Shown here piece after piece: positions 1 through 64,000 of a stretch of 64,000 bases of DNA; the first letter of the stretch is position 1, and every line of letters starts with the position of its first letter. The translations under genes were made by a program, and so were the position numbers. This DNA comes from Weissella oryzae SG25 (GTDB lineage Bacteria > Bacillota > Bacilli > Lactobacillales > Lactobacillaceae), in the NCBI RefSeq assembly GCF_000691805.2, contig NZ_DF820488.1:62001-126000 (forward strand). Reading direction: 5' to 3'. The notes below the pieces were generated by a model. That model was not told where the DNA came from and did not search any database. It worked only from the letters and a program-made list of their open reading frames with translations.

Positions 1-1172
1 AACTGATGCATAACATTTGTCATTCCAGAAGCAGCTCCAGCTTCTTCCGGTGCTACGCCTGTGATTCCGGCAGCTGTTAGAGGTGCCAGAAGCCAACCTT
101 GTCCGGCGCCAATCAAGATCATTGGTAATCCCATAGTGAATAGATAGCCTGAATGTGGATTAACTAAAGTTGATATAACTACACCTAGTAATAGAATACT
201 TTGTCCTAAGATCATAACTTTACCATTGCCATACTTAACCGTTAACTTAGGCAAATAAAGTGCTGCTGCAAAGTTAACAATAGTCAATGGTATGAAGCCC
301 ATACCTGATTGTAAAGGTGTAAAGTGGTACATGTGTTGCATAATCTGTGGCAAAATGAACCAATAAGTTAACATTGCCATCATAAAAATGAAGCGAACAA
401 TGTATGAGCTAGAGCGAATCCTGTTCCTAAACAGGCTCATTGGAATTAGTGGGAAATCAATCTTGCGCTCGTAATATACAAACCCCGCACCAATAAGGAT
501 TGATAAGAGAATTAGCACTAAATTACTAATTGTAATTCCATATACAAAGATAATTGACATAACAACGGATAACACAGCACCTAGATAATCAACGCGTTGC
601 TTGGTAACTGATGTAACTTTAATGCTGAACAACGACAGTACAAGCAGAAATAGTGCGAAAGGTACATTAATTAAGAAACCAGCTCTCCAAGAGATAGCAC
701 TTGTTAACCAGCCACCTAATAGCAAACCAAAACTAGAACCAATACCAGCAGTAGCGCCATAATAAGCAATAGCCTTACTACGCATTTCTCCAGCGTAGTT
801 ATCCATCAATAATGCTAGAGATGTTGGCGCAATAATTGCGGATCCGATTCCCTGAATTGCACGTGCAATAATTATCATCGGCGCAGAATTAGATAGACCT
901 ACAAACAAACTAGATATTCCAAAAATCAGTAATCCAGTGATAAAAATCTTCTTCCTTCCGATTAAATCTCCCAAGCGTCCTGCTAATAGTAGAAAGCCAC
1001 CAAAGGTGATTGTATAAGCGTTTGAAACCCACGCTAGCGTTGCTTGATTCATGTCAAGATCATTTGCAATCTTGACAGTACTTGTGAAAATAATTGAGTT
1101 ATCCATTAAAATCAAGAAATATGAAAATAAAATAATGAATAAAGTTACGCCGAACTTTTTCTTGTTAGTCAT
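1..1172 (-). CDS. MFS drug exporter, DHA2 (14-TM) family, partial
   Basis: The reading frame begins at the ATG at 1172 (GGAG eight bases upstream) and runs off the left edge, so only about 390 N-terminal residues are present. The protein has repeated hydrophobic segments and the DHA2 signatures: GRLGDLIGRK between TM2 and TM3 and the TM5 motif GATAGIGSSFGLLLGGWL. The family exports drugs or toxic compounds by proton antiport at the cytoplasmic membrane. It lies 49 bp behind the flavodoxin gene and presumably shares its MerR-type promoter. A closely related N-terminal copy sits at 20308-21066, there fused to a cell-wall anchor. The substrate cannot be inferred. Confidence 0.9.
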   Translation of the reverse strand, partial: MTNKKKFGVTLFIILFSYFLILMDNSIIFTSTVKIANDLDMNQATLAWVSNAYTITFGGFLLLAGRLGDLIGRKKIFITGLLIFGISSLFVGLSNSAPMIIIARAIQGIGSAIIAPTSLALLMDNYAGEMRSKAIAYYGATAGIGSSFGLLLGGWLTSAISWRAGFLINVPFALFLLVLSLFSIKVTSVTKQRVDYLGAVLSVVMSIIFVYGITISNLVLILLSILIGAGFVYYERKIDFPLIPMSLFRNRIRSSSYIVRFIFMMAMLTYWFILPQIMQHMYHFTPLQSGMGFIPLTIVNFAAALYLPKLTVKYGNGKVMILGQSILLLGVVISTLVNPHSGYLFTMGLPMILIGAGQGWLLAPLTAAGITGVAPEEAGAASGMTNVMHQ

Positions 1173-1221
1173 TTTGTTTACTCCGCTTTCGAGATGAAAC
1201 TCTTTATATTGTGGCAAAGAG

Positions 1222-1674
1222 TTAAATATATTTTTGTAATTGTCTCTTTAAATCTTGTGGTGTGTACCTAAATCCATCTTCCACAATAACTGTTGAATCT
1301 AACAGTAACTTTCTAATCATTGCAGTTGAACTGTTAATATCCGTACTCATACTAGTAGTAAACGGAATGATTTTCTTATTCGAAAGATTCATTTGTAATA
1401 AACGATGAATAATCATTGGTGGTTGCTGATACCAAGTTGGAAACCCTATAAAGATCGTATCGTAATCCTCTAAGCTGGAGATGTTGTTTTCAATCTTCGC
1501 AATTATCTGATGATCAAATTCACTTTTAGCAACTGCTACGTAAGATTCATAATCAGCAGGATATGGATTTAAAGGAACAATTTCGACTAGGTCGCCGCCT
1601 ACTTGCTTTTGTATGCTTTCAGCAGCTTTCTTAGTTGTGCCGCTCATCGAAAAAAATATTGTTAATGGCTTCAT
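1222..1674 (-). CDS. flavodoxin-like protein
   Basis: A 150-residue protein with an N-terminal FMN phosphate-binding loop (FFSMSGTTKKAA, about residues 7-18), the family pattern of short-chain flavodoxins. The later segment FIGFPTWYQQPP matches the flavodoxin GxPxW loop. It probably binds FMN and acts as a cytoplasmic electron carrier or small oxidoreductase. A GGGG ribosome binding site precedes the ATG. It is the first gene of a two-gene unit with the MFS exporter, and a MerR-type promoter lies immediately upstream. In related lactobacilli such flavodoxins often sit with SDR, cupin and carboxymuconolactone decarboxylase genes, the same set found here at 21203-23096. The physiological partner is unknown. 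Confidence 0.85.
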   Translation of the reverse strand: MKPLTIFFSMSGTTKKAAESIQKQVGGDLVEIVPLNPYPADYESYVAVAKSEFDHQIIAKIENNISSLEDYDTIFIGFPTWYQQPPMIIHRLLQMNLSNKKIIPFTTSMSTDINSSTAMIRKLLLDSTVIVEDGFRYTPQDLKRQLQKYI

Positions 1675-1704
1675 TTTTTAACCCCTTATTTAATTTATGA
1701 ACTT

Positions 1705-1735
1705 AGTATATTCTTTGGTGTGGACTCCAAGGCAA
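1705..1735 (-). promoter_or_regulatory. MerR-type promoter with 19-bp spacer
   Basis: On the minus strand a TTGCCT -35 (1730-1735) and a TATACT -10 (1705-1710) are separated by exactly 19 bp. The spacer carries the dyad TTGGAGT-CC-ACACCAA. Over-long spacers with a TTGGAGT/ACTCCAA dyad are the hallmark of promoters twisted open by MerR-family activators. It would drive the flavodoxin-MFS unit. An almost identical promoter is at 21098-21128. Confidence 0.8.
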
Positions 1736-1787
1736 GCACTTTTTTGGACAAATTTTTTTAAGTGTCTTGAATAAACCTTCAGAATAC

Positions 1788-1818
1788 AAAAAAAGAGCAA
1801 GTAAATTGCTCTTTTTTC
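1788..1818. terminator. bidirectional rho-independent terminator
   Basis: Inverted repeat AAAAAGAGCAA / TTGCTCTTTTTT with A- and T-runs on the two sides. It separates the Y-polymerase/YolD unit from the promoter of the flavodoxin unit. The stretch 1836-1920 holds nothing else recognisable. Confidence 0.75.
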
Positions 1819-1920
1819 GTTAATATATACCAATTATTTGTTAAACTAAAATCACTACAACTTTTAGGGTACACGTCATATAGACCATTGAAAATCTAAT
1901 CAATTTCACAATCTATACCA

Positions 1921-2305
1921 TTATTTTAAACTAGCCCACATTAACCTTTCAAAGTTAACTGAACTATCTCCAACATACACGTTTTCTTCGTCAAAGCCAA
2001 GTACTAATCCTTCTATAATTGGTAGATTCATTCCAGTAATTGTCTTGGACCTGCACCTGGGTATGTTTTGCATATGCTTCAAACAAGATTTTACTAACTT
2101 CTTCTAAAGTCATTTCAGGCATAGCTTTCTGTTGCATCTGAGCAGCCCGCTTAGCTGAATATTTACTAACGTCTTCAGTGTGGTCAGATAAATAATAACC
2201 TTGCCATTTCACCATGCCACGATCATGATAATCGTGCTCAAAGTAATATTTAGCTCGCTCGAAAGTAAACTGTTCCTCGTCATTATCCATAAGCGTTACC
2301 GTCAT
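1921..2305 (-). pseudogene. YolD-like protein, frameshifted
   Basis: YolD-like proteins are about 110-120 residues and are encoded next to Y-family polymerases such as UvrX; their role is unclear. The reading frame opens at the ATG at 2305 (GGTGG upstream), overlapping the polymerase gene by 23 bp. It contains DRGMVKWQGYYLSDH, the typical YolD N-terminal motif. In the current frame it stops at 1991 after an unrelated tail. Removing one C near 2048-2050 lets it continue to the TAA at 1921 with a YolD-like beta-rich C-terminus (PIIEGLVLGFDEENVYVGD). I therefore read it as a gene with a one-base insertion, or a sequencing error. Confidence 0.7.
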
Positions 2306-3611
2306 TGTGTCCACCAACAAGTCCAGCACGATTAATCATCGTACCACCCCGGCCCAAAGAAGATAATTTTACCAATGAGGTAACACCATACTTAGCTCTA
2401 ATTTCATCAATAGTCTTCTCTAATAAACTAGCTTCAACTTGCTTTTTAGGTGCCACAAATAAATCCATTTGTTCATGGCCGTCAGGCGATAACTTTCCAG
2501 CTGATACTCCAAGGTTTCTGACTACTTCATTATCATAATGTGCATCAAATATTTGCCATAGTGCTTGCACAATTGGTTGCGACCTATTGGTGCTTTCTAT
2601 CTTCATTTGTGCACTGAAGCCTGAACGATTACTATCCTCACTAGCTGCATAAGAAAAACCAACATAAAGCGACACAACACTAGTATTCTTATGCTTGGCT
2701 CTCAATCTTGATGCTACTTGTTCTCCAATCTCACGAATAACATTTTCAATTTCTGCACGTTTAGCATAATCCCGTGGTAGGACCTGACTATTAGAAATAT
2801 TACCATCTTTAACATGGTATTTTTTAGCTACGACACTCCGATCAACACCCCAGGCGAGTGCAAATAATTCTTCACCTCGAATACCTAATTCTTTCTTTAA
2901 GTAGTATGGATTCATTTGGGCTAAATCTCTCATACTGAAGACTCCTAGTTTGTTAAGGGTTTTAGCAGTACGTCTACCAATACTCCAAACCTCGTCTATC
3001 TCATTTATTGGCCAGAGTTTTGTTGGTAGGTCTTCAAACGCCCATTCACCGATTAAAGAATGATTGTGTTTAGATTCAATATCCAACGCCATCTTAGCCA
3101 TCGCAACGCTATCACCAATCCCGACCGTAAGGTATAACCCAAGTTCTCTCTTCACATGAAGCTGAATAATGCGGGCTAACTTGTGCATGGTTAAATCATT
3201 ACCAAATTTAGATTTTAAGTAAGTCCAACTAGGGGTTAAGTCCAATATTGATTCATCAATGGAGTATAACTGTAGATCGTCTTCAGCTACATACTGCCGA
3301 AAAATATCATTAACTTTCTTATTCATTGCAATATATAAATTCATACGCGGATTTACAATAATTAGACGTGGGTCTTTTGGTACGTCACGTTGCCGCATTA
3401 CGTTCTTAACGCCTAACTCTTTTTTGGCTCTAGGAGAAGCTGCTAAGACAAGGCCACCATTTGTATTTTCTTGCCGACTCATAACAACTAAGAATGATTT
3501 TAGTGGATTAAGGCCTAGTGACACACTTTCAACACTAGCGTAAAAACTTTTTGAATCAATTAGCATTATTTTACGTCTTTTTTCATTTTGTACTACGTTC
3601 AAAAAATCCAT
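2283..3611 (-). CDS. Y-family DNA polymerase (UmuC/UvrX type)
   Basis: A 442-residue translesion polymerase. Near the N-terminus LIDSKSFYASVESV matches the first catalytic block (D-x-x-x-F-[FY]-A-S-V-E). Further on, YSIDESILDLT holds the SIDE acidic pair that binds catalytic metal. A helix-hairpin-helix (GRRTAKTLNKLGVFSMRDL) and a little-finger C-terminal domain follow. Such enzymes copy past damaged bases, often as part of SOS or plasmid/phage-borne mutagenesis cassettes. The ATG at 3611 has AGGCGG seven bases upstream. The YolD-like partner follows with overlap. I found no clear LexA-type box in the AT-rich upstream region. Confidence 0.93.
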   Translation of the reverse strand: MDFLNVVQNEKRRKIMLIDSKSFYASVESVSLGLNPLKSFLVVMSRQENTNGGLVLAASPRAKKELGVKNVMRQRDVPKDPRLIIVNPRMNLYIAMNKKVNDIFRQYVAEDDLQLYSIDESILDLTPSWTYLKSKFGNDLTMHKLARIIQLHVKRELGLYLTVGIGDSVAMAKMALDIESKHNHSLIGEWAFEDLPTKLWPINEIDEVWSIGRRTAKTLNKLGVFSMRDLAQMNPYYLKKELGIRGEELFALAWGVDRSVVAKKYHVKDGNISNSQVLPRDYAKRAEIENVIREIGEQVASRLRAKHKNTSVVSLYVGFSYAASEDSNRSGFSAQMKIESTNRSQPIVQALWQIFDAHYDNEVVRNLGVSAGKLSPDGHEQMDLFVAPKKQVEASLLEKTIDEIRAKYGVTSLVKLSSLGRGGTMINRAGLVGGHNDGNAYG

Positions 3612-3759
3612 AATGCTACCGCCTTAATTAGTTTTAAATTAATAAAACAAGTATAAATCAAATTAAAACGCTAATTCAAGGGTTACATTTTGGAAAAATT
3701 ATGTTAAACATATTGTGTTCTAGAATAAAGCCTTTGCATTTGAGAGATACTGAACGAAT

Positions 3760-3789
3760 AAAAAAACACTAACAAATTTGTTAGCGTTA
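3760..3789 (-). terminator. terminator of the LXG module
   Basis: On the minus strand the stem AACGCTAACA-AATT-TGTTAGTGTT is followed by a T-run. It lies about 75 bp after the DUF4176 stop codon, so it most likely ends the LXG toxin operon. Confidence 0.75.
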
Positions 3790-3863
3790 CTATCACAATA
3801 TTAAATAATTAATCAACAATTTTTTACTTATTAATTTTCAAAATTTATTAAAAACAAAATTTA

Positions 3864-4235
3864 TTAAAAACCAAATGGTCCCGTTTCAACTTCGTTATTA
3901 GTTTCTGCCTTATTATCGTCTAGATCATCAGAATTCGTATCCTCATCAATAATCCCTCTCTTGAACTCAGTGTTATTTTTCAACCAGTCTTGTACACCTT
4001 GATTATATTCCACTGTATCATTACCAGCTAAACCATGAAAAATAACATAATTAATATCGTCACTGTTGAAAAAAATACCTTTTTCTGTTGATATACCTTG
4101 CGGTAACACTGCTGCTTGGTAATCGAAGTATACAGTTTCACCATTTTGCTCAACTAAAGGTAGTCTAGCGATAATTAAAAAATTATTTTCAACTCCTTTT
4201 AATTTTACTATTGCTCCATTTGGTAAATTATTCAT
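3864..4235 (-). CDS. DUF4176-like T7SS accessory protein
   Basis: A 123-residue soluble protein. The opening LPNGAIVKLKGVENNFLII, followed by FDYQAAVLPQG and FFNSDDINYVIFHG, matches the DUF4176 pattern as I know it. DUF4176 genes recur in type VIIb secretion loci beside LXG toxins, where they are thought to be cytoplasmic accessory or targeting factors (family knowledge, not shown here). The last quarter is acidic and low-complexity. The start overlaps the preceding membrane protein gene by 8 bp, so it is translated from the same message. Its position at the end of the LXG module supports a role in handling that toxin. Confidence 0.65.
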   Translation of the reverse strand: MNNLPNGAIVKLKGVENNFLIIARLPLVEQNGETVYFDYQAAVLPQGISTEKGIFFNSDDINYVIFHGLAGNDTVEYNQGVQDWLKNNTEFKRGIIDEDTNSDDLDDNKAETNNEVETGPFGF

Positions 4236-4725
4236 TTTTCTTATCTGCCTTTTTTATAGTGTTTAATTCTAATTTTTTACCATATAAATATACTAAATAT
4301 GACGCCCAAAGAAGTAGAGCTAGCGATAAAATATAGCCCATGGCAATAATAATTACAAAGTTGCTTATACTCTCTTTAATATCTGAGAACATGCCAATAG
4401 GAAGAAAATTAATCGCCAAAAGTCCACCATTATAACCAATCTTGAAAAAAGCAGTCACTAAATTATTAGCATCGTCACTTTTCAAAAATTCTGGTGCAGC
4501 GATTCCTGATTTTTTATACTTAGCAATTTTTCCCAAATCAAATCCATACTTTGCACCTCTTAGATATAAAAAATACATCATAATAAAACTAATTAATAGG
4601 AATCCTGGATACATTAATAAATCGATTATTCCGCTAGAAGAGAGCTTATTTAAAATTCCTGAAATGATTATTGTCACTGATTGAGCTAATATTGCTAAAA
4701 AAACTAATATACTTATTTTTTTCAT
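4228..4725 (-). CDS. membrane protein, candidate LXG immunity paralogue
   Basis: About 165 residues with four hydrophobic segments (roughly residues 4-22, 34-54, 95-115 and 125-148). It is similar in plan to the protein at 4837-5355: both begin MKKI, share a central YxFDL-xxLAK/GKIAKxxKS-xxAP stretch and a TAFxKIGY motif before TM3. I start it at the ATG at 4725, because the upstream extension lacks a credible ribosome binding site; even this start has only a weak GGA. It matches no named family that I recognise. Its place directly after an LXG toxin and a coupled paralogue suggests immunity against a membrane-acting toxin, which is inference. Confidence 0.6.
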   Translation of the reverse strand: MKKISILVFLAILAQSVTIIISGILNKLSSSGIIDLLMYPGFLLISFIMMYFLYLRGAKYGFDLGKIAKYKKSGIAAPEFLKSDDANNLVTAFFKIGYNGGLLAINFLPIGMFSDIKESISNFVIIIAMGYILSLALLLWASYLVYLYGKKLELNTIKKADKKNE

Positions 4726-4836
4726 TGTTATTTCCAAACTATTACGGGATACCCTCATTTAGGGTACTAGAAAGCACTATTGTATTTAGCTATTAGAATA
4801 GTTCTTTTACGTTTAGCAATCAGGCCCTTTAATAAG

Positions 4837-5355
4837 TTATTCGTAGCCTTTCTCCTTCATAATCTTATGTGCCTGGACACTAAATTTTTTTGCGCATATA
4901 GATACTAAATAACTCGCGAATATTATACAAATACCAGTTAAAATCAAGCCCATCCAAATAATGGTACTGATCAGTATGCTATTTGGTAGTAATCTTGCAT
5001 CATAATAAGCACCTGCTAATACAATAATAAACACCACAGAACCAAAAATTAATGTAATATAATAACCTATCTTATAGAATGCTGTAGTTATTTTATTGGC
5101 TTCTTCATTTTTAGTCCAACTTGGAGCAGACAAAGCTGACTTACTAAGTTTGGCTAATATTGTTAAATCAAAGTCATATTTTGAAAACTGCAAAAAAATT
5201 GCGTAAAGTACGGATTGAGCAACTAATAAAAATAATGGAATCAAAAATAACTCCACATTTAGGCTCTCATTTTCCACTAATTGCAATGAAACAATAACCA
5301 TAGCTATTTCTTGAATTAAGTACCCTGTTATCATTAAACTAATTATTTTTTTCAT
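4837..5355 (-). CDS. membrane protein coupled to LXG toxin, candidate immunity protein
   Basis: About 172 residues with four predicted membrane spans. The ATG at 5355 shares its A with the toxin stop codon (TGATG), so translation is probably coupled, a common arrangement for toxin and immunity genes. It resembles the next gene (4228-4725) in length, topology and the FDLTILAKLSKSALSAP and TAFYKIGY segments. Multi-spanning immunity proteins are known for membrane-depolarising T7SS toxins (for example the DUF443 family for TspA), so this pair may protect the cell envelope. I do not recognise the family itself. Confidence 0.65.
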   Translation of the reverse strand: MKKIISLMITGYLIQEIAMVIVSLQLVENESLNVELFLIPLFLLVAQSVLYAIFLQFSKYDFDLTILAKLSKSALSAPSWTKNEEANKITTAFYKIGYYITLIFGSVVFIIVLAGAYYDARLLPNSILISTIIWMGLILTGICIIFASYLVSICAKKFSVQAHKIMKEKGYE

Positions 5356-6530
5356 CAGGAATTCCACACAATCACTGGATATCTTACTGTGCTTTTAAAG
5401 CCAACAAGCCAAGCTATATTAAATGTTTGTTCACCTGTATACCAACTAAAATTAGCATTAATTTTATCTGCCTTTTTGAAGTCGTATACATCACCAATAG
5501 ACGCTTGCGGACCATAACCCGCCTCTACAGTTGCACCCCAATACTTATTTATATTTCCACCAACGGTAAATTTCCCAGCGTAACCAATTGCTTTTGCCTT
5601 TAAACCAAATTTAAATTCTTTTCTTGTTTTAAAGGCATCCAAATCTACGATAACTTTGCCAGCCTCACCTGAAAATGCAACATAAAAACTTTTACCGATA
5701 ATCGCATCTAATCCAATTTCAGTTGTACTATTTTCTGACTTAATGCCTACAAAATCTTTTCCCCAACCAACTTTATTAGTTATTGAACCAACAGCAACTT
5801 TTGCAGCTCCATGTAAAAATTCAGAACTGCCATTGTTAGCATCTAATGCGCCATTTTTAAAATCAAAGGAATAACTTTCCCTCTTTTTTGGAATACTGTA
5901 CGTTCCTGTCCCACTATTTACAACTACACTATTCAAAGTTGTTACAGCACGCATAGCTGATGCTAATTCTTTGAGATTATGATCAAATAATTTACTAGTT
6001 GCTTCTGAAAATTGACGTAACTTTTTAATCTTTTTCTCAATCTTCTTAACCTCGTCCTGGTAGCTTTCCGCTACATTTTGCATCTGCTTAGCCTGGCTCT
6101 TAAACATACCAGCCCCCATATCCAAAACAGGTAGATGCTCAATTGATTTAGCAAAATCAGCATACATATTAGACATTGAGTGAGCTGAGTCAGCTAATGA
6201 ACGTTTAATTTGCCGTTCTTGCATCAAAATATCTTCATCTAATAAAGCCTCACCACTAACAATATGTTCCTGTGATTCATATTGTTGTAGATCGCTTTCA
6301 ACATTATCAAGTGCATTTGAAACCCTAGTAATGGTTGGAATTATCAAATCCCTAAATAACCCTTGACCAGCTGTATAGGCTGCGCCCGACAATGTATGAC
6401 CATCAACTGCATTGACTAGCCGATTACTACCATTTTTTAATTCTTGAATAACCTCACGCCCTTGCTGCAAGCTTCTTTTCAAGTTGTTCTTCATACCTGC
6501 TGAATCCGAACTAAGGTACCTTAAACCCAT
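5355..6530 (-). CDS. LXG-domain type VII secreted toxin candidate
   Basis: 391 residues. The first ~215 are almost wholly helical, with the LXG-family pattern LSGAAYTAGQGLF around residue 50 and heptad-like stretches (KKIEKKIKKLRQFSEATSKLF). The LXG domain delivers polymorphic toxins through the T7SSb machine of Firmicutes. The rest, after a Gly/Ser linker near residue 215-230, is rich in beta-strand patterns with alternating glycine and aromatic residues (GLKAKAIGYAGKFTVGG, WGATVEAGYG) and ends in a hydrophobic WLVGFKSTVRYPVIVW. I recognise no nuclease or NADase motif. Coupled membrane proteins downstream suggest an envelope target. The ATG at 6530 has GAGAGG ten bases upstream; a TTG at 6536 is possible. 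No secretion-machine genes lie in the window. Confidence 0.75.
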   Translation of the reverse strand: MGLRYLSSDSAGMKNNLKRSLQQGREVIQELKNGSNRLVNAVDGHTLSGAAYTAGQGLFRDLIIPTITRVSNALDNVESDLQQYESQEHIVSGEALLDEDILMQERQIKRSLADSAHSMSNMYADFAKSIEHLPVLDMGAGMFKSQAKQMQNVAESYQDEVKKIEKKIKKLRQFSEATSKLFDHNLKELASAMRAVTTLNSVVVNSGTGTYSIPKKRESYSFDFKNGALDANNGSSEFLHGAAKVAVGSITNKVGWGKDFVGIKSENSTTEIGLDAIIGKSFYVAFSGEAGKVIVDLDAFKTRKEFKFGLKAKAIGYAGKFTVGGNINKYWGATVEAGYGPQASIGDVYDFKKADKINANFSWYTGEQTFNIAWLVGFKSTVRYPVIVWNS

Positions 6531-6643
6531 AACCAATTTTCCTCTCTTTTGTTAAGTGGGTACTCCCCTTCAGTTCCCAATTTTGCCATTCTAAATAACT
6601 GCGTAGTTTTGTAACACGTAAGCACGAACATATTTTTAAAAAT

Positions 6644-6659
6644 TGTGATAATCTTAACA
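6644..6659. promoter_or_regulatory. recurrent dyad TGTGATAA-N2-TTAACA, copy 1
   Basis: The 16-mer TGTGATAATCTTAACA lies about 115 bp upstream of the LXG start. The same pattern is 70 bp upstream of both DUF1310-like genes (12477 and 19847) and, less well conserved, in the LysR/NmrA intergenic region (10471). It is an imperfect inverted repeat and may be a shared operator. No protein is assigned. Confidence 0.45.
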
Positions 6660-6772
6660 TACTTTAATTTGTGAAACAATATGATAGCTCATTAATTTCT
6701 TAGCATTTTTAATATTAAAATTCAGCCGTTTACAATAACAATCATGTTAAGAGTACAGCTAAAGTTACCAAA

Positions 6773-6829
6773 CAAAAAAAGCAACTAATTAAGTTTCACC
6801 ACCTAATTAGTTGCTTTTTGTACTGAACA
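6773..6829. terminator. bidirectional terminator
   Basis: Inverted repeat AAAAAGCAACTAATTA / TAATTAGTTGCTTTTT with a short loop. It closes the unit to its right (7046-8177 side) and insulates the LXG promoter. Confidence 0.75.
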
Positions 6830-6837
6830 TAGTAATT

Positions 6838-7029
6838 TTACTTATCTGCTTTTTTAAGAAAAGTAATTATAACAATAAGCATAATTATTATTATAACTAA
6901 TAGTATATTTATGCTAAATAAATTACCTATGGCTGTAGTAGCTAAGCCTGTAGTTTCAAAAGAAGTTGCTATCTTTTTACCCACAAATACGACCGATTTT
7001 GTTCGTCTTTGTTAATTTTAGTATAGGAG
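6838..7029 (-). pseudogene. small hydrophobic reading-frame remnant
   Basis: An open frame of about 60 codons without an ATG ends at 6838. Its C-terminal half is a single hydrophobic span (INILLVIIIIMLIVIITF) followed by KKADK. Only an unsupported TTG could start it. It looks like the tail of a membrane protein left after deletion; its KKADK end resembles that of the membrane protein at 4228-4725. Function unknown. Confidence 0.3.
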
Positions 7030-7045
7030 CACTTTTAATTAGGTA

Positions 7046-7270
7046 TTAAATAACTATTTCATTGTCTAATTTATCCACAGATTTGCGATTATGCCCATTA
7101 GACCATGCGCCTATGATTCTATCCTCATTCTCAGACAAGAAGTGAAGAGCCACTGACTTGACATTAAGTTTTTTGATATACAACAAGGCATCAAATTTCG
7201 ACTCAAATTGTTTTACTTTGACCAGATCTTTATTAAAATAGTCTGTATAATTAACCAGATATTTCCTCAT
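7046..7270 (-). CDS. hypothetical small protein
   Basis: A 74-residue protein, MRKYLVNYTDYF at its start, ending in DNEIVI. I chose the ATG at 7270 because AGAGG sits ten bases upstream; the longer frame to 7306 overlaps the SDR gene and has no ribosome binding site. It is lysine- and asparagine-rich, has no membrane span, and alternates predicted strands with one helix (KFDALLYIKKL). It follows the SDR gene by 16 bp and may be cotranscribed. I do not recognise it. Confidence 0.55.
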   Translation of the reverse strand: MRKYLVNYTDYFNKDLVKVKQFESKFDALLYIKKLNVKSVALHFLSENEDRIIGAWSNGHNRKSVDKLDNEIVI

Positions 7271-7286
7271 ATATTTAGAACCTCTT

Positions 7287-8177
7287 TTAATTAATTGCTT
7301 GACCACCCGTCACGCCATAGATTTGCCCCGTTACATAGCTAGCTTTATTTGATGTCAAGAATACATAAATATGAGCTAATTCAGCTGGTTGTCCAGCTCT
7401 ACCAATCAAAGAATCTTGTCCAAAATCTGTAATCGCATCGTTTGGTTGCCCGTGATCTAACTGCAGCGGAGTCCAAATTGGACCTGGAGCGACTCCATTC
7501 ACACGAACACCCTTTTTAGCCATAATCTGTGAAAGATTAATTGTATAGTTAGAAATTGCAGCTTTGGTTGCCGCATAGTCCAATAAATGAGGACTAGGGT
7601 TATAGGCCTGGACGGAAGTAGTATTTATAATTGTTGCCCCTGGTTCAAAATATGGATTGGCCGCTTTGACCAGCTCCATCATAGAAAATATGTTGACCGC
7701 AAACGTATCCCGAATTTGTTCCAGCGTTAACTCTTGTAAATTATCAACAGAAATTTGTTGTGCAGCGTTCAGAACTAAACCATCTACACCGCCAAATTGA
7801 GTGATAACTTGGTCAATTATTTTTTTAGGAGCAGTTTCATCCCGCAAATCAAATGGAAGTAAGAGAGCCTCCCTGCCAGTCTCTTCAATGTATTCTTTTA
7901 CTTCTATCGCATCGGCTTCCTCACCTGGTAGAAACTGAATAGCAACGTCGGCTCCTTCTCGGGCGAAGGCAATTGCGACCGCACGACCAATACCAGAGTC
8001 ACCGCCAGTAATTAGAACTTTACGACCCAATAATTCATCATGACCAGTGTAAGAATCTTCACCACAATCAGGCTTTGGCTCCATATTACGCTGTAAAGCT
8101 GGTGTATCTTGGTCTTGTTTTGGAAATTTTTCTGAATAGAACATATCTTTAGGGTTCACTAAATTTTCTTTACTCAT
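7287..8177 (-). CDS. SDR family oxidoreductase (general stress protein 39-like)
   Basis: A 296-residue extended-N-terminus short-chain dehydrogenase, the type annotated as glucose/ribitol dehydrogenase homologue or GSP39 in Bacillus. It has the cofactor loop TGGDSGIG (about 57-64), the NAA motif (NAAQQ, near 128), catalytic Ser178 (TTSVQAY) and the Tyr191-x-x-x-Lys195 pair (YAATK). The acidic/neutral residue pattern after the second strand does not settle NAD versus NADP. The ATG at 8177 has GGAGG five bases upstream. Members are cytoplasmic and usually stress-induced; the natural substrate is not known. Confidence 0.9.
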   Translation of the reverse strand: MSKENLVNPKDMFYSEKFPKQDQDTPALQRNMEPKPDCGEDSYTGHDELLGRKVLITGGDSGIGRAVAIAFAREGADVAIQFLPGEEADAIEVKEYIEETGREALLLPFDLRDETAPKKIIDQVITQFGGVDGLVLNAAQQISVDNLQELTLEQIRDTFAVNIFSMMELVKAANPYFEPGATIINTTSVQAYNPSPHLLDYAATKAAISNYTINLSQIMAKKGVRVNGVAPGPIWTPLQLDHGQPNDAITDFGQDSLIGRAGQPAELAHIYVFLTSNKASYVTGQIYGVTGGQAIN

Positions 8178-8222
8178 ATATACCTCCATATACCAATTAT
8201 TAAAACGTTTACATTGTTAATG

Positions 8223-8932
8223 TTAATAGGGTTTTATGAATGTCATATCACTAGTCCACTTGTGATTGGGTTGTTCAGTAAAAAACTGTTGAGCTAGGAT
8301 ATTTGGTAGTTGTTGATTCTCAAAATTTTTACGGTATCTAAATTTGGGTTTTAGAGTAATCATTTGAGGAAGGTTCATAGATTTCATGAGCCTATAGACG
8401 CAACCTGGAGAAATGGCATAGCCATATTCACTGTTTAAGATATGAGTCATTTTAGTGGAGCCAATACGAAAATCTACTTGATAATAAATATCAAAAATAA
8501 TTTTTCTTATTTTCTGATTCTCAAGAACTTTAGGAGCAACCTTACCATCAAAACACTTATAATAGCTGCTTCGATTAATATTTAAAACATGACATAGTTT
8601 AGTGATTGAATGTTCAAAGCGTAAAGATCGAATGGCATTCAAACGTTCTATTCGTGGGGCGTGAATATGGCAATGGCTTTTTTAAATATTAAATTTTCTT
8701 CCTCCAACATGGCATTCGCTTCTGAAGTTTTTAAACCTGCTGTGCAGTGAGAACTTGATTATCATCTAGTTTCACCTCAGAGAATTGACGAATCCATTTG
8801 GACAATGCCACAGATGAAACGCCATACTCTTTAGTAATTTCAGCTTGAGTTCTACCAGAATTGTCCAAGTTAACTAAATTTTATTTAAATTCATTCGTCA
8901 CACCGATTACAAGTTCCCATAAAAAGCCTCCG
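8223..8932 (-). pseudogene. IS3-family insertion sequence remnant
   Basis: The 8223-8642 frame encodes the N-terminal half of an IS3-type OrfB transposase: HTH-like SITKLCHVLNINRSSYYK, the HTH_21 region (RKIIFDIYYQVDFRIGSTKM) and the start of the integrase core (NHKWTSDMTFI, first catalytic Asp). It stops before the other two acidic residues. To its right (about 8643-8890) are pieces of OrfA with the HTH motif (TQAEITKEYGVSSVALSKWI) and the coiled end LEEENLIFKKAIAIF. These pieces carry an in-frame TAA and a frameshift. The element is therefore dead. The sequence TGTAGGCACAAAAACGGAGG near 8925-8945 could be its left terminal repeat. Confidence 0.8.
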
Positions 8933-9063
8933 TTTTTGTGCCTACATAAATAATAAAAATGAAACAAAAAATTGTCCACTAAATTAATATAGATCCAATG
9001 TAGCTCTTCATCATAAGTATATACATCTCTTGAAATTTCATTCATCGATTCTTCTGTAAACAT
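8881..9063 (-). CDS. hypothetical protein truncated at an IS3 remnant
   Basis: A 60-codon frame starting at the ATG at 9063 with AGGTGG upstream. The N-terminal part (MFTEESMNEISRDVYTY) looks like a normal protein start, but the last codons (VTNEFK) correspond to the start of the IS3 OrfA remnant. I infer that an original gene was cut by the insertion and now ends in IS sequence. It lies 8 bp after the gene at 9072-9497 and probably belonged to the same small operon. Function unknown. Confidence 0.5.
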   Translation of the reverse strand: MFTEESMNEISRDVYTYDEELHWIYINLVDNFLFHFYYLCRHKNGGFLWELVIGVTNEFK

Positions 9064-9071
9064 TTTTCCAC

Positions 9072-9497
9072 CTAATCTACAGTTGTATAATAAATAACAT
9101 TATATTTATCTAAATTAATATCTTTAACTGGAATACGCTTATCACGTTTCATAGCATTAGATAGTGACGTTTCCTCAATAACATCGTCACCATCGGCAAA
9201 CCTACCCTTGTCTACACCTTGACCATAGTTATTATAGCCAAGGCTTACTTTATCATCGTTCACACGTAGTTCATACTGACCCATTGCTTCATCACTACTT
9301 ACACGAGTAAATTCAATTTTTTTAATCCCGTCATATTCAGATATTAATTTTTTAGCAATCTTTTGTTCATTTACGATTACATTGTGTTTAATTGTTTCAT
9401 TATCCATGTGTTTTTTAACCCCAAATCCTACAACCAATACTAGGATAACCACAATAGCTATCCACCAATTTCTACTAATTTTCACTGCTCCATCCAA
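9072..9497 (-). CDS. membrane-anchored small protein, family A copy 1
   Basis: 141 residues: one N-terminal membrane anchor (about residues 10-26, WWIAIVVILVLVVGFGV) and an outward-facing or cytoplasmic domain of about 110 residues ending DKYNVIYYTTVD. Residues from about 6 to 62 are practically identical to the protein at 11654-12082, then the two diverge. The layout (anchor, EYDGIKKIEFTRV strand, NNYGQG turn) is reminiscent of DUF1433/DUF1310-type small proteins that form paralogue arrays in streptococci and lactobacilli, but I cannot confirm a family. It could be part of an immunity array; that is inference. Confidence 0.6.
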   Translation of the reverse strand: MDGAVKISRNWWIAIVVILVLVVGFGVKKHMDNETIKHNVIVNEQKIAKKLISEYDGIKKIEFTRVSSDEAMGQYELRVNDDKVSLGYNNYGQGVDKGRFADGDDVIEETSLSNAMKRDKRIPVKDINLDKYNVIYYTTVD

Positions 9498-9507
9498 TCT
9501 TTACTAC

Positions 9508-10404
9508 CTAAATTAAAACTGCTCCACTATTGACAATCTCTTTAATTATATCTAACAAACCATGTAACTCTTCGTGATCATTATCAGTCAAATATGCAAT
9601 TCCATATGTAATTTTCGCACTATAATCCAAAGGAATTGCTATAATTTCAGAATCAGTTCTATCGACAACAAAACTCGGTAAAATACCGACCCCCTGCTTG
9701 CCCTTTATTAGAGTAATTAAAATTGCAACTGTGTCAGCTGTAGTTTCTCGTCCCTTTTTAATATGAATACTTAATTCTCTTTGTAATCTATCAATAGCTG
9801 GTGGAGATTGCCTTGGATTAAATAATATAATGTCAGTATCACTTAAATCATTAATATCTAGATGGGACCGATTCGCTAATGCACTTGATTTTGTAACTAA
9901 GGCTACAAATTTCGAGTCAAATAATGAGTCAAATGTAATTGCTGGATTACCGGCAACGTTCCCCGATGTTGTTAATATAAGATCAAATCGATGACTAATT
10001 ATGTCATCGATACCAGCGTTTAAATTAAAATTTTTAAGAACAATTTTCAAATTGGGCTCTCTCGTGGACACTTGTTCGAGAATTTTGGGTAAGAAAAGTT
10101 CTTCGAAAGGTGTATTAGTATAACCCAACCTAATTGAAGACAAAAAATTATGACTTTTAATCTGTACTATCAATTGCTCAATATTTGACATAATATCACT
10201 CATATGTTGATAAAAATACAGCCCTTCATTCGTAAGACTAACTCCCTTTTTCCCCCTATTAAACAATTTTATAGCCAATTCTGATTCAAGTTGCTGGATA
10301 TTTTTTGTGACTGCAGGTTGCGTCATATGCAGATTTTTTGCTGTTTTAGATAAGTTCAATGTTTCTGAGACATTTAAAAAGACATTTATTTGGATAAAAT
10401 TCAT
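9508..10404 (-). CDS. LysR-family transcriptional regulator
   Basis: 298 residues with the LysR winged helix at the N-terminus (NLSKTAKNLHMTQPAVTKNIQQ, about 16-38) and a periplasmic-binding-protein-like effector domain from about residue 90. It is divergent from the NmrA-like gene at 10517, the usual arrangement for a LysR regulator and its target. The intergenic region contains the palindrome ATGTTTTAACAT at 10451-10462. The last codons (SGAVLI-stop) and following bases resemble the end of the DUF1310-like gene at 12093, hinting at a recombination joint just at its 3' end. Confidence 0.9.
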   Translation of the reverse strand: MNFIQINVFLNVSETLNLSKTAKNLHMTQPAVTKNIQQLESELAIKLFNRGKKGVSLTNEGLYFYQHMSDIMSNIEQLIVQIKSHNFLSSIRLGYTNTPFEELFLPKILEQVSTREPNLKIVLKNFNLNAGIDDIISHRFDLILTTSGNVAGNPAITFDSLFDSKFVALVTKSSALANRSHLDINDLSDTDIILFNPRQSPPAIDRLQRELSIHIKKGRETTADTVAILITLIKGKQGVGILPSFVVDRTDSEIIAIPLDYSAKITYGIAYLTDNDHEELHGLLDIIKEIVNSGAVLI

Positions 10405-10450
10405 TCTTTTTCTCCTTATTCTTTTTAGTAATCAGCTATAACTTTTTATG

Positions 10451-10486
10451 ATGTTTTAACATGATTGCATTGTGATAACCTTAATT
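10451..10486. promoter_or_regulatory. LysR/NmrA intergenic control region
   Basis: The palindrome ATGTTTTAACAT (10451-10462) is a candidate LysR site. Just to the right, TGTGATAACCTTAATT (10471-10486) is a degenerate match to the dyad found upstream of the LXG and DUF1310-like genes. Confidence 0.4.
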
Positions 10487-10516
10487 TGTAAATATAAAAT
10501 TAAAGAGGTGTTCCAT

Positions 10517-11476
10517 ATGCGTTATATTGTTACAGGTGTTGATGGCAAGCTATCAAGTCGAGTTGCTGAGCTTATGTTAGAAAATGTGCCTGGTAATGAG
10601 CTTACATTTACTTGTTATAAAATTGATCGTCTACCAATAGATAAGCGTAAGCGTTGGGAAAACGAAGGTGTTCGAATTGTTGAAGCTGATTACAATAATA
10701 AAGAATCACTTGTAAAGGCTTTTGAGGGTGGTGACAGATTGTTTTTGATTTCTGGCCTTGATGTTGGAAAACGTGTAGAGCAACATAAAAACGCCATTGA
10801 CGCGGCAATTGAAAATGGTGTCCAGCATATCACATATACCTCATTCATTGGAGCGACAGATCCTGCATATGAGCATGTATTTGTGACTCCTGATCATACT
10901 GCTACCGAAAAATATTTGGAATCAACAGGCATCAAATATGCAGCGCTTCGCAATAACCTATATCTTGAAACCTTTATGACCATGCGAGCAATGCTTGCAT
11001 TTATGTCAGATGGTAAGTGGGTTACTACAGCTGGCGAAGGCAAAGCAACTTTAGTTCATAAAGATGATTGCGCTGCCGCCGCCGCTGCTGCACTATTAGG
11101 CAAGGGTGGTGACCGAAAGGTATTTAACATTGTGGGATCTCAAGCTATTTCGGTACGTGAGATTAGTGAAATAATTTCTAAACGCTCTGGTATTAATCTT
11201 GAGTACATTCCAGCTACGCAAGAAGAATATTATGCTTACTTAGAAAAATTAAATATCCCGCATGATATGAGCGGTGATTTCTCGAAGTCTCCAGCCCCAT
11301 TTAGTGCAAATGATGTCGTAGACAATGATCAAGCTGTTGGTGATGGCCTATTTAATGTTGAATCAAATGACATAGAATTCCTAACAGGACATAAACCAAA
11401 AACCGCATTAGATATTGCTAGTAATTTTGATTACATTTGGCAAAATCACATTACTAATTGGCGTCAGATAAAGTAA
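10517..11476 (+). CDS. NmrA-like NAD(P)-binding protein
   Basis: 319 residues of the atypical SDR/NmrA group. The N-terminal strand-loop (YIVTGVDGKLSSRVAELML) is the Rossmann nucleotide loop of this group, followed by HITYTSFIGA and a YLESTGIKYAALRNNLYLE segment typical of quinone reductase QOR2/YtfG-like proteins. These reduce quinones with NADPH or act as redox sensors. The active-site YxxxK of classical SDRs is absent, as is usual here. The ATG at 10517 has GAGGTG nine bases upstream; the longer frame from 10472 is not supported. Controlled probably by the divergent LysR. Confidence 0.85.
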   Translation: MRYIVTGVDGKLSSRVAELMLENVPGNELTFTCYKIDRLPIDKRKRWENEGVRIVEADYNNKESLVKAFEGGDRLFLISGLDVGKRVEQHKNAIDAAIENGVQHITYTSFIGATDPAYEHVFVTPDHTATEKYLESTGIKYAALRNNLYLETFMTMRAMLAFMSDGKWVTTAGEGKATLVHKDDCAAAAAAALLGKGGDRKVFNIVGSQAISVREISEIISKRSGINLEYIPATQEEYYAYLEKLNIPHDMSGDFSKSPAPFSANDVVDNDQAVGDGLFNVESNDIEFLTGHKPKTALDIASNFDYIWQNHITNWRQIK

Positions 11477-11502
11477 TACAACATTAATAATAATTTTTAA
11501 AA

Positions 11503-11542
11503 CTCCGTGAAACGTATGTATACTGTTCCGGAGCTTTTTCAT
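11503..11542 (+). terminator. terminator after NmrA-like gene
   Basis: Stem AACTCCGTGAA / TTCCGGAGCTT around a long loop, then a T-run, shortly after the NmrA-like stop. Confidence 0.6.
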
Positions 11543-11653
11543 TATAATAAGTTTTTCTCTTATCAATGTCTTCTACTGATTAACACAATCTGTTTAATCT
11601 GTCGTCGTAAGAATATATAATTTCTATCCTTAAACATATTATAAAGTCCCCAA

Positions 11654-12082
11654 CTAATCTACAACAGTATAATAAAATACATCATATTTATTGAGGCCCA
11701 TATCAGATTCTTTTAGCTTATGAGGTCGCTCTTTACCATCAGCAAGGACACTTCCTTCATACATGTTCATAGAACCAGCAAGCTTACCATCATCTATTCC
11801 TTGTCCATAATTATTAAATGCTGCTTTTAAAGTATCATTTACGGTAAATTGATATTGCGATGAACCTGTTTCTGAATTTAAACTTACTCGAGTAAACTTA
11901 ATCTTTTTAATCCCGTCATATTCAGATATTAATTTTTTAGCAATCTTTTGTTCATTTACGATTACATTGTGTTTAATTGTTTCATTATCCATGTGTTTTT
12001 TAACCCCAAATCCTACAACCAATACTAAGATAACCACTATAGCTATCCACCAATTTCTACTTATTTTCACTACTCCACCCAA
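11654..12082 (-). CDS. membrane-anchored small protein, family A copy 2
   Basis: 142 residues, closely related to the protein at 9072-9497. The membrane anchor and the following segment up to EYDGIKKI are nearly identical in both DNA and protein; the C-terminal 75 residues differ strongly although the NNYGQGID turn and the ending (DxYNxIYYTxVD type) are kept. It follows the DUF1310-like gene by 10 bp, so the two form a small operon. The pattern of fixed N-terminus and variable C-terminus suggests diversification by recombination. Function unknown; an immunity or surface-sensor role would be guesswork. Confidence 0.6.
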   Translation of the reverse strand: MGGVVKISRNWWIAIVVILVLVVGFGVKKHMDNETIKHNVIVNEQKIAKKLISEYDGIKKIKFTRVSLNSETGSSQYQFTVNDTLKAAFNNYGQGIDDGKLAGSMNMYEGSVLADGKERPHKLKESDMGLNKYDVFYYTVVD

Positions 12083-12092
12083 TCTTTTCTAC

Positions 12093-12407
12093 CTAAATTG
12101 GAACTACACCGCTCTCTAAGAATTTACACAAACGTGCTCTAGGAGTGATATTCGTTCCAATATATTTATTTTCTTCTATGTTTATTCCAGCATTAAAGTT
12201 CAAGGCCTCATCATCGTTAATAAATCCTTCAAATAAAACACCACCCGAAAGACTCTTATGTACGGTTTTATCAATAATTTGTATTTTATTGATTTTATGG
12301 TTAGGGTCATTTTTAGCCAACTGAGACAGTATAATCTTTTCCGCTTCTTTGCTATTTGCAATCCTTACCATCTCAGTCTGCAGGCTTGCACCTTCCACTT
12401 CTATCAT
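12093..12407 (-). CDS. DUF1310-like protein, copy 1
   Basis: 104 residues. The segment MVRIANSKEAEKIILSQL followed by a central GGVLFEGFINDD strand resembles DUF1310 proteins of streptococci and lactobacilli, usually found as tandem paralogues of unknown function. This copy lacks the N-terminal membrane helix that many members have. A near-identical copy is at 19481-19777. It is the first gene of a unit with the family A protein at 11654. The upstream dyad (12477-12492) is shared with the other copy. Confidence 0.55.
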   Translation of the reverse strand: MIEVEGASLQTEMVRIANSKEAEKIILSQLAKNDPNHKINKIQIIDKTVHKSLSGGVLFEGFINDDEALNFNAGINIEENKYIGTNITPRARLCKFLESGVVPI

Positions 12408-12476
12408 CTAAATTTCTTCTCCTAAAACGCAATCAATTAAAATCATAAAGTTAGCTCTATTTTAAGCACACTAGAT

Positions 12477-12492
12477 TGTGATAACTTTAACA
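12477..12492. promoter_or_regulatory. recurrent dyad TGTGATAA-N2-TTAACA, copy 2
   Basis: TGTGATAACTTTAACA, 70 bp upstream of the DUF1310-like start, next to a TATAAT -10 candidate on the minus strand (in GTTTATAATG). See the copies at 6644 and 19847. Confidence 0.5.
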
Positions 12493-12552
12493 TTATAAAC
12501 GATACTACAAAATTAAGCTAGTAAGATATTCATTTACTGTCCAATATATTGT

Positions 12553-12584
12553 AAAAAAGCATAAAGATATAAATATCCTTATGC
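12553..12584 (-). terminator. terminator upstream of DUF1310-like copy 1
   Basis: GCATAAGGATAT-TT-ATATCTTTATGC followed by TTTTTT on the minus strand. It ends the broken gene at 12598-12909. A matching hairpin is in the duplicated block near 19930-19955. Confidence 0.7.
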
Positions 12585-12597
12585 CTGTCTTAGTCTA

Positions 12598-12909
12598 TTA
12601 ATAATGTGGTAATATCAAAAAAATTTCGTCCGGAACAAGTTGCATGTAGCGCTCTCGCTTTCCCTCCATGAGTACAACCTGAGTCGATTCGAGGTAATAA
12701 AATAATGGTTGTCCAAATGCAGGTAAAAACTCTATGTTAATGATTTCTTCATACTCTTTTTTTTAAGATTCATGATTATCTTTGTAAGTAAGAACCCATC
12801 TTACACGTGCTTGGGTAATAGCTATAAGTTCTAAATTATTATTAAATTGAAACGGTATGTCACCTTTAAAAACTTTATCATCATTTAACTCTTGGTTTAT
12901 ATCATGCAA
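12598..12909 (-). pseudogene. hypothetical gene interrupted by an in-frame stop
   Basis: From a TTG at 12909 (AAGGATGA upstream) a frame runs for 47 codons (ELNDDKVFKGDIPFQFNNNL), meets an in-frame TAA before a run of A, then continues in the same frame for 50 codons (IEFLPAFGQPLFYYLESTQV) to a TAA at 12598. The two parts read as one ~98-residue protein with a nonsense mutation. The family is not recognised with confidence. The 3' end is also present in the duplicate block near 19975. Confidence 0.5.
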
Positions 12910-12977
12910 CTATATTCATCCTTCATTTACAGTATTTTATTTAGAAATAAAATTTCGGGAAATTATATTCTAAACAA

Positions 12978-13013
12978 ATAAAAAGTTGCATTTTAAAATG
13001 CAACTTTTTATTA
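12978..13013. terminator. bidirectional terminator
   Basis: Perfect inverted repeat AAAAAGTTGCATTTT / AAAATGCAACTTTTT. It ends the beta-helix gene on the minus strand. Confidence 0.8.
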
Positions 13014-13053
13014 ACTGTGATATGGACATCATGAACCAGATTAGCTAACCACA

Positions 13054-14358
13054 TTAATTTGCCAAGAAATTCTGTGTGCTTAGACCCCCCTTTTCAATTT
13101 TTACGGGTTGCGAATTTATCCCCTTTGCATCAACAGTGCCGCTAACTTCAAGATGATGGACAATACCGCCATTTTCAACAATATAGGTCGTAACATTTGA
13201 ACCATGGGTTATTAGGCTACCATTAATTTCAATATCATCAACTTCACCAGCATTTTTAATACTTATGGCATAAGCTGGCAACAAAATATTTACTCCCTTA
13301 ACCAAAGAGTTTCCCAAACCTCCATGAGTTGTTATGTCGTTCTTAATTACAATACTACCAACTTTTTTAGATATTTGAATTCCAATTGAACCATCACCAT
13401 AAGTGGATATTGAATCAAAAATTCCGTTTTTCAATGTTCCATCGTATTGATTATATCCACGAGCACCTTGACCAAATGTTTTTAATGGTGCATGCATAAT
13501 AAAGTTATTTACTATACCAAAATTAACAAATCCAATTCCCGATGGACCATAGGAGATGACTTGATCATTACTTTCCCAAGTATCAACTTTACCCCATGTA
13601 TCTAGAACCATGTCATTAACCCCATAGGTTGCTATTTCGCCATTGTGTGTAATACTTTTAGCAAATGTTCCGTTCACAATAAATACTGCGGCAGTAATAA
13701 AATCGGACACACCAACAGGAATTTTCCCATTAGAATATACAGCTTTTGTTTCAAGAGTTGAAACTTCGGTTCGCCCACCTTCATCTCCGAAACCGGCAAT
13801 GAAAATTCCCGATCCAATAACTGGAGCATTTCGACGACCAATTGATACATTCTTTGCAGCCAGATTGATTTTACTATTCTCATTTGAATTAAAATTATAC
13901 ACAGTCAAAGCCCCTTGTAGAACGTTGACACCATACTTTTGTGGTTGTTCCAAATATCTACGAGCATCTGCTGCTATAATATCAATACCATCGATTTCAA
14001 CATCAGCTTTCTCAAAATTATTGCGTGCGATAAAAGAAAACTGTCCTGTAAGCATCAAATTTTTAAAAGTAAACTTTCCTAAGTCACCTGATTTATTAGT
14101 TAAAAAAATCGCCCGATTTTCAATTGAGGTCTGAATATTCAAATCAGCAATGGTGTTGTTTTTTGTTAGACCTAATCCATCGTTATTTTGGAAAGACAAC
14201 AGTGGTAATGCACCATCTTCTTGCGCCTTGCCACTAATTGAAACACCTTCAGGTAAGATAACAGGATAAGGAATCAAAAAACTACGCGTAATAGAAATTT
14301 TTTCCTCCCTTACCTCGATAGCATTAATAAACTCTTCAAAATTTTTTACACTAACCAT
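13054..14358 (-). CDS. predicted right-handed beta-helix protein
   Basis: 434 residues made almost entirely of short repeating strands with N/G/D turns (ADVEIDGIDIIAADARR, GSIVIKNDITTHGG, VDDIEINGSLITHGS), the pattern of a parallel beta-helix. There is no signal peptide, membrane span or anchor, so it seems cytoplasmic or released by another route. No catalytic residues of pectate lyases are obvious. The ATG at 14358 has AGGGGG upstream. It is transcribed divergently from a MarR regulator across a large palindrome, so the two probably form a regulated pair. The function is unknown. Confidence 0.75.
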   Translation of the reverse strand: MVSVKNFEEFINAIEVREEKISITRSFLIPYPVILPEGVSISGKAQEDGALPLLSFQNNDGLGLTKNNTIADLNIQTSIENRAIFLTNKSGDLGKFTFKNLMLTGQFSFIARNNFEKADVEIDGIDIIAADARRYLEQPQKYGVNVLQGALTVYNFNSNENSKINLAAKNVSIGRRNAPVIGSGIFIAGFGDEGGRTEVSTLETKAVYSNGKIPVGVSDFITAAVFIVNGTFAKSITHNGEIATYGVNDMVLDTWGKVDTWESNDQVISYGPSGIGFVNFGIVNNFIMHAPLKTFGQGARGYNQYDGTLKNGIFDSISTYGDGSIGIQISKKVGSIVIKNDITTHGGLGNSLVKGVNILLPAYAISIKNAGEVDDIEINGSLITHGSNVTTYIVENGGIVHHLEVSGTVDAKGINSQPVKIEKGGLSTQNFLAN

Positions 14359-14407
14359 AGAACTGCCCCCTCTGATAAAATGTTAATGATACATCTATTA
14401 TTATACC

Positions 14408-14435
14408 CAAACTGGTGGACATGTCTACTAGTTTG
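14408..14435. promoter_or_regulatory. 28-bp palindromic operator of the MarR/beta-helix pair
   Basis: Two arms, CAAACTGGTGGACA and TGTCTACTAGTTTG, form an inverted repeat centred on GACATGTC with only transition mismatches. It lies between the divergent genes, 17 bp before the MarR start codon, and is the obvious MarR binding site. Confidence 0.75.
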
Positions 14436-14451
14436 AAAGAAGGACATTATA

Positions 14452-14886
14452 ATGAATTATTTTTATCTAAGTAAGTTTATTGCTGGAATATATCGCCAAA
14501 CTAAAAACGATTTTAACAAAGAAATATCCGGCCTTAATGTACGGGCAACAGAAAGTGATTTACTACTATTTATCACTGAACATCCCAATTTAAGTCAACA
14601 AGAATTATCTGTACAAATGGTTCTCGATAAAAGTCTTCTAGCAAAGAATTTAAAAATTCTGCAGAAAAAAGAATTAATAAAAAGATGTTCAGATTCATCT
14701 GATGGTCGCATTCACAAAATTGTAGCTACAGATGCAGGGCAAGAAACCGCAATTCATCTAAAAATGGTAATGAACGAATGGTGGGAAAAAATCTTCAAGG
14801 ATAATACCGAGTTGGATCCTCAAATTTTTTACCAACAGCTAGAACTTGGTTATAATCTAATTACTCAAACTAAAATTCAAAATTAA
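14452..14886 (+). CDS. MarR-family transcriptional regulator
   Basis: 144 residues with the MarR winged-helix: NLSQQELSVQMVLDKSLLAKNLKILQ forms the helix-turn-helix and RCSDSSDGRIHKIVAT the wing with its conserved D-x-R. Helices at both ends make the dimer interface. AAGGACA precedes the ATG. It probably represses itself and the divergent beta-helix gene through the palindrome at 14408-14435. The ligand is unknown. Confidence 0.9.
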   Translation: MNYFYLSKFIAGIYRQTKNDFNKEISGLNVRATESDLLLFITEHPNLSQQELSVQMVLDKSLLAKNLKILQKKELIKRCSDSSDGRIHKIVATDAGQETAIHLKMVMNEWWEKIFKDNTELDPQIFYQQLELGYNLITQTKIQN

Positions 14887-15053
14887 TCTGTGAAATATGC
14901 TAGATTTCTAAAAACTTTGGTTAGCTCTTAAAATGAGTAATAATACCTTTAAGATTTGGAACCAATATTACAATACTAGAATCAACTATATTATATTTAA
15001 ATTACTAATAATGCTATCCTATGTTAATTTCACATCAATAAATGTGGTAAAAA

Positions 15054-15116
15054 TAAAAAGACTAGGAATCATAAAGTTCATTACCATTAAACTTTATGAT
15101 TCCTAGTCTTTTTTCC
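15054..15116. terminator. strong bidirectional terminator
   Basis: Long perfect stem (AAAAAGACTAGGAATCATAA and its complement) with a T-run, downstream of marR. The rest of 14887-15416 shows no gene. Confidence 0.8.
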
Positions 15117-15416
15117 TACATATTCTACGAGCATGACCATAATACTGCTATTATTGCTATATCTAATGCATTAATCTGAAACCGTACGTTTATTATCAGG
15201 TCAATCTATACTATCTCTCCCATTAAAGCCCAACTTTTTTGTTCTGGAATAGTTACTGCTAATTTATTATATATAACATTAGTTTATAGGAGTTCTAAAC
15301 AGTCTTATAACAAGTCGCTTCCTAGTGTTTGTCAATATTTTTAAAGCTGCCTTGATAAAAGATTTTAGCTAAAGTAAATTAATTAAAGAACTATATATAC
15401 TGACAGTCAAAACGAT

Positions 15417-15459
15417 AAAAAAAGTCCTTTACTTTGTACCTAGCTAAGGGACTTCTTTT
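15417..15459 (-). terminator. terminator of the esterase gene
   Basis: On the minus strand AAGTCCCTTA / TAAAGGACTT followed by TTTTTTT. It lies downstream of the gene at 15695-16495. Confidence 0.65.
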
Positions 15460-15520
15460 AAATTTTATATCGATTTATTGAACCCATTTATAGCTACATT
15501 CTAAAATACTTCATTTAACG

Positions 15521-15577
15521 TGCAAATAGTGTTAAAACACTAAGCCTTTGAGTGACTTAGTCACTTTAACACTTGCA
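15521..15577. repeat. imperfect long inverted repeat
   Basis: Arms of about 22 bp (TGCAAATAGTGTTAAAACAC... and ...TTTAACACTTGCA) flank a 10-bp centre. It has no T-run, so it is not a simple terminator. It could be a small mobile-element remnant or an RNA hairpin in the esterase 3' region. Confidence 0.45.
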
Positions 15578-15694
15578 ATTTACGTACTTGTACATGATTA
15601 TTTACTTATTACCCTCGTAACTACCGATTATTTTTTAACGAACTAGCTCAACCATTATAAAAATCTCTACTTCATTAAATTCAAGTTCAAAAAG

Positions 15695-16495
15695 TTAATC
15701 CGTAAAGTGATCATCAAAAAATGCAAGCATACCAGCCTGCGTATGATTAGCATATACACGCCCATGCCCGTGTCCTTTAATGATTTGTAAGACTGATTCA
15801 ACACCTGCATCTGTAAGTTCTTTTTGAAGACGTAATACCCCTTCCGTGGGGACAATTTCATCCATTGAATTAGCAATAAACATTGGTCCTGCATTCTTAG
15901 TTATCCGATTAAGCAGCGATGCTTGCTTAAGTAAAGCTAAATCATTATTAACATAATTTAAAACAAACCATTTATAATATTCGTTGTTACTACCGGTTTG
16001 ATCAATTTTCTTTACTGGTGTACCAAAGATTGGAGCTGTCGCATTAGAAGCTACAACTTCTGGATGTGCTGCAATCCAAGTATCCAAATCAATAATTCCA
16101 GATAGTGAAGCAATTGGAATGCCCGTACGTAAACTAAGCTCAATCGCTAAGTTTCCACCTGAAGACATTCCAACTGCACCAATTTTATTGCGATCAAATT
16201 GGTAATCTGATTGTTTCATCCAATCATAAAGATTAACCAAATCTTCAATTGGAGCTGGATATAGATATTTTGGTGCTAATCTATAATTTGGCACGAAGAC
16301 TATATAACCAGCTTCAGCAAAACTAGTTGCCCAAGATTTCTCCCCCTCTTTGTTTCCTAACCACCAACCCCCGCCATGAATATCAATTAATGCCCGACGA
16401 TTGTCATTAACATTATCAAAATCTTGGTAGATATCTACCTTAAGACCATACTTCACATCGTAGTTGACATCACTTTCTACATTGATATTTGTCAT
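15695..16495 (-). CDS. alpha/beta hydrolase, esterase/lipase of the HSL-BD-FAE type
   Basis: 266 residues from the ATG at 16495, which has GGGGG six bases upstream; the longer frame to 16531 is unsupported. His40-Gly-Gly-Gly (HGGGWW) is the oxyanion-hole motif of the hormone-sensitive lipase group. Ser111 in GMSSGG is the nucleophile. The Asp is probably in SMDEIVP and the His in GHGHGRVY near the C-terminus. It would hydrolyse short acyl or feruloyl-type esters in the cytoplasm; the substrate cannot be told. It stands alone, with its own terminator. Confidence 0.88.
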   Translation of the reverse strand: MTNINVESDVNYDVKYGLKVDIYQDFDNVNDNRRALIDIHGGGWWLGNKEGEKSWATSFAEAGYIVFVPNYRLAPKYLYPAPIEDLVNLYDWMKQSDYQFDRNKIGAVGMSSGGNLAIELSLRTGIPIASLSGIIDLDTWIAAHPEVVASNATAPIFGTPVKKIDQTGSNNEYYKWFVLNYVNNDLALLKQASLLNRITKNAGPMFIANSMDEIVPTEGVLRLQKELTDAGVESVLQIIKGHGHGRVYANHTQAGMLAFFDDHFTD

Positions 16496-17213
16496 TATAT
16501 CCCCCTTTATCAAAGAAAATAGTGTGCACACTATAATTCAAACCATTTTCATTGAAATTTTATTACTATTGACCCAAACTGTAAAATCAAAAGTTATACA
16601 GTCAATATTAACGCACTCTTATTAAAAATATGATTATTCTTTGCAACTTTTATTGCCATCACGAAATAATTTCCAAAGTCACATTAAATTATATTTTTGA
16701 GTTTTCTTAGCTACTAGTAAAGTAATCCCTTATTTAACAAAAACCATGGACTGTAAGTAATTTATTTTCTCTTTAAGTAAGTGCGATAATTCCCAGTCGA
16801 TTATTGATACTATACAGGCTCTCATAAATGCATATTAATATTCATCATTCAAATTACTGACATCCAATAAATGATTACCAGTTCCTTGATTAGAGATCTA
16901 TAATTTCAGCCTTTGCCAATTGAACTACCCTTACAATCCATAGGAATAATCGTAAAGATATTTAGCACACCCACAGCTAGTTCTAATGTTGCATTAAGAT
17001 TTTCAGCAACTGCTGTAACATCGTCCAAAACCCAACCAGCTGAAATAGGACATGCAAAAATTGTTAAACCCGGTGGCGGGTATATCTTCGCCATCTTAAT
17101 CAGTTGTCATAATCACTACATTGTTGCTCTTCTTTGATGTATTACCAAGTGAAACATCAGCATAAAAAAGAAGCAGTCTTGTAAATTATGAATTACTGAA
17201 CTGCCCTTCAAAA
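16496..17213. other. intergenic stretch without a convincing gene
   Basis: About 720 bp. Short overlapping frames exist on both strands at 16906-17137, neither with a ribosome binding site. The minus-strand frame has an Ala/Val-rich centre and could be a fragment of a lost gene. I see no repeat or RNA. Confidence 0.5.
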
Positions 17214-18956
17214 TTAAATTTTCTTATTTAACACAGCCCGAAGTAATACGGGCTTAACAATTAATTGAATTGATTTTTTTGCTCGAGTAATACCACTATA
17301 AATCAGATTACGATTTAAATGCGGATAATTTTTGTCTATATAGAAAAAAACATTATCAATCGACAATCCTTGAACTTTATTTACTGTAGCTGTATAACCC
17401 AGTTCTAAATCCCGATATAATTCGTGAATATCTGGACTATACATACCAGCATTATAACCTGATGATGATTTTTCCATCAGATCAACAATTAGCAATCTAT
17501 TATCTAAGTCAGGCACGCGAATTTGTATCTTATAAGCATAGGTGGTTGGGGAATACTTTCAAAGATAACCCTATTTAAAGGTTCACCATTTTCATCATTA
17601 GGAAACAAGTCAACAATTTCAATTCGAGTTGCACCTCGCAAGTGAAAAGTATCTTTACTTGGGCGACCAGTTGTCCAATCATGGACCAATTGAGGAGATT
17701 CATAACCATTACTATTTCACCAGTATGGAGGGTAATTTTTTTGTCCGCGGATAGTCTAAGTTTCTGAGATGTTGGGAATAATAATTGATATTTTATTTGA
17801 ATTTTTTCTGCAAGGACTCGACGCATCTCATTTGTTGGAACCAAAAGAATACTATCCAATCCGTGATTATTGGATATCTCAACAAATCTTTGTGCTAAAT
17901 ACTCTTCCACCTCATCCTCATTAAGAAAATCATCTTGCGATAAGAGCGCTACCGGCAAAAGCGTTGTCCTAGGTAATGAATAATGTTTTTTATATTCATT
18001 GGGGTCATTATTTAAGATTGCTCGTGAGAAATGAATAATATCATTTGAACCAGTTCTCTGTATAATTTCTAATTGTTTACTATCAAACAATATGTTTGCC
18101 TGTCGTAATAAATTGAAAAGTCGTTGTGGGGGATTTTGAATAGCTGGTAATTGGTTTGGATCACCAATAAGAATAACTGGTGTTAAAGTTTCCAATGCAA
18201 ACAGCGCAACATCCAGAAGCGCAATTGCATTTGCCGCAAAAGACTCATCCACTACAATCAAATCATAGTGAGGAATCGTTTGTTGTTCATTATTAATGAG
18301 TCGTCCAAATTGAGCAATTTCTAAAGAATCTGCTGCCATTCGAAACATCCAACTGGTCAGGGTACTAACAGTAATCATATCGTCTCGATTACTTGATTGC
18401 AGTTTGTTGGCGGTCATGTCTTGATCAAATCGGGTTTCTCGCACTTGGTCAATCAATTGGTTAATATTTGTACTCGCTACATGAGTAGGCGTCAGTACAG
18501 CAGTTTGCAACTGATTATCTACTAGATGTTTAATTAATTCGCTGTTAAATATGATTTCCCGCTACCAGCTTGCCCAGTAATTGTTGCAAATAAGAATTGT
18601 TCTCCTGCTAATTGATTAAATATTAATTGCTGACTCCCGGTTAATGCTGGATCTTTTGATAAGTTTTGATAAACATAATGAATGTTGTTTTTACTTTCAT
18701 TTTTAAAATCTATGTTGGCTAAAAGTAACTCTAATCTTTTCAACCAAGCATCTTTACGAGGAATTGTTAAATCGATTTTTGGACTATTCTTAGTATCTTG
18801 CATGGCAAGTCTATAAAAATCACTTTGCTTGTTCATACTAGATAGAAGTTCTTGATAACTAACAATGTCAAATAGGTCACGTTTCATCTTATGATGAAAG
18901 AATGCTAGATTTTTTTCTGCATCCGTAAATAGCTCTGTATTTAATTTATTTCCCAT
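17214..18956 (-). pseudogene. RecD-like SF1 DNA helicase, broken by frameshifts
   Basis: Successive frames read one superfamily 1 helicase of about 570-580 residues. 18534-18956 gives the N-terminal domain and Walker A (ITGQAGSGKSYLT). 17575-18510 carries on with LTPTHVAST, Walker B (LIVVDES), motif III (ILIGDPNQLPAI) and motif IV. 17504-17689 and 17214-17516 give the 2B/SH3-like part and the C-terminal UvrD-like motifs (LGYTATVNKVQGLSID, YSGITRAKK). Frame changes occur near 18510-18535, 17700 and 17510. The joins are clean, so decay is recent or the sequence has errors. RecD2-like proteins unwind DNA 5' to 3'; this copy is probably inactive. Confidence 0.8.
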
Positions 18957-19480
18957 GTTCTAAATTATATCACCTAACTCTAATCCGCTATAATCAAGAT
19001 AATGATAAGTCACTATAACTCATTATCAGTAAACTTCACAATATATTAAGTTAGCTATGTTCATTAAAAGTAAAGCAATGTACATCAAATACTTACATTT
19101 CTAACTTTATAGCTGAGAAGCGCCGACCGCCTATATTAATTACCAATTATATATATCCTTGAAATCAGGACTCAAATAGCTGATATTCTTAGTATTATTA
19201 AATTTTTCATCAGATTGTTCAAATGATTTCAGCCTGTTTTGAAAACTTTCTAAATATCATTTTTTTCATGATTTTATTCTTGTAATCGGCTCGTTCTTAT
19301 GCATAAAGATCTTTTTATTAGGCATAATTTTTTCTTACTCATTTTTCTTGATTGATTGTTATCCCGTTCTTCAATAATCTTAGCAATTTGAGGAAACTTA
19401 TTAGGTGCAATCTTACGTATTTCTTATAGCTCGCTTCTTTTATCCATTTATGATTTATTACCCAAATTCGAACCATACCA
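18957..19480. other. intergenic stretch with degraded coding remnant
   Basis: Minus-strand codons near 19350-19450 (EIRKIAPNKFPQIAKIIEER) look protein-like, but the frame is broken by stops and has no start signal. Otherwise nothing is recognised. In the other DUF1310 locus this position holds the family A membrane protein, which is absent here. Confidence 0.4.
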
Positions 19481-19777
19481 TTACTCTAAGAATTTACACA
19501 AACGCGCTCTAGGAGTGATATTCGTTCCAATATATTTGTTTTCTTCTTTATTTATTCCAGCATTAAAGTTTAAGGCCTCGTCATCGTTGATAAATCCTTC
19601 AAATAAAACGCCGCCTGCGGGACTCTTATGTACAGTTTTATCAATAATTTGTATTTTATTGATTTTATGGTTAGGGTCACCTTTTGCTAAATGAGATAAT
19701 ATAACATTTTCTGTTTCTTTGCTATTTGCAACTTTTATCATCTCAGTCTGTAGGCGTGCACCTTCTGCTTCTATCAT
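19481..19777 (-). CDS. DUF1310-like protein, copy 2
   Basis: 98 residues, about nine in ten identical to the protein at 12093-12407 but ending a few residues earlier (CKFLE) because of a premature stop. Substitutions are scattered, so this is an older duplication than the near-identical 5' halves of the family A genes. The upstream dyad is kept at the same distance (70 bp). No partner gene follows. Role unknown, as for copy 1. Confidence 0.55.
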   Translation of the reverse strand: MIEAEGARLQTEMIKVANSKETENVILSHLAKGDPNHKINKIQIIDKTVHKSPAGGVLFEGFINDDEALNFNAGINKEENKYIGTNITPRARLCKFLE

Positions 19778-19846
19778 CTAAGTTTCTTCTCCTAAAACAC
19801 AACCAATTAAAAGCACAAAGTTAACTCCAGTTTAAGTATTTGAAAT

Positions 19847-19862
19847 TGTGATAATTTTAACA
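19847..19862. promoter_or_regulatory. recurrent dyad TGTGATAA-N2-TTAACA, copy 3
   Basis: TGTGATAATTTTAACA, 70 bp upstream of the second DUF1310-like gene. Its neighbours on both sides are conserved with copy 2, so these two copies are not independent evidence; the copy at 6644 is. Confidence 0.5.
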
Positions 19863-20202
19863 TTATAAACTATAATACAAAATTATGCTAGTAAGATATT
19901 CATCGACTGTCCAATATATATTGTAAAAAGAATAAAGATATAAATATTCTTATACTTGTTTCAGTTTATTAATAATGCGGTTACCGTAGTCAATAATTAT
20001 CATTTAATTGTAATTTCAGATGAAGTTGACAGTGCTTCCTTTTTTAGAGCTTCTTGCTCTTCAAAACAATAGTTATATCTAACATCAAGCTAAACATTAG
20101 TAAACTAATATTTTACTTAGCTTTGCCAAATAATTTTAAAATAGTTTATCTACCAATCTCATAAACTATGAGATGAGTAATCTGCAAAATAATAACTAAC
20201 TA

Positions 20203-20255
20203 AAGAGTTGCTTAACTTTAAATCAAAATGTGATTTGAAGTTAAGTAGCTCTTTT
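20203..20255. terminator. terminator after the MFS-LPDTG chimera
   Basis: Long stem AAAGAG-T-GCTTAACTT...AAGTTAAG...CTCTTTT with runs of A and T at the ends. The stretch 19986-20202 shows no gene. Confidence 0.7.
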
Positions 20256-20307
20256 AGACTACATTTTAAGTATTAGTTACTAATCAAATAATTTCAAAAT
20301 TTAAATA

Positions 20308-21066
20308 TCATTTTCGACGCTTGATTCCTAATAATACTAACAACAGAAATAATTCACCAAGCATCTGTACTGATTCATTATTCAACATACCAGTATCTGG
20401 TAATGAATCATTATGTGGAAAATTACTCCAATCATTGTTTGAGTCTGAGATTGAATCATTATCTGAGCTTGATTCACTTGCTGAATCAGAATGAAATTCA
20501 CTAGCTAAAATTGAGTTTGAATCAGATTCTGATTCAGACTCAACATCTGGTAAAGTGCCTAATTCAATTCTATATTCGTCCCCTGAAATCCCACTCTTTA
20601 ACCACCCTCCAAGCAATAAGCCAAAACTAGACCCAATTCCAGCGGTAGCCCCATAATAAGCAATTGCCCTGCTACGCATTTCGCCAGTATAGTTATCCAT
20701 TAATAATGCGAGCGAAGTTGGTGCTATTATTGCTGAACCAATTCCTTGAATCGCCCGGGCAACAATTATCATGACAGCTGAATTAGACAGACCAACAAAC
20801 AAACTAGCCATGCCAAAAATTAGTAGTCCTGTAATAAAAATCTTTTTTCTACCAATTAAGTCTCCCAGCCGGCCAGCCAATAGCAAAAAGCCACCAAATG
20901 TAATGGTATAAGCATTTGACACCCAGGCTAATATTGCTTGACTCATATTAAGATCATTGGCAATCTTAACGGTACTTGTGAAAATAATAGAATTATCCAT
21001 TAAAATTAAAAAATATGAAAATAGAATAATGAATAAAGTTACTCCAAACTTTTGTTTGTTAATCAT
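20308..21066 (-). CDS. chimeric protein: MFS exporter N-terminus fused to LPDTG wall-anchor tail
   Basis: 252 residues. Residues 1 to about 157 are the first five membrane spans of a DHA2 exporter, closely matching the protein at 1-1172 (GRLGDLIGRKKIFITG, GATAGIGSSFGLLLGGWL). At about position 20590 the frame passes into an acidic Ser/Asp/Glu-rich stretch (SESESDSNS, SDSASESSSDNDS) and ends in a sorting signal: LPDTG, a hydrophobic span (LGELFLLLVLLG) and KRRK. This is a precise joint between two unrelated genes. The MerR-type promoter and start remain intact, so it may be expressed. As a transporter it must be dead; as an anchored protein it lacks a signal peptide, though the exporter spans could insert. 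Most likely a deletion product. Confidence 0.8.
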   Translation of the reverse strand: MINKQKFGVTLFIILFSYFLILMDNSIIFTSTVKIANDLNMSQAILAWVSNAYTITFGGFLLLAGRLGDLIGRKKIFITGLLIFGMASLFVGLSNSAVMIIVARAIQGIGSAIIAPTSLALLMDNYTGEMRSRAIAYYGATAGIGSSFGLLLGGWLKSGISGDEYRIELGTLPDVESESESDSNSILASEFHSDSASESSSDNDSISDSNNDWSNFPHNDSLPDTGMLNNESVQMLGELFLLLVLLGIKRRK

Positions 21067-21097
21067 TTACTCGTCCCCTTAAACAAATTATGAGCTT

Positions 21098-21128
21098 AGT
21101 ATATTCTTTGATGTGAACTCCAAGGCAA
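21098..21128 (-). promoter_or_regulatory. MerR-type promoter of the chimeric gene
   Basis: TTGCCT (21123-21128) and TATACT (21098-21103) with a 19-bp spacer holding TTGGAGT-TC-ACATCAA, nearly the same as at 1705-1735. No merR gene is near either copy. Confidence 0.75.
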
Positions 21129-21146
21129 GCTTTTTTATTATTTCCA

Positions 21147-21178
21147 TAAAAAAACGAGCAACTCATTTGCTCGTTTTC
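21147..21178 (-). terminator. terminator of the DUF2255-SDR operon
   Basis: AAAACGAGCAA / TTTGCTCGTTTT hairpin just after the SDR stop codon. Confidence 0.7.
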
Positions 21179-21202
21179 AGATAATTATTAATAAACTAAT
21201 TA

Positions 21203-21951
21203 TTACCAAGGTTGTGCTGTCGGTCCAACCGTAAATTCACTCACATTGGTATCCTCAGGCTGATCAATCGCAAAGGCAATGACACTTGCAATTCGATCTG
21301 CCGAAATACCGTATTGGTCATACACTGCATTCATCCCTTTTGCTGCCTCTTTTGAAGTAATCGTATCTAGTAACTCAGTGTTAATTGCTGCTGGATAAAT
21401 GGTCGCAGTCCGAATATTATTTCCTTCAAGGGCTGATTCCATGCGAAGGGTCTCCATTAAATCACGTACAGCCCATTTCGTTGCGCCATAAACAGCTCTC
21501 CAGCCGGATAAGCCTTTAACCCTGCAACAGATGATGTAGCAATTACTTGACCGCTCTTTTGCTTAATGAATGCTGGTAGGGCAGCAGCGATACCATTTAG
21601 CACTCCTTTCAAATTTACATCAACCATTTGATTCCACTCTTCAACTTTTAACTCAGATAAATTTGAACTTGGCATCAAACCAGCGTTAAGAAAAATAACA
21701 TCAAATCTTCCAAACTCGCTTTTAGCCAAATCAACTAAATGCTGACTATCTTCAGCTTTTGTAACATCAGTGATTGCATATACTGCTTGACCACCAGCAT
21801 TTCGAATTTCATCAACTAATTTTACTAATTTACCTTCTCGCCGAGCGCCTAAGACAAGTTTGGCTCCTCTGTTAGCTAATAACTTTGCCGTGGCAGCTCC
21901 AATACCTGATGACGCCCCAGTAATTACCACTACTTTATTTTTAATTGTCAT
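21203..21951 (-). pseudogene. SDR family oxidoreductase, frameshifted
   Basis: Read across one frameshift this is a classical short-chain dehydrogenase of about 248 residues: cofactor loop TGASSGIG near residue 11, NAG motif, TSSVAG with the catalytic Ser. At 21496-21501 the bases GAGAG replace an expected GAG-free GCTGGAGCTG: a two-base duplication. The frame then ends after a short false tail, losing the YxxxK pair (YGATK lies in the other frame) and the C-terminus (21203-21457). So the enzyme is inactive unless the frame is restored. It follows the cupin gene and belongs to the LysR-controlled cluster. Confidence 0.85.
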
Positions 21952-21971
21952 GTTTCATTACTCCAAATATC

Positions 21972-22376
21972 CTATAGTTTATTATAAACACTATCGGTTA
22001 CCGCTTCTAACCATTCAGGTTCCCCAGTTGTGATTGCGATGTGCTCAAACCAACTATCCTTTTTCGCACCATGCCAGTGCTTTATACCATCATTTGTCAG
22101 AACCTTATCGCCCTTTTTTAAAGAAATCGCTGTTTTTCCTTCTTCTTGATACCAACCTTCGCCACCTGTTACTAACAATATTTGATACCCATTGTGATGA
22201 ATATGCCAGTTATTACGAGAACCCGGTTCAAAAGTTACTACACCCACCGATAAAGAATCATCTGGGGATGAAATTAACCCATTTAAAAGTGTCACGCCCG
22301 TGAAATATTGACTATAAGGATTCGGCACGCCTGGTCCAAAAATTGTTCCGTTTTGAATTTCACTATACTTACTCAT
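21972..22376 (-). CDS. cupin-domain protein
   Basis: 134 residues forming a single cupin barrel. The first metal motif is seen in GSRNNWHIHHNGYQILLVTGG (two His and downstream Glu/Gln positions) and the second in KHWHG. Small cupins of this kind sit beside carboxymuconolactone decarboxylases and SDR enzymes in many Firmicutes, and are supposed to act on quinones or other small aromatic or carbonyl compounds; the substrate is not known. It overlaps the end of the CMD gene by 8 bp, so the two are cotranslated. Confidence 0.88.
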   Translation of the reverse strand: MSKYSEIQNGTIFGPGVPNPYSQYFTGVTLLNGLISSPDDSLSVGVVTFEPGSRNNWHIHHNGYQILLVTGGEGWYQEEGKTAISLKKGDKVLTNDGIKHWHGAKKDSWFEHIAITTGEPEWLEAVTDSVYNKL

Positions 22377-22707
22377 CTTTTGTTACCTCTTCATTAAAAA
22401 TTGCTTTTGAGATGTTAAAGGCCGACCACGCTTTAGGCCAACCAACATAAAATGCTAAATGCGTAATAACTTCTGCAACATCGCTGGCGGTTAGTCCATT
22501 ATCCTTACCTTTTTTAATATGAAATGGAAGCTGTTCAAATGCTCCTGTCGCAATTAGGGCTGTTATTGTTATCAGGCTACGGTCTCTTGATGATAATTCT
22601 ACTTCTCGCGACCAGACTTGACCAAATAATACATCATCATTTAGCTCAGCAAATTTTGGCGCAAAATCACCTAGTGCGTCATGTCCAGCTGTTACTTTAT
22701 TTTCCAT
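22369..22707 (-). CDS. carboxymuconolactone decarboxylase family protein
   Basis: 112 residues of the AhpD/CMD fold. The core (VELSSRDRSLITITALIATG and PFHIKKGKDNGLTASDVAEVI) is typical of the gamma-carboxymuconolactone decarboxylase-like group. The CxxC of AhpD peroxidases is absent, so it is not a thiol peroxidase. I start it at the ATG at 22707, which has AGGAG six bases upstream. It stands between DUF2255 and cupin genes in an operon; such sets are often induced by quinones or oxidants. Exact activity unknown. Confidence 0.88.
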   Translation of the reverse strand: MENKVTAGHDALGDFAPKFAELNDDVLFGQVWSREVELSSRDRSLITITALIATGAFEQLPFHIKKGKDNGLTASDVAEVITHLAFYVGWPKAWSAFNISKAIFNEEVTKDE

Positions 22708-22715
22708 AATCACTC

Positions 22716-23096
22716 CTACCTTTGAATTATTACTCTAAGCGTTGCATTTTGTGGCCCCTCAGCAATCATCGGCGGCATATACACGCTATCTTGATATTTA
22801 GCTTTATATGCCTTATCAATTTTGTGAATCAAACTTTGCTCTGTGCTTGCATCAATATATGTAAAATTCACAGCATATTTTTGACCGTCGATTTGAATTT
22901 GACCATTACCTTGACTTAGTGCAGATTTAAACCACCGCGAGTTTTGACCATTCCAAGCTCGAATATAAATATCACGCTCTACCACAACAGACCAAATCCA
23001 CGTTGGTGTACCCAATGTCTTTTCATCTTGATAGTAAGGTGAAACGTAACAATCATCAGCTTTTGAAAATCTTTCAATTTCTGTATCAAATAGCAT
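22716..23096 (-). CDS. DUF2255 family protein
   Basis: 126 residues from the ATG at 23096 (GGAG six bases upstream). The pattern TPTWIWSVVVERDIYIRAWNG-xxSRWF is the DUF2255 signature, a small beta-barrel-like fold related to flavin-binding pyridoxamine oxidase-type proteins by its look; no activity has been shown to my knowledge. First gene of the operon DUF2255-CMD-cupin-SDR, divergent from lysR. The longer upstream frame has no ribosome binding site. Confidence 0.8.
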   Translation of the reverse strand: MLFDTEIERFSKADDCYVSPYYQDEKTLGTPTWIWSVVVERDIYIRAWNGQNSRWFKSALSQGNGQIQIDGQKYAVNFTYIDASTEQSLIHKIDKAYKAKYQDSVYMPPMIAEGPQNATLRVIIQR

Positions 23097-23163
23097 CGTT
23101 TGCTCCTTCTTTTTGAATATTTTTAATTTAATACAGTCAAACAACCATTACAATTCATTTGAT

Positions 23164-23181
23164 GTAATAGTAAACTATTAC
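23164..23181. promoter_or_regulatory. 18-bp perfect palindrome, candidate LysR operator
   Basis: GTAATAGT-AA-ACTATTAC is a perfect inverted repeat located 15 bp before the lysR start and 67 bp before the DUF2255 start. It contains the T-N11-A core expected for LysR binding. Confidence 0.7.
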
Positions 23182-23196
23182 ACGAGGTAATGCTTT

Positions 23197-24072
23197 ATGG
23201 AAATTAGAATGATGAAATATTTTTTAGCTGTTGCTACCACAGGGACGCTTACTGCAGCTGCTAAGAAATTAAACTTGACTCAGCCAGCTCTCTCACGCCA
23301 AATCCAAGTTTTAGAAACCGAACTTGGCGTGCAACTACTTGATCGGTCAAAAAAGCCATTACAGCTTACTGGTGAAGGAATCTATTTTGCAAAGCAAGCT
23401 GAAAGTATTTTGAATTTAACTGAAAAAACAAGTCAAAATTTGAAACAGAGAAATATTATTGCTGGCCAAATTACAATTGGTGCAGCTGAAACCTCACTAT
23501 TTACAGTGATTTTAGCAGGAATCAGCAATTTGCAAGATCAATATCCAGATGTGACCATCCATTTAATCTCTGGTAGTTTGAGCGATATGCTTGATAGCCT
23601 TGACCAAGGGTTAATTGATTTTCTATTTGCCCTAGATTTTAATTTGAAAGGGCAATATGACTACATTGATTTAAAAAGCACTGACACGCGCGGTGTTTAT
23701 CTCAATGAAAAACACGTACTCGCAAATCAAAAAGAACTTACCGGTGAGCAAATAGCTAATTATCCAATCGTTATTTCTAGAAACCCGATATGGTTGGACT
23801 ATCTTAGCTCAATTACGCATATGCCAACTGAAAATCTCAATATCCGGATGACATTTAACTTAATTGGTAATGCGAGTTTATATCCGATTTTCAATCAAGA
23901 GATTTTATTAATTGGTATCGAGGGCTTACCAATTAGTTCCGCGGTTAAATTCATACCTATAGCTCCGCAGATTCATTCTCATGCCACATTATTGTGGAAA
24001 AAAACTCAATTTCTATCTTCTCTGCATGAAGAATTTTTATATTTTATCAATCACGCAATTCTTGATAACTAA
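23197..24072 (+). CDS. LysR-family transcriptional regulator
   Basis: 291 residues. The N-terminal helix-turn-helix (LTAAAKKLNLTQPALSRQIQVL, about 18-40) is canonical, followed by the linker helix and an effector-binding domain beginning near ITIGAAETSLF. GAGG precedes the ATG. It is divergent from the DUF2255-CMD-cupin-SDR operon and very probably controls it through the palindrome at 23164-23181. The inducer is unknown; a quinone or aldehyde would fit the genes. Confidence 0.92.
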   Translation: MEIRMMKYFLAVATTGTLTAAAKKLNLTQPALSRQIQVLETELGVQLLDRSKKPLQLTGEGIYFAKQAESILNLTEKTSQNLKQRNIIAGQITIGAAETSLFTVILAGISNLQDQYPDVTIHLISGSLSDMLDSLDQGLIDFLFALDFNLKGQYDYIDLKSTDTRGVYLNEKHVLANQKELTGEQIANYPIVISRNPIWLDYLSSITHMPTENLNIRMTFNLIGNASLYPIFNQEILLIGIEGLPISSAVKFIPIAPQIHSHATLLWKKTQFLSSLHEEFLYFINHAILDN

Positions 24073-24073
24073 T

Positions 24074-24114
24074 CAAAAAAACGATGTGAGTTTAAAAAGT
24101 CACATCGTTTTTTA
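24074..24114. terminator. terminator after lysR
   Basis: AAAAAACGATGTGA / TCACATCGTTTTTT hairpin directly after the stop codon. 24115-24365 shows no gene. Confidence 0.8.
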
Positions 24115-24365
24115 CTATCATTCATTAACAGTTTTTTATTGGCATAAGTAATTATGATACTTAGTAGTCAAAATTAAATGGTCATTCTTTTTTCAATTCA
24201 GAACCGCTCCACTAAAGTGAATGATTGTTCAGTAATGGATTTAGAGTTCGAAAATGCTTACGTACCTAGTGGATAATATTCTTTTCATCAGTCACTTAAA
24301 TTTATTATAGAATCAAGCTAGTTGCTCTGTTGTTCCTTAATTTCCCAATGAAAATACATTAAATA

Positions 24366-24403
24366 AAAAGAAGGTTGAAACATAATTATTTCAACCTTCT
24401 TTA
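24366..24403 (-). terminator. terminator of the rgg-like gene
   Basis: AAAGAAGGTTGAAA / TTTCAACCTTCTTT hairpin with a T-run, right after the stop codon at 24404. Confidence 0.8.
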
Positions 24404-25267
24404 TTATTTGCTAAAGGTGCGTTCTGTCAATAAACGTTTTATTGCTGCTATTTCCACAATGTTTCGATTAATTTTTGAAAAGGCATACGCATCCCTAAGT
24501 AATTCATTAATCTCATCAACTGATACATTCCGCTTAATTGCGTTTTGTGCCTGTAAATAAACTGCTCTTGCCAGATAGTAAGTTACATGTTGCTCACTAA
24601 CTAAATCAATTAACGCGTTTAATAGAATGTCACTTGTCTCCAGATCGTGTTCTGAAAAGAATTCGGCTGTATAAAATAAAATTGATAATTTTCGCCAGAT
24701 TGTTCGTGCATGGTCATTTTTTAAACTCATTACATTTTCAAAGCTTTGCTCAAAATATTGCTCGGCTAGTTCCTCATTACCTTGTCGAGCATAAGCCATG
24801 CCAAGACCAGTATAGGCCAGATATAGATAGATTTCAGCATGTTTTGCCGGCTCAAGTACAATTGAATTCAACCGTAATATTGCCTGATTAACATCTTTTT
24901 CACTACAAATATCAACATATGACCGAACAAAGACATACCAATCATGTAAATCAGCTTGTTCTATTTTTGTTACATCAAGTTCATTCAAAATCGTATCGGC
25001 TGCTGCATACTCAGAAACAATTAACTTATATTCAGCGGCCGCTAATTTAGTTCGAATTATCTTTTCAGTTGAGGTCTCTTCGACTACAAATAAATCAGCC
25101 AAACTGATATCTAATCGATTGACCAGTTTGGTCAATATCTTAATGCTCGGAATTTTACCACCTGATTCAAACCGGCTAAGTGTTGCTTGTGTTGCAATCC
25201 CCTGAGCCAATTCATCTTGGGTTAATCCTGCTGCTAACCGAGCATCAATAAAGCTCTGAATATTCAT
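24404..25267 (-). CDS. Rgg/XRE-type regulator with TPR-like domain
   Basis: 287 residues. An N-terminal XRE helix-turn-helix (RLAAGLTQDELAQGIATQATLSRFE, about 9-33) is joined to repeated alpha-helices (LAYTGLGMAYARQGNEELAEQYFEQS) like the peptide-binding TPR domain of Rgg/PlcR/PrgX regulators. These sense small peptides in many Firmicutes; no adjacent peptide gene is convincing here. The ATG at 25267 has GGGAGG nine bases upstream; the in-frame extension to 25324 has no ribosome binding site. It lies 60 bp behind etfA and could be cotranscribed with it and regulate the operon. Confidence 0.82.
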   Translation of the reverse strand: MNIQSFIDARLAAGLTQDELAQGIATQATLSRFESGGKIPSIKILTKLVNRLDISLADLFVVEETSTEKIIRTKLAAAEYKLIVSEYAAADTILNELDVTKIEQADLHDWYVFVRSYVDICSEKDVNQAILRLNSIVLEPAKHAEIYLYLAYTGLGMAYARQGNEELAEQYFEQSFENVMSLKNDHARTIWRKLSILFYTAEFFSEHDLETSDILLNALIDLVSEQHVTYYLARAVYLQAQNAIKRNVSVDEINELLRDAYAFSKINRNIVEIAAIKRLLTERTFSK

Positions 25268-25384
25268 GCGTACAGACCTCCCACCAATTAAAAAGTTGTT
25301 GTTTAAAAACAAACTACTTTTCATTGCTTTATTTAACCTAGTTAATCCTATTTTACCAAATAACCGACCTAAATCTATAAGTAA

Positions 25385-26371
25385 TCATTTATCCAGTAAT
25401 TTAGCATGTAAGTCATCAATAAAGCTCAGTGCATCACCAACTTTAACAAAATCAGATTGTTCAAAAACCGGTGCATTTTCATTGGTATTAATCGAAATAA
25501 CTTGTTTTGCTCCCTTGATTCCGGCAACGTATTGCATGGAGCCGGAGATTCCTAAGTTAATTAATAATTTTGGACTAACCATTGAACCTGATTGACCAAT
25601 CTGATCACTATGATCAAATCCCGGCTTCTCAGCCATTGGTCGGGTAGCACCCACTGCTGCACCTAAATAGTGAGCAATTTCATGCAACTTGGCTATACTT
25701 CGCTCTTTTTTCACGCCGCGACCAACTGCAAAAATCAAGTCGGCGGTGGTAACTGATTGCTTCGTAGCTACGTTTTTAGTCACTATACTCTCAATAAATT
25801 GGCTTTTTGGTTCAATTAAATCTGCTACTTTGATCTTCCGAATATCCTTTGTAGGCTCATCTACTGTTACCGCTTCAAATGTACCCGGACGTGCCGTTGC
25901 CATTTGCGGGCGCGCTGTCGGTGATACAATTTCCGCTAGGATTTTATCCCCATAAGATGGTTTTACCTGTACCAGTAAACTATCTTCATAATAAAAATCT
26001 AAGGCATCCGCAGTCAATGCCGTTTGTAAATTATACTGCAACTTTGGTGCCCATGAACGAGCTAAGGGTGTTGCTGAAAATAAGATTGTATCTGGTTGCT
26101 CGGTTTTCGCTAATGTCGTCAAAGTGTTACTTAAAATATAATCATCGGCATTAATTGCTTCTGGACTAGTTAGATATATCACTTCATCAGCACCAAAGTA
26201 TTGAGCTGATTGATAGTCGTTAATTTTTAAATCATCACCAAGGGGGATAATTGCTACAACTTTGTGGTCAGCGTTCTTTATCTGTCGTGCTTTAGTAATT
26301 AATTGGCCCAACCCATTATCTAATTTACCAACAAGGACTTCCCCGATGACCCATATTTTCTTATCTGCCAT
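25385..26371 (-). CDS. etfA: electron transfer flavoprotein, alpha subunit
   Basis: 328 residues. The C-terminal FAD-binding domain is well preserved: VGATRPMAEKPGFDHSDQIG, then GISGSMQYVAGIKGAKQVI and INTNENAPVFEQSDF, all family signatures. The N-terminal domain pairs with EtfB. The ATG overlaps the etfB stop (TAATG). With EtfB it shuttles electrons between the acyl-CoA dehydrogenase and another redox partner in the cytoplasm. No quinone-linked ETF dehydrogenase gene is nearby, so the partner is unknown; an NADH-dependent, possibly bifurcating role is conceivable. Confidence 0.95.
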   Translation of the reverse strand: MADKKIWVIGEVLVGKLDNGLGQLITKARQIKNADHKVVAIIPLGDDLKINDYQSAQYFGADEVIYLTSPEAINADDYILSNTLTTLAKTEQPDTILFSATPLARSWAPKLQYNLQTALTADALDFYYEDSLLVQVKPSYGDKILAEIVSPTARPQMATARPGTFEAVTVDEPTKDIRKIKVADLIEPKSQFIESIVTKNVATKQSVTTADLIFAVGRGVKKERSIAKLHEIAHYLGAAVGATRPMAEKPGFDHSDQIGQSGSMVSPKLLINLGISGSMQYVAGIKGAKQVISINTNENAPVFEQSDFVKVGDALSFIDDLHAKLLDK

Positions 26372-27153
26372 TATCTGATCATCCCTTCACTCTTTAAAAT
26401 TGCTAACACTTGCTCGACTGCCGAAGCAGCTTCAATCACCTTGCCTTGACGACCGGCTTCTTTTGGCTCGACAATTGCTCGTACCGCTGACGGCGAACCC
26501 GCTAACCCAATGCGTTCATCCTCAGCTGCCAGTTTCTCAGCATTCCAAGTTATTATTGCATCATCAGCCATTGTCATTAAGCGATGAGCTGATAAATAAC
26601 GGGGCTCATTCGCCAAATCAGAAATAGTCAAAACTGCAGGGTAATTGGCTGTAATCGTTTGTGACACGGGGCCTAAGTTACGTTTTGCGGTAATCTCTTC
26701 TGCATCAACTGCCATAATTTCATAAAGATATGTTAATTGTGGCCAGGCTAATTGGGTGGCAACCAATGGACCAACCTGTCCGGTATCGGCATCAATCGCC
26801 TGCTGTCCAAAAATTACTAACCGCACATCTGTCAGCTTAGCGATAGCTTTCGCCAGTACATAGGCAGTCGCTAAAGTATCTGCACCAGCAAATTTTCGGT
26901 CAGATAATAAGATACCCTTACTTGCACCCATTGCAATTGCCTCAGCTAGGACTTCCTTTGCTTGATTTGGCCCCATTGAAATTGCAACCACTTCATCATC
27001 ATTTTTAGCGGCTATTTCAAAGGCGGTTTCCAGGGCGTGTTTATCGTATTTATTCATCTTGTTATCATTTGATCGAACTAAGTTGTGCGTGATTGGATCA
27101 ATTGCTACATTGTCAGTATTTGGGACCTGTTTTACTGCTACTACAATTTTCAT
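26371..27153 (-). CDS. etfB: electron transfer flavoprotein, beta subunit
   Basis: 260 residues. It opens with IVVAVKQVPNTDNVAID, the N-terminal signature of EtfB, and holds the AMP/FAD loop (LVIFGQQAIDADTGQVGPLVA) and RNLGPVSQTITANYPAVLTI. The start overlaps the acyl-CoA dehydrogenase stop codon (TAATG). The order dehydrogenase-EtfB-EtfA is that of anaerobes' bcd-etfBA and carCDE operons. Length and motif fit the group that includes NADH-oxidising, bifurcating ETFs, but a second-flavin signature cannot be judged by eye. Confidence 0.95.
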   Translation of the reverse strand: MKIVVAVKQVPNTDNVAIDPITHNLVRSNDNKMNKYDKHALETAFEIAAKNDDEVVAISMGPNQAKEVLAEAIAMGASKGILLSDRKFAGADTLATAYVLAKAIAKLTDVRLVIFGQQAIDADTGQVGPLVATQLAWPQLTYLYEIMAVDAEEITAKRNLGPVSQTITANYPAVLTISDLANEPRYLSAHRLMTMADDAIITWNAEKLAAEDERIGLAGSPSAVRAIVEPKEAGRQGKVIEAASAVEQVLAILKSEGMIR

Positions 27154-28265
27154 TAACGTTGTGCCTCAAATTTCGTAATCTCTGTACGCATTTTTTCAAC
27201 TGAGCCTTCCGCAAATTCAAGCGCTCGTGCATCACGAATCAAATGAGCAATTGGGAACTCCGCTGAAAATCCATAGGCTCCCATTGCTTGCATTGCATCA
27301 TCACCAACTGTAACTGCTGTTCTTGAACCGTATGCTTTGGCCATCGTTGAAAGGAGGAAATACTCTGGATTGTCCAAATCACGTTTCAAAGCCGCATCCT
27401 GATACAATAGCCGAGTCGTCTGATAACCGATTGAAATATCTGCAATCTTGCGTTGAATCGTTTGTAATTCCCAAAGCTTTTGCGCACCTGCTTTACGTTC
27501 TTTAGCGTAATCAAGTACTTCGTTTAAGGCATGTTGCTGAATGCCGGCCAACACTGCCCCCATCATTACACGAGCATCGGCATGCGCTGAATCACCAATT
27601 GTCAAACTAGGATAATTGATTGGATTTAGCCGATGATAATCTGGCACAAAAATATTTTCCATTGCAATTCCACCAACCGGCGTCCCAGTTAAACCAATAA
27701 ACTCCTCAGCCTCGGTATAACTGAATCCCGCCATTTTCTCATCAACAACGTAAAATGATAAGGTTTCATCCTCATCTTTAGCCATTACTACATATACATC
27801 AGCTAAACCACCATTAGTAATCATAATTTTTGACCCATTAATGATATAACCACCATCAACCTTGCGCGCGGTCGAATTAATATAACTTGGATTCGTTCCA
27901 CCCGTAGATTCAGTCATTGAAAAAGCAAAAATCGACTTAAGTGCCGCTGGAAAGTAGTGTTGCAACAATCGCTCATTACCATAGCGCAATAGTTGGTATA
28001 CCGTCTTCATGTGTCCTTCTAGAATTACTGCCAGTGATGCATTTGCAGTAGCAATGATTTCTAGTGTTTTTGCAATTGTTACAAGTGATAGATTCGCTCC
28101 ACCATATTCAAAGGGTAAATTCATCCCCAAAAACTCAGCTTTTACCATCTTCTCGTATAATGAATCGGGAATTTTACGATTCTTATCGATGTCCATATCC
28201 AATGGAGCAACCTCTTGATCAGCAAAATCTTGTACCATTCTCAAAAATAACGCATCTTTATCCAT
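27153..28265 (-). CDS. acyl-CoA dehydrogenase
   Basis: 370 residues with the three-domain acyl-CoA dehydrogenase fold: N-terminal helices (PFEYGGANLSLV), the beta domain (FAFSMTESTGGTNPSYI, GSKIMITNGGLADVYVV) and the C-terminal four-helix domain (DAMQAMGAYGFSAEFPI). Glu353 in EFAEGSVE aligns with the catalytic base of short-chain and butyryl-CoA dehydrogenases. The start at 28265 has AGGAG seven bases upstream. In complex with EtfBA it would oxidise an acyl-CoA or, in reverse, reduce an enoyl-CoA. No other beta-oxidation gene is nearby, and the chain length and direction are unknown. Confidence 0.93.
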   Translation of the reverse strand: MDKDALFLRMVQDFADQEVAPLDMDIDKNRKIPDSLYEKMVKAEFLGMNLPFEYGGANLSLVTIAKTLEIIATANASLAVILEGHMKTVYQLLRYGNERLLQHYFPAALKSIFAFSMTESTGGTNPSYINSTARKVDGGYIINGSKIMITNGGLADVYVVMAKDEDETLSFYVVDEKMAGFSYTEAEEFIGLTGTPVGGIAMENIFVPDYHRLNPINYPSLTIGDSAHADARVMMGAVLAGIQQHALNEVLDYAKERKAGAQKLWELQTIQRKIADISIGYQTTRLLYQDAALKRDLDNPEYFLLSTMAKAYGSRTAVTVGDDAMQAMGAYGFSAEFPIAHLIRDARALEFAEGSVEKMRTEITKFEAQR

Positions 28266-28293
28266 AGTTTTTCTCCTTGTTAAATTCATCACT

Positions 28294-28322
28294 ATATTAC
28301 TGCCATTTCATCAATTTGTAAA
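28294..28322 (-). promoter_or_regulatory. sigma-70 promoter of acyl-CoA dehydrogenase operon
   Basis: TTTACA (28317-28322), 17-bp spacer, TAATAT (28294-28299) on the minus strand, 29 bp before the start codon at 28265. Confidence 0.7.
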
Positions 28323-28361
28323 TAATTTTATGACTTTTTTTATATAATATTTTTTATAATT

Positions 28362-28403
28362 AAACAAAAAGAAGCTCCTAAATCTTATTTAGGAGCTTTC
28401 CGC
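28362..28403 (-). terminator. terminator of the citrate lyase operon
   Basis: AAAGCTCCTAAAT / ATTTAGGAGCTT with a following T-run on the minus strand, about 115 bp past the alpha/beta hydrolase. Confidence 0.75.
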
Positions 28404-28517
28404 TTATGTGTATTAATTTGTGTATGTTGCTAGTATCATTCGGTAAATAATAACTAATCCAAGCAAATTCTTATCTACAGTAACGAAAATTATAGTTACT
28501 TCAAAAACATTAGGCCA

Positions 28518-29309
28518 CTAACTATTTTGTAACCAATGCCCGACAACTTCATTAAATTCCTGACTCGCTTCCAAATGTGCTAAATGCCCAACCCGCTCGA
28601 AAATATAGCTTTCACCATAACCATCCTGTACTAACGCCTTGCAAAAGGCAGTGTGGTCAGATGACCAAATTGGCGAGTTAGCTCCTGCCAAAAAAAGTTG
28701 TGGGATTTGAGCATAGCGTAAAACATCGCGCCAATCCTGGCGCAAATTATCAAGCAAGAGTGGTTTATTTTGTAGGAAATCAAATGGTTGTTCCTCTTGT
28801 GCTTGGCGTAACTTTTCATGCAAATCCGTATCGACAGCACCAACCGTATATTTTAGATTAGCAATCCGATTTACATCGGCCGCTAACCGTGCTTCGGTTA
28901 TATGTAAGGCCCCAAATCGCCAGTTATCGTCATCTAATCCATAAGGTGATTGGTCAATACTAACAACACCTCGGACGTTTTGTGTTCCAAATAATGACAG
29001 ATAGGACCAAATAACCCCGGCGCCCATTGAACTACCAATCATAACTACCTGGCTTAGTTTTAATCTCTCGATTAAATTAGCTAAATCCATACTCAATCTT
29101 GCGATTCGCAATCCACGATTTGTTCGGGCTGATTGCCCATGGTTCCGATAGTCCATCGTTATTGTTCGATAACCCGCCGCATTAAAAAAGTTTTTCTGTT
29201 TTGCCCACTCAATTGAATTACCGCCAAAACCACTAAGGAAAATTAATGGTATTCCCTGACCACTATCTGCATAGTAAAGTCGCACGTTATCATTAGTCTT
29301 AAAGAACAC
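28518..29309 (-). CDS. alpha/beta hydrolase in the cit operon
   Basis: 263 residues of the alpha/beta hydrolase superfamily. The oxyanion region is LSGFGG, nucleophile Ser94 lies in GSSMG, and the catalytic His is in VGHLAHLE near the C-terminus. Its ATG overlaps the citG stop, so it is translated with the citrate lyase genes. No such enzyme is known to be required for citrate lyase maturation, so its role there is open: thioesterase repair of the prosthetic group or an unrelated esterase are both guesses. The operon terminator follows it. Confidence 0.85.
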   Translation of the reverse strand: MFFKTNDNVRLYYADSGQGIPLIFLSGFGGNSIEWAKQKNFFNAAGYRTITMDYRNHGQSARTNRGLRIARLSMDLANLIERLKLSQVVMIGSSMGAGVIWSYLSLFGTQNVRGVVSIDQSPYGLDDDNWRFGALHITEARLAADVNRIANLKYTVGAVDTDLHEKLRQAQEEQPFDFLQNKPLLLDNLRQDWRDVLRYAQIPQLFLAGANSPIWSSDHTAFCKALVQDGYGESYIFERVGHLAHLEASQEFNEVVGHWLQNS

Positions 29310-30160
29310 TAAATAACCTCCTCAAGGAGGGCCAAATAAGTCGTTAAAATTAAAAGGTCAGCCGAACCACCCAAACTCAAATTGCGCTCAATAAATACCT
29401 GATCAAGCTTTTCTAAAAATTCCATCCCGACTTTTGTCTTACTACCACCAAGTTTAAAGTATTGGTCAATTTGTGGTTTAAGCCAGTCAATAACTGTTGG
29501 CGTACCCGCCCGTTTAATTAAATTAGAGTCTTCTGTGCCACTCGCAATAAATAGCAGCGTATCTAATAATCGTTGGTTTCGCGTTCCAGTCGCTTTACGT
29601 AAAAAAGGCAAGCCTAATTCAGCCACCGTCGGAAAACCAGCCTCGGCTTCACCACGAATCCCCATCTTACCAAACTTGAGGAATTGTCGCTCACCGGCCG
29701 TTTGTTGACCGACCTGCTTCGCACTGAGCTTTGCAAAATCTGTCTGCGTAAGGTTAATCAACATTTCCTTAACCGTAGTTAAAATCCCGGCCGTGCTTTG
29801 CCGGTTGTACCGATGCTCATAGCCGGTTGCCGCCAGTAAAATTCCCAATGAGAAAATCGCTCCCTTGTGGGTATTTACTCCGTTAGTCGCTTGGAACATA
29901 GTTTCTTCGGCAGTTTTCCCAGCCACTCTAAGGGTTTGAAAAATTGATACTAAATCATCTGTATCAGCTTTTAATCCAATTTGATAAGCTTGCTCAAAAT
30001 AAGGCTGTAAACTAACTGCGCTATCAATAAAAGTGAACACATCCATATCTGTATGCGCCCCTTGGCTAACTGGATCAACCAAACCCGGTTTCGGATTAAC
30101 CGTCACCTCATATAAAACAGCTCGTAATGCCATTTGCACCGTTGATGTCATCTTATCCAT
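29309..30160 (-). CDS. citG: triphosphoribosyl-dephospho-CoA synthase
   Basis: 283 residues. ALRAVLYEVTVNPKPGLVDP near the N-terminus and GVNTHKGAIFSLGIL in the middle are the CitG/MdcB signatures; ARGEAEAGFP-like GIRGEAEAGFPTV and GGSADLL further on also match. The enzyme makes 2'-(5-triphosphoribosyl)-3'-dephospho-CoA from ATP and dephospho-CoA, the precursor of the citrate lyase prosthetic group. GGAGAA precedes the ATG, inside the citX end. Here citG and citX are separate genes, unlike the fused forms of some relatives. Confidence 0.95.
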   Translation of the reverse strand: MDKMTSTVQMALRAVLYEVTVNPKPGLVDPVSQGAHTDMDVFTFIDSAVSLQPYFEQAYQIGLKADTDDLVSIFQTLRVAGKTAEETMFQATNGVNTHKGAIFSLGILLAATGYEHRYNRQSTAGILTTVKEMLINLTQTDFAKLSAKQVGQQTAGERQFLKFGKMGIRGEAEAGFPTVAELGLPFLRKATGTRNQRLLDTLLFIASGTEDSNLIKRAGTPTVIDWLKPQIDQYFKLGGSKTKVGMEFLEKLDQVFIERNLSLGGSADLLILTTYLALLEEVI

Positions 30161-30162
30161 TC

Positions 30163-30702
30163 TTATTCTCCAAAATACGCTGTTACTAGCTTATCAATTG
30201 CTGCTGTAATTTCAGCCTTACTATGCCTTTGCAGACGTGCACATTCTTTGGCCGGCAAATCACATATAAAACACTGCCTAACTGGTAAGTTCAGCTTAGT
30301 TCGTGATATTTGTCCGGCAGCTTGCGCCTGTTTACTCATCACATCAACGTCAAACAACCGACCAAGTGGCCAGGCTTGTTCAAACTCAACACTCGCAACC
30401 TTCGCTGCCCGCAAACCTGCTAAAACCACAATAAAGCCCTCTGGACCAGTTTCTCGCTGTAAAAATAACTTTGTTGATTGGCTCTGTTGGTCGAACTTTT
30501 TCAGTAGTTTATTCCAACCTTCCGTAAAAATCTGTTCGATTACTTGGTTGTTCTTAACCTTACCGGGGATGTTTAGTTTGACTGCTAAAATCGTTGCCGC
30601 TGGATATTGTTCCATTAACGCAGTTTGAAATTGTGCCCGCCAGTCCTTATTTGCCAAAATTGATGTTATATCTTGTTCAATTCCACTCGCAAATACTTGC
30701 AT
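30163..30702 (-). CDS. citX: apo-citrate lyase phosphoribosyl-dephospho-CoA transferase
   Basis: About 179 residues. The C-terminal part (RQCFICDLPAKECARLQRH) is the CitX signature. The enzyme transfers the prosthetic group made by CitG to a serine of the acyl carrier subunit CitD, giving active citrate lyase. I prefer the ATG at 30702: a GAGG lies eight bases upstream, and the ATG two codons earlier is too close to it. citG begins two bases after its stop. Confidence 0.92.
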   Translation of the reverse strand: MQVFASGIEQDITSILANKDWRAQFQTALMEQYPAATILAVKLNIPGKVKNNQVIEQIFTEGWNKLLKKFDQQSQSTKLFLQRETGPEGFIVVLAGLRAAKVASVEFEQAWPLGRLFDVDVMSKQAQAAGQISRTKLNLPVRQCFICDLPAKECARLQRHSKAEITAAIDKLVTAYFGE

Positions 30703-30769
30703 CCTCATCACCTCTTTTATGTATGAAAGCACACGTTTTTATCACGTGTGCTTTCTAAACTACTTAAAA

Positions 30770-32308
30770 TTAATCTTTAACTTCATTAATAACATCAATA
30801 ATTGTACCATCACGGTATTCCACCATTGCTACAACTCGATCAGTAAATTCGAGTGGCGTTGGTGTGCCAACTTTATGTTCCGCCATGGCTTGAAGTTCCT
30901 CGATTGTATAAACCGGTACGCCTGGAATATTGCTCAATTCATTTAGCAAATCTTGACGCTTAGGGTTAATTGCAATTCCAACCTCAGTTACCAAGACATC
31001 AATTGAATCACCAGGTGTTACCACCGTGGTTACATCTGGAACAATCGTTGCAATCCGGCCACGCACCAAGGGTGCCGAAATAATTGTCAACTTGGCAGTT
31101 GCAGCATCTTGGTGACCACCAATCGCACCACGAATCACGCCATCTGAACCAGACATAACGTTGACGTTATATTTGGTATCAATTTCTAAGGCTGATAAGA
31201 TTACAACATCAAGCTTATCAACCATTGCCCCCTTGTTGGCTGGGTCAGCATACCAAGAAGCGTCAATTTCTTGTTGGTTTTTGTTCAAGTGCATTGAATC
31301 AGCAGCGCCACGATCGAAATCTTGCACATCCATAACTTTTTCAACTAAGCCTTCATCCAAAAGATCAATTGTGGGTTTTGTGATTCCCCCCAAAGCGAAT
31401 GATGCCTTGATTTGATTATCCAACATTGATTGGCGCAAGAAACGCGTAACTGCTAATGCAGCCCCACCAGAACCAGTCTGGAATGAGAAGCCATCTTTGA
31501 AGTAACTAGAATTTGTGATAACTTCATTAACCGTCTTGGCAATCTTTAATTCTTTTGGATCCTTGGTGAAACGAGTTGCACCAGAACCAATTTTATCTGG
31601 ATTACCAACAGCATCAACCTTTACAACGTAATCAACTTGCGTTTGCTTAATTGAAGCAGGTGTATTGGGGTAAGGCTTTAAGTTGTCAGTGATTAGCACT
31701 ACTTTATCGGCGTATTGAGCATCCATTAAGGCATAGCCCAAAGAACCAAAAGCAGTTTCGCCATCCATTCCATTAGCATTTCCCATTTCATCAGCATTAG
31801 GTACACCTAAGAAGGCAATATCAATCTTGATTTCGCCACTTTCAATCGCGCGTGCACGGTTTCCATGTGAACGGAATACTACAGGGTTCGCCAAGGCACC
31901 ATGTGAAACAGCCTCACCTAAAGTACCACGCATCCCAGATGAAGTAATATTTGTAACCGTACCTTTTTCAATTGCTTCAACAACGATGTCATTCATTACA
32001 TTGGTCAATGAGGATGGGGCCAAGGCAAGATCTTTATAACCAGCATCAATGATAATCCGCATTACTTGGTTAAAAACATAATCACCTTCACGGAAATGAT
32101 GATGAAATGAGATTGTCATACCATCTTGTAAGTTTTCATGAATCAAGGTCTCTAGTGAATCAACTACCTTGCTTGGTCCTACGCTTGCGCGCACCTTAGG
32201 CGCAACCCGTTGAATCTCTCGATTACCATATTCAACCGTCTTAAAAGGTTGGTAGTTCAATTGTTCCATTAATTCGTCTGGTAATTGACGCGCTACATTA
32301 TTTTCCAA
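30770..32308 (-). CDS. citF: citrate lyase alpha subunit (citrate:acetyl-ACP transferase)
   Basis: About 512 residues, the normal CitF length. [13 protein letters not shown] at the start and blocks such as [43 protein letters not shown] and [17 protein letters not shown] are conserved. It swaps acetate for citrate on the acyl carrier, forming citryl-ACP. I choose the TTG at 32308, because AGGAGG lies nine bases before it and overlaps the citE end; the ATG within AGGAGG sequence would have no ribosome binding site. Middle gene of citCDEFXG. Confidence 0.96.
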
Positions 32309-33209
32309 GATAATTTCCCTCCTCATCAACAAGGTTTGCTGCTTTAGCTAAACGCATCACACGTTGTGCGCGTAACACAACTGGTCGATCAACCATTTGA
32401 CCATTCATTGAAATAACACCAGAGCCCTTTTGACGGGCTTCTTCGATTGCTTCAATTACGTTTTGTGCATTTAGAATCTCTTTTTCACTTGGTTGGTAAA
32501 CCTTGTTTACCATCTCAATCTGACGTGGGTTTACTAGTGACTTACCGTCAAAGCCAAGTTGATGGATCAACTCTGTTTCACGATAGAAACCAGCTTCATC
32601 ATCCATATTGGTAAAGACTGTATCGAAAGCTGCAATTCCAGCGGCCCGCGCTGCATGCAAAATTACATTCCGTGCGTATAATAATTCTTGACCATCAGGA
32701 TAACGGTGGGTCTTCATATCGGTTGTATAGTCTTCAGCTGATAGTGCGATTCCAATCATCCGATCTGATGCACTGGCAATCTCATAGGCATTCACAACTC
32801 CCAAGGCTGATTCAATTGCTGCCATTACTTTGGTTGAACCAACTTCACGACCAAACTCTTTTTCAGCCTTTTCAACTGCCACAACCAACTGCTTAATCAT
32901 CGCTGCAGATTCAGTTTTTGGCAGGCGAATTACATCAACGTTTGCCTTAACCATCATCTTAATGTCATTTTCGAAAAATGGTGTATCAAGCCCATTGACG
33001 CGGACTACTAACTCAGCGTCACCATAATCAACCGTCTGTAAAGCTTCGTAAATTAGGTAGCGAGCTGCATCTTTTTCGGCCAAAGACACAGCGTCCTCTA
33101 AATCAAACATGATTGAGTCAGCACCGTAAATTCCAGCATCCTTAATCATCGCCGGATTATTACCAGGTACGAACATCATTGTACGACGTAAACGTTCTTC
33201 TGTAGCCAT
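32298..33209 (-). CDS. citE: citrate lyase beta subunit (citryl-ACP lyase)
   Basis: 303 residues of the CitE/HpcH aldolase family. [18 protein letters not shown] at the N-terminus, [17 protein letters not shown] with the metal-binding acidic residues, and the later [12 protein letters not shown] and [13 protein letters not shown] are all diagnostic. It cleaves citryl-ACP to oxaloacetate and acetyl-ACP. The ATG at 33209 has GGGAGG upstream and overlaps the citD stop by one base. Confidence 0.96.
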
Positions 33210-33502
33210 TAGAGTACCTCCCAAGTTGGTTGATCTACAATATCCAAGGCTCGTTGTACTGCTGCAATGGTTCGTGCCTTGATTACCATATCAAGAGCCC
33301 CTTTATCAACAACTTGAATATTTGCTTGCTCAATATCATAGCTTTGCAAAACTTCCATAATTGTCGCCTTAATTTGGGCACCAAATTGTTTTTTAACATC
33401 AGACTCTAAGTCAATCTGAATTCCTTTATCGCCTTTTGTTATCATCACTTGTAAATCTGATGATTCCAGGGTACCTGCTAAGGCAGTTTGCTTAATTTCC
33501 AT
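33209..33502 (-). CDS. citD: citrate lyase acyl carrier (gamma) subunit
   Basis: 97 residues, the standard size. Ser14 in AGTLESSD is the attachment point for the phosphoribosyl-dephospho-CoA group, and LESDVKKQFGAQIKATI follows the family pattern. It carries acetyl and citryl groups between CitF and CitE. I place the start at 33502, with GGAAGG upstream; it overlaps citC by 11 bp. The longer frame to 33616 is an antisense-free read-through of citC in another frame and is not supported. Confidence 0.95.
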   Translation of the reverse strand: MEIKQTALAGTLESSDLQVMITKGDKGIQIDLESDVKKQFGAQIKATIMEVLQSYDIEQANIQVVDKGALDMVIKARTIAAVQRALDIVDQPTWEVL

Positions 33503-34544
33503 CAATTTTTTGTCCTTCCTTAATTCGTTCCAATAAAATTGTTTGGTGCTGCTTAATAAATGAATATGTACTCGATGGTACCAAAGCTTGGGTTGCCTCA
33601 ATATCGCCTTGTGCAATCATTTCCCTAACTATTCGAGCCGAATAAACTTCGCCATCTGGCTGACGTTTACGGTCGATAATCTCTACATTGATTTCACTAG
33701 CTAATTCGCGTTGTAAAACCTGATTATAGATATTAGTTGTGTGCGATAATGGCTCACTGCCTAAATAACGTTTATTAATTCTTAAAGCGGGGACAATCCA
33801 ATTACCAAATATTCTTGCATCCAAGGTCGTTTGATAGTCAATTACCTGGTCTTGGCTTTTAATAAAGTAAGCCGGAAACGTTGCATAGCTAACCATATAA
33901 GCACCACCAGATAAAACAACTACATTCTCCAAGTCCTTAGTGCCAGCCTTAACCAAGCCTAATCTTTCTTGGCTAGAAAAAAGGGCCTGATTCTCACTAA
34001 CTACAAAAACATAGACTAAATCATTTTCCTTGGCAGCTTTCTCAACCAAGTACCGATGTCCTAGTGTAAACGGATTAGCATTCATTACAATTGCGGCAAC
34101 TTTTTTGTCTGAAGGTCGCGGCTTTTTTATTTGTGCTAAATAATCTTGGATTGCCGGACTACCAACTTCTAGCAATGCCCCATTTGTTGATTGGGCCAGT
34201 AGCGTAAAGCCTACATGCTCAAAAGATTGAATGTATTGCGGTTTTGTGAAAACAAAGGCATGATAAATTCCCCTTTGCCTTAAACGGTTAATTAACTCAC
34301 TTACAATTTGGTTAAATAAACTAGCACTATTGGCTGATTCACTTGAAGCAGCAATATATTTAAGGACATTGCCAGCCAAAGATCCTGTAGCAACCAAATG
34401 ATTATCAGCAAATATACCGATTACCTCATCAATTGGTAATAATTCACTATCATCAAAACTATCAATACCCATCTTTATAAGAAAACTTTGCCAATCTTTC
34501 CTCACACGGGGTATTCGCAAAAATAAATCTTGTATTTGTTCCAT
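33492..34544 (-). CDS. citC: [citrate (pro-3S)-lyase] ligase
   Basis: 350 residues. An N-terminal GNAT-like domain (DEVIGIFADNHLVATGSLAG) precedes a nucleotidyltransferase domain beginning with Asn157-Pro-Phe-Thr-x-Gly-His (NPFTLGH), the HxGH-type ATP motif. It acetylates the thiol of the citrate lyase prosthetic group using ATP and acetate, switching the enzyme on. First gene of the cit operon, divergent from citR; promoter at 34571-34599. Confidence 0.95.
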   Translation of the reverse strand: MEQIQDLFLRIPRVRKDWQSFLIKMGIDSFDDSELLPIDEVIGIFADNHLVATGSLAGNVLKYIAASSESANSASLFNQIVSELINRLRQRGIYHAFVFTKPQYIQSFEHVGFTLLAQSTNGALLEVGSPAIQDYLAQIKKPRPSDKKVAAIVMNANPFTLGHRYLVEKAAKENDLVYVFVVSENQALFSSQERLGLVKAGTKDLENVVVLSGGAYMVSYATFPAYFIKSQDQVIDYQTTLDARIFGNWIVPALRINKRYLGSEPLSHTTNIYNQVLQRELASEINVEIIDRKRQPDGEVYSARIVREMIAQGDIEATQALVPSSTYSFIKQHQTILLERIKEGQKIDGN

Positions 34545-34570
34545 CGCGGACCCTCTTTAATAAGAATCAA

Positions 34571-34599
34571 TTAATAACAGTTCTCATTTTAGTGCTCAA
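34571..34599 (-). promoter_or_regulatory. candidate promoter of citCDEFXG
   Basis: TTGAGC (34594-34599), 17-bp spacer, TATTAA (34571-34576) on the minus strand, 27 bp before citC. Confidence 0.55.
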
Positions 34600-34762
34600 T
34601 TTAACAAAAGTAAAGTATATTTTTGAAATTTATAAAAATATTCTTGTTGTTTTTTACAAAAATAAACTGTTTTTTTAATCAAAAATCGTAAAAGCAAAAT
34701 ATATTTTTAAATTTTTAAAACAAGTGCTATAATTTTAAAAAACATTTGATTGGAGTTTAACG
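34600..34762. promoter_or_regulatory. AT-rich citC/citR control region
   Basis: Runs such as GTAAAGTATATTTTTG and ATATTTTTAAATTTTTAAAA resemble sequences upstream of mae (37980-38095). AT-rich sites of this kind bind CitI/CitR-type activators in other lactic acid bacteria. A TATAAT for citR lies at 34728-34733 on the plus strand. Confidence 0.55.
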
Positions 34763-35695
34763 ATGGAAAACCGCGAACTTCTTGCCAATATCTCACAAGA
34801 TTTTTACTTTAATGAATTAACCATTGGCGACCTCGCTGATAAATACCAGCTGAGTCGCTACCTAGTTAATAAATATTTAGATGATGCCAGAAAATATGGC
34901 ATTGTTACCATCAATATCGCTACACCAACTGCGCGCGACAATGAATTAGAACAGCAATTTAAAGAGATTTTTAGTATTCCCAACATTTACGTTGTGAAAG
35001 AAAATGAGCTTGTCGAAGGCAGTCATGAAAACTTTATTAAATTTGCGGCCGAAAAAATTGAAGCTGCAATTAAGGATAGCTCAATTGTTGGAACAACCTG
35101 GGGTGGAACAATCTTTAACTTAATCGAACACTTCAATGACTTAAGTCTCCCCCAGTTAGCCTTCACTCAATTTGTTGGTGAAAATCGTAAATATAACTCA
35201 GCTGCTGGTTCAATGCGCATGGTTGAGAAAGTTGCCAATAAATTTTCAGCTAGATACGTTACTCTATCTGGACCCCTATATATTATTAATGACACTGTGC
35301 GCCGTGGTTTAAAAAATGAAATCTCTTCTTTAGAGGCATTTGAGAACAGTCGCCAAATGGATCTAATTTTTTCCAGTCTAGGAACATTGGCATCAATCAA
35401 TTCGATTGATACTTGGCGTCAAAATATCAATGATATCTTCCCAGACATTAACTTCGGTGATATTGCCGGCTTGGCATATGGTCGGGCTTATGATGTTCAT
35501 GGCCACTTCTTAAACCATGATCACGATCGAGTTTTTGGCCAAGATCTCGAAACAATTTTGGCTACCCCCAAGCGGATCGTTGTGGTTAAAAGTAAGTTTA
35601 AAACACAAGCTACATTAGGCGCTTTACGTGGTGGACTATTTACAGACTATATCATTACCGAATCGATTGCGCGTCGTATTTTATCTGAATTATAG
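34763..35695 (+). CDS. citR: citrate-responsive SorC/DeoR-family regulator (CitR/CitI-like)
   Basis: 310 residues: an N-terminal helix-turn-helix (LTIGDLADKYQLSRYLVNKYLDDA, about 18-41) and a SorC-type sugar-binding domain (STSVVGTTWGGTIF-like IVGTTWGGTIFNLIEHF; GLAYGRAYDVHGHFL; LGALRGGLFTDYII). CitI of related bacteria is of this family and activates citrate genes when citrate is bound. The divergent position next to citC supports the assignment. TGGAG precedes the ATG. Confidence 0.9.
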   Translation: MENRELLANISQDFYFNELTIGDLADKYQLSRYLVNKYLDDARKYGIVTINIATPTARDNELEQQFKEIFSIPNIYVVKENELVEGSHENFIKFAAEKIEAAIKDSSIVGTTWGGTIFNLIEHFNDLSLPQLAFTQFVGENRKYNSAAGSMRMVEKVANKFSARYVTLSGPLYIINDTVRRGLKNEISSLEAFENSRQMDLIFSSLGTLASINSIDTWRQNINDIFPDINFGDIAGLAYGRAYDVHGHFLNHDHDRVFGQDLETILATPKRIVVVKSKFKTQATLGALRGGLFTDYIITESIARRILSEL

Positions 35696-35731
35696 AAAAA
35701 GGGTCACGACATTTAGTCGCGACCCTTTTTT
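35695..35731. terminator. bidirectional terminator between citR and the AEC permease
   Basis: AAAAAGGGTCACGAC / GTCGCGACCCTTTTTT. It serves the convergent citR and permease genes. Confidence 0.85.
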
Positions 35732-35734
35732 ATT

Positions 35735-36751
35735 CTAAAGATTTTGCAAAAGCATAATAACTGGAACCACAACCACGAAGAACACCGAAGCAATTGCTAC
35801 AATGTTTGTGGCAAATTTAACGTCACTATGATATTCATTCGCTAGAATTGGTAAAACAGCAAACGATGGCGTTGCTGCTTGAATAACCAAAGTCTTTTGG
35901 AATAATGAGGCCAAGTGAATTCCAAAGACATTTGTTCCAACGGCGATAATGAGCAACATAATAATTGGTGAAACCACAAATCGTCCAATGATTGTAACTA
36001 CTGTATGGAAATCGATCCGCATTGAACGAAGTCCAAAGTTACTCAACATAATTCCAATGTAAATCAATGAAAGTGGCGTAACTAAGCCACCCATGGCTGG
36101 AATTACTCCATTAGTTGTATATGTTGCCGTTGCTGCAGTATATCCTGAAAGGAATGGCAAGCTATTGTAAAGATGCAACAACGTTGAGCTATATACAAAT
36201 GGCAAAGCAATGATGAATCCCCACAAAGGAATTGGCAATAGGTGCGCTAAATCAAACTTAACTTTGGCGTTCCCCTCACCAACAGTTGGATCATCAGATG
36301 CGATAATCCATACACCAAAGGTCCATAATAATGCTGTGTTGACAATATAATAAACCAAAACATATGGTACAGAAACGGCACCAAACAATGCTTGATTCAA
36401 AGGCATTCCAATAAAGACCGTGTTTGCGAAATTAATTGCCGCAATCATTAGCCCACGCCGCCCCTTTGGCACTCGCAAAACGCGAACAACACCAAAGGCA
36501 ATCGCGTAACCAATTAAGATTGAAAAAATAACATAAATAACTCCAGCACCCAGTTTTGCCATCATGGCTGGCTGGAAGTGTGAAATCATCGAGCTAAACA
36601 CTGATAAAGGCAAAGCAACTCGCATAATCAACTTTGAGAGAGCTCCAGAGAACTTCTCGTCAAACCACCCCTTGTTATTGGCAAAATAGCCAATTGCAAT
36701 CATCAAAACAATCATTAAGACCGATTGAACTGATGTCCAAAATACTGTCAT
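35735..36751 (-). CDS. AEC-family organic acid permease (malate/citrate type)
   Basis: 338 residues with about ten membrane spans in two five-span halves, as in auxin efflux carriers (Pfam Mem_trans). Conserved points are MIAIGYFANNKGWFD in span 1 and FANTVFIGMPLNQALFG with its Asn-x-x-Phe-x-Gly-x-Pro signature. Members next to malic or malolactic genes (MleP, MaeP-like) carry malate, and some carry citrate. The gene lies 11 bp behind the malic enzyme gene and beside citR, so citrate or malate uptake is likely. No other citrate transporter is seen in the cluster. Confidence 0.85.
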   Translation of the reverse strand: MTVFWTSVQSVLMIVLMIAIGYFANNKGWFDEKFSGALSKLIMRVALPLSVFSSMISHFQPAMMAKLGAGVIYVIFSILIGYAIAFGVVRVLRVPKGRRGLMIAAINFANTVFIGMPLNQALFGAVSVPYVLVYYIVNTALLWTFGVWIIASDDPTVGEGNAKVKFDLAHLLPIPLWGFIIALPFVYSSTLLHLYNSLPFLSGYTAATATYTTNGVIPAMGGLVTPLSLIYIGIMLSNFGLRSMRIDFHTVVTIIGRFVVSPIIMLLIIAVGTNVFGIHLASLFQKTLVIQAATPSFAVLPILANEYHSDVKFATNIVAIASVFFVVVVPVIMLLQNL

Positions 36752-36762
36752 TTTATTTTCCC

Positions 36763-37917
36763 CTATTTCAAAACTTTCTTACTGTAGTTTTCCACAGCTG
36801 TTGCAACAACATCCACCACACCATCATCAAAGACACCGGGAACGATTTTTTCTTGACTTGGTTGCGTAATCATTGCTGCCAAGCCCTGAGCAACCTGAAC
36901 CTGTAGCTGCATATCAACCGACTTCAAACCACTTGCTAATAACCCCTTAAACAATCCTGGGAAGGCCAAGATATTATTGACCTGATTAGCCCATTGTGAT
37001 GAACCAGTTGCTACCACCATGGCACCAGCTGCTTTTGCATCATCTGGGTTAATTTCTGGCACTGGATTGGCTAATGCGAAGATGATTGGCTTAGCTGCCA
37101 TGCGCTTTACTTGCTCAACCGACAAAACATTGGCATCTGAAAGACCAATAAATACATCTTGATTTGCAATCACTTCGTCTAAGTTTTGACCAGCTTGTTG
37201 CGTTACTTGTTCAGCCAAGGCTAATTGATAGCTATTGTAATTAGTCATTCCAGCCTGTACCTTACCATTAATATCAATCAAAGTAATATGCTTGATACCG
37301 ACGGCGAGTAATAACTTTGCAGTTGCAACTCCAGATGCCCCAACGCCATTCAAAACAATTTTCAAATCCTGCAAAGGCTTGTCAACAACCTTGGCGGCGT
37401 TAATTAAACCAGCTAGGACAACAATCGCTGTCCCGGTTTGGTCATCATGATATACCGGAATTGATAACTCTTTTGCTAGGCGCTCCTCAATTTCAAAAAC
37501 TTTCGGCGCTGCAATATCTTCTAAATGAATACCAGCAAAAGACGTTGCCATATTTTTGACCGTTGTAACAAATTCATCGACGCTGACCTGATTCAAAGCC
37601 AAAGGAATTGCATCAACTCCAGCAAATGTCTTATACAAAAGTGCCTTTCCTTCGATAATTGGCAGACTAGCCGCTGGCCCAACATTTCCCAAACCAAGCA
37701 CTGCTGATCCGTCAGAAATAATTGCAACTAATTTACCACTAACTGTGTACTTATCTTTGTCACTAGGGTTAGCTTCAATCATTTTAGAAAGCTTAGCAAC
37801 TCCTGGCGTATATGCTTCCCCAAGCTCATCAGGGTTAGTTACATCAAAACTACCCTTGATTTCTAACACACCCTTTTTTGCTGCATGTAATGCTAAAACC
37901 TTATCCATATCAACCAT
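36763..37917 (-). CDS. mae: malic enzyme family oxaloacetate decarboxylase / malic enzyme
   Basis: 384 residues, the short bacterial form. Visible are the catalytic region YTPGVAKLSKMIEANP with its Tyr, the Lys block (SDGSAVLGLGNVG), the metal-binding EDIAAPKVFEIE and YHDDQTGTAIVV, and a Rossmann loop (NGVGASGVATAKLLL). In citrate clusters this protein (also called CitM) decarboxylates oxaloacetate to pyruvate; NAD-linked malate decarboxylation is the alternative. AAAGGAA precedes the ATG. It forms an operon with the AEC permease. Confidence 0.93.
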   Translation of the reverse strand: MVDMDKVLALHAAKKGVLEIKGSFDVTNPDELGEAYTPGVAKLSKMIEANPSDKDKYTVSGKLVAIISDGSAVLGLGNVGPAASLPIIEGKALLYKTFAGVDAIPLALNQVSVDEFVTTVKNMATSFAGIHLEDIAAPKVFEIEERLAKELSIPVYHDDQTGTAIVVLAGLINAAKVVDKPLQDLKIVLNGVGASGVATAKLLLAVGIKHITLIDINGKVQAGMTNYNSYQLALAEQVTQQAGQNLDEVIANQDVFIGLSDANVLSVEQVKRMAAKPIIFALANPVPEINPDDAKAAGAMVVATGSSQWANQVNNILAFPGLFKGLLASGLKSVDMQLQVQVAQGLAAMITQPSQEKIVPGVFDDGVVDVVATAVENYSKKVLK

Positions 37918-37974
37918 GTGATTTTCCTTTCAAGTAAATTCAATTCAATTAATGCTCACTTATTAACAATGAGA

Positions 37975-38100
37975 ATTTTAGTCTATTTTTGATAAAATGT
38001 AAAGTGGATATTTTATATTTGTTAAATTGCGTTTAATATTTTTTATATTTTTAAAAATCAAAACGATTTAATATTTTTAAAAATTTATACATCTTCCAAT
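37975..38100. promoter_or_regulatory. AT-rich control region of mae
   Basis: Contains GTAAAGTGGATATTTTATATTT and ATATTTTTAAAAATTTA, similar to the citC/citR region. Probable CitR sites; not tested. Confidence 0.5.
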
Positions 38101-38199
38101 CACAGTAAACTATTTCATACCCTTTAAATTTACCAATGAAGATGCAAGCCGGATGGAACATCTATGTATGTTTAGCATATATGTTTTCTTAGAAGTAAC

Positions 38200-38228
38200 A
38201 AAAAACCCCCGAAATTAAAATTCGGAGG
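38200..38228 (-). terminator. terminator of the zinc-binding protein gene
   Basis: CCTCCGAA / TTCGGGGG then TTTTTT on the minus strand. 38229-38502 holds no gene. Confidence 0.6.
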
Positions 38229-38502
38229 TGAAGATGTCATATTAAAAATTTAAATGCTAAGTTAGTGATAGGCTATTCTAACCTTTGATAACATAGACAA
38301 TTGAAATAGTAAAACTATAGTCATCGCTAGGAAGCACATCTGTATCCTTCTACTAGCAACTTCATGCGAACTTATTAGCACTCAATCACATAAACTATCA
38401 ACTTAAATATTTAGAATCACTGCCCCTAATAAAGACTACGATATTGATTACCTTAGATGATATTTGGAATATGTCTTACAATTAAATATAGTTTTATCCA
38501 AA

Positions 38503-39399
38503 TTATTTAACCGCTTTCAAGACCTGCTTTAATTGATCAATTTGCCAATCTTTGTAATTTTGACCCTTCGGTTTCGTTTCTGTAACATTAATAACTGGTA
38601 CTTTATGTTCCTTAGCATATTGAACAGCTTGTTTTGCTAAAGTACTCGTATTTTGTGGATTATTAATCACAAATTGAACGCTACCATTGTCTATATCGTT
38701 ATGCCAATCGGTAATATCCTTAGCAGTTGGGTCATCACCCTCATCAACTGCTTGTTCAAAACTCATTGACAAACTTTCAGCCCCAAGCGCTTGCAAAGTA
38801 TTATCATAAACAGGTTCTGTTGCAAGATATTTCTTATCCTTTAATGCAGTCTTTGCCTCATTTTGTAAGTCGGTTAATGGCTTTAATGAAGTTAAGTAAT
38901 TTTGTGCATTCTTTTTAAAATATTCTTTTTTCGCTGGCTTTAGCTCTGTTAGTTCATCGCTAAGTTCATTAACTAGCTTGCTTGGTGTTTCTAATTTATA
39001 CCACAAATGTTCATTTTGACCTTCTTTATAATTGGTCAAACTAGCAACATTAATACTCTTAGCTTTGGTATTTTGCTTAGCAAATTTAGTACTCCATGTA
39101 TCATAGCCTCCACCATTAGAAACAATCAGATTCGCACTCGAATATAATTTTGCTACATCAGATGTTGGCTCATAATCATGTGGGTCAACACTAGTATCTT
39201 TAACAATTGAATGCACTTCTGCTTGATCTCCAGCCACTGCTTTAGCCATTTCACCGTAAAAATCCAAGCTTGAAACAAGTTGAATTTTATTATTAGTTAC
39301 TACTTTGCTGGTGTTTTGTGAGATACCTTTATACATAATAATGGCAAGTAACCCCAGTACAATAAACAATGGTAATATAAACTTTATACTTTTCTTCAT
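38503..39399 (-). CDS. zinc (or manganese) ABC transporter substrate-binding protein
   Basis: 298 residues of the cluster A-I metal-binding family (ZnuA/AdcA/TroA fold). An N-terminal hydrophobic segment (FILPLFIVLGLLAIIMY) has no lipobox cysteine, so it is an uncleaved or signal-peptide anchor. Metal ligands are likely the His in DPHDYEP, the His in NEHLWY, and acidic residues later. The long His-rich loop of ZnuA is missing. No permease or ATPase gene adjoins it, so it must work with a transporter elsewhere. An AdcR-like zinc operator upstream suggests zinc. Confidence 0.85.
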   Translation of the reverse strand: MKKSIKFILPLFIVLGLLAIIMYKGISQNTSKVVTNNKIQLVSSLDFYGEMAKAVAGDQAEVHSIVKDTSVDPHDYEPTSDVAKLYSSANLIVSNGGGYDTWSTKFAKQNTKAKSINVASLTNYKEGQNEHLWYKLETPSKLVNELSDELTELKPAKKEYFKKNAQNYLTSLKPLTDLQNEAKTALKDKKYLATEPVYDNTLQALGAESLSMSFEQAVDEGDDPTAKDITDWHNDIDNGSVQFVINNPQNTSTLAKQAVQYAKEHKVPVINVTETKPKGQNYKDWQIDQLKQVLKAVK

Positions 39400-39567
39400 T
39401 TTCCAAAAACCTCATATTAGATAAATTAACTACTACGATTTTCTTTTATTATCTTATTTATCGAATAAATTCAACTGCACAAAAAGGCTTGAAATCTTCA
39501 GTCAGTCATATGGTAATAATAAATTTTTCTAGCATAAGTCATCCCCTCTAAATGCTGAGTCGAAACA

Positions 39568-39594
39568 TTAACCGGTTAATATTCAACTGGTTAA
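39568..39594. promoter_or_regulatory. AdcR-type zinc operator pair
   Basis: TTAACCGGTTAA (39568-39579) is a perfect match to the TTAACYRGTTAA motif of the MarR-family zinc repressor AdcR. A second site with one mismatch, TCAACTGGTTAA, follows at 39583-39594. They lie about 170 bp before the zinc-binding protein gene. Confidence 0.75.
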
Positions 39595-39659
39595 TTAAAT
39601 CATTGATTAATCAATCTGTCAAGTTCACAAATAGAAATTAGCTTTATATTTAGTCTTAT

Positions 39660-39692
39660 AAAAAAGTGCTGACCTTGGTCAGCACTTTCTTT
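39660..39692 (-). terminator. terminator of the gene at 39759-41264
   Basis: GTGCTGACC-AA-GGTCAGCAC with a T-run on the minus strand. Confidence 0.8.
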
Positions 39693-39758
39693 CATCCGTC
39701 TTTAATTATTATTTGTAAATAAAATTCAGCGAGACCACTTTGTTTAATTGGCACACTT

Positions 39759-41264
39759 TTATTTCTCAGTAACGACAATGTACTGGCCAAACTCCTTAAC
39801 GGTCTTATTTGAAGGCACTGATTTTTTTAAATACTTCGGCATAATCATTGGCTTTTTATCAGCATAATTTGCTTGCTTGCTAAAATTATAATTAGTAAAC
39901 GATTTTATCTGTATAAATTCAAATTGGCCTTCTACAATTTTTACAGTTCTTAAAAATTCTTGTGGCGGTATTTGATCGTAGAATAAAATCAAAGAGTATC
40001 TTTGATTCCTTGGTTCAATGATATCAACTTTTCCTTTGAAGCCTTGAACTTTTTTTGCATAAGTAAGGGCCTTATCAAAACCTTGGTTAAAAGTTGCGCT
40101 AACACTCGGTTCATTATTGAAAGTTGTGAAATACTTATAAATAAAAATTACATTTGGTAAAGCTAATATGCTGGAAATAAAAACTATCCCCACCTTCTTT
40201 GCAAAACCACTCTCTTTTAAGGCAAATTCAAATACATAGTCAACCCCGATTGCAACAAAGGCCAACATTACTAGCCAAATTACATTGTAACGATTTACAT
40301 TTCCACTAACTGCTATGATAAGTGGAATTGCACTTAAAAGCCAAATAACTGGTAAATATTTTTTTTGTTTGATTGATCGAATGAAACCAATCAAAGCTAA
40401 GGGTAGTGATACCACATAACCAATAGATGATTCAACAGTTCCGTTTTGAAGATAACCATCAAATTGTGTGACAACAACTCTTAGATTAGTACCTAAATCG
40501 CCGCCAAAAGTTTGACGAATCATTGAAAATTTCTCTACTGAGAAAAAGCCAAAATCAAAAGGTGCTAAGCCAAATAAATTAACAAGAAACCATAATATCA
40601 TTGGTAGTGCTACTAGTAAGAACACAAAAGCTGCATAAGTAGCTCTTGGAATTGATAAGTTCCCTTTTAAAATCTCAGTTAAGTAGAGTGCTGCAAGCAT
40701 AAAAGGCAATACTAGTAAAATTGTTGAATATGCATAAATAGCAAGTGCAAAAAAAAGTGCTGCTAGTATATATTTCTTGTATGCAAACAACACCATTGCG
40801 CTCAAAATAATTGCTGGAAGTAAATTTGACTCTAATCCTTGGCGCGCTATTGATATTGCCCAAGGATTAAAGGTAATTAATATTAGACCAATCCAAGCAA
40901 CTTTTTCTGAATAAATTTTTTTCAAAAAAAGAAAAAACAATGGTAATAATGCAGTTCCGGCAATTAGATTAGGTAAACGTTCAAAAAATATATTCAGTGA
41001 AAATATTTTGATAAAGGGAATTGCAAGATATTCGTACAAGGCATTCATACCGCTTCCCCAAGCCGCTAAATACCAAGGGAAATGATGCCCCCACATATCA
41101 ATTTTGTAATTTGCTAAAGTCCAAGCATTATAACCAGTCATAGCCTCATCTGTAGTAATCCCTTGTGGGACGCTACTAAACAAGAAGCAACGTAAACATA
41201 TTCCAATCCCTAATATTCCAAATATCAAGGCCATTTTTTTCATGTGTAATCTATTCTTATCCAT
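39759..41264 (-). CDS. multi-spanning glycosyltransferase (GT39/ArnT-like, GT-C fold)
   Basis: 501 residues with about eleven spans. The acidic motif TTDEAMTGYNAW in the first external loop is the DE-containing signature of GT-C enzymes that use polyprenyl-phosphate sugars. A soluble C-terminal domain of about 110 residues follows. Such enzymes add sugars to wall polymers, lipids or proteins outside the membrane. The start is unsure, because no good ribosome binding site precedes the ATG at 41264 or the ATG seven codons later. It is divergent from another membrane protein at 41398. The acceptor is unknown. Confidence 0.8.
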   Translation of the reverse strand: MDKNRLHMKKMALIFGILGIGICLRCFLFSSVPQGITTDEAMTGYNAWTLANYKIDMWGHHFPWYLAAWGSGMNALYEYLAIPFIKIFSLNIFFERLPNLIAGTALLPLFFLFLKKIYSEKVAWIGLILITFNPWAISIARQGLESNLLPAIILSAMVLFAYKKYILAALFFALAIYAYSTILLVLPFMLAALYLTEILKGNLSIPRATYAAFVFLLVALPMILWFLVNLFGLAPFDFGFFSVEKFSMIRQTFGGDLGTNLRVVVTQFDGYLQNGTVESSIGYVVSLPLALIGFIRSIKQKKYLPVIWLLSAIPLIIAVSGNVNRYNVIWLVMLAFVAIGVDYVFEFALKESGFAKKVGIVFISSILALPNVIFIYKYFTTFNNEPSVSATFNQGFDKALTYAKKVQGFKGKVDIIEPRNQRYSLILFYDQIPPQEFLRTVKIVEGQFEFIQIKSFTNYNFSKQANYADKKPMIMPKYLKKSVPSNKTVKEFGQYIVVTEK

Positions 41265-41397
41265 AATAGCTATAGTATATCAAATATTTATCGTGTAAAA
41301 TGTTTTTGTAAGTCGTTTTAATGCGATATTTATTATTGAAAGGAAATTAGCTAGTTAAGTCATCTAGAGCCATTTAACTTAGTTATTGATTATATAA

Positions 41398-42630
41398 ATG
41401 CGAAAAATAAACAGAACCAAGCAATTGTTAATGGGTCTCATCTTAGTAATTTGGTTGATTATGATTGCTGCTCAATGGAATACACTTCCTTTGTCACATC
41501 ATGCAGATTTATATCATTTTCAACTACCATGGTGGAACTACTTAAGCGAACATGGTTTCAAGGGAATTGCTACGATTAACCAAGACATAAACGGCAATTA
41601 TGGACCAATTTGGTATTTCATAATTGTCCTTTTTAATAAAATCGGTTTATATCCAGCCCTTACGGTTGAACATTGTATCAAGCTAATGACTAGTATTTTA
41701 ATTTTAATCTGTAGCCTCGTCGCTATGAGAATTGTTGCAATTAATAGCAAAGACAAGCAGCATTTTAATGATATCCTTGCATTTGCAATTGTCATCTTCA
41801 GTCCCACCCTTTTTGGTGATTTATTTAAGACTAATTTACCTGATAGTTTTTATTATCTCTTTGCACTTTTGGCAATTTTATCAGTTATCAAAAAATTGGA
41901 TTGGCTGGGATGGTTATTCATGGGGGTTGCCATTTCATTTAAAGCAATGGGCATGTACATCTTACCAACCTTGTTTTTTATTTATTTAATACGATTTAAC
42001 CAGTACAAATTAGTCAATAAACTTGCACCATTGTTTTCAATTATAGGTATGTTTATCTGTGCCATACCTGGTATTGTATTTGGAATGAAGCCACTCGAAG
42101 CTCTACTTGGTAACATAATTTCGCGTAGTAGCAAAACGCTCTCAATAAAATTTGGCTTCTGGCGAATCTTTGATGGACAATCTTGGATTTGGTGGCCAAC
42201 ATTAAATAGCTATCAACAACAACAGATGTATGGATTTGGGTTAGCAATTCTCGCAATTGTATTCTTAGGTCTGTATATTCTAATCTATGCCACTAAAAAT
42301 GAGTCAGACCAATACTTAAGTCTATGGTACCTATTAGTGCTCTCACCCTTACTCTTCTGGTTCTTTTTACCAGCCCAACATGAAACCTATTTTGGTCTGA
42401 GTCCCCTACTTTCCTCACTATTGTTTGCGCAATTTCCTAATCGACGTAACCTGGTTATTCTACTTATCGCTAACTTCTTTATATGGGAGGGATACCATGG
42501 CTTTCAGCAAATCTTCACACCCATCACTTATTTCTATCTAATCTTGCTTCTTGTTGCTTACCTTATATACGAGATTATTAAGCTTTCGAAAATCAAACGT
42601 TTTTTCTTGGCTGGACCAAATCTTGGTTGA
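41398..42630 (+). CDS. polytopic membrane protein, possible GT-C glycosyltransferase
   Basis: 410 residues with ten or more hydrophobic spans. HHADLYHFQLPWWNYL in the first loop and INGNYGPIWYF resemble GT87/GT-C mannosyltransferase-type proteins, although no signature is conclusive. The ATG at 41398 has no ribosome binding site (the leader is very AT-rich), so the true start may be downstream. It lies opposite the GT39-like gene; together they could decorate a wall polymer. No closer function can be given. Confidence 0.65.
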   Translation: MRKINRTKQLLMGLILVIWLIMIAAQWNTLPLSHHADLYHFQLPWWNYLSEHGFKGIATINQDINGNYGPIWYFIIVLFNKIGLYPALTVEHCIKLMTSILILICSLVAMRIVAINSKDKQHFNDILAFAIVIFSPTLFGDLFKTNLPDSFYYLFALLAILSVIKKLDWLGWLFMGVAISFKAMGMYILPTLFFIYLIRFNQYKLVNKLAPLFSIIGMFICAIPGIVFGMKPLEALLGNIISRSSKTLSIKFGFWRIFDGQSWIWWPTLNSYQQQQMYGFGLAILAIVFLGLYILIYATKNESDQYLSLWYLLVLSPLLFWFFLPAQHETYFGLSPLLSSLLFAQFPNRRNLVILLIANFFIWEGYHGFQQIFTPITYFYLILLLVAYLIYEIIKLSKIKRFFLAGPNLG

Positions 42631-42677
42631 CTTAGTGGATGTAATTTTGAAAGCACTAAGTTTAGCAATTAAACTTA

Positions 42678-42712
42678 GTAAAAGGCTAATTGGCCTTTTT
42701 TTTTGCAAATAA
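42678..42712 (+). terminator. terminator of the gene at 41398-42630
   Basis: AAAAGGCTAATTGGCCTTTTTTTTT. The stretch 42713-42950 holds nothing recognised. Confidence 0.7.
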
Positions 42713-42952
42713 TTTTAAATTTTGTTTCATTAAATGCCCTAACCGATACCTTCCAGATTGGATGTTATCAAGCAAAGCAGCGACGGTTGTTTTTGACACT
42801 AAGTTGTTATGTCAGTTTGCTTTATTACCTATGAGAATGAAACAATAGACTTTCGCCTATAAAGCAAAATAGTAAGTTTACCTATAGTAATCACAGGCAC
42901 CCAAGCATGTGTTAAAACTAATAAACAATTTTAGTTAATTTTTAAAATTAAA

Positions 42953-42990
42953 AAACTCAGGTCCTCTAAACAAAGAAGGCCTGAGCTAAG
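42953..42990 (-). terminator. terminator of the catalase gene
   Basis: CTCAGGCCTTC / GAGGACCTGAG followed by TTTTTT on the minus strand. Confidence 0.6.
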
Positions 42991-43055
42991 TTATTTCTAA
43001 ATTATATTTGAAGCGAACGTATTACTACGCTAAGAAAATACTCTTAAACTACGTC

Positions 43056-44495
43056 TTAATTTGTTAAATGTATCTTCTTAGCAACTCGTTGTCCATAATC
43101 CGCATCTGCCGCTGTAAATTGCGCTACTGCCAATTTCTTGTTTTCCTCTGAGTCAATAGTACCTAATGATTCGGCAATTGCATCGGTCAACAATTCTTTT
43201 TGGTGCTCATCCATTAACCGATATAAGGCGCCAGGCTGACTAGTATAGTCAGGATCATACGCTGGATAATTTCCAGTTTCACCAGTTAATTTCACATTCG
43301 CAACTTTAGCCTCTGGATCAGCCATTGGTCCGCCCTTACTGTTAGGCTCATAATTAACCTCATCAGCTCCGTTTGCCCCGCTAGCCATAAAGCCATCACG
43401 TTCATAAGTATGAACTGGTACTCCTGGGCGGTTGACTTCAATATCTTGATAATTTGCACCTAAACGATAGCGTTGTGCATCATTATATGCAAATAGTCGT
43501 CCTTGCAAAACTTTATCCTCTGATGGCTCAATTCCTGGCACCATATTAGCTGGTGAGAAGGCCGCCTCTTCAACATCTGCAAAGAAATTATCTGGATTCC
43601 GATTAAGTACGAACTGACCCACTTCAATTAATGGATAATCTTTTTGTGAAATTACCTTAGTAACATCGAAGATATCATATTTATACCTTAGCCCCTCTTC
43701 ATATGGAATGATTTGAACTTCTAGGGTCCAGGCAGGGAAATCACCCTTTTCGATATCATCAAACATGGTTTCACGATACCAGTTTGTATTTGAACCTGCT
43801 AGCGCCTGCGCATCATGTGGTGTAAGATTTTTTATACCATGATTTGTCCTGAAGTGATACTTAACCCAGAATTGCTCATTATCAGCATTAACCCATTTAA
43901 AGGTATGCGAACCATATCCGTGCATATGGCTAAAGCTATATGGCAATCCACGATCAGAGAACAGGATTGTTACTTGATGCAGACTTTCTGGTGAATGTGA
44001 AAAGTAGTCCCATTGCATATTAGCATCTCGCAAACCAGTTTGTGGGTCGCGCTTTTGTGAGTGGATAAAGTCTGGGAACTTTAATGGATCATTAAGGAAA
44101 AATACCGGCGTATTATTACCCACGATATCATATAAACCGTCCTCAGTATAAAAACGGGTTGCAAAGCCATGAACATCCCGTAATGTATCAGGATAGCCCT
44201 TTTCTCCCGCTACACTAGAAAATCTGGCCATAACCCTTGTTGTCTTTCCTACACCATTAAACACTTTGGCTTTGGTGTAAGCGGACATATCATTAGTTAA
44301 TTTGAAATACCCCATCGCACCTGATCCGTTTGCATGAACCACACGCTCAGGAATTCTTTCACGATTAAAATGTGCCAACTTCTCAATCAATTGATAATCT
44401 TGCAGCAATAAAGGACCACGCTCACCAGCTGATAATGAGTGTTCATTATCGGCAAAAGGCTGTCCACTCTTAGTTGTTAGTTTTTCATTTACCAT
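43056..44495 (-). CDS. katA: haem catalase
   Basis: 479 residues, a small-subunit (clade 3) catalase. His54 in RVVHANGSGAMG and Asn127 in IVGNNTP are the distal catalytic pair; Arg333 and Tyr337 in GRLFAYNDAQR form the proximal haem ligand. NADPH-binding residues of clade 3 are likely in the middle (HGYGSHTFKW). The ATG at 44495 has AGGGGG upstream. It splits hydrogen peroxide in the cytoplasm. Lactic acid bacteria do not make haem, so the enzyme would depend on haem from outside. Confidence 0.96.
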   Translation of the reverse strand: MVNEKLTTKSGQPFADNEHSLSAGERGPLLLQDYQLIEKLAHFNRERIPERVVHANGSGAMGYFKLTNDMSAYTKAKVFNGVGKTTRVMARFSSVAGEKGYPDTLRDVHGFATRFYTEDGLYDIVGNNTPVFFLNDPLKFPDFIHSQKRDPQTGLRDANMQWDYFSHSPESLHQVTILFSDRGLPYSFSHMHGYGSHTFKWVNADNEQFWVKYHFRTNHGIKNLTPHDAQALAGSNTNWYRETMFDDIEKGDFPAWTLEVQIIPYEEGLRYKYDIFDVTKVISQKDYPLIEVGQFVLNRNPDNFFADVEEAAFSPANMVPGIEPSEDKVLQGRLFAYNDAQRYRLGANYQDIEVNRPGVPVHTYERDGFMASGANGADEVNYEPNSKGGPMADPEAKVANVKLTGETGNYPAYDPDYTSQPGALYRLMDEHQKELLTDAIAESLGTIDSEENKKLAVAQFTAADADYGQRVAKKIHLTN

Positions 44496-44694
44496 ATTTT
44501 TCCCCCTCTTCGAAAATAGCATGGCATAACATAGATAACAAATATTTATCCTTACAATCTAATTGTATCACTATATAAAATATTCAAAATGACTTTTATC
44601 AAGAGATTTTATATTCTAAAACTTGAATCAATCAAAAGCAGCAATATATGCCCAATCAAAGCTTTTTATTCGGTATTTTTAAGGCCTTAATCAA

Positions 44695-44744
44695 AAAATG
44701 AGCCCTAGGTTTAAGAAAATTTTCTTAAACCTAGGGCTCATTTT
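44695..44744. terminator. perfect 50-bp palindrome, bidirectional terminator
   Basis: Arms beginning AAAATGAGCCCTAGGTTTAA are fully complementary with almost no loop. It follows the gene at 44782 on the minus strand, and lies 200 bp upstream of katA. Confidence 0.75.
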
Positions 44745-44781
44745 GAACTAAGTAAAAAGGTAATTATTACTAACATTACAC

Positions 44782-45069
44782 TTAATCTGTGTAGTAGATA
44801 ATTATCCTCTGGTCATCATAATTAAAAGCAAAGCCAATTCGATATTCAGTAACAACATTAGTTACCAATTCAACCTCACTACTTAATGGTAGCTCTAAAG
44901 TTGCTTGATTTCTCTCATTAGGCCATTCCAATTTAAGCATTTTTTTCTGACTATTTACCGTCGTTATAACTACACTACGAACTGTTTCTTTATCCTTAAC
45001 AACGATATTAGAAAAATGCGTCCCATCCTGAAGTCCCAAATCCTTAATTTTAATCATGTTCTTCTGCAT
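44782..45069 (-). CDS. hypothetical small protein
   Basis: 95 residues. The ATG at 45069 has AGGTGGGG six bases upstream; the GTG four codons earlier would lie inside this ribosome binding site. The protein is all strands by pattern (SNIVVKDKETVRSVVITTV, ATLELPLSSEVELVTNVV) and ends in IIIYYTD, like the ends (YYTTVD) of the family A proteins at 9072 and 11654. There is no signal peptide. I do not recognise the family. Confidence 0.55.
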   Translation of the reverse strand: MQKNMIKIKDLGLQDGTHFSNIVVKDKETVRSVVITTVNSQKKMLKLEWPNERNQATLELPLSSEVELVTNVVTEYRIGFAFNYDDQRIIIYYTD

Positions 45070-45325
45070 GAATTTCCCCACCTAAACTCACAAGATAAAA
45101 CCATTATATAACGAATTTTCAATGATTTATATTTTACACTAATATATAAGGCACTAATTCCCACTAGCTATTTTATATACCCTTAACTCATCAATAAAAA
45201 TAATTAAACTAGTCAATATACATACAATATTTTTAAGGCCACTCTTCTTTTTTCTTTACTAAAAGCTATTCAAAAAACGAAAATTATCCTTACTTTCGAA
45301 GTGCTTTATATTACTAACCGCATTC

Positions 45326-46345
45326 TTAATCTACTTCTAACATATGAATTGCTTTTAATAAGGCAAGCTTTGTAAAGTTTCCGTTTTTAAGGGCCGTTTG
45401 GATTGGCTTTACATGCTTAAGCATAGTTACATATTCATCTGCAGTTAAATGCTTAATTTTTTCTGCTAACTCTTCAAAAGAATCAATCGCAAAGCCAATA
45501 TTCTTTTGAGTGACGTATTCAGCTTGCGCTGAATCCTTTCCAACAATCACTGGTAATCCCGCTGCCAAATAAAACGATAGTTTAAAGGGGCTATTTAATG
45601 TACCATAAAAATTCCAGTCATCTGCCAAATTAATTCCACCAGTCAGACTAACTAATCCAAAGCCACCATCAAATTGTGTTAATAACTCTTCTTCTGTTTT
45701 GAATCCATTGTAAGAAATATTACTTTTTGCTGGTTCGTTGTCACTCCCATAAATTTCAATCAATAGGTCAACGTTTTCATTGATTTTTTTTAATGGGCGT
45801 CCGCTAACTATATATATCTTTTTGCTGAGTTCTTTGTTTTTCATGGGTATATTATGTGGAAAATCAAATAAACCAAGTGACACCATTTTGACGTTCACTT
45901 CATCATGTTGTAAGCGCTTTAGCATACTATCATTATGAACTATTAGTAAATCAAATCGTCTTAACTGTTCCAACCAAAAATCACTTTTGACCCTATTCTC
46001 ATCACTTATATCAAGATCTTTTGCAAAATATGTCGGTACATCATGAATAAAAGCAATAAGTTTGACGTTTGGAATTTTCCGTAAAAATCCAATGACTCTG
46101 GGTAAATATTCATAATTATAGACTCGATCAGGAAATTGAAGTACTACAACATCACCTGCTTGGACCGTCCCGAACCAACTTTCAATATAAAAATCCATAA
46201 TCTCATAAGTTGGAAACAAATCTCTTGCATAATGATAGTTAATCGTTTTAAACCCAATTTTTTGAGCTTCATCCGCAACAATCTGGTTCGGCCGATAAAG
46301 TGCCCCAGAAACCGCATCTGTTTCCATTCTTGTTATCCAATACAT
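45326..46345 (-). CDS. GT4-like glycosyltransferase (beta-1,6-galactofuranosyltransferase type)
   Basis: 339 residues. It begins MYWITRMETDAVSGAL, and holds FIHDVPTYF, HNDSMLKRL and, near residue 265, LNSPFKLSFYLAAGLPVIV, a donor-binding segment of GT-B enzymes. Proteins of this kind in lactobacilli and streptococci (for example the accessory glycosyltransferases near SecA2 loci) modify exopolysaccharide or serine-rich adhesins. AAAGGA precedes the ATG. It stands alone in the window. Sugar and acceptor cannot be assigned. Confidence 0.82.
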   Translation of the reverse strand: MYWITRMETDAVSGALYRPNQIVADEAQKIGFKTINYHYARDLFPTYEIMDFYIESWFGTVQAGDVVVLQFPDRVYNYEYLPRVIGFLRKIPNVKLIAFIHDVPTYFAKDLDISDENRVKSDFWLEQLRRFDLLIVHNDSMLKRLQHDEVNVKMVSLGLFDFPHNIPMKNKELSKKIYIVSGRPLKKINENVDLLIEIYGSDNEPAKSNISYNGFKTEEELLTQFDGGFGLVSLTGGINLADDWNFYGTLNSPFKLSFYLAAGLPVIVGKDSAQAEYVTQKNIGFAIDSFEELAEKIKHLTADEYVTMLKHVKPIQTALKNGNFTKLALLKAIHMLEVD

Positions 46346-46720
46346 AATATTAATTCCTTTAACGTTTCTGTTATAAATTTATTCAGTCAATATCAATGCT
46401 TTTAATAATTAATGCCATGAACCATTTGATAAAAATATTTGACTTAATTTAGAAAATGCAACTCTGTGTCTTAAGTAAGCTACCGATTTCAATACTAATT
46501 TTTGCACTTACCTTAATATTTCAAACTAAATCTTCTGGCAACTAGTTGAATTAAACTTGCATAAATGATTAAAGTATCATACACAAATATACAATAAACT
46601 AAACATTTACCCTAATGTAATATACTACATTGGTTTTACGTTATCATTATTAAAAAGTAAGTTACGTTCAAATTACACCCAAAAATTACAAATTGGCTTA
46701 CTTTAAACTCACCATGAAAT
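46346..46720. other. intergenic stretch, no gene seen
   Basis: AT-rich, no hairpin or reading frame with signals. It presumably holds the promoter of the glycosyltransferase gene. Confidence 0.4.
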
Positions 46721-47410
46721 CTAAAAAGCAGCCTTATCTTGCGTTGTTAAATCGATTATTTTACCGAATGGTCGAGTAATTTCAAGATTGTTAAGCTTTC
46801 TTACGTAAGTTCCATAATAGCTACCAAATTCAGTCAACGTCACTTTGTTAGCTATAAAATCTTCTAAATTCGCCATAAATTTTTGATACTCGCTATCGGT
46901 GTAAGGAATTAAAAGTACCTCATCATCTGCTAATAACAACCGATTGACCACGATAATTGCAGTTTGCTTATTGCCCGTCGTAAAAGGATGTAATTTTACA
47001 ATCGTAGCAAATAATCTAGCAGCTTTTTCATATAAGTTGGCTCCACCACTGAGAGCCTCAGCAATTTTTTCGGCAAATAACGTTTCTGATACAATTGCTT
47101 TTACATTTTTCATAGTTTTATTATGTGTTGCTGTCTGTACTTCAGTCACTTCTAAAATACCTTTAGGCATTAGTAAATTAGTGTGTACCTTTTCAAAATC
47201 CGCAACCGTCACTTTGCCATCATTAGGCTCAATTGCACACCAAGCAGCCTTTAAAGCATAAATTATTGTCATATCAATTTGACTTGGCAAAACTACTGTA
47301 TTGTTTGCTTTAACAAAATCAATCGTAGAACCTGCATCGGCTTGCAACCCTTCAAAACGTCCAACACTATAAAACAATAAGCCCATTTTCTTGTCATTAA
47401 TTTGTTGCAT
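46721..47410 (-). CDS. Fic/Doc-family protein with altered active site
   Basis: 229 residues. The Fido core shows in His141-Pro-Phe-Thr-Thr-Gly-Asn-Lys-Gln-Thr (HPFTTGNKQT). In AMP-transferring Fic proteins the motif is HxFx[DE]GNGRxxR and in Doc kinases HxFx[ND]xNKRTA; here the acidic/amide residue is Thr and the Arg is Gln. The His, Gly, Asn and Lys remain. So activity may be altered or lost. No antitoxin gene is adjacent. GGGGAG lies upstream of the ATG. A toxin-derived or regulatory role is possible. Confidence 0.8.
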   Translation of the reverse strand: MQQINDKKMGLLFYSVGRFEGLQADAGSTIDFVKANNTVVLPSQIDMTIIYALKAAWCAIEPNDGKVTVADFEKVHTNLLMPKGILEVTEVQTATHNKTMKNVKAIVSETLFAEKIAEALSGGANLYEKAARLFATIVKLHPFTTGNKQTAIIVVNRLLLADDEVLLIPYTDSEYQKFMANLEDFIANKVTLTEFGSYYGTYVRKLNNLEITRPFGKIIDLTTQDKAAF

Positions 47411-47964
47411 CTTTAATTACTCCCCTTTTTCATCTCTTTAAAATTAATCTAATTGCACAGTACTTTTAGAGAAGCAAAATCTTACAATAATTGTAGATAA
47501 TTACAGCTTTTTCCTAACCATCTAGCCTTTATTCTGAATTTCAAATAATTACATATACCACAAAATCAAATAAAAATTAATATTGCTATATTAACAGTAA
47601 ATTTAATTTATGTTAAGACCATTTAATTCGATATATTTATATAGATAAATACGCATAACCAAAATGTATTAAATAGAAAATTTAACGGCATTACTTAAAA
47701 CTCACTTCTTTTTGCACATGAAAGCTTCACTTTAGTCGCTATCTAAATCTCAAAAGAACCGTTGACTCTCATCAGCCATGTAGATATAGTAGCTGTCAGA
47801 ACCGGAGAAGTATGACGTGCCGATATCTAGCAACTTATACCAACTAAAATTAATACTAAACTTTTTAACCATGCAACTTCTGATATGAAGGCTAGTCTAA
47901 TTGCTTTGATCATTGTTGAATTAATTGCAAACAGCGAAAAAAACATTATCAAGCGTTCCCTTGC
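47411..47964. other. intergenic stretch, no gene seen
   Basis: About 550 bp of AT-rich sequence with no credible frame, tRNA or repeat. Confidence 0.4.
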
Positions 47965-47999
47965 TAAAAGCGACCTGATAAATTATCAGGTCGCTCTTA
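47965..47999 (-). terminator. terminator of the LPKAD surface protein gene
   Basis: AGCGACCTGATAA / TTATCAGGTCGCT perfect hairpin with TTTT on the minus strand, nine bases after the stop codon. Confidence 0.8.
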
Positions 48000-48007
48000 T
48001 AATCTTC

Positions 48008-50092
48008 TTATGGCTTTTCTTTACGCTGCTTTATGGTTTGATAAAATAATCCACTCGCTACTATTCCAGCTAACCCTAATAATTCTAACAAGCCAATATC
48101 TTGAAAGTCTGCCTTGGGCAAAACATTATTGGCTAACTGTGTCATTGGTTGTGATTGACCAGTTACATTAGTAATTTGAATAAGCTCGTTTAACTTTGAC
48201 TCATCAAGCTCCTCAGTCGACTGATTATCCTCAACAACTAAATTACCTGAACCATTCGTATCACCCGGACCAGGTGTTATATCGTCTGCAATCCATTTAG
48301 CATAGAGCCAAAAAGTACCATCTATAAGACTATTAGGAATTTGATCATTAACAAAATCCCAAGCATTTGTCAGGTCTGAATCACTAAACCAGCCCGCAAA
48401 TGTGTAACCAGCTCTCACCGGTACGGCTGGCTCTTTAATGATTTCACCAATATACCCGTTAAAATCAGGCACAACTGACCCGCCATTACTATTAAAACTC
48501 ACTCTAGCAGCTGTCACTGTATCACCGTAGTATTGAATATCATAATTGTTATAAGGTGATGTTAGCGCGGAGGTCGCGGTAACTCCCGCTACATTAGGAC
48601 TATTTGCTAATGCCTGGTCAGCAGGTGCTAATTCCATTAAAGTGCTAGCCGAATTATTAGTGAAACTTGTACCTACTCGACTGACAGCTGGAATATTAAC
48701 CTTACTTAGGTAGGCATTCGCATTATTCGCTGCCGTATTATCCACTGGTACTTGATTATTATAAAAACCAATTGCCCCGCCATTTGCAGCTGTATTATTT
48801 GAGAATGTACAGTTATTTAGCGTCGTTTTGGTGCTACCAATATCCACGCCAAGCGCACCACCATTTTGCGTTGAGCTATTATTAGTAAATTGCGAGTTAC
48901 TAATTTCCAAAGTCCCTTGCTTCATCATAAAAACACCACCAGGAAACTGAGCTTGATTGTTTTCAAAAGTACAGCTACCAATTGACATCAAGGTATTGGC
49001 TCCTAAGTAGGCTAAAACTGAACCGTATTTAGCTGAATTATTACTGAAGGTTGCCCGCGCGATTCTGGTTGTTCCGGTATTAGTACCTTGCGCTTGCAAA
49101 CATTCAATCGCTGCAGCTGTATGACCGGAAAAAGTCCCGCCAGTTAGATTAATGGGATTAAGAGATAAAATACCAATCGTATTATTTTTAAATGAAGCAT
49201 TATCATACATGTAAATATATACGGTCGGTGCATCCGCAGCTGCCGAATAAATACCATAATAGCAATCCTGGAAACTTGCATTACCTAACATGACTAAGCG
49301 ATGATTCGCGGCTGTGGCCAACCCACTTGGAATATAGGCTTGCGCCCAATTAGTAATTGTGGCGTTATCTTGTATTTGTACTTGTGAAATTCCCATCGCA
49401 ATAATCGCATAATGAAAGTCATCACTCGGGCCACCGGCGGTCCAAGTTCCTTTCAAGGTTGTTGACCCAGTTAGTTTAAGTGTAGCTGTCCCACCCGCAT
49501 TGCCCGTAAAAACCCCTTGCGGTGCATTCACCGAATCATCAATAAATACATCATTAACCGTGAAATTTGCATTACCATTTAAGTTAAACGATACTACCCC
49601 TTGACCGATTGCAGTACCACTACCAACAATCTGCCCACCAGTCAATGTTATGTTAGTACCACTTGGAACACTAATATTAGCTGTACCCGTCAGCGTGCCA
49701 TCAATTTCAATTGTATAGCTTGTACCATCTGTAGGAGCTGCCGCAATAGCACTAACTAGCGCTGTCAGATTACTGACTTGAACATCAATGGTTGCCGTAA
49801 CTTCATCTTCTGCCATTGAATCATTATTTATTGACTCAGCTTCGATCATTTCTGAGCCACTTGTTACGTTATCTTGGCCGTTCTCCAATGATGATAATGA
49901 ATCCCCCGGTGCGGCCAACAGATTCTCATTTATTCTTGCATTTAATTGGCTTTCATCAGCCTTAACTACGCTATTGTTCATCATAAGCAAACCACTAGTT
50001 GCTAAATTTCCTGCCACAAAAGTTATCAGTCCCATAGCATAGACCCATTTTTTGCCATTCTTATACATACGATACGATTTTATTTCTCTCAT
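48008..50092 (-). CDS. surface adhesin: KxYKxGKxW signal, beta-helix, InlB B-repeat, LPKAD anchor
   Basis: 694 residues. The N-terminus YRMYKNGKKWVYA is a KxYKxGKxW signal peptide, followed by a hydrophobic stretch and cleavage before DESQL. Residues ~100-510 form a parallel beta-helix (repeated NNTAANGGAIGFYNN-like turns; NCTFSNNTAAN, NSQFTNNSSTQNGG), as in polymorphic outer-surface adhesins. Then comes one Listeria-Bacteroides (InlB B) repeat (VSFNSNGGSVVPDF, AGYTFAGWFSD, FWLYAKW). The C-terminus has LPKAD, a hydrophobic span and KQRKEKP. LPKAD departs from LPxTG at both T and G, so sortase attachment is uncertain. A good ribosome binding site (GAGAGGACAG) precedes the ATG. Confidence 0.88.
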   Translation of the reverse strand: MREIKSYRMYKNGKKWVYAMGLITFVAGNLATSGLLMMNNSVVKADESQLNARINENLLAAPGDSLSSLENGQDNVTSGSEMIEAESINNDSMAEDEVTATIDVQVSNLTALVSAIAAAPTDGTSYTIEIDGTLTGTANISVPSGTNITLTGGQIVGSGTAIGQGVVSFNLNGNANFTVNDVFIDDSVNAPQGVFTGNAGGTATLKLTGSTTLKGTWTAGGPSDDFHYAIIAMGISQVQIQDNATITNWAQAYIPSGLATAANHRLVMLGNASFQDCYYGIYSAAADAPTVYIYMYDNASFKNNTIGILSLNPINLTGGTFSGHTAAAIECLQAQGTNTGTTRIARATFSNNSAKYGSVLAYLGANTLMSIGSCTFENNQAQFPGGVFMMKQGTLEISNSQFTNNSSTQNGGALGVDIGSTKTTLNNCTFSNNTAANGGAIGFYNNQVPVDNTAANNANAYLSKVNIPAVSRVGTSFTNNSASTLMELAPADQALANSPNVAGVTATSALTSPYNNYDIQYYGDTVTAARVSFNSNGGSVVPDFNGYIGEIIKEPAVPVRAGYTFAGWFSDSDLTNAWDFVNDQIPNSLIDGTFWLYAKWIADDITPGPGDTNGSGNLVVEDNQSTEELDESKLNELIQITNVTGQSQPMTQLANNVLPKADFQDIGLLELLGLAGIVASGLFYQTIKQRKEKP

Positions 50093-50372
50093 TATGTCTG
50101 TCCTCTCAACCTAAATTATGTATTGCCTTCAAAATAAATTTCTACAATTACATAGTAACTAAGATATATTTTGTATTTAAAAAGGAAGTTAGACTTTTAT
50201 ATGAGTAAGTATCACATTTTGCTTATTATTGTTTTGATTTAGTGTATGGATACATCTTCACTTTGCCATACTAACTTGTTGATTATCATAATATCTAAGC
50301 ATTTAAGCTCTTATATGAAGCAATATGCTCGGTACATTTTGGCTCCCACAGATAATCTCATCTTAATTTAAT

Positions 50373-50402
50373 TACAAAAAAACATCTAACAAAAGTTAGA
50401 TG
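50373..50402 (-). terminator. terminator behind the tRNA-like remnant
   Basis: CATCTAAC-TTTT-GTTAGATG then TTTTTTT on the minus strand, ten bases after the tRNA-like 3' end. Confidence 0.7.
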
Positions 50403-50411
50403 CCTCGATAT

Positions 50412-50491
50412 ATTTCTTGCTGGAATTGAACTAGCGACTTTATATTTAGTTAATACAATGCTAATACTCTAAACAGCTGCGTTAAAGGAAT
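50412..50491 (-). pseudogene. degenerate tRNA-like sequence
   Basis: On the minus strand a 7-bp acceptor stem (ATTCCTT with AAGAAAT, one mismatch), U8-A9, a D-arm-like AGCTGTTTAGAG, and a T-arm GCTAG-TTCAATT-CCAGC with one mismatch can be laid out in the normal order. The anticodon stem is poor, with loop bases suggesting TGT. No CCA end is encoded. The terminator directly after it fits a former tRNA gene. It may be a tRNA decayed by deletion or an old integration scar. Confidence 0.4.
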
Positions 50492-50590
50492 AGCATTTAT
50501 TAATTCAGTCAATGATAATCTAGGGCTTAGAACAGAGAGAAAGACGATAAAAATTGTTAATCAGCAAACTATTTAATTGTTGCACAAAAT

Positions 50591-50620
50591 TAAAACGCCT
50601 GAATTTAATCAGGCGTTTTA
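50591..50620. terminator. bidirectional hairpin terminator
   Basis: AAAACGCCTGA / TCAGGCGTTTT. It separates the acetyltransferase gene from the tRNA-like remnant. 50621-50863 has no other feature. Confidence 0.75.
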
Positions 50621-50863
50621 ACCTATTTAGTTACTCTCTGATAAGTCGTAAAAATTCAAAACTATCAACTATGACCTCAGCCATCAATCGATTTCATATT
50701 AAATTTTATCTCAGGTAATCATGCTTTTGCATCTACTAAAAAAGAGCCAATATTACTATCAGCTCCTTGTTATTCAATTTTTGAGCAATATCAAAATATA
50801 ATAGATTTGCTCCACCATGCCTATAATAGAATTCCAGTCATCTGTAATTCAGAAAACTTTAAA

Positions 50864-51373
50864 TTAGATATGTTTCTTTACAACTGCGGGATTCCCTGCA
50901 GCTAATACATTTGCCGGTATCGATTTTGTGACAACGCTGCCTGATCCAATTACAGTGTTGTCCCCAATTGTCACACCTGGGTTAATGATTACTCCACCAC
51001 CTATCCAAACATTTTCACCAATAGTAACCTGTTCAGCTATAACTAACCCAGTTTCTATACGTTCTTTTGCATTAACTGGATGGGTAGCCGTATATATTTG
51101 TACCCGAGGACCTAATGTAACATTATTTCCAAAAAAAATGTCACCAGTATCTATAAAGATGCATCCAGTATTCGCATAGAATTTTTCCCCAAAGTGAACA
51201 TTACTTCCATAATCAATATAAAAAGGCGGTTCAATATACACATTCTGCCTTACTTCCAGATTGAACAGCTCGCTCTCCGCTGCCTTTAAGCTTGCTCCTG
51301 AATAAATACCATTATTTATCTCTTGTACTTTTTCTCTTTTAACATTACGTTGTTGCCTATCTCTAACGGCCAT
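50864..51373 (-). CDS. maltose/galactoside O-acetyltransferase-like protein (LbH fold)
   Basis: 169 residues of the hexapeptide acyltransferase family. Repeating triplets (YIDYGSNVHFGEKFYANTGC, VTIGENVWIGGGVIINPG, VTIGDNTVIGSGSVV) build the left-handed beta-helix. The catalytic His is probably that in ATHPVNA. It is slightly shorter than typical Maa/LacA proteins at its N-terminus. It would acetylate a sugar from acetyl-CoA in the cytoplasm. GGGGTGGGAG lies before the ATG. It is not linked to a sugar operon. Confidence 0.9.
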   Translation of the reverse strand: MAVRDRQQRNVKREKVQEINNGIYSGASLKAAESELFNLEVRQNVYIEPPFYIDYGSNVHFGEKFYANTGCIFIDTGDIFFGNNVTLGPRVQIYTATHPVNAKERIETGLVIAEQVTIGENVWIGGGVIINPGVTIGDNTVIGSGSVVTKSIPANVLAAGNPAVVKKHI

Positions 51374-51882
51374 TCTCCCACCCCTTGAGCTAAAATTTAA
51401 AATACCTTTTGATTATACAGTAAATTTAATTATTGGGCAAAAGCCATACAAAAGCCTTGTTTTCACCAAGTTAGTTAAATTATTTCTATTATGAAGCGCA
51501 TCATTAACATTTCATTCTTAATGATTTCCATTTTTTTCATAAAAGTTGATTCAGTGTAAAAATAATCGGCATAATTAATAACTTTATATCAGCACAAAGG
51601 CTGTAACTTATCTTCTATATCTTGCAATTTTTTCCATGTTAAAAAACCTAAAATTTTTTAAATGCCTTTACTTTATCCATTTTGAAGTAAAGATTTTATA
51701 TGCACTTTTCAAAAGGCATCAATTTTAAAAATGTTAATTATCTCAATAATTTTTCTACAAATTAACTTCGGAAACATTAGTTATCCAATGTTTTTCTGCT
51801 TTATAAGTTGAGCCCCTACTTAAATACTTGGCTACTTCAAAAACCTATTTTTCCCCTCTGTAAAAGTAATCAGCAAAAAAGT
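51374..51882. other. intergenic stretch, no gene seen
   Basis: About 510 bp. A weak long-range pairing ATGCCTTT...AAAAGGCAT (around 51661-51719) might fold in the 3' region of the glycosyltransferase message. Nothing else is seen. Confidence 0.4.
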
Positions 51883-53148
51883 TTACCTTTTAGGACTCAC
51901 CCAGGTGCCGGATCCCCGACCAACGATTGTCTTAAATGCCGGTATAAAGGTTGTTACAATAGTTACTGCATTGATAATCCAGTAAAAAAGCATATACAGT
52001 GGTGCAAACATTAAATATTTGATTTTGCGACTGCTATCATCAACAATCAAGGCTGTAATCAGCTGAATTAACCCCGCAATCATTTCAAATGATATAAAAA
52101 TCAATGAAAGCGTTAAGGTGTAATAAAGTGATTGCCAATCCTGTCCGAAAATTTGTACGATAAATAACGCCAGAAAAAATAGGCTACTCAACCAGAAGAA
52201 AAACGACCATAAAATACTAAAAGTTTGGTCAATAAACATCACCGTTAAGCCAATTCTTTTAAAGGGGTGACGCAAAATTTTTGTAAAATTAGTAAACCAA
52301 ACCTCTGTCCCACCTTTAGCCCAACGTTTCCGTTGCCTATATAAATCCGGAATTGTTTCAGGGACTTGCATATAAAAGACAATCTCCGGCGCAAAAATTG
52401 ATAACCATGACTTTTCTTGATGGTCCCATGCAATACTAATATCTTCGGTCGCTCGATCTTGGCGGAAAAGGCCCACGTCAATTAAAGCTGCCTTACGATA
52501 CATCGTATTAGCACCGCTATAGGCATAGATACCCCCAAAAACCCCAGCTTGCGTTCGCTTAATTATGCCGACAATGCTCGAAAATTCAACTGTTTGTGAC
52601 TTACCAATTAATTTACTTCGATTATTAACGTCCATATTTGCTGTAATGGCTGCAATATTATTTGACTCCGGGCTTAAAAAGTAACTAACATATTTCTTTA
52701 AGGCATATGGTTCTGGTAATGTGTCTGCATCGTTACTGAGAATTAGCCGTCCCTTGGTAAAAGCTAAACCAACATTAAACGCATGGGCTTTTCCTTTATT
52801 TTTTTCAATTCTTAGAACTCTTAAGCGTGCTATTTTTTCTTGCAAGGTAGCTAAAATTTCTGGCGTTCGATCAGTTGATCCATCATCCATCACTAAAATT
52901 TCATAATTTGTATAAACTATTTTACTGGCCAAATAATTAATAGTCCGTTCAATTACGACCTCTTCATTATGTGCCGGCACCATAATTGTTATAAATGGTT
53001 CGATTTTTTCATCAATGTTCAACCAAGCTTGCTGTTTATATTTAAATAAAAAGTTATAACAAATTACGCCAATTGACCATTTAAGGGCGCCAATAATTGG
53101 ATAAGACACAAAAGCAATAAAGGCAATTCCTAAAATTGTTCTAATCAT
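51883..53148 (-). CDS. processive family 2 glycosyltransferase (PgaC/IcaA-like)
   Basis: 421 residues. One or two N-terminal spans are followed by a GT-A domain with all signatures of processive synthases: Asp88-Asp-Gly-Ser (MDDGSTD), Asp140-x-Asp142 (NDADT), Glu235-Asp236 (ATEDI) and QRKRW (Q272-W276). At least three C-terminal spans follow. Such proteins polymerise and export beta-linked glycans, for example poly-N-acetylglucosamine. The ATG at 53148 overlaps the preceding gene's stop and has GAGG upstream. With the PgaD-like protein it forms a two-gene unit. No PgaB or IcaB deacetylase is nearby. Product unproven. Confidence 0.9.
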   Translation of the reverse strand: MIRTILGIAFIAFVSYPIIGALKWSIGVICYNFLFKYKQQAWLNIDEKIEPFITIMVPAHNEEVVIERTINYLASKIVYTNYEILVMDDGSTDRTPEILATLQEKIARLRVLRIEKNKGKAHAFNVGLAFTKGRLILSNDADTLPEPYALKKYVSYFLSPESNNIAAITANMDVNNRSKLIGKSQTVEFSSIVGIIKRTQAGVFGGIYAYSGANTMYRKAALIDVGLFRQDRATEDISIAWDHQEKSWLSIFAPEIVFYMQVPETIPDLYRQRKRWAKGGTEVWFTNFTKILRHPFKRIGLTVMFIDQTFSILWSFFFWLSSLFFLALFIVQIFGQDWQSLYYTLTLSLIFISFEMIAGLIQLITALIVDDSSRKIKYLMFAPLYMLFYWIINAVTIVTTFIPAFKTIVGRGSGTWVSPKR

Positions 53149-53623
53149 AAGCCTTGTCCTCGCCATTTTGATAGAGCTTTTTAATCTCATCAGTAGCAAT
53201 ATTTTGCTCCTCTTTTACCAGATAATATCTAACCTTGTATCTAATCTCTCTGTCACCAAATTTTTGGTCATAGTAACTTTTCAAAAGACGCTTTTTACGT
53301 TCAACTTCTGCCTCGTTAAAGGCATTTTTACGTTCGTAAATCCGTCTAAAGTCACGATTATTGAGTTTGGTTAAAATAATATAACTGAGCGTCAATAAGA
53401 GCATAATACTAAAGAAAAATAGACTTAAAAAGCGGATTAAGCTTGTTTCCATATATAACATCTCAGACGGTAACGTTTTAAAGTATAAGGACAGTCCCAC
53501 CCAAATAAAGGGGAACAATAATACCAGCCAGGCCAAAATTGCTACCAAAGTTTGGCCCACTTTTAAGGCTGACCAGCCTCTTTGAAAATACGCATCTTCA
53601 TTTGTCACATTGTATGATTTCAT
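53141..53623 (-). CDS. PgaD/IcaD-like accessory membrane protein
   Basis: 160 residues with two spans (about 23-47 and 66-86) and a basic, charged C-terminal cytoplasmic helix. Coupling with the processive glycosyltransferase gene by an 8-bp overlap, its size and its topology point to a PgaD-like partner, which in Gram-negative bacteria stabilises the synthase. Primary sequence similarity is weak, so the name is by context. The ATG at 53623 has GAGGG upstream (a GTG just before it is less likely). Confidence 0.65.
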   Translation of the reverse strand: MKSYNVTNEDAYFQRGWSALKVGQTLVAILAWLVLLFPFIWVGLSLYFKTLPSEMLYMETSLIRFLSLFFFSIMLLLTLSYIILTKLNNRDFRRIYERKNAFNEAEVERKKRLLKSYYDQKFGDREIRYKVRYYLVKEEQNIATDEIKKLYQNGEDKAYD

Positions 53624-53692
53624 CACAATCCCTCGATTCTAAAAAAGTCGCTTTTATGTTTTAAACACATCCCCAATCAATATACCTTCACG

Positions 53693-53728
53693 ATAACAGA
53701 AATAGATGTTATTTCTGCTGTTTTTTTG
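53693..53728. other. hairpin in the pgaD-like leader
   Basis: AACAGAAATA-GATG-TTATTTCTGCTGTT, followed by TTTTTTT on the plus strand where no gene ends. It lies 70 bp before the pgaD-like start and could be a leader structure. Confidence 0.4.
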
Positions 53729-53782
53729 CACTAATTTATTGAGGAAAATGAAGCATTAATGAACAACTTTCCCTATCAAAGA

Positions 53783-53821
53783 TTTGAAAAAAAAAATAAA
53801 GCTTGATTAACTCAAGCTCTA
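53783..53821 (-). terminator. terminator of the CPA1 antiporter gene
   Basis: GAGCTTGA-GTTAA-TCAAGCTT followed by a long T-run on the minus strand. Confidence 0.7.
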
Positions 53822-53868
53822 CCATATTTTTTATAAATTTTAATCCTGACCAACTTTTAAAACCATTA

Positions 53869-55968
53869 TCAGGCGGTAATTGCCAATACTTGTTGAACCC
53901 GCTGTAACTGTAAGGTTTGCGCCTGATTTATTTCATCGTACAAGACTGCCGCCATTGCTGGTGAAATATACCCACTGTTAATACCCCGTTGAATAAAATT
54001 ATATTCTTGCTGAAAGGCTTGAATATAATAGTTACTGTCAACGTAAACAGTATTTTTGCTATAATCATGGCGAATTTGCATTGAATACTTATTAATTGCT
54101 TGCCGTACAAAATTAATATGATCATTATCGCTTAGTTTATTCACTAAGCGTGCTCTCAACACATCATCAATGTATAAATCAGAGGCATTTATAACTTCCG
54201 TGTTAAGTTCCAGTAAGGCATCACGAATATCACGTCGCTTGGCTAAGACTTCGACCGATTGGTTTGCTAACCAAGCTTTACGCGCTGATTTACGTTGGTG
54301 CGGTGTTATCTGACCGTTCTGAATATGCCACATTGCGTGCTTATATTCATGATGCAGCTTCTCACCGTACTTATGCATTGCAAAACTAAGGTATTTAATC
54401 AAATGAACTTTCCGATTTGAAAAGCCAATTTCATAGCAATCAAGGACCTTTTCATAGATATTAACAACTTCGGCGCTATACTTTTGACTAATCGAAGGCC
54501 CGTGAATATATGTCAACATAAAGTCTTTTGTTTCGTATAATAGCCGTTGATAAGCTCTAAAATCCTCAACTTGATTAATATGATTACCCTTTTGCGATTG
54601 TAATTGCTCCGTTAAGGCATCCCTTACATCGTGCTCACTAATCAAATCACGGATTTGCAAAGTTGCAAAATCAACCATTTTATTTCGAATGTGATTAATA
54701 TCAGCTAAGGAATAAGTAGTTTCCTTTGCAGGCAAAATTATTGGCAACACCACGGCACTAACTAACATACTAATTAAAATAACTAGTGTTGCGATAATAA
54801 TTAGTTCCTCACGGAAAGGAAAACTATGACCAGCGATTTCACTTGGTAAAGAAAAAGCCATTGCCAAAGTTACGGTACCATGTACCCCACTAATTGCAAA
54901 AATACTTGCAAAAAAACGATGCTGTTTTGCATCATGTGCCCCCAAGAGATTATCATTGGTACTTCTCGACTGACGTACCGACCACAAAAAGCGGACAGAC
55001 AACATCGCTAGATAAATTAATAAACTCACGCCAACAATTTGTATAATCTTAGCTGTTCCGATAATCTGCATTGCCTTCCAAACAGCTGGTAATGATACCC
55101 CCAAAATTAAAAATACGATACTATTTAAGACATTTGAAATTGTCTCCCAAATTGTTGTCGAAGTTAATTGTACTCGGGTTGACGTTAGCCTTAACCGACT
55201 GGTTTCCCAATTATGAACAATGCCCGTGGCAACAACGGCAATAATTCCAGACACGCCAAGTCTTTCCGCCAGTAGGTAGACAATGAATGGTGTTAAAAGA
55301 CTAATCGGAATAACCGTTGTTTCAGGATTTTTTGTTCGTAGATTCAAATTAACGCGGAGTGAGACAATCAAAAAGCCGGCAATAATACCAACTAAAACTC
55401 CACCTGCCGCAACAAAAAGAAAATGTACTAATCCATCAAGCAGAGAGAACCGTCCCTTTGATAGAACAGCTAATGCTAAGTCCAGAATGACTAATCCGGT
55501 TGCATCATTAAATAATGATTCTAACTCCAAAGCTTCACCAACAGTACCTGGCATATCAGTATTACCAGTTAAAGATTTTACCGCTACCGCATCGGTTGGT
55601 GTTACAATCGCTGCTAACGCAATGGCAAGCGGTAGAGTCCAACCAGTTTCAAAAATATTAGTCAATAAGCCGAAAATTAAAGTACTAACTAAAGCTAGGA
55701 TAACCGATAGCAAGAATATCACGCTAAAGCGTTGTTTAATTTTTGTAAAAGACTGTTTTTGACCATCAATAAACATAATTGGCGCAATAATTACTAAAAG
55801 AAAAAACTCTGGCTGCAACTCAAAATTTTTAAAGAAGGGTGTTAATGAAAGCATTACCCCAATCGTAATTAGAATAAACGCCTCTGGAATTTTTGGCAAA
55901 AACTGCTTAATAATATTGGTTAAGATTATACCAACTAATAGCAGTGCCACTGTATAAAATGTTTGCAA
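53869..55968 (-). CDS. Na+/H+ antiporter, CPA1 (NhaP-like) family
   Basis: 699 residues: about twelve spans in the first 410 residues and a long soluble tail of nearly 290. The ion site is ALELESLFNDATGLVI, where the Asn-Asp pair is the CPA1 signature. Upstream is AAIVTPTDAVAVKSL with its Thr-Asp. It exchanges Na+ or K+ for protons for pH and salt homeostasis. The start appears to be a TTG at 55968 with GGGGGAG only four bases upstream, which would give low translation. A GTG six codons later is possible. Confidence 0.92.
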   Translation of the reverse strand: MQTFYTVALLLVGIILTNIIKQFLPKIPEAFILITIGVMLSLTPFFKNFELQPEFFLLVIIAPIMFIDGQKQSFTKIKQRFSVIFLLSVILALVSTLIFGLLTNIFETGWTLPLAIALAAIVTPTDAVAVKSLTGNTDMPGTVGEALELESLFNDATGLVILDLALAVLSKGRFSLLDGLVHFLFVAAGGVLVGIIAGFLIVSLRVNLNLRTKNPETTVIPISLLTPFIVYLLAERLGVSGIIAVVATGIVHNWETSRLRLTSTRVQLTSTTIWETISNVLNSIVFLILGVSLPAVWKAMQIIGTAKIIQIVGVSLLIYLAMLSVRFLWSVRQSRSTNDNLLGAHDAKQHRFFASIFAISGVHGTVTLAMAFSLPSEIAGHSFPFREELIIIATLVILISMLVSAVVLPIILPAKETTYSLADINHIRNKMVDFATLQIRDLISEHDVRDALTEQLQSQKGNHINQVEDFRAYQRLLYETKDFMLTYIHGPSISQKYSAEVVNIYEKVLDCYEIGFSNRKVHLIKYLSFAMHKYGEKLHHEYKHAMWHIQNGQITPHQRKSARKAWLANQSVEVLAKRRDIRDALLELNTEVINASDLYIDDVLRARLVNKLSDNDHINFVRQAINKYSMQIRHDYSKNTVYVDSNYYIQAFQQEYNFIQRGINSGYISPAMAAVLYDEINQAQTLQLQRVQQVLAITA

Positions 55969-56228
55969 TTTTCTCCCCCATTTCTCTGAAATTATACTTG
56001 TAAAATTTAATAATAATAATAATTTATGTAGGATTCAGTTAGCTAAAAAAAGAATTACACTCAGTATTTTACATTAGATGCCTTTGATATATATTATAAT
56101 TCTAAGAAATAATCATATTTTAGCCTATGACATTGTAACAAATAATATGTCTTTGGCAAACACTTTTTTTGATTTTCTGTTTCGGCTTTAATCAATAAAA
56201 CCTATGTTATTTTTACTCAGCATAGCAA

Positions 56229-56262
56229 TAAAAAAACCAAGAATGAATTAACTCATTCTTGG
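56229..56262 (-). terminator. terminator of the NADH oxidase gene
   Basis: CCAAGAATGA-GTTAAT-TCATTCTTGG then TTTTTTT on the minus strand. 55969-56228 holds no gene. Confidence 0.8.
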
Positions 56263-56278
56263 CCAAATATTTAATTAT

Positions 56279-57649
56279 TTACTTTGTAAAGGGTGCATAA
56301 CCAAGCGCTTTTTGAGCAGCCAAATTTAAGCTACTCCACTGTCGATCGAAGCCAGGTTGGAAGAAAAAGTCAGCCTCAGCTAAGTCTTCCAATGTCAACC
56401 TTTGCATAATTGCAAGTGCAAGCGTATTACCATGCGGTGTAATGTCATGATTTTTCGCCATAACTGCCCCACCTAGAATTACGTGGGTCAGCGGATCGAA
56501 GGCTAAACGAATGATAACATCACCATTACCCGCTTCAGCAGGTACGAAAGCTGGTTGTCGCGTATCGGTATAAGTAATTGATTCAATCGCTACATTTGCC
56601 CGTTTAGCAGTTGCTTCATTCAAGCCGGCTGTAGCAAAAGAATAGCCGAAGATTTCCAAGGCTGATGAACCAACAATTCCCCTGAAGGGACGAATATTAT
56701 TAGAAAAGATCGTCTGTGCAACATATTGCGCTTCACGCCGTGCAGTTGTTGCTAAAGCAACGGGTAGCGGCTTCTTTGCAGGGATATTATATGGTAGGAT
56801 TGCATCCCCAATTGCAAAAATATCTGCTTGATTTGTTCGCAAATACTTATCCGTTTTAATCCAGCCACGCTCATCTAGAGCAACCACATCACTTAACCAA
56901 GCCGTATTAGGCTTTACACCAACACCTTCGATTACCAAGTCTGCTGGATAACTGCCCTGGTCGGTCTTAACTGCTGAGACATTTTGCCCATCATCAGAGC
57001 GATATTCAACTAATTGCTCACCAACTGCCACGGTCACATTATTTGCAATCAATTCCTTAGTGATTAATTCCGTCATATCAGCATCAAGGTATGAAGCTAA
57101 GACACGGTCCTGCAAATCAAGCACGGTTACATGCTTACCAGCTTTAGCAAAGGCCTCAATTGCTTCAATTCCAATGTATCCGGCACCAACGACGACGACA
57201 TCTTTAACAGTTGGGTCCTCTAGTTTCTTTTTAAGCGCTAATGCCCAATCATGACCGCGCATTAGATAAATATTATTTAGCTGCTTACCTGGTAAATTCA
57301 ATTGAACCGGTGAGACACCGACACTCAAAATCAATTTATCATAATCATCAACTTGTTTATTACCATCATGGTCAGTAAAGGTTAATTGATGCTGATCCGC
57401 ATCAATTGCTGTGACTTCACTATTTGCTAGGACCTTACCACCTAATTTTTCAAGGTCTGCGGCTTTAAAATTCCGAACGGTTGTATCGTCTTCAACCTTA
57501 TTCATCAAATAGAGCTGCATTCCACAAGACATAAAGGAAATAAAATCACTAGCTTCATAAATTGTTACTTCCACATCTTTATTCTGTGTCAAAAGTTCCA
57601 AAGCTGCCTCATGACCACCATGTGACGCACCAATAATTGCAATTCTCAT
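56279..57649 (-). CDS. nox: FAD-dependent NADH oxidase / CoA-disulfide reductase family
   Basis: 456 residues. FAD is bound at IAIIGASHGGHEAA, NADH at VVVGAGYIGIEAIEAF. Cys42 (FMSCGMQLY) is the single redox cysteine used by NADH oxidases and NADH peroxidases. TNQADIFAIGDAI is the second FAD motif. By residue pattern it could be a water-forming NADH oxidase or a NADH peroxidase; I prefer oxidase. It reoxidises NADH and removes oxygen in the cytoplasm. GAGGGGGAGA precedes the ATG. A C-terminal dimerisation domain is complete. Confidence 0.92.
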   Translation of the reverse strand: MRIAIIGASHGGHEAALELLTQNKDVEVTIYEASDFISFMSCGMQLYLMNKVEDDTTVRNFKAADLEKLGGKVLANSEVTAIDADQHQLTFTDHDGNKQVDDYDKLILSVGVSPVQLNLPGKQLNNIYLMRGHDWALALKKKLEDPTVKDVVVVGAGYIGIEAIEAFAKAGKHVTVLDLQDRVLASYLDADMTELITKELIANNVTVAVGEQLVEYRSDDGQNVSAVKTDQGSYPADLVIEGVGVKPNTAWLSDVVALDERGWIKTDKYLRTNQADIFAIGDAILPYNIPAKKPLPVALATTARREAQYVAQTIFSNNIRPFRGIVGSSALEIFGYSFATAGLNEATAKRANVAIESITYTDTRQPAFVPAEAGNGDVIIRLAFDPLTHVILGGAVMAKNHDITPHGNTLALAIMQRLTLEDLAEADFFFQPGFDRQWSSLNLAAQKALGYAPFTK

Positions 57650-57810
57650 ATTCTCTCCCCCTCTTGAAGATGTTTAAAATAAGTAAACCACTTACCAGTA
57701 TCGATGGATTCACACATAATAGCGGAGCACCCCTCCATACAAATTAATTGTAAGTCTTGAAGAAGTAAAATACAATTGCACCCCTTTGGCTGAGCAACTA
57801 ACTACTTAAC

Positions 57811-59193
57811 TTATTTTTCAATCTGCTGAGTGTTACCAACTGTATTTTTCTTTATACCAAGCCCGGTCCAAGCGGAAATTAAAGAGAACACAGGTGATAG
57901 CAATGAAAAAAATACAAATGGTGCAAAATTAGTTACTGGAACGCCTAGAGTCTGTGCAGCAAAGCTACCAGCCACCCCCCAAGGAACTAGATAATTAATT
58001 ACCGTCCCACCATCTTCAATCACACGGCTAAGACTTAAACGTGAAAGGCCCTTTTTATCAAAACTAGTTTTCCACAACTGGCCTGGGAGAATGGTTGCTA
58101 AAAATTGTTCACCAATCATAAAATTAGCGCCAATACCAGTTAATAGAGTTCCCATTACAAGCCCGCTAACGGTTTTTATCCGCTTAATTACTGGTTCCAT
58201 AACCACTTGCATAATTTTTTGTTCAGTCAACAATCCGCCCAACGCTAATGCAAACATAATAATTATAACTGTCGGCATCATTGACATCATTCCACCCCGA
58301 TTCAACAAGTTACTCAATAATTCATTTTGTTCAGGCGTTTTGAAGCCATTGATTAATGTTTCGCTCAAATTTTGTAAATTATTATGCGTTAAAAATAAAA
58401 CACTTGATACCGCAACATTAACAAGCAAAGTTGGAATTGCTGGGATTTTTAACCAAATCATCCCAACTAATAAACTCAGGGGTAAAACTGCCCACCAAGT
58501 TGGTGATAAAAGATTGCTTAAGCCTTCTAAATCAGCTACCGACCCATGATGATTGCCTAGACCGATAATCGTGAAAATAAGCAACGAACTAACCAAGGCT
58601 GGTAAAGTCGTCCACATCAAATTTTTAATATGGTCAAATAAATCAACCTCAGCAATTGATGCCGCTAAGCTAGTTGATTCTGATAATGGTGAATTTTTAT
58701 CTCCAAAAATTGCCCCAGATAAAATTGCCCCAGCAACTAGCGCCGGGTTAAAACCAAGTGCAGTGCCAACCCCCATTAAGGCCACACCAACAGTCGCTAA
58801 GGTAGTAAAAGCCGAACCAATCATTGACCCCACCATTGCCGCAATGATTAAAGCCGTTGGTAAAAACCAGTTTACATTGGCGATTTTAAAGCCTAACCAG
58901 AGCATGGTTGGAATTACATTCACAGCCATCCATAGAGCAATTAACATACCAATCAGCAAAAATAAAAATAATGGTCCTAGGGCTGTTGAAATTCCTGCTA
59001 AAATTTGTTCTTGTATCTGTGACCAACTAGTCCGATTAATTTTAGCAAAGGCGGTCATTATAACCAGGCTAAGTAACAAGGGGACGACTGGGCTAAGCTT
59101 AAAGCCAATAATTCCAAAGCCAAAAACACTGACTAGTAGCACCACTAAAATCAATGCCTGGATAAAGCTTGGTGTCTTCACGTTATCTGTCAT
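57811..59193 (-). CDS. NhaC-family transporter under T-box control, probable tyrosine transporter
   Basis: 460 residues with eleven or twelve spans. MVGSMIGSAFTTLATVGVAL and ILSGAIFGDKNSPLSESTS are NhaC motifs. NhaC proteins are Na+/H+ antiporters by name, but in Firmicutes several of them follow tyrosine T-boxes (YheL-type) and are predicted to carry tyrosine or other amino acids. The T-box at 59335-59580 with a UAC specifier argues for tyrosine uptake here. AGGAG lies before the ATG. The gene is alone in its unit. Confidence 0.85.
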   Translation of the reverse strand: MTDNVKTPSFIQALILVVLLVSVFGFGIIGFKLSPVVPLLLSLVIMTAFAKINRTSWSQIQEQILAGISTALGPLFLFLLIGMLIALWMAVNVIPTMLWLGFKIANVNWFLPTALIIAAMVGSMIGSAFTTLATVGVALMGVGTALGFNPALVAGAILSGAIFGDKNSPLSESTSLAASIAEVDLFDHIKNLMWTTLPALVSSLLIFTIIGLGNHHGSVADLEGLSNLLSPTWWAVLPLSLLVGMIWLKIPAIPTLLVNVAVSSVLFLTHNNLQNLSETLINGFKTPEQNELLSNLLNRGGMMSMMPTVIIIMFALALGGLLTEQKIMQVVMEPVIKRIKTVSGLVMGTLLTGIGANFMIGEQFLATILPGQLWKTSFDKKGLSRLSLSRVIEDGGTVINYLVPWGVAGSFAAQTLGVPVTNFAPFVFFSLLSPVFSLISAWTGLGIKKNTVGNTQQIEK

Positions 59194-59334
59194 ATTTTTC
59201 TCCTAAATATTAATACTGGTGTCATAGTGCTAGTCCAGTATCAATATCGGCTAAGCCCCCCAAAGGAAGTTTTAATTTTGATCTTTGATAAACCCATTTT
59301 GCTTCCTCCTCGTAAACTTGTTTGCCTGTTTATT

Positions 59335-59580
59335 CCATAAAAAAATCCCAGCAGCGTTAATAAACACTGCTGGGACGAATTAAAATCCGCGGTACCACCC
59401 ACAATTATTCCTAATAACTAGGAACCACTCAATTAATTTATTTTATCTATCGCTTATATCTCTTAGTAGTTCGTTTTTACTAGTCTGCGCTATTCACAGC
59501 AACCATAGCTTCTCTTACATATAACTAGTAAATCTATTGTTAGCTATGTTACTTGCCTTGAAAACAAAAGTCAATCACCT
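59335..59580 (-). promoter_or_regulatory. T-box leader (tyrosine specifier likely)
   Basis: The T-box core GGTGGTACCGCG lies at 59388-59399 (minus strand), followed by the terminator hairpin CCCAGCAGTG / CGCTGCTGGG with a T-run at 59335-59375. Upstream, stem I shows AGAGAAGC, GGTTGCTGTGAA and the specifier-loop sequence GAACTACTAAGAG, where UAC (Tyr) sits in the usual position. Uncharged tRNA-Tyr would stop termination and switch on the NhaC-like gene. Confidence 0.9.
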
Positions 59581-59664
59581 AAATTCAGGTTGTTTATAAG
59601 TTATTTTTATCACAAATTTCAAACACTCAATTTTATTTAGGCAAATTGCTAAATACTTGGTAAA

Positions 59665-59687
59665 CTTATTTAGACTATCTAAATAAG
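59665..59687. promoter_or_regulatory. perfect inverted repeat upstream of the TMEM175-like gene
   Basis: CTTATTTAGA-CTA-TCTAAATAAG, 10-bp arms, ending 14 bp before the ATG, so it overlaps the transcription start region. A repressor site is likely; the protein is not known. Confidence 0.6.
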
Positions 59688-59701
59688 AAAGAGGCAATTC
59701 A

Positions 59702-60256
59702 ATGGGGAAAGCAAGATTTGAAGCTTTTACTGACGCAGTGTTAGCAATTATTTTAACAATTTTAGTTTTAGAGCTTCATTTAAATCAGAATGATCATTCA
59801 GTTAAGGCAATTATCACTATTTTACCGGAGTTTTTAGCCTATGCGGTTTCTTTTATCGTCATTTCGGTTATGTGGGTTAATCATCATTATCTCTTTTTAA
59901 AGGTTAAAACTATTAATCATCAGATTATTTTCACAAACATCGGGTTACTTTTTATTGCCAGCCTCTTGCCAGTTACCACTGCTTGGATTGGTTCTGATAT
60001 CAATGCCCGCGTACCGGCCCTCCTATATGCCATCAATGTTATCTTATACAACCTTGCCTTTTCCGCTTTACGTAATGAGATAATTAAAGTGCAAACGTCT
60101 GCGTCACATAAAATGACCCTTGAAATTGTCTCAGCTTGTATCAACGGAGCTGCGCTCATTCTGGTTTTCTTCTGGCCACCTTTTGTCTTCATCAGTCTCC
60201 TACTTGATGTTTTACTTTGGGGCATTCAGCCAATTAGGGCTATGAAACACGTTTAA
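59702..60256 (+). CDS. TMEM175-family (DUF1211) potassium channel-like protein
   Basis: 184 residues with six spans. The first carries RFEAFTDAVLAIILTILVLEL, the RxxxF[ST]D signature of TMEM175 proteins. Bacterial members form tetrameric potassium-selective leak channels. GAGGCAA precedes the ATG. A dyad operator at 59665-59687 overlaps the promoter region. It stands alone with its own terminator. Confidence 0.88.
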   Translation: MGKARFEAFTDAVLAIILTILVLELHLNQNDHSVKAIITILPEFLAYAVSFIVISVMWVNHHYLFLKVKTINHQIIFTNIGLLFIASLLPVTTAWIGSDINARVPALLYAINVILYNLAFSALRNEIIKVQTSASHKMTLEIVSACINGAALILVFFWPPFVFISLLLDVLLWGIQPIRAMKHV

Positions 60257-60269
60257 TCTGCTTATAAGT

Positions 60270-60306
60270 ATAAAGCCCGAACGTTAAAATAACTTTCGGG
60301 CTTTCT
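60270..60306. terminator. terminator after TMEM175-like gene
   Basis: AAAGCCCGAA / TTCGGGCTTT, between two convergent genes. Confidence 0.8.
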
Positions 60307-60340
60307 TATATCCTAAATTTTAAAAAGATTGGGTAAATAC

Positions 60341-61285
60341 CTATATTTCGACAATAATTTTTCCATTCGCTTGTCCACTATCTAATAATTCATGTGCGGC
60401 AACAATTTCTGTAAAGGGGAACACAGCACCGATTGGGAAGTGCAAGTCATTATCCGCAATTAATTTCACTAGTTCCTCTAACCAGGTACGATTAACCAGT
60501 GTCGATTGGAAATTAGTCAAATAAGAGCCCATTGGAATCATAAAGGCTGAAAAATCTTTCATTGACCATTCATCAGCCAATTCACCGGTAACTGTAATGT
60601 AACCGCCCAAACTTTTTAGATGGCCTAATGAGTCGACTAAAGATTTTGAACCTACAAAATCAATAATTGCATCATAGTGGTCACTAGTTTGCAACAGTCC
60701 ATCTTGGTCTAAGATTGCTTCGTCTGCCCCTTCGGCCTGCAAAAAGGCTAATTTTTCAAACCTGCGGGTTGAGGAAGCAACCCGCACGTGCAAAGCCTTC
60801 AAAATTTTAAGAGCTGCTAACCCCACGCTACTCGTACCACCCCGTATTAAAACATGTTGCCCGGCTTTAATCTTACTTAATTTAATTGAACCATAGGCCG
60901 TATAACCACTTTCTGGAATTGTCGCCAGTTGTGTCCAGGGTAAATCAATCTCTAGCGGATAAATTTGTTCATTAGGGATTAGCCCGTATTCAGCGTAGCT
61001 GCCATCAAATTGCCGACCCATTTCACCCATGAGAGTCATAACTTTCATCGCAACCGGCAAAGCTTCACTGGTTGAATCAGCGATTACGCCAACCGCTTCA
61101 ATCCCAATCACACGGGGAAACTTCACCGCGGGCGAGCCACCAGCTCTGGTGATTGATTCAGCATGGTTTAAACCAAAAGCTTTAAATTTAATTAGTGACC
61201 AGCCAGCCTTTACCACAGGTAAAGGCCTTTCTTCATAGGTTAGCTTACTTGGACCACCAGCTTCTTTTACAACAATTGCTTGCAT
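60341..61285 (-). CDS. zinc-free medium-chain dehydrogenase, quinone oxidoreductase-like
   Basis: 314 residues of the MDR superfamily. The NADPH loop is LIRGGTSSVGLAALKI and the conserved N-terminal part includes FGLNHAESITRAGG and FPRVIGIEAVGVI. The zinc-binding cysteines of alcohol dehydrogenases are missing, so it is of the quinone reductase/enoyl reductase class. It would reduce quinones or unsaturated carbonyls with NADPH. I start it at the ATG at 61285 (GGTGG upstream). Single-gene unit. Confidence 0.9.
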   Translation of the reverse strand: MQAIVVKEAGGPSKLTYEERPLPVVKAGWSLIKFKAFGLNHAESITRAGGSPAVKFPRVIGIEAVGVIADSTSEALPVAMKVMTLMGEMGRQFDGSYAEYGLIPNEQIYPLEIDLPWTQLATIPESGYTAYGSIKLSKIKAGQHVLIRGGTSSVGLAALKILKALHVRVASSTRRFEKLAFLQAEGADEAILDQDGLLQTSDHYDAIIDFVGSKSLVDSLGHLKSLGGYITVTGELADEWSMKDFSAFMIPMGSYLTNFQSTLVNRTWLEELVKLIADNDLHFPIGAVFPFTEIVAAHELLDSGQANGKIIVEI

Positions 61286-61372
61286 CACTACCACCACTTT
61301 CTTTTTTAATCATCTAATTATATCTTTTAAGCTAATTTTATCAGGGTTAGCCTAAAGCATTAATAACTAATC

Positions 61373-61414
61373 ACAAAAAAATCCAGCTGTGACAAGTCAT
61401 CAACTGGATTTTAA
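61373..61414 (-). terminator. terminator of the repeat adhesin gene
   Basis: AAAATCCAGTTGA / TCACAGCTGGATTTTTTT on the minus strand, after the out-of-frame end of the adhesin gene. Confidence 0.7.
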
Positions 61415-61424
61415 TTCTCAAAAC

Positions 61425-64000
61425 TTACTTCTTTCGATAGCGCGTAAATAAGACAAAGCCTAACGTAACGGCGAACAAATCCAATCCAGCCGCAGCCAAA
61501 GGATTGTTGTCATTTTCTACGATATTTGTTTCTGGCAAAGCGACCATTGGGTCATGATTTACCACTTTAGCCGTAGCTAATCTAATGGTTGCACCACTCC
61601 TTGCGCGTTTGTTACAGCAGCCGGACTAGGTGCTGTTGCCGCTTTAGCCGGCGTAGCAACTGGTGTACTAGTACTACTTTCATCAGTTTTAGCACTAGCT
61701 GAACTTGTAGTTTCAGGAGCACTCACTGGTGGTGGCGTGACTGGTAATGCTGTTACCACGATGTGGTCAAACACCGTTGTAATCACAGTGCCATCAGCTG
61801 CTAGATAACTCACTGGTACATCATAAGTTCCTAAGGTTGTCAAACCACTGACATTGACATTGCCTTCTGTATCCGCTGTAACAGTCACATTAGTCAGGTC
61901 AACCACATTACCAAGTTGGTCAAGTGCTGTAATCGTGCCAATCGTCGTATCAGTAACTGACTGATCATCAGTTGGCGTTACTGTATTGGTCAAACTTGCA
62001 CTTGCTGCACTTGGATTGGCCTGATCAATCTTTACCTGCGTGCTTGCTCCACCACTTACATTAATTGTATCTGGCACAATAAAGACATTCCCGGCATTAT
62101 CGGTGTAAGCCACATCAATCACGTAAGTTCCCGGCGTTGTTAACGTTGGCACATGCACATTACCAACTGTATCTACGGTTATATCGCCCGCTTGCAGTGT
62201 TGACCCGGCTGGCGTAGTTATATCTGTAACCTTAGCAATTACAACATTGTTACCTGTAATTGGTGTGAGTTGATTTTGCAAAGTCGTTAACGTTTCATCA
62301 GTTGTTGTTGCAACTGTCTGTCCGGCACTAATGTTGAAAACATCAATCACTGTATAGGTTTCTCCCATACTATCGGTATAAGTCACTGGAACGCTATAAA
62401 TCCCCACTGCTAATTGGGTCGTATCCAAGGTTACCGGTAACGTGTACTGATTTGGATTAGTACCATCAAGCGCAGTTGTCACCAAACTACTTGGATAAGT
62501 GTTCCCATTGGCATCCGTAACCATTCCCACCGAAGCACCAGTAATGGCAACGCCTGGAATCAAGGTTGGAATATTCTCCAACTCAGTGGGCTTGCTAGTT
62601 GTTCCAGTCGTAGTCGTTCCCTCATTCACGAGGTACTGGTCAACCACCGTAACCGCATTACCACTTGAATCAGTGTAGGTTACATTTACCAAATAGATTC
62701 CTGGTGTCGTTTGTTCGTTAAGCACCACTTTACCAGCTGCATCAGCAGTCGCATCACTTGGTGAAAGAAGCCCATTGGGACCTGAAATGCTATTAATTGT
62801 CACATCACTCGGAATAATACCGATTGGCATCAAATTATTTTGAATTGTCGTGGTTTCCGTTGTGACCGTTGTCATTGTTGCACTACCAAGCGTACCAATC
62901 CCAGCCGCCACATTAATTACATCGGTCACCGGAATCACATTGCCATTGGTATCTGTGTAAACCAAATCAATCGTGTAAGTTCCTGGTACCGTTTGAGCGG
63001 GCACCATGACCTGAGTTGGATTAGTTAGGTTAAAAGTAATATCACCAGCTTGGAGCGTTGAACCAATTGGTCCTTGTATGTCCGTCACGGTTGGTTGATT
63101 TAGCCCTGCACCAACTGCCGCGTAGACCGGATTGTTTGTCACAATCGGTACATTGACAATCGTCGTCGTGGTTGTCCCATCACTGACAGAAATAATATCA
63201 GTTACCGGAATCACATTACCATTACTATCAGTATAATTCACATTAATTGTGTAATCACCTGGCGTTGTCTGCGGTGCTAAGGTGACATTACCATTATTGT
63301 CAACGCTGATTGCGCTAGCTGGAATTGGATTACCTGCCAGATTAGTCCCAGTCACACTCGTACTAGTAAGGACGACTCCCGGCGTAATCGGATTATTAAC
63401 CGAGGTCGCCGTTCCGGCAGTGGTCGTTATTGTAGCAGTAGTTCCGGTTACCTCATCATTGACAACCGTTACCGTATCTACAACTTTAGTTGTATTACCT
63501 GCATTATCAAGATAAGTAATTGGAATTGTGTAAGTCCCTGGTGTATTCAGACCAGTGACGGTGACTGTTCCATCCGGATTTGCCGTTACTTGAGCCGTAC
63601 CTGGTACTGGGCTACCATCACCACTAGTGATTGTACCCACAGTTACCGTGCTAATCGTATTACCCGGAATTACTGAGAGCGTATTCGTTAATTGAGCAGT
63701 ATCATCAGCCCCAATTACGGTGCTCGTACCAGTTGAAACAGCAATTACATCCGTTGCATTCGCAGTATTACCACCGGCATCGGTATAACTGACATCAATT
63801 GTATAAATGCCTGCATTTGGTTGCCCCGTCAAGGTAACAGCACCAGTTTTATTTACGCTAACATCACTTAATGGTACAGCATCCCCATCTTGATTTGTTG
63901 CGCTAGTTACGGTAACCGCAACGGCTGGAGTACCAGCATTAATCGTGTTATTAACCGTCACTTCTGTATCTGTGTTGGTCACAACGCCAGCCGAACTAGC
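61425..64000 (-). pseudogene. giant Ig-like repeat adhesin, 5' end outside window, LPETN anchor out of frame
   Basis: The open frame enters from the right edge and is read for about 800 codons to a TAG at 61577. It consists of eight repeats of about 90 residues, each ending in a pattern such as TPGTYTIDVSYTDSNGNVIPV, then DVINV: a bacterial Ig-like fold. A Pro/Ser/Thr/Ala-rich stalk follows. After QPLD the frame stops. Adding one T at 61580 (GATTAG to GATTTAG) continues it through LATAKVVNHDPMVALPETN, a hydrophobic span (LFAVTLGFVLFTRY) and RKK, ending at 61425. That is a complete wall-sorting signal. As sequenced, the protein would be secreted rather than anchored. The GTG at 63982 is not a real start. 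Confidence 0.85.

Follow-up and report, generated by a model that had tools for sequence, protein, structure and literature searches.

The locus lies in a 64,000-nucleotide stretch of Weissella oryzae SG25 DNA (contig NZ_DF820488.1, positions 62,001–126,000 of the forward strand), hereafter the window. Positions below are those of the window.

28372–28398, minus strand: terminator-like hairpin separating acd from the citrate-side hydrolase gene (the region has no significant excess of hairpins over shuffles)
28294–28322, minus strand: promoter-like element, −35 TTTACA, 17 nt, −10 TAATAT (9/12 matches; shuffles give more promoter-like matches than the region itself)
28277–28294, minus strand: Rex-like operator TAGTGATGAATTTAACAA, downstream of the −10 and ahead of the acd ribosome-binding site (14.2 bits)
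27153–28265, minus strand: acd, acyl-CoA dehydrogenase (ACAD) family, 370 aa (ORFs, Pfam, Bcd alignment, AlphaFold model)
26371–27153, minus strand: etfB, ETF beta subunit, 260 aa (ORFs, Pfam, residue alignment)
25385–26371, minus strand: etfA, ETF alpha subunit, 328 aa, ETF domains only (ORFs, Pfam, residue alignment)
24404–25324, minus strand: HTH and TPR-like regulator, probable start ATG at 25267, which is preceded by GGGAGG and agrees with W. muntiaci
24367–24402, minus strand: terminator-like hairpin after the regulator gene

A sequence-only reading of this DNA had described three coupled genes in the order of bcd-etfBA. This was confirmed: the stop codon shares one base with the next start (TAATG) at 27153 (acd/etfB) and at 26371 (etfB/etfA), and all three products match their Pfam families far over the cut-offs. 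The coordinates then given ended at 26371, however, and thus missed etfA (25385–26371). We place the start of acd at the ATG behind AAGGAG; the ORF list runs the same frame from a GTG at 28292.

In Lactobacillaceae, the acd-etfBA operon is a mobile unit that stands alone. Its genes are found repeatedly in this family, hence the arrangement is not a product of chance, and they are also carried by 17 plasmids of lactic acid bacteria (LAB), from sources that include meat, kimchi, and starter cultures. One of these plasmids is 15 kb long and holds few other genes besides the operon. Crp/Fnr genes were observed near the operon on some plasmids. In W. muntiaci, the acd-etfBA-regulator block lies elsewhere, after truB, and neighbours vary among the other LAB loci. 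The link to citrate metabolism proposed earlier was therefore not borne out: the terminator-like hairpin at 28372–28398 intervenes, and the citrate neighbourhood is not common to W. muntiaci or the other LAB loci read, hence we dropped a citrate-coupled role. Two further links were also set aside. An ABC transporter that is OpuA-like by eye, suggestive of crotonobetaine/glycine betaine, adjoins the operon, among the loci examined, only in L042, L044, and L048, all of one genus, and a NO-reductase-like gene lies near the operon in just 2 of 11 plasmid neighbourhoods, so that a denitrification link is not general.

The dehydrogenase subunit is predicted to have the short-chain acyl-CoA dehydrogenase type of fold (AlphaFold model, mean pLDDT 85.1). 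Its catalytic Glu353 (codon 27207–27209, minus strand), already noted in the earlier reading, aligns to the 'YEGT' Glu of C. difficile Bcd and does not vary among the 15 LAB proteins aligned. The model matched C. difficile Bcd (5ol2_C, 31% ACAD identity) with a Z of 43.0, 2vig with a Z of 43.2, and TcsD, an acyl-ACP/acyl-CoA enzyme, with a Z of 39.8. ACP-type structures never ranked over CoA-type ones in the fold-match lists, and a shared fold does not show the substrate. Twenty-four ACAD positions were identical in all 40 LAB rows of the alignment and rare in the 42 other rows. These LAB-specific residues include Lys87 for Leu, His228 for Leu, Met148 for Phe or Trp, and, just before the catalytic Glu, Ala352 for Tyr or Gly.

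Two residues at the beta-flavin are named in the literature (PMC5691135, PMC9232219, PMC12630350, and, below, PMC6085437 are cited from parts of their text). Arg136 of C. difficile EtfA contacts N5 of the beta-FAD, and its Q, K, and M variants were little or not overproduced (PMC5691135). The A. woodii R205A variant lost both bifurcation and confurcation, and an arginine or lysine is common to the bifurcating (FBEB) enzymes analysed in that work (PMC9232219). In EtfB, a Gly is invariant in bifurcating ETFs, and loss of this small residue is a mark of canonical ETFs (PMC12630350). In the window, Lys137 of EtfA (codon 25961–25963, minus strand) replaces the arginine, and Ala122 of EtfB (codon 26788–26790, minus strand) replaces the Gly of 'DGDTAQVGP', equivalent to A. 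fermentans position 123. The same Lys and Ala were present in 38/38 distinct LAB loci to which a full ACAD is linked, a set that combined homology-search loci read, sequence stretches, and plasmids from among the matches listed, with duplicates removed. Arg and Gly were kept in the solved chains aligned (3 EtfA, 5 EtfB) and in the LAB lactate-type ETFs L057 and L058. Nine non-LAB loci had Gly in 9/9 and Arg in 6/6 readable cases, and other Bacillota ETFs, taken as the best 30 loci of an AcrB-family search, had 30 Gly and 29 Arg, with one residue unreadable. Lys/Ala also occurred in some non-Bacilli relatives; in the EtfB and ACAD trees, a branch with support of 85 and 100, respectively, has the Lys/Ala group to one side. 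The second-FAD site of EtfB, singled out in the sequence-only reading, thus gave a divided answer. The NADH-binding motif RxFxG is kept (RKFAG at 86–90 in the window, and 36/38 LAB loci), as are the SPT/SPS and alpha-FAD segments, but both named beta-flavin residues are replaced in every LAB locus compared, and for that reason the plain label of a bcd-etfBA of strict anaerobes is too strong. Arg and Gly alone do not decide bifurcation, however, since acryloyl-CoA reductase is reported to be non-bifurcating and yet the nearest AcrB-like locus in this comparison, L089, keeps both.

The start region of acd bears on control. The operator was scored on a matrix of 16 published Rex-like sites, whose own scores span 11.3–18.8 bits, and the W. 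muntiaci version differs by one base. Sites of at least 12 bits stood at 8 of 18 acd-family starts, versus 8 of the 221 remaining ORFs in these loci. Overall, a Rex-like operator is present at roughly half of the acd starts in LAB, among them that of the window; starts lacking a good one numbered 14 of 27 (under 15 of 18) or 10 of 18 (under 12 bits). Rex sites and Crp/Fnr-type sites look alike, and the latter type is the alternative reading of the window operator. The gene downstream of etfA had been called a peptide-sensing Rgg regulator. Both terms are unproven, as no Rgg family was matched in Pfam or NCBIfam; HTH_3 alone exceeded the Pfam cut-off and the TPR matches were weak. Relatives with 38–80% identity to the window's regulator were present in 8 of 22 neighbourhoods (21 loci and the window), and in L042, L044, and L048 the ABC-transporter genes separate this relative from etfA.

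What partners are available to the complex? The ETF-quinone oxidoreductase family (PF05187) was found in 0/16 operon-bearing genomes, which leaves NADH as the only evident partner. ECH_1 crotonase was absent from the window's genome and from 13/16 operon-bearing genomes, being present in three; full beta-oxidation in the window's host was rejected on this ground. Neither of the two findings that the earlier reading said would point to ordinary oxidation was thus made. Its remark that no thiolase, crotonase, or hydroxyacyl-CoA dehydrogenase is nearby held by eye among the ORFs read, some of which were run against the family library, and was extended genome-wide for ECH_1; for thiolase it stands by eye only. 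The search for acyl-CoA ligases or transferases that could serve the suggested acids was negative in the window's genome for the three families searched: CoA_trans and CoA_transf_3 gave no match, and DltA, which stands beside DltD, is the sole AMP-binding protein. Crotonate and cinnamate are hence left with no visible activation route there. A CoA_trans match was found in W. muntiaci and in two other operon-bearing genomes. CoA-transferase genes follow the operon in 5/10 non-Bacilli relatives, which fits reduction of an activated acid. Flavodoxin_1 was present in 16/16 genomes tested, all of them operon-bearing, so a candidate low-potential acceptor exists; the flavodoxin of the window's genome fell slightly short of the best NCBIfam flavodoxin model (134.0 bits, cut-off 138), and a Flavodoxin_4 protein is encoded in the window at 1222–1674. 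Fer4_13, the ferredoxin family searched, was found in 3/16 genomes and was absent from the window's.

Our best reading, to which we give about an even chance, is that the operon encodes a redox-controlled, NADH-dependent, and probably non-bifurcating enoyl-thioester reductase. An NADH-fed reductive electron sink was also the role suggested from the sequence, and it has held up: the lack of ETF-quinone oxidoreductase and of ECH_1 in the window's genome, together with the Rex-like sites, fits it. The three products would form a Bcd-EtfAB-like complex in which electrons enter from NADH at EtfB and travel via the EtfA alpha-FAD to the dehydrogenase subunit. There, an alpha,beta-unsaturated acyl thioester would be reduced to its saturated counterpart, with NAD+ regenerated as a result. 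High NADH would probably relieve transcription through the Rex-type operator that overlaps the start region. From the Arg-to-Lys and Gly-to-Ala exchanges at the named beta-flavin residues, we infer a retuned, mostly non-bifurcating version of Bcd-EtfAB; that is, the LAB enzyme may have given up electron bifurcation. Against this, Lys keeps the positive charge and Ala is small. The overall reading is also weakened by the missing activation route for a free acid in the window's genome, within the three families searched, and by the LAB acd starts that have no good operator.

In an unlikely alternative, the complex is an ordinary bifurcating enoyl-CoA reductase that sends low-potential electrons to flavodoxin, with Lys/Ala neutral or only tuning potentials. 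The kept NADH motif, the charge-conserving Lys, and the flavodoxins are in its favour, as flavodoxin can stand in for ferredoxin in the C. difficile complex (PMC5691135), but it must account for the loss of an 'invariant' Gly in all 38 LAB loci, the scarcity of Fer4_13, and the poor overproduction of the engineered Arg136Lys protein. A still less probable explanation is that the LAB dehydrogenase has exchanged CoA esters for an acyl group that is bound to a carrier protein or polar in some other way, with the ETF supplying electrons from NADH. The 24 LAB-specific ACAD positions and the missing activation families suggest this; the CoA-type fold, the CoA_trans matches in three operon-bearing genomes, and the CoA-transferase linkage of five non-Bacilli relatives argue otherwise. 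We think it improbable that the complex contains an AMP-binding canonical ETF that joins the dehydrogenase to another, unlinked flavoprotein: such an ETF works between lactate dehydrogenase and Bcd in F. nucleatum (PMC12630350) and the small Gly is indeed lost, but Ala is not bulky, RxFxG is widely kept, no ETF-quinone oxidoreductase was found, and few genes accompany the operon on its 15-kb plasmid. Lastly, despite the fold and catalytic base of acyl-CoA dehydrogenases and a crotonase in three operon-bearing genomes, an oxidative enzyme that hands electrons to NAD+ is likewise improbable, since with NAD+ alone the reaction is strongly uphill (crotonyl/butyryl-CoA −10 mV, NADH −320 mV; PMC5691135) and most of these genomes lack both crotonase and ETF-quinone oxidoreductase.

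Returning to the NADH-driven reductase, a bolder and doubtful extension combines several of these elements. An NADH-dependent ETF lineage might have lost bifurcation in nature through exchange of the N5 Arg and the invariant Gly, and in LAB might power a dehydrogenase remodelled at Lys87, His228, Ala352, and other positions, whose substrate would be an unsaturated acyl group that is polar or carrier-bound. Cells that lack ordinary acyl-CoA activation would thereby have an NADH sink under redox control, in some cases encoded on a plasmid. Bioenergetics has yet to explain why only some EtfABs bifurcate. When the N5 arginine was altered by engineering, the protein was scarce or the coupled reaction disappeared (PMC5691135, PMC9232219); with a natural Lys/Ala family, present in food bacteria and carried by small plasmids, the question can be tested directly. 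If true, our reading would mean that lactic fermentations, whose products depend on redox balance, contain a further NADH-consuming reductase that has gone unrecognised. Among the matches listed in a literature search that left most subscription journals outside, no title or abstract start dealt with acd-etfBA in LAB. Lys/Ala as a shared trait of these operons is new here, though it may have been noticed before.

Lastly, we compared the operon with known systems. Bcd-EtfBA of Clostridia shares the gene order, fold, catalytic Glu, RxFxG, and alpha-FAD motif, and differs in the Arg and Gly replaced in LAB, in the Tyr before the catalytic Glu (Ala in LAB ACAD), and in overall ACAD sequence; no crotonase or thiolase was seen beside the window operon. 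The Acetobacterium caffeyl-CoA reductase CarCDE has the same ACAD-EtfB-EtfA subunits, and its EtfB and EtfA are among the best PDB matches. However, CarE is longer (396-aa chain) and has the Arg, whereas LAB EtfA matches ETF domains only and has Lys; the Car complex also has iron-sulfur motifs (PMC6085437). The acryloyl-CoA reductase complex AcrCBA of Clostridium/Anaerotignum propionicum, reported to be non-bifurcating (PMC5861303), is a precedent for NADH-driven enoyl-CoA reduction of this kind. Acr models were the top NCBIfam match for ACAD and EtfA and the second for EtfB, but orthology was rejected because scores of 191 of 640, 153 of 475, and 157 of 600 bits are far under the curated cut-offs. 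L089, itself just under the AcrB family cut-off, differs from LAB in its Arg/Gly pair. LctBCD, the lactate dehydrogenase-EtfAB, shares the ETF architecture and is present in some Lactobacillaceae (L057, L058), where a protein of 466–467 aa, GlcD-like by eye, replaces ACAD. Closest in signature are the acd-etfBA clusters of non-Bacilli Bacillota (L119–L127, L129), which share Lys/Ala and fall on the same side of the ACAD-tree branch as LAB, but not as one clade of their own. Unlike LAB, these clusters have ordinary acyl-pocket residues (Leu, Leu, and Gly before Glu), the CoA-transferase genes described above and, in three cases, a sigma-54 regulator before the operon.

The acd operon and the regulator gene behind it are laid out as follows:

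27153-28265, minus strand, acd, the acyl-CoA dehydrogenase (ACAD) gene, 1-base overlap with etfB
26371-27153, minus strand, etfB, ETF beta gene, 1-base overlap with etfA
25385-26371, minus strand, etfA, ETF alpha gene, third gene of acd-etfB-etfA
24404-25324 (probable start 25267), minus strand, HTH regulator gene with weak TPR matches, 3' of etfA
28372-28398, second terminator-like hairpin, separating acd from the citrate side

Another terminator-like hairpin lies 3' of the regulator gene. W. muntiaci carries the same block (identity to the window: ACAD 90%, EtfB 87%, EtfA 79%, regulator 80%), hence the window is Weissella DNA; among the 28 Weissella genomes searched, these two alone have the EtfB. 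In W. muntiaci the block sits after truB, away from citrate genes, and we therefore dropped the citrate connection proposed in the sequence-only reading. Elsewhere in the window, the ORF at 20308-21066 begins as an MFS transporter (N-terminal portion, Pfam) and continues into an acidic serine-rich tail that closes with LPDTG plus a membrane anchor; either two genes have fused or the assembly has joined them. Two adjoining ORFs at 17575-18956 appear by eye to be fragments of one RecD-like helicase (the larger matches AAA_30, the smaller has no match), and 43056-44522 is a heme catalase gene (Pfam Catalase) of a lactic acid bacterium (LAB).

We aligned the ETF subunits with five solved EtfB and three solved EtfA chains. 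The acd-linked ETFs of LAB read DADTGQ in EtfB versus DGDT[AG]Q in the solved chains, and KP[ST]YGD in EtfA versus RP[AT]FGG. Both replacements, Ala for Gly in EtfB (window Ala122) and Lys for the beta-FAD N5 Arg in EtfA (window Lys137), occur in 38/38 distinct LAB loci with a linked full ACAD (loci from the genome searches, stretches and plasmids, deduplicated; a subset of the Lactobacillaceae matches). The second-flavin check of EtfB proposed earlier thus gave a divided answer: the NADH-binding motif RxFxG is kept in 36/38 loci (exceptions L051 and L072), but the Gly/Arg pair of the beta-flavin is replaced throughout.

Nine non-LAB loci retained Gly (9/9) and Arg (6/6 readable), as did the best 30 loci of an AcrB family model search that matched 95 of 249 Bacillota genomes (Gly 30/30; Arg 29/30, one unreadable). 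A LAB-ACAD profile searched over 398 Bacillota genomes returned 11 genomes at E <= 1e-90, the window's own included. Among 13 non-LAB loci from this search, EtfB was present in 11, all with Ala, and an EtfA piece was readable in ten, all with Lys. Since all readable ETFs beside LAB-like ACADs outside LAB carry Lys/Ala, the signature tracks this ACAD lineage. The EtfA motif in these ten loci is graded (KPSFGG in L077; KPSYGG in L087 and L088; KPSYGD in the other seven), which we read as visible steps. In quick trees, where the window's row is long, the Lys/Ala group formed one side of a branch for EtfB (95 rows, support 85, signature columns kept in), and the split recurred for ACAD (84 rows, support 100). 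A branch likewise set the LAB ACADs apart (support 100, long stem), and the non-Bacilli rows did not form one clade.

In published work, the Gly is invariant among bifurcating ETFs, with bulkier residues in canonical ETFs (PMC12630350); EtfA Arg136 interacts with beta-FAD N5, and its Q, K and M variants showed little or no overproduction (PMC5691135); R205A lost the coupled reaction, and the N5 contact is Arg or Lys in the FBEB enzymes analysed (PMC9232219). Sequence by itself therefore does not decide whether the complex bifurcates. Because two family-wide changes fall at the flavin site and one ferredoxin family is scarce, we infer a retuned, mostly non-bifurcating site in LAB.

The window's dehydrogenase is predicted to be a short-chain-type ACAD (model from an alignment of 13 rows, mean pLDDT 85.1, loop 119-125 below 50). 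Across 40 LAB rows, 28 positions carry an invariant or almost invariant residue (24 identical in 40/40, four in 39/40) that is rare (<=10%) in 42 other rows, among them Glu83, Lys87, Met148, His228, Asp230 and Ala352, which immediately precedes the catalytic Glu353. Several presumably line the acyl pocket, by comparison with MCAD, so the substrate is likely to be polar or unusual.

EtfB and ACAD relatives occurred in 72 and 94 of 397 Lactobacillaceae genomes, respectively (E <= 0.001), tallies that take in other ETF and ACAD types. We read 20 stretches out of 19 genomes, and W. muntiaci; 15 of the 20 held acd-etfBA of the window's type. At L057 and L058 etfBA adjoins a lactate-dehydrogenase-like gene, and L060 has a larger acyl-CoA cluster. 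At L055:6346-8870 and L061:2549-4993, etfBA has the Lys/Ala signature and the full dehydrogenase is replaced by a 233-254 aa protein weakly matching the ACAD C-terminal domain only. A Pfam scan of 17 proteins encoded beside or near these genes placed none in an acyl-CoA family and gave no match for three; the sole recurrent companion was the HTH regulator (8/22 neighbourhoods, including the window). In one genome (L056:8-4990), dihydroxyacetone kinase genes lie directly 3' of acd-etfBA (Dak1 domain confirmed).

Some ACAD match was found in 1688 plasmid records. Among the best 40 viewed, 17 had 51.5-52.4% identity and the 18th 33%; hosts of the 17 were Latilactobacillus, Leuconostoc and Weissella cibaria. 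Cargo varied across the 11 of these 17 neighbourhoods read (Dps genes in five, multicopper oxidases in three, an NO-reductase-like protein in two). On pL1595-1 etfA appears split, and it is missing from the incomplete gene table of pL1624-2. On two small food-LAB plasmids, W. cibaria pNH9449-3 and Leuconostoc carnosum pLC4010-2, acd-etfBA adjoins a 785 aa NO-reductase-like (NorB/COX1) protein; pNH9449-3 additionally carries a CueO-like multicopper oxidase.

Partner families were surveyed in 24 genomes, 16 operon-bearing and eight without an EtfB match. CoA_transf_3 occurred in one (operon-less), CoA_trans in four (three operon-bearing, W. muntiaci among them, and one operon-less) and AMP-binding in 23. 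The ligase or transferase sought by the sequence-only reading did not emerge: the window's genome lacks CoA_transf_3 and CoA_trans, and its sole AMP-binding gene encodes DltA (629.9 bits against a cut-off of 559.9) and precedes DltB-like and DltC-like ORFs, then DltD. Among the 16 operon-bearing genomes, Flavodoxin_1 occurred in all, ECH_1 and Fer4_13 in three each, and Fer4_ETF_QO in none, so the ETF-quinone oxidoreductase that would have pointed to ordinary oxidation is not indicated. In five of ten non-Bacilli Lys/Ala relatives, CoA-transferase genes lie 3' of the operon (none after it in L121 and L129, none called in L119; L122 and L124 are short contigs), an arrangement that we interpret as acid activation with subsequent NADH-driven reduction.

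TTGTGAA-like dyads lie near the acd start in many LAB loci. With a consensus relaxed after viewing the sites, 13/27 non-redundant acd starts scored at least 15 of 18, and shuffle p was <= 0.05 for 13/27; in a second set, 11/18 acd-family starts matched versus 10/221 other ORFs. With a matrix built on 16 Rex-like sites that PMC4972977 gives for Lactobacillus oligofermentans, 8/18 acd-family starts scored at least 12 bits versus 8/221 other ORFs (Fisher p 1.7e-6, the loci not being independent: three are of one genus, and W. muntiaci is close to the window). Two unrelated ACADs of L060 are among the 18, and L056, whose upstream sequence is missing, is excluded. The window's putative Rex site scored 14.2 bits. 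Tallied among the controls, the window's citrate lyase ligase (33492-34544) and malic-enzyme-like (36763-37917) genes have Rex-like sites of 13.9 and 12.0 bits, which suggests that the citrate cluster may share the redox control of acd. The top control site (20.2 bits) belongs to a MarR-type regulator near an etfBA cluster (L061:1333-1836).

Collectively, acd-etfBA is a stand-alone, mobile unit that probably encodes a redox-controlled, NADH-dependent reductase, and the electron sink suggested at the outset remains our best guess. The complex is structurally of the Bcd-EtfBA kind, but differs from it in a bifurcation site altered in the window's lineage.
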